Shown piece after piece: positions 1-64,000 of a stretch of DNA of 64,000 nucleotides. The position numbers were made by a program, and so were the translations under genes. The notes beneath the pieces were generated by a model. It saw only the letters and a list, made by a program, of their open reading frames with translations. It was not told where the DNA came from and ran no database searches. How positions within the stretch are numbered: the stretch's first letter is position 1; each line of letters starts with the position of its first letter. Source of the DNA: Sipunculus nudus (taxonomy: Eukaryota > Annelida > Sipuncula > Golfingiida > Sipunculidae); the NCBI GenBank assembly GCA_026874595.1, contig CM049306.1:19337019-19401018 (forward strand), in the 5' to 3' direction.

Positions 1-241
1 CAATAATCGCTGTGCGACTGGTAGATATACTCCGCAGAATATTCTCTTCGATTGGCCATTTGATTTCAAAATCTCTGTCATGGAACACAGAGACGGAACG
101 GGATCTCGTCTTCTTCTTCCAGCTTAGGATCAGGTGTTGGGTCACCCAATGGGAATCCCTCTCGCTGTAGGCCACGAAAGTTTTAAGCAAAAAATTTCTG
201 TTATTATCAACTTTATCACACGTGCTTCTGCCGTATTTCCG
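1..241 (-). pseudogene. TIR domain, partial, with two compensating frameshifts
   Basis: Read on the minus strand, this stretch encodes the first two thirds of a TIR domain, the cytoplasmic signalling module of Toll-like receptors and their adaptors. Seen directly: a box-1-like segment FVAYSERDSHWV, then HDRDFEI (the box-2 region), then PIEENILRSI and TSRTAII. The domain runs off the left edge. Between about positions 128 and 83 the family-like residues (LEEEDEIPFRLCV) sit in a different frame from the flanks. One base appears lost near 128 and one gained near 82, so the frame is restored but some 15 residues are scrambled. An in-frame stop lies at 242-244, and no transmembrane segment or LRR was found upstream with confidence. 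The usual Tyr-Asp-Ala before FV is replaced. I read it as a decayed or strongly altered Toll-like receptor exon. An assembly error is the alternative. The TIR identity is fairly sure; the gene's status is not. Confidence 0.7.
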
Positions 242-244
242 TTA

Positions 245-1000
245 AAATTTGTGTGAAAGGTACCGACAATCGTTTCATTTTACTTCTGTGCTTATTGCTT
301 ATTCAGGTGAAAGGACAACCGACTTCGTAATCCGGAACCAGGACGACCCGCGATGACATTGGCTGGACAGACGAGGGTCATCACAGTCTCCGAGACAGAC
401 TCACGGTGGCGCTCCACTACTTCCCCGGGTTCATTTCAACCCATTTGACCTAAGACATTTAACGGGACTTCCTACGAATATTGCAGTCTTACTACTTTAT
501 ACGCAAGCTTGTCGTCAATGAGCCCAAACGGGAAATGCAGGGCATGGTGTGATTTCGAATGATCTCAAGTCTGCACTTTTGATGACTGAAACTGAATTCG
601 AAGCGTTAGACCCGGACTACCTTGATGGGGTCACACATGGGAGACAGGAAGGAACCACTTACTTCTCCTGGGGAACATTGCGATAGCTGTTAACGTGCAT
701 TCTGTATTGCATTAACTGTGGTCTCACCATGCACGTGGTTTCGCGGGAATATTGGAACCAGTTTGTAAGACCGTTGTCCCGGTGATCGATGCCACCAGGT
801 GGCATTTCATCAACCAAGCAGTGTTTTATCATATTCTATAAAAGAGTAATGTCATATTCTTAAAAATGTAATATAACTCTAAATAGACAGTTTACTCTTC
901 GATTTCAAGATAAGAAATTAATTCCACTTTGTCTTATGAAATAAGTTAATTTCTATTAAAAAATTATGTAAAACTGGAAAAGTCTTGAATCTAGCCAGGG
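245..1000. other. No supported gene; higher-GC stretch next to the TIR relic
   Basis: GC content is higher here than in the following DNA. On the minus strand around 300-445 a short open stretch reads LVCPANVIAGRP, vaguely like the last cysteine/proline region of an LRR C-terminal cap. On the + strand around 556-690 another open stretch reads ETEFEALDPDYLDG. Neither has convincing splice sites or a membrane segment, so neither is called as a gene. A poly-C run of about 12 lies at 1017-1028. Confidence 0.4.
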
Positions 1001-1380
1001 CCTCGGGGGTATATATCCCCCCCCCCCCGACTTTCTTTTAGCAAGGTTGGATGGCCAATGTTATAATCCCCCATGCTCATCTGAGGATAATGTTTATATG
1101 CTGGAAATGAAATATATTTATAACTAGAAAACGGATAGTAGACAGGCGACAACATGTAACCACCAAAACACAGAGGCATGGGTTAAGGGAGGCATTGAAT
1201 GTTCCTGACATGACATGAATCCAGATTTGAGGCATCAGAGATGCCAATTAAACTCCTCATATATGTGCAGTTTTCACTAAAAACAGATCTGCAGATGGAT
1301 ACAAGATAAAAATATTGTAGGTGACCCAAGCAGTCTTGTATACAGGATAAACAAGATCTATTGACATGCAAATTTCAGGT

Positions 1381-2440
1381 GAATACATCAAACCCCCATG
1401 AGATAACTGCATGAACGTACTGAGAAAAAGTGCATCAATGTATTATATATAAACGAAACGGCAGGTGGCGCAACATGTCTGGACCACAACAAAGCTATCC
1501 AAGACGGATAAACATGGAAAATTTCAACCCAACACATTGAACCACTCCTGAGATATGAGCAGTTTTCACCCAAAGCAAACAAATGGAAGGACGCCACGCA
1601 AAAATGATTGCAGATGGCGCCATCGGTCTTGAGTACGAGATGAAGGTATCCAAGATTTATGGACATGCAATATTTCAGGCAAATATGGCAAACCACTCCT
1701 TAGAAAAGGGCACCAATGTATTCTACAAAAAAGGGAAGGTAGGTGGCGCCATCTATCTGGTGAACAAGTTAACTCTCCAAAATGCATTGACATGTTTAAT
1801 TTCAGACCAATACATTAAACCATTCCTGATATATGAACAATTTTCACCCTTGGAAGCAAATGCACGGATGAATGTCACGCGAAAAAGACTGCAGACGGCG
1901 CCACCAGTCTTGAATACGAGATAGAGGTATCCAACACTAAGGACATGCACAATTTCAGGTCAAAACGGAAAATCACTCTTAGGAAAAGGGCATCAATGTA
2001 TTCTACAAAAACTCTCCAAGATGGATGGAAATGCTAAATTTTAGATCAATACATTGATCCACTCCTGAGATATGAGCAATTTTCACCCTAAGCAAACCCA
2101 GTGATGAACGTCACACGGAAACGATAACAGATGGTGCCACCGGTCGTGAGTACGAGATGGAAGTATCCAAGATCTATGGACATGCCAATTTCAGCCCAAT
2201 ACAGTGAACCAATCACTAAGACGAACGAGTGGCAAACGTATGGATGGATGCCACGCAAAAATGATTGTATGTGGCGCCACCAGTCGATAGTAGGAGATGG
2301 AGATATACAAGATCTATGAACATGAACAATTTCAGCGTAGTACATTGAACCACTTCTTAGATATTGGCTATTATCAATGAGACACCCAGATACATACTGC
2401 ACTAAAAGAATTGCAGGTAGCGCCACCAGTCTTTGTTGCG
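1381..2440 (-). repeat. Degenerate ~145-bp tandem array with GGTGGCGCCACC cores
   Basis: About seven diverged copies of one unit can be followed by their palindromic cores (for example at 1465, 1614, 1741, 1898, 2131, 2272 and 2417). Most are spaced 127-157 bp; one double-size gap suggests a decayed copy. Each unit also carries GATATGAGCA, TTTCACCC and a CCAAGATCTATGGACATG-like block. Reversed and complemented, the unit matches the array at 31,790-32,450, so this copy is inverted relative to that one. Short open frames inside are shadows of the repeat. Confidence 0.75.
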
Positions 2441-2449
2441 CACCGGTTC

Positions 2450-5400
2450 ACATATGCGCGAATAGGTATGCTGGGTTTCGAAAAGATCGGAACAAGGGCC
2501 TCAGTGGATTTCTCCTGAAAACCCATGGGGTGGCAGCGGCGTCTGGCTGAAACACTGTTTTGACGGATACAATTAGAATTAAAAACGTTGATTCCACTTC
2601 TGACTTTACTCTGAAATATTATATATCTAAACCTGGTTTAAAAGTAACTTTTACCGGAAACATAATACCTTATTTTATTAAACCTTGTACTTAATGGTAA
2701 TTTTAAAAAAAGTTTATAAAAATTTAACAGTGTACACAGTGAAATTTGTAACAAGATTCCTGTACTAAAATTTGAAGCATTTCTTTCTTTCTCATTTAAT
2801 GTGGGACATTTCAACCCCATTTGAATATGTTAACTCATCTGACCAAAAGGAAAATGACAGACACCATAATTAATTTAAACTTACTAATTTGAACTGTTAA
2901 TCGTTATCATAAAAAAAAGTATTTTAGCTTGTAAAACTATCCTTGATACCCTGAATGTCCCACATTTAGATAAAGGCTTCCATTTGTGCAAGTGTTGATA
3001 GTGATGATCATAAAATTTACATTTAAAAATGGATTTTTGTGCAGGTTTCTTACAGTTAAATCGATGATGTGATAATTATCTGTAGGCAAAATTATTTTAT
3101 AATTGTATTAAATGGCGTATATTGATGCAAAGAATTTCGGTAAGATTTGATTTTACCATGCTCAGTTGGACGTTGTGTAATTTTGCAATAATTAAATACT
3201 TCAAACAACATATAATTGGCTTTGAGATTATTAAACCCTAACCTACGATACAGAGTATGGTAAATGTGAAACAGCTTTGTGTACTGGTAACACATTTTTA
3301 AAAATAGTTTCACATGCAGTTTCTTATTTTTCTCCTTCACAATAGTCATTAGCTTACTTATGACATGACAAAAATAATTCACGGTGATATAAAATTCCTT
3401 TGTTTCAATTTATACCCCACCTACTTCCTGTCCTAATATTATTAGAGCTTGGTTGGGAAGTATTAATTAAAAATAATAGACCCAAGTACATGTGGAATCG
3501 TGAAATCACGGAACTTCGTTTTTATGAAGCTCTTTACACGTCTCTGATGCGTATGGCAACGTTTTTTACCAAAGATAAATAAATGTTTCAAAACGTGTTT
3601 CATTCCATTACTCTTGAAATAAAGTGAATGCACACACAGTTTTTCACACATGCGCACAACTCGCATACAAGTGGCCAAGCAGCGTCTTCAGACGACTACA
3701 TATTAAAGACACATACTTTCTTTACAGGTTATTTTATTAAAAAAGTGAAAGGCCATTCAATATAACAAAAAAGACCCGTTATTTCAATTAACAATGAACA
3801 CAAGCACTGATAATAAAAAGAAAATATTTTTATATTTTACAGTTATTTATTAAACCTGAAAATGTACCAGCGCAGGAAGAAGAAAGATCAAGCGAATCAA
3901 TATTTATGTGTACTAGAGCTGCCATATATGTGGCGGACTTTACGGATTGTTTGTGGCAACATTCATGGTTTAGGTTATTTACAGTAGTTACATGATCAAT
4001 ATCAATTTCCACCAGAGGTCGCCACCGCTACGCTGACACGTGATTGTAACATAACCATGTAGCGGAGTGACCTCTGGTTGAGATTGGACCATTATTTACT
4101 CTTCTTCAAAATACATTCACTGATCCTTAATGTGCCAAATTAAGCCATCGAATCTTGTGGTGATTTCGAAGTGAAATGTGCAGGCTTTTATATAAAGCAC
4201 CAAGTACATCACAAAGCTGCTTTGCATTGAATCATACTGTATATTATACTTAATATACACATATATGCTTTCTGTATTTCACATGCATGTATACTGAGAT
4301 ATGCAAATCTGTTATATATACATATAAATACAAACATATGAAATCCAAAGAAAATTACAACGTGAACTCAATCTGGGACTCGGCAGGTCTTTGCACGTGC
4401 ATGAGCTGCTCCAGTGCTGCCCTCTATGCAAGTTTTGTCGGTTCGAATGTTTCCTGGTTCCTAGCATCTAAAAACGTGAAACAAAAATATGTAAAGTAGA
4501 AGTAGCATCTATGACCTAATCATCATATGATGTATTGTTTTCTTTTTTGTTTTAAGAGTGTATTTTGTGTTAAAGCGCAATTTTTTCTGTCTCATACGAA
4601 GAACATTTGAGCCGCCCTTAGTGTTCATTTCTGATTGCTCCACCCATTGGCCTTACTTCGGGGGGGGGGGGGGGGGGAGCAGGGAGAAACGTCCAATTAT
4701 ATCAATGATTGTATAGTTTCGTAGTAATTTTCTGAATAATCGTCAAATTATGCATCTCATATGGATAAAATATAGGATTCTGCAAATTGCCTCACTGAAA
4801 TGCCATGAGTGTTAGCCCGTGTGTGCTTAAAACAAATGAAAATCTGTTTCGTATAATAGAAGATATTTAGATCTCATAATAGTGCCTTTCATTCGAGCGG
4901 GGGAGAGGGGGGGGGGCTATTGTTGTTACTGCGATGGATTGTTCACCTCACATTTTCTCAGCAAACATTATGACCCATGGCTGCACCAACATAGGTCGTT
5001 ATTACATATCAACACAAGACTGTAAATCGAATATTTGAATTTATATATCTAACAGTTGTTGAAGTGAATTTGTCGACTTAAAGGGTATTCAAGTTGTTCA
5101 TATTATGAATGAATATTTAGAAATGAAAGTATCGCTGAGTAAGCTGTGGTTGAGATCAAAACATAGAGGACATAAACAGACATTTAGAAGGAGATTAATA
5201 ACAACATGCAGGGGCCCATGGACCAGGTGCTCACCCGTTTTTTATGTTTCTTTTTTTCGTTTTTTTTTTTGCACATGAAAATATCAAAGAAAACATCTCG
5301 ATTATTCAATTAGCAAACACTAGTATCTCAGTGGATAGTTTTTTTAAAGAAATAGTATAAATACTAGTATCCTTTCACTTTTGGTCTTATTACACCATAA

Positions 5401-5690
5401 ATGTATTATAGCCGCCATTCTTAAATTATAAAAACGAGATGTGTGCATTCGTATATATGACCATACCCCCGACATGAGGCCCGTAATCAAACTTTCATGT
5501 GTTCTACTTCATTGTTACGCTTAAGTAAAACGGGTTCATTTGCTTTACAAAAGCTGATCATTTTAGTTTTGAATGGAGCTGTCTGGTATATAATCTTTTG
5601 AATTAAAAATGTTACGAAAATCCTGATTACATCCAAAATTTTAAGATTTGTTTTTTGGGTGTTACTCTTACCCTCCACAAAGATTATCCA
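2450..5690. other. AT-rich intergenic DNA, no supported gene
   Basis: Both strands were read and no exon with good junctions was found. It contains an 18-base poly-G tract at 4660-4677, a shorter G-rich run near 4900-4915, a T-rich tract near 5245-5270 and the hairpin listed separately at 4008-4082. Confidence 0.5.
4008..4082. repeat. Imperfect hairpin with CCAGAGGTC / GACCTCTGG arms
   Basis: Two inverted arms, CCAGAGGTCgccaCCGCTAC and gTAGCGGagtGACCTCTGG, flank about 30 bases. A half copy of the right arm (AGCGGAGTGACCTCTG) recurs at about 7841-7857. This points to a small dispersed inverted-repeat element. No function can be inferred. Confidence 0.45.
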
Positions 5691-5699
5691 ATAATATTT

Positions 5700-5781
5700 G
5701 TGTGTGTGATAAGCTGCTAACAGACAAACGAACCAACTAACCCAGATGAAAACATAGTACCTTCCTGGTAGAGGTAATGAA
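5700..5781 (+). mobile_element. Fragment of a dispersed element ending in GAGGTA
   Basis: The block GCTAACAGACAAACGAACCA followed by GATGAAAACATAGTACCTTC and TGGTAGAGGTA is a diverged copy of the right ends found at about 15,050-15,085 and 38,898-38,968. Only this end is recognisable here; the (TA)n array begins 20 bp further on. Confidence 0.5.
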
Positions 5782-5798
5782 ATCCGAACTTTAATTGG

Positions 5799-5800
<2 letters not shown>

Positions 5801-5848
<48 letters not shown>
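5801..5848. repeat. (AT)n microsatellite
   Basis: Twenty-four uninterrupted AT units, followed by an ATTT-type tail. Confidence 0.95.
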
Positions 5849-5852
<4 letters not shown>

Positions 5853-7213
5853 TTATTTATTATTTATACATTTTATTTCCAAATATTTATTATTTTCTGA
5901 ATTTCTGAGGGAGGATGATTACATGGGTCACCCCCCCCCCCCGGGACCCACACACCAACACACACACACAATTGCCAAAAAGGTGGGGGGGGGGGGTATA
6001 TACAGCCCCGTTGCCACCTTAATTGACACCCCTGGATATAATTTGTGACAATGCGTCAAGAGAATCTACGGACGACGGACATAGCGCCATGACAGTCAGA
6101 TACGTCCAGATAGTCAGATAGTAGATATCCTGAAATGAAATATGAAAACATCCCATCCAAAGCATTAGATTTTAGTTTGTCCATTAGAGGGCGTTAGGTT
6201 TTACTTGATGAAAAATATCGTCTGCTCTCTCGGTTCCACAGGCTGCTCCGGAAAGTTTATATTTTGTATGGTGGTACCGGAAAGGTGCATTTTAATTTGT
6301 TTAAGAAAATCCTCATGTAGAATTCAGTGTAATGTAAAAAACACACAGTCACTGATGTTTCTCTGTATGGTTTGTATGATTTGTGTAAGTGTGTGTGACA
6401 CCAAAACCACCATTCCGTTAGATAAGCAAGGAGTATTTATAATTGTTGATCGGTTTGTTAGAGGGAGATAAAGTTATATGTGTCAGTTCTGCATTCTTTT
6501 AGGCCACAAACGTATCACATATCATATTAGTCTATGGTTTACCTGTCCCTGTTTTGCTACTAACCTCTCTGACATGTCACATACCCAAGCAAATCAACAC
6601 TGACGAAGGAAATTTGTTATTGGTTCTTTTAAAAATATCTCAAGATAAAACATTAAACTCAAATCTCTGATCCATATGCTTCTCCTCCTTAATCTTACAA
6701 GTCGTCGACATTAAATCATTTGGTGCTTTCTGATGGCTACTGTTTGAATATGATTGACATGTCGGAGAGGTAAAATACAGCTACATTCACCGTATGCCCA
6801 GAAGAGCTACCGACATCCTACCTGACATTTTCATAATTATCGCCACCTGTAAGGTGAAAGGTATATTATAACATATTGTAATGGAGTAAAACGATTTCTT
6901 TATTGCCTGAGTTTGATCAGCAGTAGTCACTACAAAATTGATTAGAACCAAACCAAAATAATTGTTTCAGTAGTGGTATTAATAATGGAGACCATGAAAT
7001 AAAAGCCAGAAAATAAATAAATGATAATAATAATAATAACAATAATAATAAGAAGAACAATAATAACAATAACTGATGGTAACCATAATCTATAAAAAAT
7101 GGTAGTGCAATAAAAATAATAACGATAAAAAAGTGAAGTAATATAATAACTGTATTGATAAAACAAATGATTATTGTGATTATTGCATTTATACTTATAA
7201 TGTTAATACTCAC
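5849..7213. other. Intergenic or intronic DNA with homopolymers and an AT-rich simple tract
   Basis: Contains poly-C (about 5931-5942), a short CA run, poly-G (5985-5996) and a low-complexity TAA/AAT stretch at about 7015-7150. A downstream exon of the minus-strand receptor, encoding a cytoplasmic tail, should lie at or below this point. I could not identify one. Confidence 0.4.
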
Positions 7214-7384
7214 TCCTACTTGGCGATAACACACAGATGATTGTGATGGTTGTGATGAAGAGTAGAAGGATGATTAGACCCATCCCTGCCATCGTCACAT
7301 ATACCGGATGAGCGATAATCAAGTCCAAAAGACCAGGCTCTGGTTCTGGTACCGATTCTGCCGATGATTCAGGTTCCGGTGTAC
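7214..7384 (-). CDS. Transmembrane exon of a single-pass surface protein (partial gene)
   Basis: On the minus strand a 171-nt exon lies between an acceptor ending CCAAG and a strong donor, AGGA|gtgagt. It begins and ends in phase 1, the usual phase for exons of extracellular-module receptors. It codes for 56 whole codons: a Glu/Pro/Ser stalk (TPEPESSAESVPEPEPG), then about 23 hydrophobic residues running from VYVTMAGMGL through LLLFITTITI to ICVL, then a short polar SPSR. This is a textbook juxtamembrane stalk plus membrane-spanning helix, with the C-terminus presumably cytoplasmic. Upstream on the same strand lie a signal-peptide exon (16,298-16,244) and an Ig-like exon (9,766-9,485), so I infer one receptor gene. 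The following exon was not found. The exon looks sound; joining it to the others is inference. Confidence 0.6.
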
Positions 7385-7499
7385 CTTGGATAGATTGATA
7401 TCACATGAAATATTTCTGCAAATCGTTACACGGGGCGAACAAGACATTGCTTGACACATTTTTCCATTTTTCGATAAAAATACCTTATCCTGGGAACAT

Positions 7500-7501
<2 letters not shown>

Positions 7502-7547
<46 letters not shown>
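7502..7547. repeat. (TA)n microsatellite
   Basis: An uninterrupted TA array about 120 bp upstream (in gene sense) of the transmembrane exon. Confidence 0.95.
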
Positions 7548-7548
<1 letters not shown>

Positions 7549-8220
7549 CGTACACTATACTTACATATTTCTATATTCATAATCAACTAAATTGGCAGTT
7601 CTATTAAACTATTCATGTTTCCGAAATTTTAAAGCTTTTTTTTCAGACATCCTAATTCAACGATATATAAAGCAGAGTTTAATCATAACAACAGAAAACA
7701 TTAGGTTCTTTACAAAAGATTTTAAATTCACTACTTGTAGTCAAAATATGCAGTTTCCAATCTACCAACATGTGGGCCAGTGTGCCCGAAAATGCAAGCC
7801 GATACACCAACCAACATCTCGTAATCGTGGCGTGAACTTGAAGCGGAGTGACCTCTGCTGGAGCTTTGACAAACAACGTAAATACATTCTCCTGACAGAC
7901 ACGCATGTTACTTTCCTCCCTTTTAAGTACCTAATGTTTTCTCATTCTCTGCACCATTTTGTTAATTAAGCTCGGTAAATATGTATCTATATTAGCAAGC
8001 TACACTATTTTCTCTCCGTGTGTTTAAAGTGCGTATATATGAAATATTAACGCTGTCCGGTATATTTTCTTGTATAAGCTCACAGTTGTCGATCAGATAT
8101 ATGTTATTTAACATTTTAGACAGAAATATTCTACAGAAATTGGGGCATAAAAAATTGAGAAATATACATGGTTTCTTGCTTTTCGTTTTACACATGAACT
8201 CTTTAAATAATTCTGCTACG

Positions 8221-8245
8221 AAACCCCCCCCCCCCCCACCCCCGT

Positions 8246-8323
<78 letters not shown>

Positions 8324-8342
8324 GAAAGAGAGAGAGAAAAAA
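8221..8342. repeat. Composite microsatellite forming a large inverted repeat
   Basis: A poly-C tract (8224-8237) is followed by (CT)n at about 8246-8257, a long (TA)n with one C interruption at 8301, then (GA)n at about 8325-8338. The CT and GA arms are reverse complements around the self-complementary TA core, so the whole block could extrude as one hairpin. Confidence 0.9.
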
Positions 8343-8344
8343 AA

Positions 8345-9480
8345 GAAAGACAATGATTTCCGACATGTCAGAAGTCAGAAGTGACATCATCACATGTTTG
8401 ACCTCAGACCACAAAAAAATATTTTAAGATATATATATGAAGTCTGTACAACAAATTGGATTCTTTCTCAAGCAATGTTCTTCTGTTTGTGTTTATTGTA
8501 TACTCGATACGGCATAATACACCGGGCCAGTAAAAAGAAGCACGACGTTCTGTGTAGCATTGCCAATACACCTGTTGATTTACGCGGGGCGTGGAGGTCG
8601 AGCCAGAAAAAAATTATTCATTCTTTACAAATACAAGTACGAGATAATCACAAAGAACCTTCATACTAAGGTCACGACGCTAGCTCAGGCATGGCAAAAA
8701 CTCCCAGACGCAGAATGTGTACACATGCCGTATACCTGACGGCTAGTATTATACTGCACTGAAAGGCGGTTTGTACTGATATGTCCCAGCAAACGTATCA
8801 ACTCACTACTCCGGTGATGGTTTTTCAGAGTGACACTGCAATCCTTTAACTAGAAGGAAAATCAATCGCTCAGATTTTAGCTCTGTGCCTATGACTGTTA
8901 TTCTTTAATTTTCAAAACAAATATCAGCTTAAACACGAGTAATGGCAGTTTTTCAGCATTACTGAAATGGGTTTGTGCGAACACACTTTTCCATTTATTA
9001 TTCATTTTTATTATATTCATTTGCAAAGCGTGAAAAGAATGTTCACGATTTGACTATAAGAGAACACTGGGAGTTTGGGAGTCTGTGATCTTAAGATTTG
9101 GTTTCGACAGCTGTGAAATGTAAATTTTTGTTCAAAAGAGCACCTCAGAGTCAAAAATAATAAATTTATATCATTATGAAAATAAATACAAATCTAGTAA
9201 TCGCGAAATTCATATAAGAATTATTCAAAGGCCAAGTGATTGCAAGGCAAACTTCTCTCATTTCTCCCAAACTAAAACGCCCACGGCTTTATGATCTTGG
9301 CCTTTGACATTGGGTGTATTATAATAAAATTTAATGTTTCTACTGTTTTGCACTTCGGGTTCTAAGAACCCCCTAAAAACAAAACCCAAATATCGATACA
9401 GAATTAAAATCATTAACCAATATAAGCCTCCCCTCTATACAGGGTAGGTTTTATCATAGTCAGCGGGACGAATACAAAAT
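8345..9480. other. Probable intronic DNA of the minus-strand receptor
   Basis: No firm exon. One weak candidate on the minus strand at about 8812-8840 is a 29-nt stretch between a TTGCAG acceptor and a gtgagt donor, reading CHSEKPSPE in one phase. It would suit the Pro/Glu stalk, but its phase does not join the known transmembrane exon, so it is not called. Confidence 0.35.
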
Positions 9481-9484
9481 CCAT

Positions 9485-9766
9485 CTAAGGTTTATGCTGC
9501 TGATACATGAAAGAAATGATAATATTACTTTTCCATAAATCCTCGACCTCGCCCTTACACTGATACACGCCAAAGTTTTTTAAAGGGTAAAGAAAGAGTA
9601 AGCTAAGGCTACAGTACGTGAAGATTCCAAGCCTGACCTCCCCCCCCCCCCTAACTCAGACTTACGAACAATTACAAGGAAATCGAAAAAGTCTTCCTCC
9701 ACATCAAATGGTCCGCAAAGAGTTATTCGGATCAATCTTTAATAAGCAAGAGGAAATTTTAATATC
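9485..9766 (-). pseudogene. Immunoglobulin V-type-like exon, apparently frameshifted
   Basis: A strong minus-strand acceptor (poly-T tract, then TATATCATCCTCAG) opens at 9766. The first part reads DIKISSCLLKID in one frame. Further on, another frame gives GEVRLG, then SLSLLFL, then NFGVYQCKGEVEDLW. This fits the last half of a V-type Ig domain, where a hydrophobic strand precedes the hallmark (D/N)xGxYxC. The first half ends in a stop around the middle, so at least one frameshift separates the halves. A 12-base poly-C run (poly-G on the coding strand, 9640-9651) lies inside the second open stretch and could be an indel or sequencing hotspot. A stop closes the open frame at 9485, and I saw no good donor before it. 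The Ig family call rests on spacing and motif, not on a search. Confidence 0.4.
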
Positions 9767-10267
9767 CTGAGGATGATATAAAAAAAAATCAATTACATAA
9801 GATGATAATCTTAGAATAACCATGAACACCAGTAAGAACACAAGGCTAACGGACGTGACGCACTGAACCCAGGATATGACGTAACTGTCCATATAAGAGG
9901 TCCCTTCAGTATGATGGGTTCGGATAACGTAATCTGATTGGTTACGGACGACAAAGCCTTCATATCAACAGGCATACACGCTTGATACATGAAACGTGAT
10001 AGGTTTAAATGTAACGAAGAGGAAATATTAATGGTATTAGTAATTATCAGACAAAAGGGGATGTATAGAGAAATAGGACTAGTACTGTACAAAAGCGATT
10101 ATAAAAAATGCTAGTATAGTATTCCACTGCACAACGCTTTCTACAATGCAGGTTAAAATGAAAGCTCTAAATAAAGGTTATAACAGACAGAGTTTCACGG
10201 TTTGTACTTACTGACTGAAGCTGAAAATAAAACAAAATATACTTAACATGAATTTTCTGCTCTACAT

Positions 10268-10269
<2 letters not shown>

Positions 10270-10311
<42 letters not shown>
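10270..10311. repeat. (AT)n microsatellite
   Basis: An uninterrupted AT array of 21 units. Confidence 0.95.
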
Positions 10312-10312
<1 letters not shown>

Positions 10313-10748
10313 TAGTATATTTATCACACATGGGATTATACCGGAGCCCCTTTTTTGACCAATGAAATCAAGCCTCAGAGAACAAGCAATAATGAATTTA
10401 TAATTATATATATACATGGTTAAATTATCTCTTTAAAAGGTCCTAATATATGTCATAATCAAAAACAATACTGCAGTTAAAATATTACGTCAATAAAACA
10501 GCAATTACAAAACAAAAATAATTATAATAACACCTCGGTTTGGCGACCACCTTAAAATAACGTACACTTTTTCACGGTCCTGATTATTTCTTGCTCTTTA
10601 TATATAAGACCTCGTTTAGATTGCAACCTAGAAAATGCGTCACTTTTTCAAGGTCCTGTTGGTGGTTGTAATTTCGAGGTTTTACTGTATATGATTTCAA
10701 GGGCCTGTGTCATAATCCAGCCTAGAAATTTAAAGTGTGGAAACAAAT

Positions 10749-11060
10749 CTAACAATATTCGGGATCTGGGCGTCGTGTGTAGCACACGGTAACGTATTTT
10801 ACAACTGAAGCATGACGATAAACAGCCAGGAGTGGCAAACTTGTTATTGACACTATAACCGCCTGACAGAAGCTTTCCATGCAGTCCCTTTGTTTCAGTG
10901 TCAGAACTTGGAAGTTACGCTCGTGGGAAGTGAAGTATGAAGACGGCAACGCCTGAGGCATTGAAAATGCACCAACTGGAACTGGTCAGCTCCCCCGCGT
11001 AAGAGAGTCTGCCAGCTGCATCCATTCCAGGGAGCAAGTTCAGGTTTTTCATGGGGTACA
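10749..11060 (-). pseudogene. Relic resembling the C-terminal part of an alpha-carbonic anhydrase
   Basis: This block is richer in GC than its surroundings. On the minus strand it reads NLLPGMDAAG, then LSYAGELTS, then SSWCIFN. That order recalls the alpha-carbonic anhydrase segment LLP...Y.GSLT(TPPC)...W.vF, but the TPPC segment appears deleted. After a stop, a second frame gives SLPLLAVYRHASVV, which could match the terminal NfRPlQ..nxR.V stretch. At least one frameshift and one deletion would be needed, and no zinc-ligand histidine region was found. Known of the family: these enzymes hydrate CO2 and are used in mollusc shell formation. Here it would be a dead fragment. The match was made by eye and is uncertain. 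Confidence 0.3.
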
Positions 11061-11119
11061 AAAGATGTTTGGAGATAATGCTATAAGGGTTAAACAATGC
11101 ATTGTTTAATCGATGCATT

Positions 11120-11990
11120 CAATTGCAAGCCCCGAATTAAATGGTAAACGATTAGTAAACTCTAAATCGATTCATTTCGGTTATTTTTATTTATTATTAT
11201 TATTTTTTTTTTGCATGTACCATCCCAAAGTTAGTGTGAGCTCTCGAATTTGACTGAGCAGTTTGCGATGTCGGACCTCTTTGTCGTATATATGTGCTCT
11301 AAATCTGGCCGGTGGGCCATTCCACTCGGTAGAGACTCGGCGACGATAAAAAGTGGGAGAGCTAAATTTTTTCTTTAGTATTTGCTGAAATTTACTTACA
11401 TCCCTTTTGGTTAAATTGCTTTTATTTTTTCAAGTCTGAAATTTACTACTTAGGTAAGAATTGAATCGAGAATGGAATCGAAGATAAAGAACTGATAACT
11501 GAATCGATGCTTAGGACATTAGCAATTCATTCCAAGATAATGCTTATACCCCTTCACCGACTACAGATGTCTGGGAGCCCTCCCCTAGAAAATAGAGCTA
11601 AACTAGGAGGAAGCAGACCTTTAGTTTTCCTGGATTCTTTGCATCCAATAATGGTTCAAATGGTGGCGATGTTTCTGCCCAAATTAAATTGAAAATAAAA
11701 TAAACCTAAGAAGATAAAAGTCCGTAAGTGTGGGAATTAATTAAAGGAGTTCAGAAAAAAAAATCGAATGTGGATAGCTTTATCAAATGTCCATGCGTCA
11801 AGTATACCCAATGTTAATGATTGTCATTGATACCTGATCATTATCGCAATGGGATATTATCAGATAAACTGTACATTTTGGTGAATATTGACAAGTAGCT
11901 GTCTCTTTATGATATCCTGAGCAAGTTATTTTGGTATTCAAAGTTTGTTCGGGAGAAAATGTGGTTTTCGAGAGCAGGACAACCCCTGCC
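11120..11990. other. Intergenic or intronic DNA, no supported gene
   Basis: AT-rich with T-tracts. Short open frames here show no recognisable family and no paired splice sites. Confidence 0.4.
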
Positions 11991-11991
11991 C

Positions 11992-11999
11992 CCTGGTTG

Positions 12000-12089
<90 letters not shown>

Positions 12090-12098
12090 CAACCATTG
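11992..12098. repeat. (TA)n array inside a TGGTTGTAA / TTACAACCA inverted repeat
   Basis: The TA core covers about 12,002-12,087. Its unique flanks, TGGTTGTAA on the left and TTACAACCA on the right, are exact reverse complements. The block is therefore a palindrome of over 100 bp rather than a plain microsatellite. Confidence 0.9.
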
Positions 12099-12099
12099 A

Positions 12100-13070
12100 C
12101 CAATTATTTAAAAAAAGATATATTTACATGGTTAAACGATCTGAAATCTCAGTATCATGCATGTCAGGTAAGTGCTACTGTAAAGATGACACGCTTGACG
12201 GGCGAACCTAGGAACATTTAGGTTGAAGTATAAGATGCTCTGGGTGAAAGGTCAGCCGGAGTACGGTCCATCATTTTTCTCAGGACTTGGGTGTGAACAA
12301 TAGGACAACGGTGACTAGTTTGTTTGCTCCGCTGATTGGCAAAATGCCATGACCTATACTACAATAAAGCCTCCTAATTTCTGGACTATAAAGTTATGTT
12401 CCGTTCTACATATATCAACTGTTCACGTGATCCTCGCAGGTAGGAAAGTTACGCAAGGATATACTTGGCACGGTCGTCAATTATATTCCATTTTATGTGT
12501 TTGATTTGCCCGAAAATGGGTCAAATAAATAAAATGTCACAAAAAAGATGTTTTTACCTAACTGTTGTGCAGATAAAATGATAATAATTCCCTCTCATTC
12601 AGTATAAGTATATATCAATAATTGGTCATTTAAGCTACATGCAGTATATCCTCTTTACACAACCTTATTTTCTTACACTAAATTTTCCTTGTATGTGCCC
12701 CTTGATCTATATTGTAATATAAAAAATAAGAGGCTTGATTACCTCTTTTGTTTAATTCTCACGATAGATTTTTCAGAACCATGTCATGGTGAATTTCGAT
12801 TCGATTGTCCTTTAGCAGTGCATGTTTTAGTGTAAAAGTGCATATTCATTTCACTCTTTTTTTATGTTTCTGGCGTCCTCTGAGGAGTTAATGTGAGAAG
12901 CAACATAGTGATGAATGTTATCGAAATCCGGTCACTGAAAGAAATTCTGCAGTACCGTTAATGTAAATAATGAATACAGGCATATTTCTGGAAGCATACT
13001 TTGGTGCGTCTTTATTATATCAATTTACTCCTAATTACTTTTTACACCTATCAATCACTTTTTAAACTAC
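12100..13070. other. Intergenic DNA, no supported gene
   Basis: Nothing recognisable on either strand. A short + strand stretch near 12,156-12,208 reads CMSGKCYCKDD, but it is too short and isolated to call. Confidence 0.4.
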
Positions 13071-13074
13071 TCCG

Positions 13075-13075
<1 letters not shown>

Positions 13076-13131
<56 letters not shown>
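13076..13131. repeat. (AT)n microsatellite
   Basis: An uninterrupted array; its flanks are not complementary. Confidence 0.95.
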
Positions 13132-13133
<2 letters not shown>

Positions 13134-13274
13134 CTGTAACCATATCATGATGACGACATACCATGCCAAACTAATCCCTCATACACGTTTTAACTCCCAC
13201 ATATATGTGCAAAGGCCGGTAGACAATTAAATCTGCATCGTTTACCTAGATTACTAGACTGTGAGGGACGTATG

Positions 13275-13965
13275 TCCTTTTTCAAAGCTTTTTTTATATG
13301 TCATTTTCATAACGTCCACTTATATGGCACTTCTTTGGAGCAAGAAGGACTCACAAATTGGAGAAATTAGAGGTTTGCGTTATCAGGATTTAATTACAGG
13401 TGAATCTGTTTTGTTATCTAAAGTCGGTATGTCAACTTTATATGTGCAGAGATTAAGAAAACTTTAAACATCAGTGTAAAGCTGTACACAAGATGCCACC
13501 AAATATTGTACTAAATAAGTATGTTTACATTATCAAGCAAACGATCAAGAAAATTATTTCCACTCTCTATGACAAGGGTTCGCACTTCAAAATATGACAA
13601 AGATTCTCTTAAATACTTTGGTAGCAAACTCTGGAATGAATTAGAAAATAGACACAACTCTGATTGGTTAACATAATTTAAAAGGTACCTGAACAATTGG
13701 AATGGTCCAGCATGTTAATGCAGTCTATACAAATACACCATGACTTACTCATCATCATGAGATTTACTGTATGTTTATGTATTTGCTTATATATTCACGA
13801 TCACTGTCATCATCACCATTTATAATGTATAATTTAACTTTTACCTATATATGTTAAACACTGATTTTATTTTATTTTAATCGGCATAAGTAGCCTTTAG
13901 TGCTAATGTTTTAATACATGTTTTGTAAGCTCCGACTTAAAATAAATCTAATTGAGCTGAGTTGA
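13275..13965 (+). mobile_element. Dead non-LTR retrotransposon 3' end (reverse-transcriptase tail plus 3' UTR)
   Basis: Several frames together give the C-terminal landmarks of a LINE-type reverse transcriptase: FKAFFICHFHN, then WSKKDSQIGEI, LRYQDL, LLSKVGMSTLYVQRLRKL, TRVRTSKYDKDSLKYFGSKL and WNEL, then FKRYLNN. The order and spacing match the family's thumb and C-terminal tail. The frame is broken by several stops and shifts, so the copy is inactive, and no endonuclease or catalytic YxDD core is present (5'-truncated). The 3' UTR runs on to AATAAATCTAATTGAGCTGA GTTGA near 13,965, a tail resembling the GAGTTGAGTTGA ends seen in many invertebrate LINE copies. The small open frames at 13,261-13,467 (+) and 13,511-13,696 (-) are parts or shadows of it. 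Confidence 0.8.
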
Positions 13966-14464
13966 ACGTATGAAATGAGTGAATTGCTATCACTGTGTGA
14001 ATAACCATAATTACTTTTGAGCGAAGTGATTTCCTCAAAAGGTTTAAGGAAATGTGCATATTTACAAAATGAATTTAACAAAATTTCTACTCCCATCCCT
14101 TCAGCCTTCTGTCTGGGTTCCTCCCTAGTTATTATCTCCTATAGAGATTTCGGTCGGTGCACGGACCTTTTTATATATTTTACATATATACCTCCCATTC
14201 CCAATGAAACATATATTCTCGAGCCAATGCCTAATGTGTTTGAAACATGATTTCTCTTATTCTTTTTATTGTCTCCAAACAGTCCAACAAACATGTGACG
14301 TCATCAGTTCACTTCAGTATATTCCATCAGAATTTCTCGGCTGTTCCTTTTTTATGGAGAACAAGTGATCCAAATCAAGCAGGACTTGAGATTGTGATGG
14401 CAGAGACTGGCGTCCGCATGTTTTGGTGTAGGAGGACAAAGATTTAGACTAACTCTGTAAATAG

Positions 14465-15090
14465 AGTGTACTTGGTAGAGCGCATATACCTCCGCATATA
14501 CCTCCTGTATCCGTCATGGATTCATTTCAAAATTTAATGGCATAAGCCGTGTTAAAGGAGGGAACAGCGAGTTTGAAACAAATTTCAATTGCCCAGTTAT
14601 TTGCAGGGAAACAAAACATGTTTAAAATTTCGAGCTAATTCCGTCAATTGGTTTATAATTTCTAATCAATTAATTATGCATGATCTCATATTGATCAAAT
14701 TTAGAATAATGCATGTGTCAATTGTATCCTAAAAAATGTTACCCTTAGTTGTTGATTTTTTAAAATAAATGTTAACTTGAATAAAAACAGTTGTTAAAAA
14801 TGTGAAGATTAATTTTTATTATTTATAATAAATATGTAAAATATTCGGTTTGATGTAGAAAATTATGATATTTTGGGGGAAGGATTTTGTCCTGCTTGTC
14901 ATATCATAATGGGATAGAGTTGTCGGGAGACGATTCATGGGCGGTGGGAGGGGGTCGGGTAGGGTGGGGGTGGGGGCTTCTGTCAATACACCTTGGTCAC
15001 ACCCTGTCACAGAGCTTCGCGAAATCGGTTCAGCAGGTTTTTCGTGATCTTGTTAACAGACAAACACGGCAACCAACCAACAGCAGAAAA
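14465..15090 (+). mobile_element. Copy of the dispersed GGTAGAGC...GAGGTA element
   Basis: It begins TGGTAGAGCGCATATACCTC and ends around ATCTTGTTAACAGACAAACA plus CAACCAACCAACAG. The same left and right blocks bracket the satellite-bearing element in intron 2 of the NLR gene (about 37,935 and 38,900-38,968), and the right block recurs at 5700-5781. The interior here has no tandem array but contains G-rich runs (14,938-14,978). No coding capacity was seen. Confidence 0.55.
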
Positions 15091-15725
15091 AAACAGAAAC
15101 ATATTAAAAAAGAACCTCCGTGAAGAAAGCGATAAAACAAACCTACTCTATAATGCGCAAAAGATAAAAAGGGGAAATCCCATAATAAAGTATCCCTTTT
15201 ACAGAAAAAATGAAATCGGAAGGTGAAATATAATCTATCAAGAAACAAGAACTTATCAGAACTTATGGATAGAGCCTGATGTATCATTTCAGTAGTGATA
15301 GGATACGCATAAAATACTTAAAGAAAGCATATTTATGCAGAGGTACCATTTGGTGGAATACATTAAATGATTAAAAAAAACTGTCCCTAAAATGTCTTTA
15401 AAAATGATCACATAATAAGTTATAACCAGTTTTGTTTCTACATGCTGCGTTCATATGTTAGCTTTTATACATGTGCTATGTTTGTTATTTATACATGTGT
15501 CGTTTGTCTCTTGGCATGATTTTCCATGCGAGCTCTCGAAAAGTCTATGTTGATATGCAAGATCCGGTATAAGCTGTAATGTGACTCCTGGAAAATAAAG
15601 CGGTGGGAAACATGGTGTTGGTTTTGTGAATTAAAAATCATTGTCCCGAGTATAAAGGACGCGTACATTGAGATCTGCACGTACACATCTGAAGGGTATT
15701 CTGTTTGAAGAACCGACGCCCTCAC

Positions 15726-15835
15726 CCTGTGGATTGTAATGATAAACTTGAGAGTGAACTCAAATGACACGGGGATCACGTCACGCACGACTGCTTCCGA
15801 CACCACCGGCCTGACCCACTTCCAAAATTCGTTAA
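15726..15835 (-). CDS. Second exon after the signal-peptide exon (partial gene)
   Basis: The minus-strand stretch opens after an acceptor ending TGTAGAG and can end at AGG|gtgagg. The upstream signal-peptide exon ends in phase 1. Joining them restores a codon and gives VNEFWKWVRPVV, then VIPVSFEFTLKF, IITIHR, 37 codons with no stop. The frame stays open to 15,489, so a longer exon is possible. In another frame near 15,540-15,440 there is a Cys-containing stretch, SCQETNDTCINNK, like an EB/EGF-type module, but it lacks a usable donor. I do not recognise the domain in this exon. The phase match and open frame support it; the exact boundaries are unsure. Confidence 0.35.
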
Positions 15836-16076
15836 CTCTACAGTTATAATGGGCAGGTTGACAACAATCGTGCAGATATAAAAAACTTGGGGTGTTCTTG
15901 GTACAGTGCAGGTCATTTTATTCCTCGATACAAACTTACAAAATTATTTAACGATTTCATGGTTGTGTTTATGATGGTCTACATGAAATATAAATCGGTA
16001 CATTTTCCCAACATTTGCCGCGTCCAGTAAGAGTTTATATTTGTGTAGAGGAAATTTGATATAATTTAATATTGTT

Positions 16077-16078
<2 letters not shown>

Positions 16079-16131
<53 letters not shown>
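16079..16131. repeat. (AT)n microsatellite with CAATA / TATTG flanks
   Basis: About 26 AT units, bracketed by CAAT on the left and ATTG on the right. Confidence 0.95.
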
Positions 16132-16133
<2 letters not shown>

Positions 16134-16243
16134 AGTGTAGTTAACGCATGATGCCAAATGGATAAATAGTACTCTGGTCGAGTGTTCGAATATCTGTTAA
16201 TTAGGAGTTATATGAGTATTATGGGATAATTTGTTCAACTCAC

Positions 16244-16298
16244 CTGCGGCAATTAGCCCAGCAAGAGCGGCCAACAAAATAAACCTGAGCATCTTCAT
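16244..16298 (-). CDS. Signal-peptide first coding exon of a secreted or membrane protein
   Basis: On the minus strand, ATG at 16,298 opens an 18-codon exon that reads MKMLRFILLAALAGLIAA and ends GCA G|gtgagt, a consensus donor, in phase 1. The sequence is a near-ideal signal peptide: a short basic start, a hydrophobic core rich in Leu/Ala, and small residues at the end for signal peptidase. The -3 base of the start is an A. Its phase matches the next minus-strand exon at 15,835. With the Ig-like exon and the transmembrane exon further along the strand, it most likely begins a single-pass immunoglobulin-superfamily receptor spanning some 9 kb. The protein's ligand and role cannot be told from this. 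Confidence 0.6.
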
Positions 16299-16299
16299 G

Positions 16300-19200
16300 T
16301 TGAATCGGAGGACAGTCGAAATCTCTGTTGGGAAAGGATGGTAAGATATCTGGTGGAAAATACACAGTGCACGGGTGGAAGGGCTTCAGTTCCACGTGGG
16401 TGAGTTTGACCTGCTTTGCGCATGCGCACCTTCGCCGATACAGGTGAGGAGTTCTTAATTGCAAACTACTGGTGTGTTAAGTCGAGATTTGGTCGCGCAC
16501 ATTCATCGCCTTGAGGAGAAACTCCTCTGGCGAACAACTACTTCCATTTCTGCGTGTGTATAGCCTACGGACCCGTCACGATAACGACATGTATCTATTA
16601 TATATTTTAAAGTAACGGTGTTCAGTATTGCCCAGTCAAGCGTAAATTTTCAAACAAAGGCAAGGGCTCACCCTTTAATGTTGCTACAGTCACCAAAAGA
16701 AGGAAAACGGGTCTTAATACAATAATAATTTTTTCCCAACCAAATTACCGACAAGATTAATTAACGATTCATTAGCTAACTTTAGTGTTTAACTCAAAGA
16801 TCTCCAGATATCAATGATCGATGATGATTAGCATGCCAATCAATCTGAAGATAACACTTAATTATTTTCATAAGCCCAGAATAGTTTCGTAACTATGGGC
16901 CTCAAACTTTACGTCTCAAAAATTACAAAAGGGACATCCATTAGATCCATATTACAGGTTAAGTTAACGTAATAGCAAGTGGGTTTGAAATGTTAGATTT
17001 TATCCAGAACAGAGACTGGGCTCTGATGTGATTGGCTGGTGCAAAGTGTGACATCACAGGCAAAATTTAGAAATGACTTAAACCTAGCAATTCATGTTTT
17101 TATTCTTCCCTGAAAATTTGGGACAGACAGTGTCAGAGTTACTAAGCTTTTAATGAGATCTATAATTTTTAATCACAGGGGATTTCCCTGTGTGTGACGT
17201 TACCGCCGAGTTGACAGTGCTTATAGAACTAATTACACAACCTCATGTTTTTTGTGTGTGGAAAAATAGATAGAAAAAATGTTTTCCCTTCAGGAATTGG
17301 GATCATATTATGTAAAATCTATATTATTTTTTTTCATAGACAATTGTGTTATATGATAATATAATGAGATTTGGAATATGCTTGCTTGACCTTACATGTC
17401 AGGATAAGGTTAAAACATTTGTTTTCTTGACCTTTCTGTTTCTGACGTTGAAGTTTTTGAAATTTATTGTAGATATTTAAATATTTTGCAATTTTTATAC
17501 TTCTTACGTAATTTTGTTCATAATTGTTCGTAGAGTTAAAGTATATTATTCTAAGATTATGGACGCCGTTTGAGGTGTCTGTAGCTTGGTTGTACAGACG
17601 TACAATGCGTGTGTTGAACAATGGAAGAAATGCAAGAGAGAGCACAAAGCGGTTATTCAAAGAGGGTTAAAATCCATGCAGTCAAAGGTCAAATATAACA
17701 AATATACCGTCTAAATGACCTTATACAAGGTTGTATGTATACAAGAGTATAATATATCGGCCGTTAAGGATTTTTGTTGAGCTAATAGACCATGGTCCAT
17801 CATTAGCAGTGTACTTGATTAAATTAAAATGAAGTGAAGAATGCCAAGGTGTGCTAAATTACTGTGAAGAAAGCTTTTTTAAATAATATTCTCATTTTCT
17901 TTATCATCACTTCCAGTACAAACTAAATATGATGGGTATCAATGCATATACCGAGCTACGTTTGTTCCCAATTTTTCAAGTTTGTCGTTTAAATTATTTG
18001 AGTCTCAAAACAGGCTAACAGATTCCATTTGTTTGGATTTTCACTTATTAGTTTCATATTTTCAGTATGTTGGGGAAAGGAATGTTGTCCCTTTGATGTT
18101 GGTGTGGTTGTTTGTCAGAGTCAGCTGACCTTTAGGCATGCGTGTGTAGGTGTATAGTGTAGGTGTACTCCATGAATACCATAACAATGAATGAATATAT
18201 GATAAACAGTTATGGTTTTGATCTAACAGGCAGATCCATGATTTAAAAAGGGCCAAGGTTATAAAAATTACGGATCCTAATTATGGAAAACGAATATGTT
18301 TAATGTCATCCGTAAGATTTTTGCTTAAATGATACCTTTGTGTCAATAGTGAGGGAGGGTTTCGGGATCCATCCTTGACCTTATCCCGTGCCAAAAAACT
18401 ACCCCTTAATACACATACATACATGCATTGTTAACCCCATTGTTAAAGGGCCTCGCCTTGCATAGCGGGGTAAAGAAAGCCTCGGCCCCCTTTCAACGTT
18501 ACACAAAGAACATATAAAACACCTCTCCCAGTATTCGATGGTAGGGTCAAATTTCTGAGTTATAGACAGGAATTTGTCGCTGTGCTTTGAGGCGTGTTGT
18601 TATTATATGACACTTGCTACTTACATAGCAACAGTTTATTTTTCATTCTGGCATCGCACTAACTAGGTCAATGTGTTTTTGAGATGAGCCATGAAAGTCA
18701 TTGATCCAGGAAGGTCGGATGGGGTTGAGAGGCTGACTGCCTCGCCGTAAATCTGTCAGTCACCTGGCAATGACGAACGTTATAAGGTGGTCGGTTACAA
18801 TAATTGGGATGGGAACAAATACCCCCTTTTTGAATACTTAGGAGCACATGCAGGGGAAAAAGATATAAATTTTCAGTTCTGATGTAAGACAATTTGCATT
18901 TTGTTAGATATTGGACAAACCTCGTTAGACAGGGACAATAGTATTTTTATGACAGGAGGTTAATTTTAATAAGAAATAGATGAATTGAAAATGTTTTTTC
19001 TTATCTACCAGATAAAATGTCGATGGCGCAGGAGTGACCTGGTTCAGAATACCTTACAATTAATACAAATTATTCTACAATGTCTGTCAAAGATTTATTT
19101 AGCTCATTATTATTATGAATATGCAAACTATCTCATTAAATATGCGAGATACAAAAAGAACCCTGGCTCATTGGAGCCTACGGGGAAATTTACATAGGAA

Positions 19201-19890
19201 CTGAACAAAGGACCTTTGACAACCACTTTATGGAACACCTCCAGAAATGCCCCCGTGTCCTTTTAACATGAAACACGTTTTCATACATACTTTTCTGCAA
19301 GTTTTAAGTATTATTTTACAATTTGTTAAAGTGTAAACATATTATGCTGAAATTTTCTCCATTTTCTGCTCCAATTGAAAGAAAATACAGCATTTGACAC
19401 ACCTTGGTGCACACTCCCCTCCTACATTCGGACATTCTGCTGATCATGCTTTGATGTACAGATGGGGATGAGATCCATCAGAAGTGGATGTTTTCTTCAG
19501 ATTTGCCAACTTCTATTTTACTGGTATTGAATGTCTCTTAAAGAGACCAATCTTTGTCAGTAGACGGATTGCACGAGACCACTAATAATATTAATTTATA
19601 TTAATATTAATATATCGATTTCGAGACCAATATCTGTGTACGGTGCCTAGTCGTTTTTTTTTTTTTAGTTTCACAGGTTTGGTATTTCCTGAGAACAAGT
19701 TGCCTGTCTGAAATTATGTGGAAAGTTTTCATATGCTTCATAAGGTTTAGACAAAGTATGTGTTCCAAGACTTTACATAGTAATGAGTGACATTGTCTTA
19801 TAGTTATTTAGTAAAGATCTGTCTTCTTTTTTTTGGCTAATATTTGTCAAAGTTAATTGATTAGGCACTGAGCCCGCTTGTATTGAAGAT
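16300..19890. other. Upstream region of the minus-strand receptor and intergenic DNA
   Basis: No supported gene. The first few hundred bases (16,300-16,560) are GC-richer and may contain the receptor's promoter and 5' UTR. No clear TATA element was identified. The rest is AT-rich with no recognisable repeat family. Confidence 0.4.
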
Positions 19891-19896
19891 TGAAAT

Positions 19897-19898
<2 letters not shown>

Positions 19899-19974
<76 letters not shown>

Positions 19975-19987
19975 GTATATACATATA
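19899..19987. repeat. (AT)n array with ATGTATATAC tail
   Basis: Pure AT to about 19,962, then interrupted by G and C to 19,987. Confidence 0.95.
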
Positions 19988-19989
19988 AT

Positions 19990-21870
19990 CACTGCTGTAG
20001 TTCGTCAAACCCTCTCCCTCAATTATGGCAAGGATCTCTGATTCGGTATGCAATTCTTATGTACATGTAAACCGAGCTCAAATCTAGGCCTCTGTGACCT
20101 AATTCCTGTGATATATGGAGGATATATCGTTGAGTGTAGACACTCGTTTGTAGGGCATTTAGAGAAGGTACAAGCATAACCCCAGTGACATTTCTCTGTC
20201 AATGTAGCTATATATCCCAATAATACTTATTTCTGAATAAATTGCTTCATTACCTCAGATACCATTGTCTGTTAAACATTTACAAAATTAATGTATTCAA
20301 TTACACAAATTTATTTTTAAACCAGGGTGCCCTATTATCATAGCAAATGATTTTCAGTGGAGTCGTGGAGAAATCACAGAGAATAACGTAGAATTTAAAG
20401 CTATAAAAGGTAGAGAAATAAATGTGATTCTAAGCGTGTAAATGCAAATAATTTGATTAATATGTGTGTTTTTCTTTTTTACTTGAAATGATCTATATAA
20501 TCAAATCTATAAAATATAAAAATAATCCCGAAGTTTAGAATGGATATGCATGTTTTCAAATGAGGTTTGCTAAGAAATGTTTATTGTATTAAGTACGTTT
20601 TTCCAGCATTCGGGTTTGGATGCAAAATCATTTTGTTACGTCGGGGGCCAACATGTATCCTGCTATCGTTTGGAAAGTGATGCATGGTGACATGCACTGA
20701 TACCTGGTGGGGCCATTTGGTACTATTACAGACACGGATGACAGCATGACCATCTTTGCAGAGGTAATTATGACGATGTCCACAAATAGTGATCGCTTGA
20801 CATTTGTTTCATTACATCATCTGGAGCATGAAGACAGTGAACTACATGTGGACAATGCAAGTAGTATTTAACTGGTGCAAGTGTATACATAACAGAAAAT
20901 ATCACCGAAACAGTACTTAGGCGTATGTGTTTGACTGATACTGAATTATTAATGGGGCATATATAATAGACAAGAGTTCTTAAACAACAGTGATGCAAAT
21001 ACTAATGACACCGTCAGTATCTGTAACAACGGTCACGCATGCGTAGTCTACATTGTATACACTATTCTCTTGTACATCAGTGCCAACATAAATAAGAAAC
21101 ATAATCGTCCTGTCATGATTTTTCCCCTTTCAACCCCTACCTCTAGGAAATAGTGCCAACCGTCTCAATAATATTGTCATGAAATGACGCAAGAGACTTT
21201 AAAAAAAGAAGATGGCAAAATGCATGAATGACTTCAGCTGATGGATGACATGTTTTTATTGGCATGTACTATTAAATTCTGATACATGCACCTTTTCAGA
21301 TGCTACTCAGAACAACGGCAGTGAAGGGAATAATATTTTTTTCTGTTAGATACAAGCGTCACAAATAAAATGTTTATTTTCTCAGGAATTTAAATATTAC
21401 TCATGTGACGATTTTTATATGCATGTGTTGGCCTCAAAACTTAGTTTGTGATTACATGGATAATTTGGCCTTCCGCTACCTAGTGCGTTTTTTTTTTCAT
21501 TAAGAAAAACATAAAAATACTAAATGGGTTTCAGTTGTCAATAAGCATCAAATTTTCTGAATCCCCCAGTTCTGTCTTCCCTGAGAAATAGTTCAGATGT
21601 GTCCCGTCAGGTGGCAGCGCCTGTCAAAGGACTGAACATGTGCGCATAAGATCTTTTTCACATCACAGACTTCTTGGCATATCTGTCTTGGTTTTTTACA
21701 GATATCTTGTCGATGCAAATATATTTTTCTAAAGCTCAGGTCGAAAATACTCTTTTTAAAATATCTGATTCTAGTTTATAACATTCGACTACTAGATGTA
21801 TTAGGTATACGTGAAATATAGTATTCTTTCTGGGAAATATAAGTATCTGCAAAAATTTCGTTCAGAAACC
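19990..21870. other. Intergenic DNA, no supported gene
   Basis: Read on both strands; no exon, array or terminal repeats were recognised. Confidence 0.4.
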
Positions 21871-22340
21871 ATTTCCTAAAGCCCTTTTTACACATTCACA
21901 GATAGCATCACGGATCATCCCGAATCATCGTTCCGGGATCATCCGTGTTTACTCCGGCATCACCATGTAGGCATCCGGGTCGATCCTTGGTGCGCCGGAA
22001 TGCTCGGAGAAATAATTTAACCTGTACAATTTTTCGTCCCGCAGTACACGGATAAAAGAAAAGGTCCGTATCAATCTTGTTGGCACCGTGCACCTCCGTG
22101 TAGCCACCGCATACATCCGGGAGTCTCCGTGTAGCCACCTGGAGCTCCGTATTGAGACTGGCATCTCCCAACAATGCTCGTGGATGATCCTTGTTGCTAT
22201 CCGTGAATGTGTGAAAGCCCCATACCGGTAAACGAAATCGCGCTGCCGTCCAGGGAACACCACGGATCATAGTCCGGGATGATCCGTGTTGCTATCTGTT
22301 TGGGTGCTTTTCCTTGTGCGCGGCAGAAACTGCCTCGCGT

Positions 22341-22356
22341 CAAACGCATGCGTTTG
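22341..22356. repeat. Perfect 16-bp palindrome inside the MITE
   Basis: CAAACGCATGCGTTTG is its own reverse complement and is followed by a CCGCGCG block, as in the longer palindrome at 22,501. Confidence 0.9.
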
Positions 22357-22500
22357 CCGCGCGACAAGTCCTTTGCCATGTGAGCGTTTTGTAAGCGTTT
22401 GCCGCCCGGCAATCGCATGCCTTCCTGTCACATCTGAAAGGACTAAAACATACGAGTACGGGGAAACCCCACATGTGACGTCATTTAGGCGGAATTCCCC

Positions 22501-22524
22501 TGCGTTTGCCGCGCGGCAAACGCA
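22501..22524. repeat. Perfect 24-bp palindrome inside the MITE
   Basis: The arm TGCGTTTGCCGC meets its exact reverse complement GCGGCAAACGCA with no spacer. Partial copies of the arm recur at about 22,350, 22,395, 22,560 and 22,625. Confidence 0.95.
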
Positions 22525-23029
22525 GAAATCCAGCACTGCTTGATTCCAAAACTGACGCGTGCGTTTGCCGCGTGGCAATCGCATACATTGAAATATCACA
22601 TGACTTTTAAACATGTTGGATTTTCGCCGCGCGGCAGCCGCAGCTCGCAAAACGCGTACATGGAAAAGCACCCTTAATGTGTGAAAGGGGCTTTACGCTA
22701 AAGATACACAGATGAAAACACTTCCACTCAGCGCTCAGTGTAGGCCTACTCAGTGACGCAACGCTCAAAATGAAATCGACAAGCATCACGTGACGTGCGA
22801 CGTCACTATGTTCTGTGACGTGCCAACTTAGAATGAAACTGGCAGAGTACCTATATGTGATGGTGTCGGCACGTGTGCGCTTTTGAATGTTTTACCTGAA
22901 TACTTTGTGAAAACAGAGTGACGGGTCGTGTTGATAACATGCGTGAAATAAAAATATTACGAACCGGCTCGTTGGAATTTCATTCGTATTGGCCTTAGAT
23001 CAGAAGATTCATACGGTACCATCAGGCTA

Positions 23030-23030
<1 letters not shown>

Positions 23031-23092
<62 letters not shown>

Positions 23093-23117
23093 ATTATCAT
23101 TATTATTATTATTATTA
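23031..23117. repeat. (TTA)n microsatellite
   Basis: About 20 TTA units, a short interruption (TAATTATCAT), then more ATT units. It is followed by AAGCATTTATATAGCACC and a CTCTAAGGCATTTGACA block, a combination often linked to ATT arrays in invertebrate genomes. Confidence 0.95.
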
Positions 23118-23119
23118 AG

Positions 23120-24880
23120 CATTTATATAGCACCTTATTCAATACACAGCATGCTCTAAGGCATTTGACAGCAAGAATATATTTATCAAATATAAAATTC
23201 AATAGCACAATGACACAGTAGACTCAAACAATTATATGAGATAAAACATGCAGCTAAAAATTAAACTGCTAAGTGTGAGCGTAAAAAGGTCTCATGGTCT
23301 TAAACGTAAAAGTATATAAACATTTGTAAGAATATGTATATTTCCATATAAGCTATCAGTTCATCTTCCTGAATAAAAACCACCACGGAAAACGGACTTT
23401 CAAACTCACCTGGTTTATACTTGTCACACCGGTAAAGATGTAAACGTCCACGTTCTTTTAACTGTCAAACTAAGTGGCTGAATTCTTGCATACGTACACT
23501 CAAAAAAAAGGAATAAGATATGTGTTAAAAAAAAAAACAAATTAATATATTAAAGAAAGAAGCTACATACTTTCTCTGGAAAGGCGATCAAAATGAACAA
23601 ACACTGATGACCACACAGAAATAAACACTGAGCATAATTTCTTGTTTACTCTGTTTCTAGTAACATGGCCAATGCGCACACGTGACTCCGTGGTGTAACA
23701 CTGTTCAACTGACTGAGTGGCTCGCATCGTGAATAGAGTACATTCTGTCCTACATATTCAAGGAGTTCCTATACACAACAAACTCTCACTAGAATATACA
23801 CGTTTGATACAGTTCACGCACCTTTCTGGGCGTTGAATCAATGTCCTTCAAAGCCGAAGTCTCCTGCAATCATCCAAATCTGGAAGCCAAATACGCCTCC
23901 ATAGATCAATATTCAGAACCTCTACAGTTAAGCGTTTAAATAAAGTCCTCAGTCTGTTCCTAAAAGCAATCACCACAGGTATTAAATCGCGAGATTTACC
24001 AGTCCGTCGGCAAAAATGCGATACTCGCTCTGAAGTCCTTTACAGAGAAATCACTGTGGCCTTCCTCAGACACCGACTATCTACGCTTGTAGACATCATC
24101 TCTCACTTGTCCCGAAAACGTCCTCCTCATGACTTATAAATGCTTGCTGACGTCACAATTCCCGCTCGTCTTCTGGCAAATCATCTCTCCCAATCACGCC
24201 GGCCGTCAATTACAGTATACGCTTCCAGAGACAAAAATCCTGGGGGGGGGGGGGGGAACTAAACTAATCAGGAGGTATCCTTTGGAATCTACAACAAACC
24301 CTCGTTACTATAGAGACCACAAAACAGAGACGGCTCCGACGGAATTAAACTGTACCGAGATTAACATTTAAAATGACACGTGTGCCCTCTAACCACTAAA
24401 CTGCTTTAAAATTAACATCAAATTAACATCAAATGAGACACGTGTGTTTTTAACCAAACTTTCACGCTAATATCTAAACACGACATTTCAAATTAATGTA
24501 CAATAATTTATCAAAACAATCATCCTCTTATATTCCCTACTAGTTTATACAATACCTAAGTCACAGTTCTCTGGTGACAATACGTTGTCATGGATCTGTG
24601 TGAATAAACACAGTCGACGAGTGTATGTTTACCACAATGAGAACTCCTGACCAGAGCTCGGAATTAGTGCATGGGCGACAACTCCAAAACAAAGAGAACG
24701 AATATGAAACAAGAAACACAGAAGAATTACCTGTTGGCACCTTAAATAATCTTGATTAGTGAAGTTTTGAGTTACGGCCACCAAGCCGTTTTGCGTGCTT
24801 GCTTTTTGTTTTCCGCTAGTGATACTGCCCGGTGCAAACTTATTTCCACTCGTGTATACATAAGTATCCATAAGGTTTTG
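23120..24880. other. Intergenic DNA, no supported gene
   Basis: Includes a poly-G tract at 24,242-24,256. The stretch 23,840-24,360 is somewhat GC-richer, but no exon was defined in it. Confidence 0.4.
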
Positions 24881-24883
24881 CCA

Positions 24884-24886
<3 letters not shown>

Positions 24887-24935
<49 letters not shown>
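24887..24935. repeat. (AT)n microsatellite, one G interruption
   Basis: AT array with a single GT unit near 24,917. Confidence 0.95.
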
Positions 24936-24936
<1 letters not shown>

Positions 24937-25775
24937 CATTTCAAGCATTGAAGCACATTTTTGTATTTTCTAGGCAAGCTGGCAAATTTCCACTAGTGTG
25001 TTTTGGTCGGTAAAGAAAAATACTGGAAATAATCGCCCACTCGCACCGTATCTTAATGTTCCCAAAGCCCGTATAACAATAGGTTATTTATGTGTGATCT
25101 ACTCGGATTAGGGTGGGTCAGTTTTACAATTATATTCAAAATATGTTAACAGTTTTCATATTGAAACAACAAACACCATTCCACCCTCTGCTTTTTAAAA
25201 TACAAGTCTGTCCTTCGAACACTGAACACATTCCATGATCATGCCATCCTATCTTTCCATCCTAAATGAGCACATCTCCGCTATGCAAGTTACACTAATA
25301 TATTCTCACGCGATCGGAATCAAGCTTTTACTGCGTTTTTTTGTTTGTCAGCGGCTCAACGCTATAGTCAGTGAAACAAAGACTTTTAGTACCAGAATAT
25401 ATATTAGTAATTGCATATTTCTACACGTTATAATTTCACGCATGGATTGTTCATATCATAAGCAGTTTTCATGTGGTTTTTGTCATATTGTAACCTTGCT
25501 TGGCTCTTACTTGCGACGCCCAAACAACAGTTTTATTTCCGGTATACGTGACGTTTAATAAATACATGATAATAAGTGACTCACGAAATGGCCTAAAAAG
25601 TGACTCCTAGGACCCTAATAAAGGCCATGTGAAAGGGAAGGAAAGTCATGGCCGCTCGAACGCGATTCCTATCAACTTTATAAGGTCATAATATCATATA
25701 TTTTCACGTTTGAAGTCTTTTATATATAAAGCGGTGCTGACTTATAATATTTATGTATTTATTGCCACATTTCCG

Positions 25776-25780
<5 letters not shown>
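24936..25780. other. No supported gene
   Basis: A 107-codon open frame at 25,235-25,558 (+) has no recognisable domain and no splice context. Confidence 0.35.

Positions 25781-25824
<44 letters not shown>
25781..25824. repeat. (TA)n microsatellite
   Basis: Twenty-two TA units; a T-tract follows at about 25,838-25,848. Confidence 0.95.
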
Positions 25825-25827
<3 letters not shown>

Positions 25828-25829
25828 GT

Positions 25830-27910
25830 ATGTATGTTTTTTTTTTTAAATATCATCACGGTGAATCAGCTGTCTTGCTACAAGCATCATGTTTATCGAG
25901 ATGCATGCGCCAACTCCTCCGCGAGCGCCATATTATATAGACCCTGCCGCATAACACGACCTGCCATAAACATTATCCATTAGATTAATAACGATGTGAA
26001 TGATTGCATTGGAATCATATGCCAAACCACAGAGAGGTTGTATTCATGAAAAGACTAATATTTTATGTTACATTCCCAGATTAAAAAGTAGTCTTCTGTT
26101 TAAATGTATGAAAAATACAATCAGCCAATGGCCTTGGGTACTTTTATATTTGATGAACGGTACAAGAGAGCAGTTGAGCCGTTTCCCAAAGCGAAGGCAG
26201 TAGCGGCTGCTGGTTGCACACCGTCCCTTGCCTGTCCACAGTTTGGTTTGGGTGTAAGGCCACAAGGACACTGAGACTACATCTAATTACAACAAAGATG
26301 TGATTTTTATCCAAGATTGAGCTCATTACCACAAATACTCGTTTTCCAAAAGGATTCAAAATATTCGAAGCATATAAAAAACATCCATCATGTTGTATGT
26401 CAGAAACAAATATCACAGAGGCTGTACCGACCTTGTCTGTTAAACAAGCGTAGATAACTGATGACAGAATTGTTGACCCCAAAGTTCGACATGCGCCGTA
26501 ATAAGTGCTAACTGGATCCCTTGTGTAACAATCACCAGCCAACAAGAACCTGTTATTATGTTGGTTGTATCTACTATCAGCCCTGTTTCCGAGATTCAAG
26601 ATATCATTGCGATAACAGATCTTGTACTGTGACAGGTTATGATTAATGTGACTGGCATATTTGCGCCTTTTACCTTTTTACCTTATAATCAGAGCACTAA
26701 AAAGAATAGTTAATGGAGAAAAATGGTGTCTGGCACATTTATTATCAACAGCCTCCGCTTCTGTATCATGTGATTTATCATGATACCTGCCAATACTCTC
26801 CCTTTTAATGTGTACAGGTGTAACAGAAATAGCTTCGTGTGTGTTTTTGTGTTGACGTCACGGCTGCGTTTGTTGGGCCTGAAGCGGCTTACGACAATTT
26901 ATGTAGTGTATAATACACCTTAAAAACTGTACCTCCTGTTGCGGCCTACTATACGCCGGATAAGGATGTGATTGATATACATAGCCACACTGCGGCGAGT
27001 GGTTTCCCACCTAAAACACATCATTTAGACCCTACAAAACACACCACTAACAATTTTCAATTTCATTTTCATCTGCCGTCTATATACCTACTGACAACGA
27101 CAATAGGTGTCAATTGAAGTGTCATATGACCGTGCACTGTCAGGAGGATTGGTAGGCATACTAACGAGGTATCCATATTCCAGTTTCTCTATTTATGAAT
27201 AACTTCCTTGCCTTAAAACATATATTAAATTCATCTATCATATCTTCCTTAAATCGATCTAACCTTTATACGTCTAAAAATAAAAATATATGTAATCAGT
27301 CGAAGATCTTCGAAAATCTGAATGCCCCCTCGTCCCATTCCCGTTCGCTTATGTAAACATCGTCACTGACCAGAACTTCAAGGTAAAGCTACCGATGTCT
27401 TAATTTCTGGCCACGAGCATAGCGCCAGAAACCAAATGTAAACAAAATTTTTACATTTTGTATTGGGAAAGTATCCCACTGATAATCTATATTTTATTTT
27501 ATCTTTTAGAATAAAAAAATGATTCAACATTCTCCTCTCATTTAATACAACCCCCCCCCCCCCCCAAATAAAAAGACCGGTTTCCGGGTTTATCAGCCGA
27601 TAAGTATCGTAATAGAAGGTGTTTCCTTGAAATGTAACATTATTTTTGTAGTTTGAGAGTATAGAAAAGTAATATAGGCCATCCCACAATGCAGGAAATA
27701 AAGATTATCAAACGTGTTTTAATCAATAATAAAAATTTATAGAACATGTTCTGAATCCGATCCTTAAATTTGAATATGGTGTGAACGGAGCTATAAAGGA
27801 GCTAAATATTTTGAACTATCGATGTGCAATTCTCTAGGCAAAGGACTGATTGGAGTATCCACACATATGTGACACACATTATTATCATTATTATTATTGA
27901 TATTATTATT
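25830..27910. other. Intergenic DNA with one long uninterpreted open frame
   Basis: A 151-codon open frame runs on the minus strand at 26,144-26,599 with no ATG at its start. An alternative minus-strand reading from an acceptor-like TAGTCTCAG near 26,268 gives CPCGLTPKPNCGQ, then PAAATAFALGNGS. Neither could be assigned. A 15-base poly-C tract lies at 27,551-27,565. Confidence 0.35.
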
Positions 27911-27916
27911 ATTATC

Positions 27917-30153
27917 AGCTAAGCTGACTGTAAGTCATTTGAGCTATAGCCATCACCCTTTGTCTGGCGTCCGTCCGGCCGTTAACAGGGCACAAATCGT
28001 AACCGTTAAACCTAGAAACTTCTTACTGTACATCCAGGGAGGTCCTGGGCAAATCTCCTTGGAAACCCGAAATTAGGTCATGGTGACCTATATTTTGTGA
28101 CCTACGGGCCAAAAACATGATTTTGAGCTCCCACACAGTCAGACGGGGCACAAATAGTATCCATTAGGCCTAGAAACCTCTAACCGGACATTTTGGGAGA
28201 TCCTAGGCAAATGTCCTTGGAAACCAGAAACTAGGACACTGTGACCTATATTCTGCGACCTATAGGGAAAAGATGTCACATGAGCACCCTGAATGTCAGA
28301 TGGGGACAAATAATATTTGTGAGGCCTAGAATCTTCTTACACAATATCCAGGAAGGTTCTAGGCAAATCTCCTTGGAAACCCGAAATTAGGTCATCGTGA
28401 CCTATATTTTGTGACCTACAGGCTGAAAACATAATCTCGAGCACCCAGACAGTCAGACGGGGCACAAATTGGATCCATTAGGCCTTGAGACCTCTTACCT
28501 GACATTTCGGGATATCCTGGGCAAATGTCCTTGGAAACCTGAAACTAGGACACTGTGGCCTATATTCTGCTACCTATAGGGAAAAGATGTCATATGAGCA
28601 CCCTAAATGTCAGATGGTGACAAATCGTGTCTGTCAGGCCTAGAATCTTCTAACACAATAACCTTGGAGTTTCTAGGCAAATCTCTTTGGAAACCCGAAA
28701 TTAGGTCATGGTGACCTATATTTTATTACCTTAGGGCCAAAAACGAGGTTTTTTTTTTTAGCATCAGACAGTCGGACAGGGCACACATTGAATCGATAAG
28801 GCCTAGAATCCTCCAAAGTGACATTCAGGGAGGTCCTAGGCAAATATTCTTGGAAACCTGAAATTAGGTCATGGTGACCTATATTTTGTGACCTACAGGC
28901 CGGGCACATGATTTCGACCACCCTGATTGGGACAAATCGTATATGTGAGGCCTAGAATCTTCTAACTCAATATCCTAGGATTTTCTAGGCAAATCTTCTA
29001 GGAAACATGAAATTAGGTCATGGTAACCTATATTTTGTGACCTATGGGCCGAAAACATGATAGTCAGGCAGGGCACACATTTTATTTGTTAGGCCTATTA
29101 TCTTCTAATGTAACATTCGGAGACGTCCTGGGCAAATGGCCTTTGGAAAACTGAAATTAGGTCACCATGACCTATATTTTGCGACCTTTAGGAAAAGAAG
29201 TCATATAAGCACCCAGACAGTCAGTCAGGGCACACATTGTATCCATTCGGTCTAGAATCTTTTAACACAAAATTCAGGGAGGTCCAATGGGCCGAAAACA
29301 TGATAGTCAGACAGGGCACACATTTTTTTTTGTTAGGCCTATAATCTTCTTATGTTACATTCGGAGACGTCCTCGGCAAATGTCTGTGTAAAACTGAAAT
29401 TAGGTCACCATGTCCTATATTTTGCGACCTTTAGGAATAGAAGTCATATAAGCACCAAGACAGTAAGTCAGGGCACACATTGTATCTATTAGGCCTAGAA
29501 TCTTCTAATGTAATATTCTGAGATGTTCTTGGCCAGTGTCCTTGGAAAACTGAAATTAGGTCACCATGACCTATATTTTGCAACCTATCAGAAAAGATGT
29601 CATATAAGCACCCAGACAATAAGAGAGGGCACAAATAGTATCCATTAGGCCTAGAATCTTTTAGCATAAAATTCAAGGAGGTCCTAGTCAAGTGTCCTTG
29701 GAAACCTGAAATTAGGTCATGGTGACCTATATTGTGTGACCTGTGGGCTGAAAAATGGTTTTGCCACCGCGACAGACAAGGCACAAATTGTATCCATTAG
29801 ACCTAGACTCTTCTAACATGACATCTAGGAAAATCCTTGGCAATTCTCTTTAGAAACCTAAAATTGGATCATGGTGACCTACATGCTGCTAGCTATGGAC
29901 CAGAAACATGATTTTGAGCACCCAGACAGACAGGGTACATATTGTATCTATTTTACTTGGAACCCTCTATTGAGAAATCCAGGGGAGTCCTGAGCAGGTC
30001 TCCTATGAATCCTGAAATTTTTATTTTCTGTCCATTTTTCAACACTGTAACTTCAGCCATAGGCTATTCTTACAGACAATAAATAAGATTAATAAAAAAT
30101 AATGAGCACCTAGCCAAAATTAGCTGAGCGTCATGGCCCATGGGCCACTTGTT
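27917..30153 (+). mobile_element. 2.2-kb element made largely of a 156-bp tandem array
   Basis: The element starts CAGCTAAGCTGACTGTAAGT, then a TTTGTCTGGCGTCCGTCCG block, and ends TAGCTGAGCGTCATGGCCC, then ATGGGCCACTTGTT. Between these ends about 12-13 diverged units repeat. The landmark GACCTATATTTTGTGACC falls at about 28,085, 28,243, 28,399, 28,557, 28,713, 28,876, 29,025, 29,169, 29,412, 29,568, 29,724 and 29,877. Most spacings are 156-158 bp. Longer and shorter gaps mark indels; the 243-bp gap holds a truncated extra unit. Related copies lie at 32,630-33,275 (+) and 50,880-51,510 (-). The layout (unique ends, a core of ~160-bp repeats, microsatellite beside it) resembles bivalve pearl/Helitron-derived elements; that comparison is from memory. 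Confidence 0.8.
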
Positions 30154-30324
30154 ATTATTATTAGTTTTATCATTATTTTATTATTATCATTATCATAATT
30201 TTTATAATTATTATTATTATTATTAGTAGTAGTAGTAGTTGTAGTAGTAGTAGTAGTAGTATTATCGTCATCATTATTCTTTTATTATTATAATGTTTTG
30301 TACTATAATTATTATTATAACTAA

Positions 30325-30369
<45 letters not shown>

Positions 30370-30370
30370 A
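30150..30370. repeat. Compound ATT / AGT microsatellite
   Basis: ATT-rich blocks flank an (AGT)n run at about 30,224-30,260, and a pure ATT block ends near 30,368. It directly abuts the right end of the 156-bp element. Confidence 0.9.
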
Positions 30371-30374
30371 TAAT

Positions 30375-30720
30375 ATTCAACGAAAGGGTCTCTTTACTTT
30401 CAATTTTAATATACCTATCGCCCAAACTGAATATTTTCAGACATCATTTTTATCTATACTTTAGTGAAATGCATGTGTCCTTCACAAAACGTTAACAATA
30501 GCATAGTACCCTGATGACTCATATTGCGCATTGCGGTTCCGACAGCGTAAAAAATCCTAGCCTCGAAACCGATCGATTGTCGTCTCTGCAGGTTACGGTA
30601 CATACCACTCTCCAAAGGTTTTTATTTGAAATTTAAAATATTCCATTTTGTCACAACGTTATGGTCATAATCTGAGATTTACCATGCATCTAATCACTTA
30701 AAAAATGGGTTGAATTTTAG
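30375..30720. other. No supported gene
   Basis: AT-rich intergenic sequence preceding the candidate exon at 30,721. Confidence 0.35.
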
Positions 30721-30913
30721 AACAGCTACAGCACCGCCCGTTCCTAATACAGGCCGCTGCGCAGATCAAAGAAATTTTACCCCCTCCTCTACTTCCTGGT
30801 TTCCAGATGATCAACGACCTGATCAATACACTGTTTGGAGCAACTATCAGCCATTTAAAGCATTATTTGACAACATAGAGGAGGGAACTATTATGGAACT
30901 GTTTCAGGGATGA
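30721..30913 (+). CDS. Possible terminal coding exon, unrecognised
   Basis: An acceptor-like TTGAATTTTAG precedes a stretch open in two + frames. The better one reads APPVPNTGRCADQRNF, then WFPDDQRPDQY, NYQPFKALFDN and IEEGTIMELFQG, and stops at 30,911-30,913. Composition and codon variety look coding. No family is recognised, no upstream exon was found, and a transposase fragment cannot be excluded. It is a candidate only. Confidence 0.2.
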
Positions 30914-31785
30914 GCTGGCGTATGCGTGCGTGCCGGTAGAAAGGTATGTCGATCTCAGATTTCTTATGTAACCAGCTACGTAACCGTTACACATCGGCCT
31001 ACTCGGCTAGGCTGTGGCTTCGAATAATGAGCATTAATGGAAAACCTGAATGTTCGGCCCGGATCTGGGGGGGGGAGAGAGAGAGGGAGAGGGATCTGGG
31101 GAGAGTTGTTGGTGTCGCAACCTCTCTTTGAGGTGGACCATTTGATACGGGGATGGGGATTGAATTTTAGAGCCTCGGCGCTCTGGGTGATAGCGCCTTT
31201 TGAGGTCAGAGAGTCTATGACAAGTCTAGGTTTACCAGTCCAACATAACCTGATAACCACTGACTGCTGAGTGGAAAAATAATAATAATAATATATATTC
31301 AACTCAAAGACCTTTCGAGGTATACAGAATCCTGTACTTCTGTAGTAAGGCATTATACATGGAAATGACAATACAATGTGACGCGTCAGTGTGTACATGA
31401 AACAGTACATGAGGTAGGCCCAATCAAGACTAAAGTGCTGAGCTGCGCTACTTCATGTAATTCAACGTTATGACAAGGGAACATGTGTGTCCGAGTACAC
31501 ATTTTCATTCGGTACAAAGCTGTGTACACAGAACATTAATGCAAAATGGTGAAATTGTGATAAATAATAAAAATTTATATTTTCATTCTTACACACTATA
31601 TTTATAAATATAATACTGGAGACATAATTGTATCCGCCATTTGAAACAAAGTTTTGCAGATACTATTTTTTTGTCTAGGTTCCGCCGCCGCCGCCTCTGC
31701 CGCCATCGCTTTGTTTCCCAAGAACTCCTTTGAGACCACTGGACCGATTTTTCCGAAACTTGACCATATTATCGGGTCACATGTG
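30914..31785. other. Intergenic DNA with a G/GA-rich tract
   Basis: A purine run (poly-G, then GAGAGAGAGGGAGAGG) lies at about 31,068-31,095. The surrounding GC-richer 30,900-31,270 has no defined exon. A short CCGCCGCCGCC-type run occurs near 31,682-31,705. Confidence 0.4.
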
Positions 31786-31789
31786 AACT

Positions 31790-32450
31790 GGTGCCTAACC
31801 ATTTTGCGTTGACCTCTCACCTTTCCTCTCTGCGGTGCGTCCATCTGTGGATCTCTTTTCACACATTAACTCACATATCTTCGGACTCTTTTGACCAATC
31901 GGGCTAAAATTTTGGACTAGTGTAGTTCTTGAGTAGCTCTATATCATACAAAAAACTGGTGGCGCAACCGTTTTTGCACAACGTCCATCTGTTTGTCTGC
32001 CTTGGGTTAAAATCACTCATATATCTGCAGTGGTTGGACTTATTCATGTAAAATTTTACATGCGTAAACATCCTGAATGGCTTTCTTGATTTTATGACAG
32101 GTGGCGCCACCTATATTCTCATTTACGCTGCAGACATCCGTGCTAATATCTCGGGACTGGTTTGACGTATTCTCCTGAAATTTTGTATGTGTATAGATCT
32201 CACATAGTTCTTTTTCATACGCAAAACTGGTGGCTCCGCAAGGAACCATTTTTGTACAGCATCCTTCTGTTTTTCTGCCGTGGGCGGAAATACCTCGCAT
32301 CTCGGCAGTGGTTTGACTTATCTGTCTAAAATTTTGCATGCGTATGCATCTCGGATAGCTTTCTCGTTTTCATGGCAGGTGGCACAACCTACATTTACGT
32401 TTATGCTGCAGATATTCATGCTAATATCTCAGTGTTATGTGGTATTATAG
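31790..32450 (+). repeat. Second GGTGGCGCCACC-type tandem array, opposite orientation
   Basis: At least three units show CTGGTGGCGCAACC or GGTGGCGCCACC, then GTCCATCTGTTTGTCTGCC, then TCATATATCTGCAGTGGTT. This order is the reverse complement of the array at 1381-2440. The copies here are more diverged and some cores have lost the palindrome. Confidence 0.65.
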
Positions 32451-32629
32451 ATGCAGATCAAAATGTTTCTGATCAGATGATATTATGTGCATAGTGTAAT
32501 TTGGTATTATAGATGTTGATCAACATGTTTCGTGTCAAGGTGATATTTGTACATAGTGTAATGTGGTATAATGGATGCTAATCAAGGCTCACAAAAGTAT
32601 GAATTAAATATTACCCGACATGATAAATG

Positions 32630-33275
32630 CTTTTTAGCTCAGATGACTTTCAGTGTAGCGATCACTCTTTGTCCGTCGTCCGTCTGACCGTCCGTAAACA
32701 AGGCACAAATTGTAAACGCTGGATCCTGAATCTTCATATTTAATATCAAGGGAGGTCCATGAAAAATCTCCTTGGAAACTTGAAATTAGGTCTTTGTAAC
32801 CCATATCCTTCGAACTATGGGGTTCAGAAATACCTAAAAGAACAATTAAAAATTTTGTACAAAAGCTCCTGCATCTGAACAACTAATGCATTGATCACCA
32901 TGAATCTTTGTATGCGTATTCATCATGGAGTGTTTATGTCAGTTGCTGCAGACTGGTGGAGCCACCTGGAATTTTCGAATTTTTACACATTTTGTTCTCT
33001 ATTTTTGAAACCTTCCAAGCTTTGGTCGTCTGTTTACAGGGCACAAATCATAACCATTGAACTAAGAATCTTCTAACTTGACATCCAGGGAGGTCTATGA
33101 AAAATCTCCTTGGAAACCTGAAATTTGGTCTCTGTTACCCATATCCTCCAAGCTATGCTCCAAGCTATGCTTCTGTTGAATGGGAATACCACCTACAAAA
33201 TTTGGCATTCAGATGATAAAATTCCTTTTTTGAATGTCTTCCTAGTCAGTTGAGTGTCATGACTTATGAGTCACT
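32630..33275 (+). mobile_element. Short copy of the 156-bp-unit element
   Basis: It starts TTAGCTCAGATGACTTTCAG, continues TTTGTCCGTCGTCCGTCTGA, holds about two units with GGCACAAAT and CTCCTTGGAAAC blocks, and ends GTCAGTTGAGTGTCATGAC before GAGTCACTTGTTTTT. This reproduces the start, unit and end of the larger element at 27,917-30,153 with fewer units. A different sequence is inserted at about 32,830-33,010. Confidence 0.65.
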
Positions 33276-33279
33276 TGTT

Positions 33280-34315
33280 TTTATTATTAAATTATTAATA
33301 TAACTAAAAGACTAATCCTCCTTTGGGGTGTTCATTTGGGTTATGACCCAGCAATGACAACCCTGAAGGGTTGCCAAGAGTGTTGTTAAATGTTTGCCGT
33401 GACAACCTGTTGGTTGTCATGGATCTATCAAGGTCATCCGTCTTGCTTGTTTAATGCAGTCCGCTCTATGGTATGTTTATTTGCGCTATTACTATTTCAT
33501 TATATAATTTTTTTCTTAGAAAAGGAACACAATCACCTTAGAATCTTTTTCAACCAATCCTTCCACATAGCACAAACAGGGCTTGAAGTACATGTGTTTT
33601 AACTGTCATTGTATAAGGGGTGAACGAAAGAAGCCTGTGTTGTGAAAAGTGACACACATTTGAATTGATAGATAGTATACAATAGAAGACAAAAGAAGTA
33701 GCTGAAATACATTTTGTGCATTTTTATGGGGTTTTTTTTCATTTAAATGTCTCTTATATTATGTAGGCAATAAATAAAAACAAATTCTTAGAGTATGTTT
33801 ATGTTTACAACTGTTGTAATATTAGTCCTTCACTGCTGAGTGATATCAATTTAAAATTAAAATACCTGGTTTATATAAAATTATTTTTACGTGTATCTTT
33901 AATAAATCCAGTTCTGTGATATTGCAGAGTTTTATAAGCCACGATGTAGAAGTTATTTTCAGCTTTCAGAATATGTACATTTCAAGTGGGCCCTAGCAAC
34001 TTTTTGTGTAATATTAAATATAATGTTTAAAAGAAAATAATAAAAGGATTATTGGTTGTTGATTTTCTTTATGAAGCTTCAAGTACACTATTCTTCCAAT
34101 GAAATTATGGATGTTATAATCAGCGTTTGTACAGGAATATATTTGGTTCTTTGGTAAGTTTGATTGAAAAAATTGAAATAGAATACATAATGGAAAAATA
34201 CCATTAATATAGCTATATACTTTTTTTATACCTCATCAATTTATCATCATCAAGTGTGCATTTAGGCTGTTGAGTGGAGTAGCCATACTCTGTCAATATT
34301 TCAATAAAGTGGCAT
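33280..34315. other. Intergenic DNA, no supported gene
   Basis: Contains two small hairpins near 33,348-33,420 (TGACAACC...GGGTTG and GACAACC...GGTTGTC). Nothing else was recognised. Confidence 0.4.
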
Positions 34316-34317
34316 TA

Positions 34318-35260
34318 AATAATTATGCTTCCCCCCAAAGGAGAAAACATGTTGTTTCCAGTACCATCGTCTGTCGTCGTATGTCGTCGTCGTCAGTAGG
34401 ATATCTTGTGAACGCGATATATTTTGAAGGGCTGCATAATTTTTCAAAAATTTGTAACACTCATTGTTCATTAAAAAGCTCGGAATAGTTCGAAATCTAT
34501 GAACCTTGACCTTCAACTTCAAGGTCAAATCTGCCGAAATGTGATTTTTTTTTCAAAACTTTTGAAGTATTAATCATTTCGTCCTCAACTTTGGTACACC
34601 AATTGTTCCTACCAAGTTCTCTAAGGAATTCGAAACCCGAAGACCTTGACAATGATTTTCAAGGTCAAATCGGCCTAATTAAAGTTTTTGTCTTGTGAAC
34701 GCGATAACTCTTGAAGGGCTGCATATTTTTTCCAAAGTTTTAAACACTCATTGTTCCTACCAAAATCTCTGACGAGTTCGAAACCCGGTGACCGTGACCT
34801 TCATCTTCATCTTGAACCCCATAACATTTAAAGTTTTCACATTTTTGCCTCAAATTTGGTACAGAAATTGTTCCTACCGAGTTCTCGGACGAGATCGAAA
34901 CCCGGAGACCTTGAGAAGGATCTTCAAGGTCAAATCGGGAGAATTTTAATTATTGTATTGTGAACTTTTGAAGGGCTGTATATTTTACTCCAAAATTGTA
35001 AACACTTGTTGTACCTTCCGAACTCTCTTATGAGTTCGAAACCCGGTGACCTTGAACTTCATCTTCAAGGTCAAATCTGCCGAAATATAAAATTTTGTAA
35101 ACCCTATAACTTTTAAAGTATTTCGCATTTTGTCCTCAAATTTGACACACCAGTTCTTTCTGCCTAAATCTCATCGGAGGTCGAAAATAGGTGACCTTGA
35201 CCTTGACCTTAAGGTCAAATCTGCTGAAATCTAGATTTATTGTTTTGAGGTTGTGCATGT
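34318..35260 (+). repeat. ~140-bp tandem array with TTCAAGGTCAAATC motif
   Basis: A left end with TCGTCTGTCGTCGTATGTCG is followed by about six diverged units, each with GAAACCCGGTGACCTTGA, TTCAAGGTCAAATC and CTTGTGAACGCGATA blocks. Landmarks fall near 34,503, 34,643, 34,790, 34,908, 35,049 and 35,190. A decayed single-unit copy lies at 44,570-44,760. This is a third family of array-bearing repeats in the window, unrelated in sequence to the 156-bp and GGCGCC families. Confidence 0.7.
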
Positions 35261-35264
35261 TTTA

Positions 35265-36876
35265 CCCCTTATGTTTTGGGATGCAAATAGGGTAGACATA
35301 TTTGATTTTGCGCTGCAATAAAAAAAAAAAGCTATTCTAGTTTTTTTTTTTTGTGATCTTGCCAATGTTTGACAAAGTCACTGGATATGTATGGAATACT
35401 GCGGAGTTGTGTATTAACTCGCAACATAAAGGCAAATTTCATTACTGAAGCTTGTATAGAAGTAGAACATGGTGTAAAGTTTTATAAAATTGCGATATTG
35501 ATTTTTACTATTTTCTGACAGTTTGATAATTTTATGGAAGGATTTTATACTTTTTTTCAATATAAGCCACAGGGGCAGCAGCTGCTACTGTTTCTCCAAT
35601 TACAGGAATCCTAGGACAAATTTGTGGAGGCTCCTGAAACGGCGTAAAATTAGATTGGGGACATGGAGAAGCCACCCAGGGATACAGGCAATGGCAAGTT
35701 TTACTATACATTTGTTTGTTTTTCAGTTAAAATATACAAAATAAAATTCCTTAGCCAGGCACAAATTTGACCATAGTGAAATTTAATGGTCCATTCACAT
35801 GTGCAATAGTATGTGTACCTCCATCACACCCACACAGGTGCTTACAAGGGGTATACATATGTATATATATGTAACCTCGATACACATCTTCACAGTATAA
35901 AAAGGCCTAATGTTCTCAATGGTAGATCAAGAAGCCATGGGGGTATTTTCAGGGAAGGGTGTTTCTCTACCAAGGTTCTTGGGTGTGTAAAAGGCTGCTT
36001 TCCTTATTCGATGTGGATTTATTCTTACAATTATCATTATAAAACAAACATTTGAAGCCATTTTTGGTATAAAATAACAGTAGCCTGATTGTTCTTACTC
36101 TAGAAACCAAGGGGGGGGGGGATGCCTTACAACTATGAACAAGTTTAACCTGCATGATTAATACATTTTGTGCATTTAGTGACCAGGTTCACAATGTTCA
36201 GGAAATAACTGTCATTTTGATATTTTTTAATTGAAAACTGCAATTTATTTTATATGGTGAACTTTGCAACACTGACACATTTTGTGATACCATTTTGAAC
36301 TGAGTAGAACTTGAACTTGACTGGCAGTGGTGTAGGAAGCAGGGGTCAGAGGGGGTATCACTTCTACCGTAACAATATTGAGGAGTGGGGCAGAGATATC
36401 ATCCTCCCCACCCTATATTTTGAACAAACTGATTTTAAAATTATCATACCTGATAAAAAGCATGCAGACTCTTGCAGATGAGCATTCAAACTATACCTAC
36501 AATTAAATAAATTTTACGAAATTTTTTGAAAATAGTATTATAGATCATAAATATTAATATGGATTATCCTACTTATTTATATAATTTGTTTATACTTTAA
36601 AAGTATTGTTGCCCCCCCCCCCCCGCAACCCTGATACGTGTTTCTAAACACTTGTACAATGACTGATGCCTATCCAGATGTAACCCCCATCCCCGCCCCG
36701 AAAAAAAACCTTGGCACAAACCTCCCCTTTATACTTCTCTGACAGACCATGTTCCCCCGCCCCCGAAATAATGAATTTGTTCCTACACTCCGGAATGGTT
36801 AGGGTAGATGTATATTTTGTGTTCTACAATTCCGCTTGATAAAAATCATTTGAATTAACTATTCTGTTTGTTAAAA
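35265..36876. other. Upstream region of the NLR gene
   Basis: No firm coding exon. No clear TATA box stands upstream of the ATG at 36,877, and a 5' non-coding exon could lie here unseen. A short + stretch after CCACAG at about 35,570 reads GAAAATVSPITGILG before a stop, but it has no partner. Poly-G (36,111-36,120) and poly-C (36,612-36,624) tracts are present. Confidence 0.35.
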
Positions 36877-37518
36877 ATGTCTCTTCTAGTTGAAGAAGAA
36901 TCAGCCCACCAGAGGATAATAATTGAAAACAGATTATATCTGGTTGAAAGCATTGACGTGTTAGACACCTACATTTTGGACCAGCTGATTCAAGACCATG
37001 TTCTTACTGTGCCGCAGGTAGCAGCAATTAAGGTAAGAATCAATACAGTCTTAAGAGATCCATTAAAGCTAGGGATGAGGACTATCATGGTAATTCACAC
37101 AAAATTCTGCCTGATAAAGTGGATTGAAAATTAACTTTTAATTAAGTCTGCCGCGTCATTTCCTGTCTTCAGGAAATGCAATTCTAATGGCTATACCTCA
37201 TTACCTTAAAGGACCACTACGTGATATGATAATTAAAGAAAAAATAATGAACAAAAAATGTTTGGTTCCTAACATTTAATAAAAAGGTTAAAGAATGGCA
37301 TTAAGACTTGTCGTGTTAGTATGCAGAATTAAAGGAAAATGTTCAGAAAAAAGTCTTAAAACGCCCTGTTCATTTTCAGGAGGGGAATCGTACCAATAAC
37401 CAGAGAATATCGGCCCTGCTGGATCAGTTGTACACAAGAACTGCTGATGACTGGAAAAGGTTTAAACAATGTCTCCTACAGCATGGGCATGACCATGTAG
37501 TTCAGAAAATAGAAGAAG
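36877..37518 (+). other. CARD-encoding exons 1 and 2 of the NLR gene
   Basis: Residues about 5-98 form a CARD split by a 347-nt phase-0 intron after AAIK. Exon 1 carries the first helices (ENRLYLVESI, then LDQLIQDHVLT, then PQVAAIK). Exon 2 carries RISALLDQLYTR, DDWKRFKQCL and VVQKIEE. The pattern R.yLvesid, iLdqLiq..vLt, IK, LLdqL, F..F...L is that of caspase-recruitment domains rather than death or pyrin domains. The donor AAG|gtaaga and the acceptor TTTTCAG|G are strong. CARDs act by homotypic contact with other CARD proteins. Confidence 0.85.
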
Positions 37519-40500
37519 GTAACTGCCTTAAGTAAAACCAGAAAGCACTTAAGCCCCTATCTCATTGAGCTGTGACTGTTGGCAACTAGTTGGAGATGCA
37601 TAAATTGGTACCTTAAACGTCACACGAACTCCCTGTGAAATTTGTGGAAAAAATAGTTTGCATGTATGTCGTGCTACAGTTACACAACAATCACGCACGT
37701 TTTTCACTTGATTTATTGTCTCCAATCAATCATAATTTAGACAACTAAACAACTTACAAAATTGTCTCACGTTTCTTACACTTTCTGATTCTCTGGACTA
37801 TTTTTGTCGCACCAATTTTTTTACTTATTCAGGGAGGCCCTGCAGCTCAGGCGAGGAATCTGATAACCCCCACTATCCAGTGAATGTCATTTACAATTAC
37901 TTGGCAACTGTCTCAGCCCGATGAGATAATAGCTCTGGTAGAGCTCATACCTCTGCCAGTTCAAAACTTCCTACTGGACCTGCTTTACTGATTAACCAAG
38001 GTTAACCTCCCATTACTGACATGCCAAGTGTAAGGTTAAACTCCCGTTACTAACATGCCAAGTGTAAGGTTAAACTCCCGTTACTGACGTGCCGAGTGTA
38101 AGGTTTAACTCCCGTCACTGACGTTATATAACCAAGTGCAAGATTAAACACTCGCTACTGACTAACCAAGTGTAAGGTTAAACACTCATAACTGACCAGC
38201 CAAGTACAAGGTAAAAAAACTTATTACTTACTCACAAAGTGCAAGGTAAAACACTCATTACTGACTAACCATGTGCAAGGTTAAAGACCCATTACTGACT
38301 AACCAAGTGTAAGGTTAAAGACTCATTACTGACTAACCAAGTGTAAGGTTAAAGACTCATAACTGACTAACCAGGTGCAAGATTTTAACACTCACTACTC
38401 ACTAACCAAGTGTAAGGTTAAGCACTCATTACTGACTAACCATGTGCAAGATTAAACACTCATTATTGACTAACCAAGTTTAAGGTCAAACACTCATTGC
38501 TAACTAACCAAGTGCAAGGTAAAAACTTGTTGCTGACTAACCAAATGCAAGATTAATAACTTATTACTGACTAACCAAGTGCAAGATTAAACACTCATTA
38601 CTGACTAACCAAGTTTAAGGTCAAACACTCATTACTGACTAACCAAGTGCAAGATTTAGCACTCACTACTGACTAACCAAGTGCAAGATTTAACACTCAT
38701 TACAGACTAACCAAGTGCAAGGTTTAACTCCCATTACTGTCTTACTTAGAACCAGGTGCTTGCTAATATATATGTACAAGTTGTGAATACAGCCTTGTAT
38801 ATTTGTTTCCTGATCCACAGTAAAATTAAATGGATTCTTCCATGGACGGAACCTTCTAAAATGTTCTGCAGATATTGGTTTGATAGTTACGGTGTAATCC
38901 TGCTAACAATCAAATTAACAAACAGATAGGAGCGATAGATTAAAACATAACCTTCGTGGGAGAGGTATTAGGTCAAAGGGTAATTTGAACTGCTCCTTGT
39001 TGGAGAATATGCCAGGCTATATGAATTCAGTTCACATATGCTATATATCATGTCATTTGGATTAGATAATATCGAGTTTATCTTCAGAAAATTATATAAA
39101 AAAAATAAAAATTATACGCTAATTCTTCAAAGTTGTAGTGATTTTTTTTCGCATCCATCTTTCAGTATATACATTTAATGGAATTATGTTAAATATGTTT
39201 ATGTTAATGAGTTCAATACTTTAAGTGTTTTAATTTTACGAGAAAAAGGGATCAGCAAAAAGTGTCTTTAACACTCTTAATAGTATAAACACCTTCTGGT
39301 AAGGATTGAGCATTACTGTGGAGTACTGACTTTACAATGCTGAGTAAACATTATATATTCATGCATTATATGTGTATATATATGTCCATTCAATGCCTTC
39401 TCACGTTTACAGAAACCAGAAGAATTTATGGAAGCGACAAAGAGGTGTGTGAAAAAAAATGCTATATCCTGATTTTCTAAATACATAACTGAGGACTGAA
39501 AGAAAGATAACAGTTATTTAATAAACTATATATGTTATATCTGTTGTGTTTCCATAGGAGATTCAATTAAATGTTTATATGCTAGCAAAAAAATATTAAA
39601 ATAGAACCTCTTTTAAACATACCAGGTTTTATACAATTAATTTCTTTGACAGCTTCAGCTAGATCCCTTGTTTATAATGAGGACTATTACTTTTTTTACA
39701 AATGAGAAAAAAAAAACCGGAATTTGTTTTCCAACACTATCTGGCTTAAAGAGCTGTTCAAATATAGAATACCTAGTGCTTGTATTATTAAGCTGAAACA
39801 TTATATACTGCTAGTACTCCTTAGATCAGCTTTGCTGGTAGGCTGAGTAAGTTCTATGATTAAATATATATTAATGGTCACTGTGTTTATTAAAATTTAT
39901 ATAAAGCATGTCTCCCACGTTACTCTATGTATGTTCACCAATCGATGGACAGAGGCTGCACTTCTCTCAGTCACACAGAGAACATGTAATCTCACCAAGC
40001 TATGCCCTGTGGTAAGGGTGTCAGAGAAAAGATTCTGATTGTTTTGCCTCGTTCAGGGCAGCCAACTTGAGTGAGAGGGATGTCAGTGGGCTAGGCCACT
40101 TGTGATTGAGGGGTGGCTGCCATATCTATCAAGGGTTCTAGCCGGGGTCCTACCTTTATGTATTACTTGACATCATAAATACTGCTTAATATACCATGTT
40201 ATATTTCATTTCATCATATTTTCCATTCAGATATCGAATGCACCAGGCAGCTGTGTTGTTGGAGCAACAGCTTTAGATCCAAGGATTTTATCTGAGGCAC
40301 CAACTGCAGGTAAAATTACCATAACTTATCTGTCAAAACGCAAATTATCTGTCCAGTGATGTAGTCAAACCCACACCATTTGAGTCTTAGTGCAAGACAG
40401 CGATCAGGCAAATTGAGTCCAAGTCAGAGTCCTTGAAATGTGAGTTTAGGTAACCTTCTTTGAGTCTGAGTCATTTAGAATCTGAGTCCACGTCCAAGTC

Positions 40501-43500
40501 CAATACAAATATTTTTAAAAAAGCAATTTTAAATGGGAACGTCAAATTACCAAGTACATTTTAAAGGCAGTTCACATGTGCCTTTACTAAATTGGTTAAT
40601 TGCATTTATATACGTTTTGTATAAGCTGATGCTGAGAAAGTTTGGTTTGTATAGTGTTATTATTTTGTAATATTATGTTAGTAGTTTGCAATTGCACAGA
40701 AGTCTTTATATATAAAATGAGTTTTTTTTATTGGATTCGAGATGGACTTCTCAAGTCTTTACCTATGAGTCAGAGATCCATAAAAATGGACTTAGTACGG
40801 ACTCAATTACATGTCCGCACTTGAGTCCTACATCACTGAATCTGACATTAAAAATGTGAAAAATAATTAACAAAATCATTTAATATTTGCAGAAATGGAT
40901 TTAGAGAATTTGAGACTCGTAGGATCCTGGCAACGAGAGGTGGCTGACCATTATAGGAAGTATAACAGTTTCATCCATGTTTGTGAGTTTGGGCCTTATC
41001 GGCGCAGAAAGAAAATGGAATCTCTGTACATCCCTCCGGTGTGCTCGGTCCTTGACACTGAGGACAAAACAGAGACTGATATTGGTGATATACACAGCAT
41101 ATTCAGAAACGTAAGATAATCTTGCTTCATCCTCAATATATAAATCACATTTTCAATAACCATTAATTTCTTTCTGTAATGTAGTATACATGAATTTAAA
41201 AATCGATTTCCCTAATATTTCTTCACACATTTCTGTATGACCAAAAGAAATAAAATGTTATTATTTGTTCAGGTCAAAACACAAATTTAGTATCTATAAT
41301 ACTACCTATTACATATATGATAACAGAATTCTCTTTAAGGTTATATGTAATCTTATCCATGGCAGTAATGAACACTTTCATTCTTTAGAATCTATTGGCT
41401 ATACCAACTTACAAAATTGCAAAATATTTCAAATCTCTTATTTATTCAAACTCTCTTTTGTATATATTATTTGTATTTTTTGAAGACTGGGAAGCCAAAC
41501 ACCACATTCATCAGTGGTCTGCCAGGTTCTGGAAAAACAACATTAGTGAGCTGGTGTCTCTCAACTTGGGCTGATCTGGTGCAAACAAAGATAGAATCAG
41601 CGACCCCTGGTGGAGGCAAATGCAGCGACAAGCCCGACTTCATGTATGACCTTATTATATGCATTTCCCTCAGAAACGTGGAGCGCAATGCATCGTTTTT
41701 ACAGACAGTAAAGAAGCAGATTTGGTGTAGCCCAAGTTGTTATCCTGATATTGAACATTTCATCTCAGAAAGCCCGTCAAGGGTGTTGATAATTTTAGAT
41801 GGGTTGGATGAATACAGCCCAGAGGTTTCATCAGAGGTCACAGCCATTATTAAGGGGGAACTCTTTCCAAATGTGTCAAAAATCGTCACTTCACGTCACA
41901 CAAAAGCAAATAGTCCTTCTGATGAACTGGTTCAGTATTATGAGAAACGTGTGCAGATCAACGGATTTGATGACTCCCGCGTCCTCCAATACATGTACAA
42001 ATATAAGGGACTACCTATCAAACACACAGAATCACTGACATCAAAAGGTAGAGCTAACAAAAAGTTTGTTGAAGAACTTTACCAAAAAATAAAGAGAAAA
42101 CACATGTTGCCTGTGTGTCAGGTGCCCCTCCATCTGTGTTTCATATGTCAGCTGGCGGAGGCGGGTGAAGAGATCTGCGCAACAAAAACTCAGTTGTATC
42201 TCAAGATGCTGAAGTACCAGCTAGATAGAAATGTTTCAAAGACTACATCCCCTACAGATTTCACTCTTGATAATATTGAAGTGTACCACAATGATTTAGT
42301 ACGTTGTGGTACGGGTGCATTAGATCTTTTGCGTGGTGAACATAGACGGTTTACGTTTCATAAAGAAACAGTTACAAGTGATGACAGACAGAATTTCATA
42401 GAGAAAGGAAACAAACTGGGACTGATTATTCCAGTTCAGCCTGAACATTTAGGAGACACAAAACTCTACACTTTCAGCCATTTGTCAGTGCAAGAATTTC
42501 TTGCTGGTTATGCAATTGCCCATGATCAAACACAGAGGCAATTATTTATTTCATATTTGACCAACATATTCCGGCTGCACAACAATCGCAACGTTATTTC
42601 GTTTTGTTGCGGTATGTCTGAACAGTGCGGGAACAAGCTTCTCTCACATGCTGTAGAACTTGTCCGAAACAGCAAGGATGAACCAACCGCAGACCAGTGT
42701 CCATGCTTTAACCGGAAGTCCTGGAGCTCGGGGAAGGTCGACTGGGAGGCCAAAGTAAACCTGTCCAAAAACATCAGTTATTTCCTTGCTCAGTGCGTGA
42801 GCGAGTACAAAAATCAGCAAGGATGTGATATTCCTTTGCCAGGTAGCGTAACACTTGATCTCTCGCAGCCCGAGACTCAGGCAATGTTAGCAATGTTGAG
42901 ACACAACAAATCCCAATCGGTGGTGCAGAATGTTGAGATAAGGAATGGTGATCTGAGCGGAGATATATGGGAGGCGGTCATCTCAGTAATACTGCTGCAT
43001 GAACTAGAACTTCTTTATTTGGACGTGGTTAGAATTGAGGACTCCGCAGCACTTGCAGCCAGTATTTGTAACATGACAAACCTGAAATATATGACCCTGA
43101 TGATCACATCCCTGACAGAGACTGACGCTGAACGCATCCTTGCAGCAATCCCCAAACCCGTACAACTTGTAAGATTGAGGCTGAGACATTTCCGCATAAG
43201 TCCCCATGCAGCTGATTTATTATCAGCCATAACAGCATCATGCTCCTGTCTGGTGCGGCTAGATCTAACAGACACCGACCTGTCACTGCTCGGTTCCCAC
43301 GTGACTTCACTCACCACTTCTGAACATCTGGCTCAGCTTGAAATCAACAAGACCAACGTGACTCGAAAACAAATTGAGTTACTCTATGCGACCCTGCCCG
43401 CTCGATGTCCCCGTTTGCTCTTTCTTGACATGGAACACAATGATATATCTGGTATGGGACATCTTGTAGCCGAGGCGGTGTCCCAGCTTCCTTATCTATC

Positions 43501-43855
43501 ATGGCTTAACCTGAGGAACTGTAAAATAACATCAGAGGGACTGTGGCATCTCCTCCAGCACCTACCTGACTCGCTGCGTGTGTTAGATATTTGTTTCAAT
43601 GGCTTCACATATTTCTCCCAGCTGTTACAATGCCCTAACACATTACAACCCCTCCGTTTTCTCTTGTGTAAGGGCTCAGCTGTGCCGGTCGAGCTCATGC
43701 AGGAGCTAGTGCATGTGTGCAAATCGAACCTCCCAGACCTCGTACTGATGTACGACGACAAGTCATACAACACTGGCGAACAAGAACTGAATGCCTTCCT
43801 TGTTGAACACTACACAAAGTTAAATGATCTGATGTCTGGTACCAAAAAATGCTAA
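36877..43855 (+). CDS. NLR-type receptor: CARD, NACHT, leucine-rich repeats (six exons, complete)
   Basis: Exons: 36,877-37,032; 37,380-37,518; 39,413-39,444; 40,231-40,309; 40,893-41,110; 41,486-43,855. All introns are GT-AG, and the phases (0, 1, 0, 1, 0) join without a stop to give 2,994 nt and 997 residues. The start is the first ATG in the CARD frame, with an A at -3. Known of the family: NLRs are cytosolic sensors. The LRR part senses or restrains, the NACHT ATPase drives assembly, and the CARD recruits CARD-bearing adaptors, kinases or caspases. The protein has no signal peptide or membrane segment. Exons 3-5 form a linker of about 110 residues that includes VADHYRKYNSF and MESLYIPP, which resembles the strand just before NACHT in other invertebrate NLRs. 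No canonical AATAAA lies within about 1 kb after the stop. Ligand and partner are unknown. An older copy number or neighbouring paralogue is not visible here. Confidence 0.9.
37935..38968 (+). mobile_element. Dispersed element in NLR intron 2 carrying a 34-bp satellite
   Basis: The left end has CTGGTAGAGCTCATACCTCT and the right end has CTGCTAACAATCAAATTAAC plus TAAAACATAACCTTCGTGGG and AGAGGTA. The outermost TACCTC and GAGGTA are inverted. The same ends occur at 14,465-15,090 and 5700-5781. Inside, about 37,985-38,740, some 22 copies of a 34-bp unit (GACTAACCAAGTGTAAGG, then TTAAAGACTCATTACT) stand head to tail with few indels. It occupies over half of the 1,894-nt intron. Confidence 0.8.
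40354..40838 (+). mobile_element. hAT-like MITE filling NLR intron 4
   Basis: It begins CAGTGATGTAG and ends CTACATCACTG, an exact 11-bp terminal inverted repeat starting with the CAGTG typical of hAT elements. The flanking 8-mers TATCTGTC and AATCTGAC agree at six of eight positions, as expected for an old 8-bp target duplication. The interior is rich in GAGTCC/GAGTCTGAGTC motifs near both ends and lacks a transposase. It supplies 485 of the intron's 583 nt. Confidence 0.75.
41486..43855 (+). other. NACHT-LRR exon (exon 6) of the NLR gene
   Basis: One 2,370-nt exon encodes residues 209-997. The Walker A motif GLPGSGKT lies at 219-226, the Walker B/extended acidic motif LIILDGLDEY at 309-318, and a sensor-1-like VTSR at 342-345. 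A helical-domain proline in VPLHLCFIC follows near 422, and FSHLSVQEFLAG at 538-549, the conserved His-containing segment of the winged helix/HD2 border. From about 710 to 960 there are roughly eight LRRs of about 27-28 residues in the ribonuclease-inhibitor style (for example LVRLDLTDTDL, LLFLDMEHNDIS, LSWLNLRNCKIT, LRVLDICFNGF). All catalytic motifs look intact, so the ATPase is predicted to be functional. The exon starts at ACT after TTTTTTGAAG; an in-frame ATG at 41,417 lies in the intron and is not the start. Confidence 0.92.
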
Positions 43856-44153
43856 TCAGACAAGAGAACACATCAAACCTAGCGTAGTAAAGATTTGGAT
43901 TATCCATGGCTGAAGTGAAATAGTTCTAGGGATTTTCTCTCTCTGTCTTCGATAAACAGATTTTTATAGTAAACTGCATATTAAGCCAGAATACATAGTC
44001 ATGCCAAGGACACCCTTTTGGGTTACTGCTTGATAACTAAATACAGTTACATAAATTCGTATTTTATACTTCACAGTGTCAACTATATGATTGACTGTTA
44101 ATAACAGGTTTAAACGTGCTATAACTCCCCTTTTTGTGAACAACCCAACGTAC
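43856..44153. other. 3' flank of the NLR gene
   Basis: Presumed 3' UTR. No AATAAA is seen here; the first such hexamers on the + strand are near 44,888 and 44,929. Confidence 0.35.
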
Positions 44154-44218
44154 CTGCCATCCACCTTTCTAAGCATCTTACTGATCAGTGATGACAGTCT
44201 TTGCCCTATTCCAACCGC
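44154..44218 (-). CDS. Candidate second exon of a small minus-strand gene
   Basis: On the minus strand, acceptor TTCTCACCAG opens a 65-nt exon ending GGCAG|gtacgt. It reads AVGIGQRLSSLISKMLRKVDG, a basic amphipathic helix. It starts in phase 0, exactly the phase in which the candidate first exon at 46,248-46,024 ends. No later exon was found. The gene would lie tail to tail with the NLR gene. Family unknown. Confidence 0.3.
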
Positions 44219-44569
44219 CTGGTGAGAAAACCCAACAAACCTTGCTAAAACAAGAAGTGACGAAAGCAAAAGGAGAATGCAGCGTATAAATTCTGCGTAG
44301 AGTGTTTCATACTGATTATGGTAATATATATTAATATACTCAGACGGCAAAAATAGAGTCGCACAGCATCACGTAATGTTCATTATCCGTAGCCATCTGG
44401 AGTTAAATGACATCACGACTTCAATATGTGAAAGGCTCATCCATTTCTGTCATTCCGTTCGGATAATTTTTTCACTGACCAGACATTTCAGGTGTGGCAG
44501 TATATATTTTGCTGAAAATATTGTTACCATTTATTATGATATTTTAGGCACATACTAGATAGGACATAT

Positions 44570-44760
44570 AATTCCCTCGGCGGGAATATGTTTTTTTTAA
44601 TTCTGTAATATGTAAGACATCTTGTGAACGAAGACAGTTTCCCTCTAAAAAATTAACACACAAATTGTTTCAAAATGTTCATATTAGTTCGGAAATTGGT
44701 ATCCGTGGTCTTGATCTTCAAGATCAACTCTACAGGAAACTTCAATTTTCTTTAAATTTG
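44570..44760 (+). repeat. Decayed unit of the TTCAAGGTCAA repeat family
   Basis: CCCTCGGCGGGAATATG, then ACATCTTGTGAACGA and GATCTTCAAGATCAACTC, match the left end and unit of the array at 34,318-35,260. Confidence 0.5.
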
Positions 44761-46023
44761 CATAAAAAAGTTCAATTTAATTATGACAGCTCATATATTA
44801 TTGGGAAACCCTGAATTTGAACAAACACTGGTGACTGTGATTGTAAAGGTAAAGTACTCCAACACTTATGTTTTTTATTGCCTCAGAAATAAAATAGACC
44901 TTTCAGGTAGAAGAATATTGAATTGCTTAATAAATATCGCTATTAATATGCTTGAAAAATCCAATATTATGCTATGTATAAACATGCTTTTACATACAGA
45001 TGTACACATAAATAGTTACTGTTTATTAACATGTGAAGTGTTATGTTATGCATACTGTTATGATGTCTAGGAGGCCTTTATTTTAAATAGTGAAAATTTG
45101 TAGATATTAAAGGCCTGTGAAAAAAACAGGGTAATCTTGAGAATTTATGTTGCTGCTTCAGAAAACATGGAAATGAACGAAGCAAGGAGACATTTTTTAT
45201 TGGTCAGTTAAGTACTCTGTTTACGAGTAAAATGTCCTGGGTCATTCCAGTAGGTTCGGGACCGCCCACGGAGAACCAGTTAGGGTTCAGGTTCGAGTAA
45301 TGGGTAAATTAGGAATTACACAAGAGGTCAGAGACCCGAAGAGGACCAAGCATAGCCAGATATAAAGAATGGCCAAGAAGCGTCTTAATAACTCTAGTGT
45401 GGTCAATGTGTAGAAGTGTCAGCCGAGATAAGGGTTAAATCATCTGAATTGTTGTGACCCCGACAGGGGACGATAATAATTATTAAATGACCAAAGATAG
45501 AGGATACACTAGATATATCTAATTTGGATTACGTATATATCGCCTTGCAGCAAAATGAGGACTTAATACATTTGTTCTTTGGAAGACTCGCGAAGATTTT
45601 TGTCATCCGTGTTTTTAAGTCTGCATATGCTGCGGATATGAAATGCATTGTCTTTATGTCTCAAACTATTCTACAACTGGATTTGACCTGAAATAATTCT
45701 TGACTGCATAATGTCCGCGTCGTGACGAATGTTTATTGAACATGTTATGATCATTGACCATCATGACACTATTTAATGATATAACTCTACCTGTTATACT
45801 GTAGCTGGAAATTCTGCAAATGTGTCTGTTCATATATAAAACATTCTCATGACACATAAATATAGTTTTGTTGTCATTTTCATGTTTGATCGGCTGCCAA
45901 CGGGTTCTCATAGTCAAAAAGCTAGGGTATTTATTTACGTCACACGATATATAAGACTCGAGCAGTTGTCATACTCAGAATATAACAAACTGAATATAAA
46001 AGCATATTGACAAGAAGACTTAC
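44761..46023. other. No firm gene between the two candidate minus-strand exons
   Basis: Mostly AT-rich. A minus-strand open stretch at 45,917-45,666 ends ACAG|gtagag and contains CHENVLYMNRHICR, but its phase does not fit the flanking candidates. Confidence 0.3.
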
Positions 46024-46248
46024 TTGCCCAATCTGCATTTTGCCGTATAACCCATCAATGATATGAACACATATACATGTACATTGAGAACACAAACATG
46101 TTAGACAATAGCAGTCCGGTAAATATCTGCGTGAATAAGGAACAGGCACGTCTGCAGGTACCATCAGTCCAAGATGGGTTATTAGTGCCTTGATTCTTGA
46201 TTTGAGTGTAGAAAAACATGTGTCTAGGAGGCTAGCCAGTGCTGTCAT
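46024..46248 (-). CDS. Candidate first exon of a Cys-rich protein
   Basis: ATG at 46,248 (A at -3) opens 75 codons that end GGG CAA|gtaagt, a perfect donor. In-frame stops lie just upstream, which supports this ATG. The peptide begins MTALASLLDTC, continues with a basic STLKSRIK segment, and ends with a dense Cys run (DCYCLTCLCSQCTCIC, seven Cys in 15 residues) before a hydrophobic VHII. The Cys run could bind metal or be palmitoylated, but the underlying DNA is partly ACATGTA-like low-complexity sequence, so chance cannot be excluded. It joins in phase to 44,218-44,154. Not recognised. Confidence 0.3.
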
Positions 46249-46249
46249 G

Positions 46250-49200
46250 ATAAATACGATGACCAATTCAAAGGTTCATTAGTGATCATTGCTTTATAAC
46301 CCTGAAGTAAATTTTAAGAGGAACGAGTATTTTTTTGTCCCAATGTTTTTCATGTATTTTTTTATTGTAACGCAACAACTTTTGTTAACAGTGTGGTTCT
46401 TGAGCACATGTTGAAAACAACGTACGGATGTAAAAGTTATATTCCTAAAACTGAAATATATCGAATCAGCATCCGTCAGAACATTGAAGCAGGGGTCATA
46501 AGTCTAATCACTTGCAAACACTCATTATGTCCCATTAATTGGGTATATAATTCAAAATTTTTTACTTGTCATTTAACTGCAATACAGATATGCTCTAGGA
46601 TCTTCCGAATAGATAAGAATCTCATAGGTTAGTTATGTGCTTTAGGTGCAGGTGAAGCGCACCGTTTCAAGTCATCTGCTGCAGAATTCGCAGAACATTA
46701 CCGAAAGGCCGCTGGTCAATTCTGTTTAATAAGGATTAGTGCAAGTAAATAAAGGCAATTTCGATGCCAATATTGCTTAAATAAAATGCCTTGTATTAAC
46801 ACCTGCCTTAGGCCTTACCTCATGGATTATCTAGGTAATGTGCAGGGCGATGAAATTTGCATCCCAAGGATAAAGAAAGGACAACAAATTATGTTCGAGT
46901 CCTATCGGTTCAAAGAAGCCACCAATGCCCAAAGTTATGACTTGAAAGGCAGCTCTTGCCTTTTTTCCCACCAAAGGTGCCGGCAAAGCAAGAAGTGATT
47001 GATCGAAAGTTAAAACAGTTCACTTTGAAATCCTAAAATAAGGTCGCCAGCAGATCTTAAACGTAAGAGTGCGTAGGCTTTAACACTAAGCTAGCAAATG
47101 AACAATGCCAGAGCTTTCTACTGACCTTCAATCAGCATGATATCATCAGACCCCACAACAATCAAAACTGCGAAGAATAATGCGAAGACGCTCGCTAAAA
47201 AAGACAGGACGACCTGAACGATTTTATATGCAGATTTATAGGTGTTCAAAGTTGGAAACCATGTGATATTGGTCTACCATTATATGTTTGGTGAGACGTT
47301 AAGCCTTGGATTGGGAAGGGTTTATAGAACAGTCCATAGTGGCCCACTGAATGGTGTCGGGAAATCACATTAACTATTTAACAGAGTGACTGCCACTGAC
47401 TGGTATAATCTACGCATGCAGAGATGATTTTCCAGAAAGCATTGACCATTCGGTCAACGTTGATGGGAAAATTTCATGTAAGGTAGATTTTGTGGCTTCT
47501 TCGTGAAAGCAGGTAAATGTGCAACGGACATTTACAAGAGTCACGGCATTAACACATTCCCTTGACATTTATGTGGAACATATATTTTGATTCGCCCCGT
47601 GACCAATGCATTCTTCCAAATTTGAAGAAAGGGAAAGATCCTCCAAATTTAAAAATAGCAGGCCTAATTTTCAAGCGATATCTTGAAGTGTGTTCAATTA
47701 TATCAGAAAAAAATCCTCAGATGTAATCAAGTAGATGTCCATGCCATGTTGTGGCTGATTCCCTGTCCTGGAAGTTTCTTGCAATATGTCCTGCACGTGA
47801 TGGCTGCCTGCTGTCGCCTGCATGTGATTTTCTACCAAATAGCGTCAGATCACGAAGCAGCATCTCCTGTTCCTCGCGCTGCTGGCCCACGTGATTACTT
47901 CCGGTTTGCTGTATGCGTGGTTACTTCTTTGCTTGATGTTAAAGGCCACACATCTCTGTTCACTGGAGCCTGGTAAAAAAAAGAATCTTGTTTAATGGAG
48001 ATTAGATGTCTGATCGTTTCAGAGGTTGGGTCTCAAAGAATGGAAGAAATGGTGCACGTGTCAAACAAAATTCCAGTCATTGGCCCAAACGTTATAGGTG
48101 TTTGATTAAAATTTAAATGTGTCAAATCGCAAGCTGGAAGTTTGGAGGCATCTCTTTAATCTGAACCGCCAGTGCACCATTAATCCCTGTGACTATGGAT
48201 GGCTTACGACTCCAACCTCCTGACACAAATTGCACTAGCAATGGTTTGAACATTATTCAGTGTTTACATACAGGAGATCAGCCATGTTTGATAATGCGAT
48301 GCAGCTGTACATCAGTTTCCTACTACTACACATAAAATCTTCTGTTTTCGGGAAATATGGAGCCGTCGTCTCGATCTTGGACTGGTATCCCTCGTCAACC
48401 GCATATGGACGAGGAAACGATTTTTGCAGTGGATCAGAAATGCCCGGTAGATACCTTATACCTAGCCGTTGGTAGGCGAGGTCCCTTTTAGCTATTTGAG
48501 AAGCTCGGCTGGTCTCCCAAAATTGCTCAATCTCGTCACTTCCTCCCATGATCACACGAAAGTTATCGCGAGGTTCTGCATCCGAGCCATTCGAGATGGA
48601 GCAGGGCTATCGGGTTAACACTCTTCGGCCATTTCTTTCCACTGCTGCTGTGTTGGAACCATTTTGTAATAACCGTCAAATTTGTAATAAATATTACATC
48701 AATGGATGAAAAGGGTTTGTTTTTCCAGTCACTATTTTAAAAACGGTCACTCTTGTAAAAACAAGAGTGGGCTTAATTTTTTTTTTATTTTAACAGTATT
48801 TGATGCTTCAGGTGGATATTACTTGAAATTTGAGCCTCGCCAAGCTCTATAGGAAGAAAATTTATTCTCAGAAAACACTCACGAAGCACCCCTTTACTTC
48901 CCTTTAAATATAAAAATGGTGGATTATCTCTGAAGCAGTGAGACAATTGGTAGATAGTTATTATTATATTTGGGAGTAGGACTCTAATGACAATAGTGCT
49001 TTCCCGGTGAGATCACTGGAGTAGTAACAGTAACTGATTTATTAATATCATTAGTGGTGGTAACACTGCTGTCTTTTTGTGTCCCGAGTTACCGAATATG
49101 GGATTCACGTGCACATGAGGAGGCACGGGCTTCTTCCGCAGTAGAGATCGACTTATCTCACTTCTATTACATTCTGTAGCCAATTACCAGGCCATGACTT

Positions 49201-50875
49201 GTGGATGAGGCAACCTACGTCGCCATAAATACGGTGAATATACCATGGATATGGTACAGCATTTATCATGGCCAAATTAAAAGTCCTTAATTGTGGAATT
49301 ATAATATATAAATATCGAAATTGATTTTATAATTTACATGTTAAACATTCTGGCTGCGTTTGTGTTCAGCGTGTTTCAGACGGTCCATCTGTAAAAACGT
49401 CAGCATCTAATATACTTTGTGCAAGCGTGCCTTTAATTACATGCATGTCATAGTTTGTGTATACATGTATATGTGTGTAAGCCACAAGTTATTTTGTAGG
49501 GTTTATTGTGCCCATTGATGCAGACTATGAGTTTAATTCCATTACAAACTTGACAATGTTGACAGCTGATGAAGTTCAAGTATCCAGTGTAAGCGGTAGG
49601 AGATGAAGAATTACAAAAGGATTAGTCAGGCGAGCCGCCTTGCTCTAGATGTTGTCAATAGCTCCCGTTTCTAACTACCTATCTTAACAGGTCATCTGGT
49701 GCATGCCAGGGAGATTTAATATACACGGAGTCAGTTCCTGTCGTCAGAAGTCTCGCCTACTTGTTGTGTTATTGTTTAAAATTAGGTAAAAAAATCCCCA
49801 GATGACACCCAAGCTGGCCTGTCGTGCTAACTTCTGCGTCACCCCGGAGTGATGCAGCAACTTTATTTGTCAAATTTACATATTCATGAGCTCAGCTAGG
49901 TTAATTAAAATGTGATTAATCGTGCGGTTTAACATCCTAACACAAAGAGCTTGACCTTCATAAGCTTTTCTTTATCTTGTATTGGAGTTTGAAAAACGTA
50001 TTGTTATAATGGTTGCATAATTAAATGTACTTCCGTCATTAAGATAAACATTACTTATGAATCGGGTCAGACATATATCTGTGATGTGTTATGCTGTTAA
50101 AAGAAATTTAGAAAGACCATAAAAAATTGTCTTTTGTTTTTTGCCGATCTATTAGGTTCATTAAGCGTGACTTTCTGGTTTTCAGCATAATGTGGAAAAA
50201 CAAGGTTCATGCAGGAATAATTTCTGTCTAAACAACAGAAACCCTTCTAAAAACCCACTGGTCATGCTGCTCAGCTGACTTTGCCACACTGTTCAGAGAC
50301 CATAGCATATAAGTATTAGGTCCCAATAACCTTTCCTGGGATGTACCATGATATTTTATTAGAACTTGTCTGCAGGTATAATTCGAACATCTTAGGTCTT
50401 GATGTTAGGATTTGTGCTCTGCTACGTTAACTGAAAGTCTTTCATTCTCAACAAGAGACTTAGGAGTCATATATTAACTCTGTGCGTAGGCCTACGGTGA
50501 AATAATACAATGAAATTGAAAATACCATTTCAGCTGCAGTCCCAATAAAATGGTACCATTTGTAGCTTAAATCCTCATATCATTCAGTAAGAGTGAAATT
50601 AAATTTTTTGGCCCTGAGGAAGAAGGTATGAGGCATCACCTGCACTTAACCTGCACAAATATTTCTACCAGTCACATGATCAACATACTGTAATTGGGTG
50701 CTGACAGCTGTTACCGTTCTTGGGGGTTGGGCAAAGAGCATCACTATTTACACTTAAAATCGTGAATCGTCAGACAACAATTTTTGCAAATTTAAAAATC
50801 CGTGGAGACAAAACTTCGAAATAATTCATTTACTCTTATTCTCTACACTCTTAGAATAAATATTTTTAGAAAAAC
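46250..50875. other. Gene-poor DNA, no supported feature
   Basis: Both strands were read. Short open frames near 46,393-46,998 and 47,683-47,976 have no splice context. A HVVADSLSW reading at about 47,737-47,763 recalls the end of retroelement RNase H but stands alone. Confidence 0.4.
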
Positions 50876-50879
50876 AGTG

Positions 50880-51510
50880 AACCAGGGTTCATGACGCTCA
50901 GCTGATTTCTGACAATTTGACATTCTATCAGCTACTGACGTTATGATTTGGTGAGAAAGATTTATCAAGAAACTTTTAACAATGGGGAGAATGACATCCG
51001 GATTACCGAAAATCATGGGTTTTTTTTGCCAATAGTCCGTAGAAAATAGGTAACAGTGACCTTTTAGAAGATTTTAGGTCTAATGGATACAATTTGTGCC
51101 TTGTCTGACCGTATGGATGCTAAAAAAATCATGTTTTTGGCCAGTTGCTCACAAAACATAGTTCATCATTACTTAGTCTCAGGTATCCAGGAAAATTTGC
51201 CCAGAACCCATCTTTTTTGAGCTCAATTTTGAGCCCATCTGACTTTCAGGTTGCTAAATCGTGTTTTTCCCTATAGTTTGTAGAATATACACGGTCACCT
51301 AATTTCATATTTTCAAGAAAATTTACCCCGGACCACCCTGTATGTCACATCAGAAGATTCTATAGCCCATATTGATACAAATTGTGCTCCGTCTGACTGG
51401 ATCTCCAAAATCATGTTTTCGGCCCGTAGCTTGAGAATATAGGTCACCATGACTTTAGTTAAGGTTTAAGGTCCTATCAGCCAGGACCTCCCTGGAAGTA
51501 CAATTAAAAG
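50880..51510 (-). mobile_element. Inverted, decayed copy of the 156-bp-unit element
   Basis: It starts TTCATGACGCTCAGCTGATT, the reverse complement of the right end at 30,120-30,150. It then shows minus-strand units at about 51,060-51,500 (TTTTAGGTCTAATGGATACA, ACAATTTGTGCC, ATGTTTTTGGCC). The other end is not clear. Confidence 0.65.
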
Positions 51511-51514
51511 ATTT

Positions 51515-53334
51515 TTGGTCTAACGGTGCCCTGTTGTGGCCAAATTGCCTCATTTGAATGTATCAAAATAGAACAAAAATGTGTGTAACTATTAAAAAAA
51601 AAGGTAACGCCACCAGTCATCAGGTAACTGTCCATGATCGATATTAATGGAAAGGAGGCATTTGATGCACTAATTATACAGATAGCGCGTACTAGCACAT
51701 TGATTTAAAATGTTTATTGTGTATCATCTGTCTATATAAGAACCCTTTTAGCTTTAAAGTTCCAATATGGCAGCTCAGGTCGTCTGACCAAGGGCTTTTA
51801 GTGGTTTATAAAGCAAGAAGATAGATCGTTCCCCACTGTAACACCAAGGCTTTTGAACGAACATCAGCGCAAACAATACGATTAACTTCAAGAAAAAGAA
51901 AAAACAAAACTCAGCTCTTGATAAAACCTATTAAATAAAAGTCAATTCATTTTGTTGTACTCATAGTAATGATTTTTTAGAATTTTATTCCTAGTTAATT
52001 CTTAGGCTTTTGATTACTAATTTCTTGAATTATCATTACATAGTTAAATATATATTAAACAGCTGGCACTGAGTTACGTCTATTGGTACATTGAAGCACG
52101 TTTAATTTTATGCATTTTTGCAGCAAACAAAGAACTAAGTCCCTGGCAGGACTATGAGAGACTTACAGAATATATATACATATTTAAACCTCGCTAATAT
52201 GGAAAACAAGGTGTCGCGTCTCTTGCATTGCACTTTGAGCACTGAATGACAAGACCTGTTTATGGACTCTTCTAAAATCAGCAAATGACCCAAACCTTGG
52301 GTCAGCTATTACGCTTTTTCTCATATGTCATTATTACATATGATCGATATTTCAATTTCATGAGGTCACGTCTCCTCTACAACTCTGTTAATTAAAAGAT
52401 GGCCATGTCATAAATTAACCTGTCTCGAATCTCACTCGTGTGTGATACAAAAACACATTTATTGTGACATATGTCCACATCCGCACTGAGGCATGGAAAA
52501 TATAAACATTCTTCATAAACCTAAGAAACCATGCATGACGGTGTACATATATGTACTGGTGTGTCCAATAAAGTTGTATGTCTGTTTTCCAAACCCTCTT
52601 GTGATCATACATGTAATGACTCCGATATGCAAAGGTTGCTTAAATGAACTTACTAGACTCTGACACCCATGTAAAGTATGTACATATAAAGTGATCTGGA
52701 TCAAGCTAATAAAGATATGTTCAAGCATTCTTTTAGGAACCACGATAATAGGCAAGTGTGGCGATTCATTTTGGCTTATTTCCAACCCGGGTCTTATGCC
52801 AATACAAGTTGCTTCTTTATTTGTTTTCTTATTTTTTTGTACTTCAGTTTGCCTTCAGTTAAAAAGGCACATCCATTGCTATCGCCATCTGGGGGAAAAC
52901 TTTGAAAATACTTAATGTCAAACAGTCCACCATTTGATTCTTATATCATGCACATTTCTCCGTGACCACCGATAAACAATCTCTATACGTTCTCCTCAGT
53001 CGGTATTATATTCGTTGTCTAACGCAAGTTTTATGAACATAACAATATGAACAATATGCCACTTCTTACAAGTATTACTGCATGTATATAATTGAGTCAA
53101 TATCGGTATTAATTAACAAGTACTTGTCATACTGATGTTTTCCAGCTTACGTTTTATTGGTTATTGTTCATTACCCTGTCATTTAAAAACCTATCTATGA
53201 CATCATATTATGTGACGAGGCACAACTCATTAAGTCTACGAAACACATGATTTAATATGTAATAGAATGCATGTATAAAATTTATATGTCCCATATTGCC
53301 TATGTAAATGTTATTGTTATTGCTTCATGACAAC

Positions 53335-53335
<1 letters not shown>
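51515..53335. other. No supported gene
   Basis: AT-rich. A block near 51,600-51,620 (GGTAACGCCACCAGTCATCA) may be a decayed GGCGCC-family unit. Confidence 0.35.

Positions 53336-53337
<2 letters not shown>

Positions 53338-53417
<80 letters not shown>
53338..53417. repeat. (TA)n followed by (GA)n
   Basis: TA to about 53,386, then GA to about 53,415. This is the only long TA array right of 26 kb. Confidence 0.95.
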
Positions 53418-53419
<2 letters not shown>

Positions 53420-56318
53420 AATATTTGCGTTGAGATATTATAATTATCATATCATTTCGTATTCTTTATGTAAAGTAATATAATTGCAATATCTGAACGC
53501 GTGGACAGGTTGGTCGTGTTTTTTCGGTAGCTTGCGCAGAATCTTTTCGGGATCTTCCCACGTGAACTTTGTCTCTTCATGTCATCGCAGAGGGTAAAAA
53601 TAGTTTATTTTTCTGTGTGGCCCTAATGTGCAGAGCATAAAGTATAAATACGACCAACCTGATCATTGTAGCGTGGCTGACTAAACAATGAAATAATACT
53701 TATGACAGGACTGAAAACATAGTCTGAATAAAACACAACCGAATAACTCTTTTTCATCAGCCATCTGTGAATGACTTATATTGTTCTGCTTTCCTTCAGC
53801 GTGGGGGACTCAGTCATTTTATGTTCTCTTCGAGTCTATAATTTGTATTTTCACAAACTAGGCCGGACTGTATTATTACTGTCACAGGTCACACAAGTAA
53901 GTTATACCGTTGATGAATAGCTGCCCATTGAGTGCCTTTGCTCAGTTATTAGTCTTCTCACGCTTTATTTATTTCTTCGCAGAACTGAATAATGCCCTTA
54001 TATATCCTTTGAGAAAACTTAACTCTTAATGTCTTTATGCAACAGAGAAAGTCCCAACTGTATTGTAATACCACATACCGGTGACATAACCAAGGCCCCA
54101 GAACATCTCTGTTTCTTGATCATTATTAAGAGAAATGGATTTTCCAAGTCTAAATATTTAAATATTTATTTTTGCAATAAAATTAAATACACCGAATGTG
54201 TGTGTGTGTGTGTGTGTTAAGAGGGGTCAAAATTAGCTCCAATATACCGGCAGTTGGCGGCAGTGTCCATGGAGACCCGGTAAAATCAGTGTGAAATTTA
54301 CAAAGGGTCGCTCAAATAATTAAGTTTTGACACTCTTGTATCGCTAAAGGGTAATTGGCACACGGCAATGATCACTGATTCCATATTCAACCAGCTATGA
54401 TTATGGTGTAATTAAAAATTTAAAAATATGTTCCTGTGTACACCATAAACTGTTTCTGCATATAACAGTCGCAGGTAATTGCGCTCTTCACGTAAAACAT
54501 AATCCTTCAGTGCATGCCTAGATGCCGTCAAATCTTTAAATCCCAGAGGATTGCAGATTTTCTTCTTTTAAAGGCTGAAGGCAAACAAAATGTATAAGAA
54601 TCGTTCTGAGCAAGACAATTTATAAATCTCAGTAAGAAAAGGTAAGGCCATACCTCACTGTACATGGACAGGGAGATAAATAACGGACGACCATAAACAC
54701 AGCTGTACATCACACGCATCACTGAATGGCTGACGTCTAAAAATTTCTTTAATATGTTCTGGGTGTCTTCATGCGTCCTACAATTTTTTCGAACCTGTTT
54801 TTAGATCAAAATATTCAAGCTATGAAATTTAGTAATTTATAATGAAAGGGCTTTTAAAATAAGCAGTCCTGCACTCATTTGAGGCACGTGTGTGAAATCT
54901 TCTGTACAGCTGATAATGATTGTGTATATTGACGTCCCTTTAATAACTTACGGCTTCAGGGATATAAAACCCTGCTCAGTGGTAAACTCGTTGTACTACA
55001 GAGTACAGAGAGGAGCCCCCTCCCCCTTATTCGAATCCCTCCTGTGCCTGAATGGCATAATGGTGAAACTCGTTAGAACGTCCGATATTCGTTCTAATGT
55101 CTTAAACTTCTGAATTATTTCTATCCCTTTGCATAAGAAACCTGAAATCCAGAAGGCTTAATGATAACATGTCATTCTTCCCGTGTGCTTACCTTCATCA
55201 TCATACAATAAACAATGCCAACAAGTCATGGCCCTATTCCTCAAAAGTGGAAAAAGCAGCAATGTTTGGATGCATTCACGGATCATGAAAGGGTGAAGTA
55301 GTGCGCTGTAGAAACCCCGCTATTACGACAGGTTTTGTTGTGGGTCCCAAAGATATTCATTGAAGTGGGGTTTTTACTCCAATTTAGAATCAGTGAAAAC
55401 AAAGAAGTAGTGCATGCGTTTTGCACAACCCAGCTATCACGACAAGTTTTGTGGGTTTTTTTTTTTTGTTTTTTATTCTAATCCAGATTGAACATTCTAC
55501 TTTTCGTAAGTGTTTCAATGACCATCCCGCCGATAAGACCACATATGAGTAAATCAACAAGACAGTGATGGTTTATGCAATTATGTGAAAAAAAGCCATG
55601 AATTTTAAAAATTATCCATATTTTAATGTATTATTGTGTATATTTAATTATGAAAATAAGCACACATTTAAAGCACAATAAGCCTAACCACACAGTGACT
55701 GCATTTATACGTATCTCAGATAGTGTATATACTATATTTTGTATATTATTTGTGTAAATTGATGGATTGTTTATAGATCTTTAACAGCTGCATAAACTGG
55801 AAATGTGGTGTACAAAAATATGGCACTTCGTTCCGAAAATACTAAAAAAAAAGAACATATATGTGCTGTAGTCATCGCTTCATCCGAGCACGGCGTGCTG
55901 TATGGGTACATTGTAGTACACGTATTCGTGTGTACAACAGACGCGGGTTCCGGGCTATAAAATTCAAGACTTGTAATTTGCTTTTGAACCCAAAGGCTTG
56001 GTACCTTTAACGCGATAATCAACGGTGTCGGTGAATGGTTGATTATAACCAAGCTATTGATACTGTCATTTAAGGACTCCAAAGTCGTGCGCAACGGGCT
56101 TTGAACGCGGCCACTTTTAATACTTCGTGAAAGGAGACCTGAGATAGATGGTTGACAGTGGGGAGGTGATGCGTAGTGTAACCTCCGCATCCAGGCCGCT
56201 TCATAATCGCACGCACGACACCTGGTTCTGCCGTCAGAGTACGGGGAGCTGCGGCCGTAACATCGGCTCAAAGTTAGAGGTTGTACGTACGCATGTACAT
56301 TGCCAAACACAGATCGTC
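53420..56318. other. Intergenic DNA and probable promoter of the exon at 56,319
   Basis: A short (TG)n run lies at 54,199-54,217. The last 400 bp before 56,319 are GC-richer and CpG-containing, as in a promoter or 5' UTR. A 179-codon minus-strand frame at 55,771-56,310 overlaps this and shows no recognisable domain. Confidence 0.35.
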
Positions 56319-56418
56319 ATGGCTACTCTCTCCTCTTTCTGGATACTTTTAGTGAAAGTTTTATTATTTCTGGAGCTCTCCACTTGGTATTTAATACCTA
56401 CATTGGCTGGCGGACCAG
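56319..56418 (+). CDS. Signal-peptide first exon of a secreted or membrane protein (partial)
   Basis: ATG (G at -3 and at +4) opens 33 codons that end GGA CCA G|gtaagt, an ideal splice donor, in phase 1. The peptide starts MATLSSFWILLVKVLLFLEL and ends STWYLIPTLAGGP. That is a hydrophobic core of some 16 residues followed by a small-residue region suited to signal-peptidase cleavage after TLA or AGG. Later exons are not established. One possible partner, in phase, is 58,654-58,745, which would end the protein after about 64 residues; otherwise the gene continues beyond the window. The family cannot be told from a signal peptide alone. Confidence 0.5.
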
Positions 56419-56419
56419 G

Positions 56420-58990
56420 TAAGTTCATGGATTTATTCATTCACACTAGAAACAATTGAATATATATATTAAGACAAGCAGATACCAATATAACTTCAAC
56501 AAAGCCGTATTGTTTTGCAAGAAAATTAAGCGCTTCATAGGATTACTTTAAAGATGACCACTTTTATCTGAAGAAAAAATGCGGGTATATATTATGACAA
56601 TTATAACGTTTCAACTGCCAAAGCTTTCTGTGTAGCGTTATGATGAACGATATTTCCAGGGCCGTAAAAAGTGTGTTACCTTTAATTGAGAAAGGGGTGC
56701 TTGTGACAATGCACGCTGCTCCTAAGATGTGTGGTTTCTCATGAGATATTTTGGCTATAAAACAAGGATCTGCTTTAAAATTAAGAAAATATGCTGTAAG
56801 GTGAAACCTGAATGCTAAAGGATTTCTGTCTGTTTAAAGTTATGTTGTATCAACAAACCTGTACAGTTTTTTTTATCATTTTAAAAGGACTTTATCTCTG
56901 TATCAATTGCAAATTTATATAACAAGTAACTAAGACAAACATGCGCAGCGACAGTGCAGGCCCGGGCGTTCATTTATCAACGTTAAGGGGAAGGGTACTG
57001 GTATTGCTTGGATATACATGCTGTATACTAACCTAATTTTACACGAGGTTATTCATGCACGTGCATACAGGTAAATAATCTTTGATCTTTTATTGCTTTT
57101 GCCGTAGCATACAGACTTCTTCCATGATGTTTCTTCCATGTATACGCAAGTCTGTGTCGAAGGGGGACTATTTTAAATGTTATAATTGAGCAACAGAGTA
57201 GAAAAGGTTAGAGAAATATATTGACTCACAAGCGTAACATAAGCGCATACATAAAATTAAAAAAATACATAGACCAGAATAAAATTTATTGAATGCCGAC
57301 AGAGAAGTAATTTGGGTAAGCCGAGCTCCCCTCAACTCAAAGAGTTAACTCTATTACGTCAGTAAGCAAATATGCCGGCGACTGACTTGCATGGTACCAT
57401 AGCAACAGAGAGATATCCAGGGAAAGGGTGTGAGCTGAATATTTGATATAGGCAGTACATTATGTGTGGTCCCTGTTTAAATTCTCTACATGCAAAACTT
57501 CTTGGCATGCGGTTGCCTGGAAATGCAACACAATCGACCTGGGTGTAACTATAACTGTACAATGGTACAATGGAAAACAGATATTCTAAACGCATGCATC
57601 AACGGGTTGACACTGCAGCTATTCTAGCCTTGTAACCTCTAAAGGTTTGTCATTGTGTCTAATAAGTTTGTAATTGAGTCTATTAGAACGCTGACTAGAT
57701 TGTGCACCAAAGCGTGCATCGCAGCAAAAACCATGCCCGTAAGTGTACCTAGAAACAACCGATGAGTAATAAGGGATCCCTTTGTGATAAACTGTCAATA
57801 ACCACTCTGGGGATATTATGAGCGGAACAAGCTAAAAATTCTTAAAGGAGTTTAAATGCAAAACAAGAGTGTTTAATGAAGGTCTCTAATCAACATGAAG
57901 AAGGAGGAACAATGGAATAAATAATAGGGGAGAAAACAAGAAAATAGTCCAGGGGTTCACAGGGCTTACACGTCAACGCTGGCCTAGAAAAAAAATCAAC
58001 ATGCGTGCGTGCTAAATATTTTTATGGATATGCAGATAAAAGAATAGTCATAGCTCCCTGAATTAAGTACTGCTCTGCATATGATGGGCAGTGGGTTTAA
58101 AATTGGCAAGGTGAACGGGGACAAATCCGGGCTATTTGTCTCTGCACTGGGATCAGGCATGCGTGACTGCTGTGTAGATATGGCCATGGTTAAGTGCCTT
58201 TTGGCCCTAGGCATAATCTGATTTTATGGCCCACGTGTTTCGGTAGCTCCATTTTCATTCATCGGATGTACCAGCCGTATATGTCTCAGAGGAAACAGAC
58301 TGTTTTATCTTGTAATTGTGCCCTACTCGTTTGACTTGTCCCATCAATGGAGAACACAAAAATGGGTTCACCCAAAAGATTCGTTAGATGGAACATATAT
58401 TTGCTTACGTCTCTTAAATAACTATGGCGTGCTATTTATTTTATACAGAATTTCCAAAACATACGCTGAAAAATGATGTGAGCTAAAGCTTAGGCCTAAA
58501 ACTAAAACGCCAGTGCCATTTGTTTTAAGTGCTTTTGAATCCTTTTTCCATGCACAAATATAATCCCTCGGTTACGTGCATCTGTGAACACCTAAAGCGT
58601 ACACATATACAAAGTCTGATATCACCGACAATGTCAGAGTCATTTGTCTGCAGCTCATGACCAGTGCTCATTCACTTCCGGTGCAGCCTCTTCCCGGGCC
58701 CACTACAAGAGAGCCTGTTACTCGAGAATAAAAACATGGCTCTGATTGGTTAGACATTGACTTATCTTATTCGATAAAGCTTTGTACATTCAGCCATTGG
58801 ACTGTAAATGGCCGGGCATTAGACTCAATCCAGTTTTAGTCATTTTGCAATTTGCTTGTCACCAGGTCATTCCTGACAGGAAATGACTGGGCACCTATAT
58901 TTGATGGAGTTACCTTGCTTGAGGAAATTCTAGCGTGTGCCAAACAGGACTTCCGTTTTTTTTTTAAGTTTCTTAAAAAAAGCGTCCAGT
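56420..58990. other. Probable intron and intergenic DNA, no supported gene
   Basis: Only the untested candidate exon at 58,654-58,745 (+, acceptor GTCTGCAG) was noted. The rest holds no array or recognisable element. Confidence 0.3.
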
Positions 58991-58999
58991 AACAATTAC

Positions 59000-60170
59000 A
59001 TTGAGAGTTGCAGAGCGCCAATGTGTGTCTGGGTAAGAGATTAACCTGGGAGGAGCGAGCGCACCCTTGTGGTCAAAAGTTTGGCAATGAGTATTCGCGC
59101 GGACGGCGGTCTTTCCGGAACTCAAACTCACAAACAAGTCACACGTCCAGCGCATTCGGAACTCCTCGGCCGAATCCGTTGGCTTCTAGCCTCGGATGAA
59201 TGTATGGCCTAACGATACTTCTACAAGTTTGGAGAATTTTCCCGGAAATCCACCGGGTTGCCATTTTTACTGACTCGTTTAACAAAAGATCACAGTTCCA
59301 CAAAAATAGATTGATTTGCCATAATCATATGTATTATATGGGCTTGATATGTCGCTAAACATCAACAATTACCAGGTTCCGACAGTAGAAAGTTCAGTTT
59401 ATAACAAATGCCCCATACATCGCCCACACGGGGTATACTTCTAGGCGTGAATTGTATCCTCGAGCGGCCCAGATCAGTATACATGGGATTTTCCATTTGG
59501 ATCAGTGTTATCTTAAAGCTTAAAGGTAGAATATGTGAGGATTGGCAGTATCTGTACACAAAATACATTGTTTTGCTATTAAAAAGCGCACAACAGATGT
59601 GCGGTTGACCTGCCATGGCCTTGACCTTGCCGGAATACTTTCCTTGGTCTCTATATATATCCCGTAGGCGAACCGCGTGACTGCGCTCCGGACTCATACA
59701 CGCATGCGCATTTGCCCTTGCTTGACCATTTCGTCTGCTGTGTCCGGGTCAGCACTGTTGCCCAAGCACAGGCTGATGAAGAAAATCTTGCTAAAACGGT
59801 CTAAATTGCCGAAATTGCAAGTATAAAATGGCTTTCCGTCTTGAAACACTGTCGTTCACAAGATCGGGTTCGGCTCTCGATTGGCATGGCTGGGTCTCCG
59901 CTGCTGGGATCGGTTGAGAGAATGTGGGTTGCTTCTGCCTTTGTGGCTGTGGGTGCTGTGGCTTTCCTTCAAAGTCACCAGAGCGGAATATACAGTAGCG
60001 GTCTCTCGCGGCTTTTTGCTTGGTTTGGTGTAGCATCGCGTCTGATGGCTCTGAATACATGCTTAAGGAGCGCGCAGGGCTGAGGTCTTGAGCACAGCAA
60101 CCTGTAGCTGCTCGATGAACGAAAAATTCTTCTGCTCTGCGCAGGCACACTGTTTATTGCCAAGTTGAAA
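59000..60170. other. GC-richer, CpG-containing stretch with small open frames on both strands
   Basis: It may hold promoters or unrecognised first exons. On the minus strand TATATATA (59,651-59,660) precedes an ATG at 59,616 in a strong context (GCCATGG) with 84 open codons to 59,362. At 59,841-60,150 both strands are open: the + frame contains MWVASAFVAVGAVAFLQ, and the - frame is Gln/Pro-rich. Without conservation data none is called as a gene. Confidence 0.3.
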
Positions 60171-60174
60171 CAGG

Positions 60175-61840
60175 TACACAGAGGCTGCGACAGGGACCGC
60201 GCCAGTCATATAAACCCATCAACGTGAAAATATAACAAAGGCTATTACATAAATAATTTATAAAATGAGATATAATAACATCAACAAAAATTCCTTGAGT
60301 TCACGATCCTTACACTCAGTGTTACTATTAATGTGAGAAGGGTTTATTTAACGCTGACATTTTTGTGCGTTTCGAATTACTCAAAAACTATTTATCAAAG
60401 ATATCGTTATTGACGTTTATTTTTCATCAACTTTTACTGTATTCTCTGAAATTACTGGAAAGATCTCACAAAAACCCGCGGATTTCACGGACCGCCCATA
60501 CTTGAAGTACCGTGATAAAAGAATCCGTGAGGGTGCAGTTTAACAGCCTTGATTGAACATGGAAGCTGCATGGGCATTTGATAACCTGACCATATTTGTT
60601 TGCCCTGAACTAGCACAGAAGTACTAGGCGAGTGACTCCGGATTCCAGGAAGACTGTTACTGAATACTTATTGACATGTATCTAAATCATGCACTTTCAC
60701 AATGGTGCTTTGGATGGGCAAACGCCCACACATAGTAAAGGGAATCATTTTAGTTGCAACTCCATTTAGTACATTTGTATTTACCAAGGAAACAGGAATA
60801 TGTACCCGGAGTGGTATCTCACTCCTTCATATTTGCAGTTCATTTTTAGCCCTTGTAATCCATTTGGTTAATCATGTTGCACATGTCTTCTAGTCAGTGT
60901 ATTGACTTTGTTGGTACACACAAGTAGAAAGCTACATAAAACACACAAAAAAAGTATTCTTACGGCAGTTAAACATCGGATGAACAAGAATAATGGACAT
61001 TATTTAAAGAGCCATAGTTTGGTAAACCAAACGTCTTTATAATAAGAGTCAAGGTTTGGTTGATCAAACATCAAGACGAATGGTCATTATTATATCCGTC
61101 CCACTTGGTTGCACTTGGTTGGTGCATACAATTTGGCACTACAGTCGATGTTAAAACTCTGTTAAAAATGTTATAGAACATACACTTCATGTTAAAATAT
61201 CAAAATGGAACGTAACATTATATCGTCATGTTATATACATCTGTTCTTCATGATATTATAGTAAGTACATACATTTATATGGGTGTGAGCCGAAAATTCT
61301 TTTTTTTTCAGAGTTACAATTGTGGAAGTGTAATTTTAACTCTGATTGGATTAAGAACACACAAAGTCATTTCATTTCCCTTAAAAGATACAATGTAATA
61401 AATGTTGGATGTTGGCTTTACCCGTAAAAAATGGGAATGCAAGAGGTTAAAAAATCTTACAAGATATACATGAGAGCCTTCTATTATGATTACAGAAATG
61501 CTATCATAGTTAAAAAATACTTGTTAAAATCTAAATACATTCCATTACGTCACACTTGCAGCACTCCTGTAGTCATACCATAAGATGTTACCCTGGCAAC
61601 TTGTCACTTATTTGACCTTTATTGGGGGGCTCCTAAATTAAAAATTTGAAATAACTAATTAAGTCTGATGGAAATCAACCAAAAGGAATGTTAGTTGTGA
61701 TTTAATGTAGATTATAATTATATTGACCTACAAACTGATTTCATGAATTTGCAACATTACACAATATATCATTAATGTATCTATATATTGTTCAATATAT
61801 TGATCCACTGAAGAGGATCAATATGATTATTGATGTTTTT
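60175..61840. other. Intergenic DNA, no supported gene
   Basis: AT-rich. A small inverted pair (GGTAAACCAAACGTC / AAGGTTTGGTTGATC) lies near 61,020-61,070. Confidence 0.4.
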
Positions 61841-61842
61841 TT

Positions 61843-62160
61843 TCGATAACTGATTATCGATTATCGATGGCTCTGTTTATAATTGATATGATATTCGTTA
61901 GCTCTGATCATGATGTATACGATTATCGAAGGCTCTGATCATAACTGATACGATATTCGTTGGCTCTAATTATAATTGATACGATTTTCGATGGCTCTGA
62001 TCATAATTCGTACGATTATCGATGGCTCTGATCATGATTGATGCGATTATCGATGGCTCTGATCATAATTGATACGATTTTCGATTGCTCGGATCATAAT
62101 TGATACGATTATCGATGGATCTGATCATATTTGATACGATTATTGATGGTTCTTTTCATT
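61843..62160. repeat. 31-bp satellite with ATCGAT and TGATCA palindromes
   Basis: About ten head-to-tail copies of a 31-bp unit (GATACGATTATCGATGG, then CTCTGATCATAATT). Most units keep both the ATCGAT and the TGATCA core. Divergence rises toward both ends. Confidence 0.9.
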
Positions 62161-62164
62161 ACTG

Positions 62165-62935
62165 TCTTTGTCATAATCTATGGTTTCAGAAAGAATTGGT
62201 ATATTCATTGGTAGCTCTTTATAATCGATATAAAATAGTTTAAACTTAAATGACTGGTATAACTGGCAGAGCGGGTTATTCGATTTATAATACTCGTAAG
62301 AGTTTCTGTAGACATTTCAGTATAAATTAGGTGCAACGTAAACATCTACATTTTTTACCTTTGTGAAGGTTGTGCGATACTTCTTTTCATTAAGTGGCAG
62401 TTTTCTTTCTACCGACTCGCTGATTTGAATTGATTTACACACTCCAACTTACCTTTATATAAATATCTATATTTGTTCGATAAACAATCAGACCCTTAAA
62501 GGTGCCAAATCGCTTACTTTTTTATAAAGAATTTACGTGATTTCTGGCTTCCTTTGTGTATATATTAATGATCTAAGGGTGATTTTGGTTGTGAAAAGTT
62601 CTTATATAGCAAGCCTTCGTGAAGGATGTGTGAACATGTTTCTAAACAGCAATGTTGACAAACGGGAAAAACATGTAACCTAAGGTGGTCGGCCGATATA
62701 TGCGGAGGTAGAGGGTCACTTGTTGCAAAACGCTATTTGCAAACTTATGGCTTATCTGAATTGCTGTCAGATGCCTTTGTTGATATTGTTTTGATAATTT
62801 TGGCAGGCCCACATATTATAAACACGTTGGTATAAACAAAACAAGCAGCCTGTGTGCGGTGATATCCACGTTCTCTCGCCTATTTTTATAAAAAGCTCCA
62901 AGTTATTACCTTTAGTTTATAAAGGTCAGATAGGT
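62165..62935. other. No supported gene
   Basis: AT-rich; nothing recognised on either strand. Confidence 0.35.
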
Positions 62936-62938
62936 GAT

Positions 62939-63492
62939 TGGGCCCCTTTAATGTAAAGTACTTCATTTCAATGCCAGTTAACTGAGTAGGTTTCACAGTT
63001 TTTTCATTAAAGAGAATTCGTTCGTTGCATCATTCTGTGTGTTCCCTTCGATGTTAACACAGCTGACCCATAATCAGATGCAAAGCAAACGATCTGTCAA
63101 GTATGCAACATTCTCAGTTCATAGAAAAGATTTTTTTTCTCACGGTGTTGTTTTATCACCAGACTTGACATGGTCATATTAATCACCAGAACATGAGCTC
63201 ACCTAGGTTGGGTTTTTTTTCAGGTGCTTAACATGGGCATCAACTTGAGCAACGAGCATTTATTCTTATGCTTGTCACATATCAAATTCAGCTTCTTTTG
63301 TGTATTTTTACCTGTACTCATAAAGATACCACGAACATGAAAACATCAGAGAGACTATAGCGTGAAAAAGCAAGTAAAAACCCACATATTGCTTTTCAGG
63401 CTAAGGGTGGTGCGGGCCCCTTTAACGTGGCTATATGTAAAGTCCTTAATTTTAATGCCAGTTCACTGAGGAAGTTTCAATTGTGGCTGTAA
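62939..63492 (+). repeat. Direct duplication: GGGCCCCTTTAA block, two copies
   Basis: Copies at about 62,939-62,995 and 63,414-63,482 share GGGCCCCTTTAA, TAAAGT.CTT, and AATGCCAGTT.ACTGAG with similar spacing. The offset is about 475 bp. Confidence 0.7.
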
Positions 63493-63662
63493 CTACTACT
63501 TTTATCATCCGTATATACATAATGATTGTCTAAAGGTTGTTTAGCGAATACATATCGTAGATAAATCCACGACCTATCATTCTCCAAAATAATGTATTGT
63601 CATGTTGTACCTGTTCACACACTTATTTGAATAAGAAGGTAAAAAATAATCTTTGTTCAAAT

Positions 63663-64000
63663 CAGTAAATTACACCAATAACATAAAAATTGATTCCAGA
63701 AAATTATTTTCAACGGGGCCCCGGTCATGGAAGTTGTTGTTAACAATAATTACTTTCTGTATTATATCTAATGAGTTATTTTAGTACCAATCTTACATTC
63801 GCTGATCTTGTCAAACGTCATAATGCAATCTTCGGGATAAACATAAAACTGTTGTAGTGTTTGAATAAGAATGTAGATTATAGTCTTGCATGGATCCTAT
63901 CAGTAAATTACATCAGTAAGATAATTTTGTGGAACATTATTTTTAGTGGGTCACCGGTCACGGAGGCTGATTTTAATAGTTATTGCCTGCTCTATTATAT
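63663..64000 (+). repeat. Direct duplication at the right edge, ~238-bp offset
   Basis: Copies at about 63,663-63,768 and 63,901-64,000 share CAGTAAATTACA, then AAAATTATTTT / ACATTATTTTTAG, then GGTCA.GGA and a TATTATAT end. The second copy reaches the window edge, so the true array may be longer. Confidence 0.65.

Follow-up and report, generated by a model that had tools for sequence, protein, structure and literature searches.

A CARD-NACHT-LRR receptor gene of Sipunculus nudus and the diversification of predicted ligand-facing LRR positions in its family

Introduction

Proteins with the tripartite CARD-NACHT-LRR order have been published for Lingula, oyster, abalone, and tubeworm, and these lophotrochozoan NLRCs have been proposed to recruit a caspase-1-like protein directly through CARD-CARD interaction (PMC11508797); the part of that paper available to us gives presence, structures, and trees and does not describe LRR exchange or concave-face selection as found here. 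NACHT genes typically number 5 to 20 per mollusc and exceed 200 in the pearl oyster, where, as in the family described below, they form a large clustered expansion (PMC9646362); the available part of this source gives 19 death-domain-NACHT-LRR genes, with death or HEPN domains at the N terminus, and reports no concave-face selection. As far as these portions of the two papers go, the suggestion of a sequence-only reading that the present locus is an under-described type of sensor is outdated. The gene analyzed here lies in a 64,000-nucleotide stretch of Sipunculus nudus DNA (the window); it has the domain order of the lophotrochozoan NLRCs, with which it was compared by description only, and a CARD where the pearl oyster proteins have death or HEPN domains.

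The window protein shares the GxPGxGKT, DGLDE, and FxHxSxQEF-type motifs and RI-like LRRs with the vertebrate NLRP3, NLRC4, and NOD1/NOD2. It differs from them in that its NACHT and all of its LRRs are encoded by one exon, whereas the LRRs of vertebrate NLRs are usually encoded with one repeat per exon, and the similarity is too low for an orthologue to be assigned. Plant NLRs and the VLRs of jawless fish combine hypervariable exposed strand residues with a conserved LRR framework and exchange between copies, all of which appear to recur in the Sipunculus family. However, the plant proteins use NB-ARC as their switch, in contrast to the NACHT found here, and VLRs are assembled somatically, whereas the diversity of the Sipunculus family lies between germline copies. 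Among the papers listed in literature searches on this point, none was seen to report concave-face diversifying selection, combined with purifying selection on the NACHT, in a protostome NLR family.

Gene structure

The sequence-only reading had joined six exons (positions 36877-43855; Table 1) into a protein of 997 residues, and all junctions of this model are indeed in phase with GT-AG borders. Exon 6 is covered by a 2.37-kb open frame with a codon score of 117.7, against 15.4 for the next frame in the window, the score having been trained on this gene. The junction of exons 1 and 2 is supported by the CARD profile, since the two exons joined (residues 1-98) score 41.4 bits, exon 1 alone scores 19.5 bits, and exon 2 alone has no PF00619 match at E <= 1, only one to Atypical_Card (15.6 bits).

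Table 1. Features of the CARD-NACHT-LRR gene and its introns in the window
Feature	Position	Strand	Remarks
Exon 1	36877..37032	+	Start codon and first half of CARD (residues 1-52); split and phase 0 same in paralog L042
Exon 2	37380..37518	+	Second half of CARD, through residue 98; phase 1 at its end
34-bp tandem repeat array, 21.6 copies	37997..38739	.	Between exons 2 and 5
Exon 3 of six-exon model, doubtful	39413..39444	+	32 nt; in frame only with exon 4
Exon 4 of six-exon model, doubtful	40231..40309	+	79 nt
Exon 5	40893..41110	+	Region before NACHT; starts in phase 1
Exon 6	41486..43855	+	NACHT, winged-helix/HD2 region, LRRs, stop codon; uninterrupted
NACHT domain, residues 214-382	41501..42007	+	PF05729, 60.9 bits, E = 1.8e-16, cut-off 26.7
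Walker A GLPGSGKTTL, residues 219-228	41516..41545	+	
Extended Walker B VLIILDGLDEY, residues 308-318	41783..41815	+	
FSHLSVQEF, residues 538-546	42473..42499	+	Winged-helix/HD2 border; similar motif in aligned paralogs
Nine RI-like LRR motifs, residues 715-941	43004..43684	+	Predicted concave positions hypervariable between recent paralogs

Exons 3 and 4 are the part of this model that remained unconfirmed and is likely superfluous. The frame is kept when both are skipped (111 nt), giving 960 residues, and is broken when either is skipped alone. Homologues of exon 2 occur as an exon in the paralogous loci L019 and L038, with a weak one in L041, upstream of L024, and homologues of exon 5 in seven other loci (L016, L019, L024, L025, L026, L034, and L038). 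In L019 and L038, exon 2 can be joined directly to exon 5 in the same phase as in the window gene, across gaps of 278 and 566 bp, respectively (counted by hand), and no counterpart of exon 3 or 4 was seen in these two loci. The paralogs agree, in splice sites and phase only, with junction 1, the exon 2-exon 5 join, and the exon 5 donor. Because exon 2 can splice in phase to exon 5 in two paralogs, the four-exon, 960-residue model is probably the correct one, with two exons too many in the longer version. That the 997-residue protein is nevertheless the true product, with exons 3 and 4 gained recently by this copy or spliced in together as a cassette, strikes us as unlikely. The two exons do have good splice sites, ranking 3rd and 12th of 3,847 possible exons by a simple score, and of the 39 pairs that score at least as high no other is open, but they lie in a stretch that has been enlarged by the repeat array.

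Domain architecture

Profile searches of the whole protein against Pfam recovered a CARD at residues 15-98 (PF00619, 36.3 bits, E = 5.6e-9, cut-off 23.9) and the NACHT domain well above their cut-offs. The Walker motifs and FSHLSVQEF are complete and in place (Table 1), as is the VTSR sensor (IVTSRH, residues 341-346), and the RI-type LRRs were borne out by nine occurrences of a strict pattern, against a mean of 1.24 in shuffled sequences (fraction of 20,000 shuffles reaching nine, 0.0); a start at residue 712 was discarded as overlapping that at 715, and the start at 741 comes from a looser pattern. Of the four profiles that the sequence-only reading expected, CARD and NACHT were recovered clearly and an LRR barely: LRR_6 is below its cut-off in the whole protein and reaches 23.5 bits (cut-off 23.4) when only the LRR part is searched, summed over stretches that are individually below it, while paralog L015 matches LRR_4 at 30.7 bits (cut-off 27). 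NLRC4_HD2 gave only a weak match, located where expected (11.0 bits, E = 0.62, cut-off 33.1). The 12 Pfam models listed at E <= 1 include none of the domains of a TEP1-like protein (TROVE, WD40), an APAF1-like protein (NB-ARC, WD40), or a bivalve HEPN-NACHT protein (DZIP3/hRUL138-like HEPN), and no second CARD was listed upstream, in 33001-36890. The claim of an intact tripartite gene therefore stands, and we conclude from these profiles and motifs that this is a real gene for a predicted intracellular immune sensor of the NLRC build.

In searches against solved structures (PDB), NLRs came first for the NACHT domain, if weakly (NLRP3, E = 0.003-0.04; NLRC4, 0.3-1.1), together with 5irm/5irl (E = 0.09), which are titled "uncharacterized protein" and which we take to be NOD2. 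The best match of the LRRs was LRRC34, which is not an NLR. The best credible match of the CARD was APAF1 (E = 2.6e-4), followed by caspase-1 (0.27); APAF1 carries NB-ARC and WD40, neither of which is among the models listed for the window protein. TAL-effector matches to the CARD were rejected as summed repeats without any single passing stretch.

These matches bear on a further alternative, in which the CARD would recruit a kinase or another CARD adaptor, as in NOD1/NOD2-like receptors of the NF-kB type, and not a caspase. The domain order is shared with NOD1, and 5irm/5irl are among the NACHT matches; against this, the CARD resembles those of APAF1 and caspase-1, and its 19 matches listed at E <= 10 include neither a NOD nor a RIPK2 chain. 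A mussel transcriptome is reported, in the part of the source available, to be without RIP2, ASC, and caspase-1 (PMC3308963), which counts against this route and against one through caspase-1 as well. We consider an NF-kB-type receptor improbable and prefer recruitment of a CARD-caspase.

Gene family and genomic context

The sequence-only reading had treated the locus as a lone sensor; it is instead one of at least 25. A search of the 1.43-Gb genome with exon 6 recovered at least 24 further loci, which lie in clusters on contigs C15 and C17 and have 41-69% identity to exon 6 across the matched part, and none of the exon 6 matches on C1 lies beyond the window gene itself. At least 99 NACHT matches were found in the whole genome. 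Seven of the 24 other loci are partial or interrupted by our criterion; these, and L003 (open frame of 442 aa) of eight general NACHT loci, were left out before the counts that follow. The 17 aligned paralogs, which were picked for having a Walker A motif, show it as GxPGxGKS/T, and all 17 have DGLDE or DALDE as Walker B; the NACHT tree comprises genes of this genome only. In the further upstream DNA of four paralogs, both CARD halves are present in L038/L042 and the second alone in L019, L024/L041 shows a weak second half scoring 16.2 bits (cut-off 23.9), and no CARD half was found in L016/L040.

As for potential downstream components, scoring of all 145 caspase-domain candidates in the genome gave 83 matches, and gasdermin has two matches on C16, separated by 3 kb. 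Comparison by eye of CARD and caspase-domain matches for adjacency, with 150 of 650 CARD candidates scored, did not locate a CARD-caspase. The CARD matches listed were filled by a repeated element, of which no listed copy lies on C14.

No relatives of exon 6 were found in viral contigs, GTDB genomes, or phages, and no paralogs within the window beyond the exons of the gene itself, two further matches in it (E = 7.5 and 7.9) being attributable to chance. A six-frame Pfam scan for other genes, covering the window from position 1 to about 58.9 kb (except the plus strand of 36877-43856) and positions 57901-60899, recovered only Orf78 (E = 0.0066) and Crinivirus_P26 (E = 0.038). There was no Rfam match at the gathering threshold and no tRNA.

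Selection and exchange in the LRRs

Selection was assessed in six non-overlapping pairs of recent paralogs, at concave positions predicted from the LRR motifs, not from structure. Near-identical pairs within L024/L025 and L029/L030/L032 were excluded, as was L021/L015, an overlapping pair. At these positions dN was 0.296 and dS 0.066 (ratio, 4.46, by Nei-Gojobori counts between copies among which gene conversion occurs), with dN exceeding dS in all 2,000 codon bootstraps; the ratio was 0.07 at buried positions (dN 0.009, dS 0.123) and 0.69 in the rest of the LRR. The concave set accounts for 119 differences in 270, a number that falls to 50 or 44 on shifting the register by one residue and was reached by none of 5,000 random position sets, and dN exceeds dS there in 69 of 70 close pairs. 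It does not do so beyond these positions: over the whole LRR the excess is clear in only one of seven pairs (L016/L017, 989 of 1,000 bootstraps), the others giving 845, 676, 657, 585, 509, and 43. For the window gene itself, comparison with six relatives gives concave ratios of 1.16-1.60, and comparison with L029 and L038 gives 0.55 and 0.42, respectively, so that the evidence of strong selection concerns its younger relatives and not this gene. Its NACHT ratio against L015, L016, L019, and L022 is 0.10-0.16, with dS saturated against L024, L028, L029, and L038. By these counts, the NACHT is under purifying selection, and the family copies have diverged fastest at the LRR positions predicted to touch ligand.

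The LRR domains also seem to have been exchanged between paralogs, since the LRR framework of L028 is 95 and 94% identical to those of L016 and L018 while its NACHT is only 39% identical to theirs. Between L022 and L023, dS exceeds 1 or is saturated as far as residue 448 and is about 0.06 across residues 769-928. Shared codon variants recur across copies. A bolder proposal, which we regard as quite unlikely, likens the family to the VLRs and sees in it an anticipatory repertoire encoded in the germline, in which whole LRR cassettes would be swapped between NACHT genes and the strand codons diversified by a targeted mutational process that changes positions 1 and 2 and rarely position 3; if it held, a single animal would have dozens of intracellular CARD receptors with one framework and different ligand faces.

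Relaxed constraint or patchwork gene conversion, in place of selection for new ligands, is a still less probable source of the concave excess. The framework common to copies with diverged NACHTs and the recurring codon variants would suit it, but relaxation cannot produce a dN 4.5 times dS, and under conversion alone synonymous changes should travel too, yet concave dS is about half that at the buried positions, where dN is minimal. Least probable of all is a decaying or silent copy, for although C1 has no further family match and interrupted loci occur elsewhere, the frame is open throughout and the exon 6 dN/dS is 0.23 and 0.27 against L015 and L019, respectively.

Discussion

The reading that we consider likely is that the window gene encodes a functional cytosolic NLR of the NLRC build, the C1 member of an expanded family, in which ligand on the LRR face would lead to NACHT oligomerization and CARD-caspase recruitment. 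The recognition step, direct binding of a pathogen-derived or danger ligand by the concave face, is supported by the diversifying selection among recent relatives; the signaling steps we infer. Binding would free the NACHT switch for ADP-to-ATP exchange and oligomerization, as suggested by Walker A/B, sensor, and FxHLSxQEF motifs that are intact and under purifying selection. The gathered CARDs could then seed a CARD filament, to which a CARD-caspase would be recruited with no ASC adaptor in between, with gasdermin cleavage as a possible end point, a route to which the APAF1- and caspase-1-like CARD, the literature on the family, and the caspase-domain and gasdermin matches in the genome point. 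Selection on concave residues together with LRR domain exchange would keep the copies distinct.

Position-exact diversification of the concave face combined with purifying selection on the NACHT switch is what would be expected of receptors that recognize their ligands directly and are engaged in an arms race. Whether the lophotrochozoan CARD-NACHT-LRR proteins are true recognition receptors becomes testable in this way: the variable residues point to the binding face, and the close copies on one framework provide natural variants for ligand screens.

Gene structure and domain architecture of the receptor

The sequence-only reading of the receptor gene had proposed six exons, which do join in phase with GT-AG borders to encode 997 residues. 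Exons 1 and 2 encode the two halves of the CARD, exon 5 the stretch preceding the NACHT domain, and exon 6 everything from the NACHT domain to the stop; the joining of this model stands, but its exons 3 and 4 do not fare as well. Together they measure 111 nt; omitting both keeps the frame and leaves 960 residues, and omitting either alone breaks it. By a simple splice-site score, built on general consensus frequencies, they take places 3 and 12 among the 3847 exons that could be formed between exons 2 and 5, and of the 39 pairs with an equal or better splice score, theirs alone is open. They are doubted because two paralogous loci, L019 and L038 (the latter with its further upstream DNA, L042), allow exon 2 to be joined directly to exon 5. 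In L019, 278 bp (counted by hand) separate the second CARD exon from exon 5, in phase 1 as in the window gene. In L038/L042, whose exon 6 is 41% identical to that of the window gene, the CARD (31.8 bits when joined) is split at the window gene's position, and exon 2 leads to exon 5 over 566 bp, again in phase 1. Hence, on this comparison of paralogs, we prefer a predicted four-exon gene encoding 960 residues. In codon usage, exon 6 scores 117.7 and the next open frame of the window 15.4, with a codon table trained on this very gene.

Pfam searches recovered the proposed CARD (residues 15 to 98; 36.3 bits) and NACHT domain (residues 214 to 382; 60.9 bits), both above their curated cut-offs, and the CARD scores 41.4 bits with exons 1 and 2 joined versus 19.5 for exon 1 alone. 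The Pfam LRR models score below their cut-offs on the whole protein, and on the LRR part alone LRR_6 reaches 23.5 (cut-off, 23.4) as a sum of stretches of which none passes singly. The LRRs are nevertheless borne out by a strict motif pattern, found nine times versus 1.24 in shuffles (0 of 20000 shuffles reach nine), and by a looser one (13 versus 5.5; fraction, 0.005). Against solved structures, the NACHT and winged-helix part recovered NLRP3 first (E = 0.003 to 0.04), then 5irm/5irl (E = 0.09; labelled "uncharacterized protein"), which we take to be NOD2, and NLRC4 (E = 0.3 to 1.1); four capsid chains matching the NACHT part (E = 1.2 to 1.3) were dismissed as chance. These structure matches are weak, and the firm evidence is the Pfam NACHT match. 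The CARD is nearest to APAF1 (2.6e-4) and caspase-1 (0.27), two TAL-effector chains being set aside as matches of summed repeats, and the LRR part is nearest to LRRC34 (1.5e-5), followed by a TIR-domain protein. No NB-ARC, WD40, TROVE, or HEPN model matched the protein at E ≤ 1 in Pfam; it therefore bears no sign of being APAF1-like, TEP1-like, or HEPN-NACHT.

The family across the genome

A whole-protein search of the genome recovered at least 52 matches (46 of 528 candidates scored), comprising the window gene and at least 24 further loci that are 41 to 69% identical to it over the matched part; by our own criterion, 17 of these 24 listed loci have an open exon 6 with a Walker A motif. NACHT matches number at least 99, not counting the window gene, which is absent from the list (98 of 417 candidates scored); 55 of the 99 listed lie on contig C17 (61 Mb; hand count), and these include both family members and others only ~20% identical to the window gene. 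A FastTree phylogeny of 17 family loci, the window gene, and seven general NACHT genes (~20% identical to it) placed the window gene between L038 and the C15/C17 expansions.

Within 1.5 kb upstream of each locus, CARD exon 2 is clearly recognisable in L019 but only weakly so in L038. Further upstream DNA, examined at four loci, holds both CARD halves at L038, the second half only at L019 (L039 yielded no exon 1), a weakly scoring second half (16.2 bits) at L024 (in L041), and no CARD half at L016 (in L040).

CARD-NACHT-LRR proteins are already in print for lingula, oyster, abalone, and tubeworm (passages of PMC11508797). Excerpts of other studies give >200 NACHT genes for pearl oyster and typically 5 to 20 for other molluscs (PMC9646362), four NACHT proteins, one with LRRs, for Aplysia (PMC9334734), and 20 and 68 NLRs for two tubeworms (PMC8476170); the excerpted mussel transcriptome study reports none (PMC3308963).

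Locations of the window, its features, and related loci
Feature	Location	Details
Window	G000:C1:19337019-19401018	Host assembly, 1.43 Gb in 153 contigs
CARD-NACHT-LRR gene	window 36877..43855 (+)	
Degenerate repeat arrays	window 27988-29733	Periods 156-158 bp and longer; ~69-91% alike
31-bp tandem repeat	window 61858-62153	9.5 copies
Family loci on C17	6.4-8.5 and 41.7-41.9 Mb	18 of 24 listed
Family loci on C15	56.4-63.1 Mb	6 of 24 listed
Dispersed CARD element (L043)	G000:C5:42523300-42532400	9.1-kb piece
Scattered caspase-domain matches	C15, 2.0-48.1 Mb	Many; several with internal stops
Compact caspase-domain clusters	C4:43.23-43.28 Mb; C10:21.74-21.75 Mb	

Signalling context and a dispersed CARD element

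The genome holds 83 caspase-domain matches (145 of 145 candidates scored), some with internal stops, and one gasdermin locus on C16, whose two matches lie 3 kb from each other (2 of 2 candidates scored). Passages of PMC11508797 predict NLRC-caspase-1-gasdermin E signalling for Brachiopoda, Mollusca, and Annelida and state that ASC and PYD were not found outside Craniata. Because of these matches and predictions, the most likely output in this host would be direct recruitment of a putative CARD-caspase by the CARD; no CARD-caspase was located by adjacency of the listed CARD matches (150 of 650 candidates scored) and caspase-domain matches.

Separately, a CARD-bearing element is dispersed at L043 and ~50 further places among the matches listed (C1-C13, C15-C17), the copies having near-equal CARD scores and open-frame lengths, by which alone their likeness was judged. 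Nine of the 12 listed frames of L043 were searched: four exceed the CARD cut-off (265, 217, 148, and 387 aa), three fall below it, and two lack a CARD. A CARD-RING architecture is seen in the 217-aa frame and a CARD-CARD-RING one in the 387-aa frame, and small, tandemly repeated CARD frames lie between the two; a search of viral contigs for relatives of the 387-aa frame found none. The element looks mobile or virus-derived, and it could interfere with CARD signalling.

Diversification and probable exchange of the LRRs

Judged by search listings, we found no report of selection on the LRRs of protostome NLRs; the word "selection" is absent from a sponge NLR paper (PMC12909245), and the NLR passages of an oyster paper (PMC4346834) are silent on it. 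We compared the paralogs at the predicted ligand-side (concave) residues, five in each of nine LRRs, in a register fixed on the window protein beforehand; all nine motifs are in register in 16 of 17 other sequences, L038 having six. In six nonoverlapping pairs of recent copies, dN at these positions is 0.296 and dS 0.066 (ratio, 4.46; our own counting methods throughout), versus ratios of 0.07 at buried positions and 0.69 in the rest of the LRR. Concave dN exceeds dS in 2000 of 2000 bootstraps, which overstate the certainty because the pairs have a common conversion history. The register is exact: 119 of 270 residues differ at shift 0, versus 50 at -1, 44 at +1, and 82 at the best other shift (+2), and 0 of 5000 random position sets reach 119. 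Differing comparisons make up 31, 50, 67, 54, and 19% at offsets +1, +2, +4, +6, and +7, and 6, 2, 0, and 0% at leucine offsets 0, 3, 5, and 10. Changes at codon positions 1, 2, and 3 number 59, 53, and 19 in concave codons of five pairs, versus 191, 142, and 354 in the rest of exon 6 of the same pairs.

Extending the comparison to all 70 close pairs gives a concave ratio of 2.34 (rest of LRR, 0.54), with concave dN above dS in 69. Two results weigh against this pattern. For the whole LRR, a clear excess of dN over dS is confined to a single pair of the seven compared (989 of 1000 bootstraps; others, 43 to 845). Between the window gene and its relatives, the concave ratio is 1.16 to 1.60 for six of the eight relatives compared, falling to 0.55 and 0.42 for the remaining two. 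In the same gene, NACHT dN/dS is 0.10 to 0.16 against L015, L016, L019, and L022, dS being saturated against four other relatives.

The NACHT and LRR parts of a copy can differ sharply in divergence. Synonymous divergence between L022 and L023 is saturated or >1 up to residue 448, 0.08 to 0.55 over residues 449 to 768, and ~0.06 over 769 to 928. L028 is 39% identical to L018 and L016 in the NACHT domain, versus 94% (L018) and 95% (L016) in the LRR framework, and at concave residues the identity falls to 56 and 60%, respectively. Among the three other pairs listed, L024/L019 behaves likewise (NACHT, 49%; framework, 92%), and the contrast is weaker in L029/L024 (42 versus 76%) and L022/L019 (64 versus 77%). 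These contrasts are best explained by an exchange of LRR domains between copies, after which the predicted ligand face would have diversified anew.
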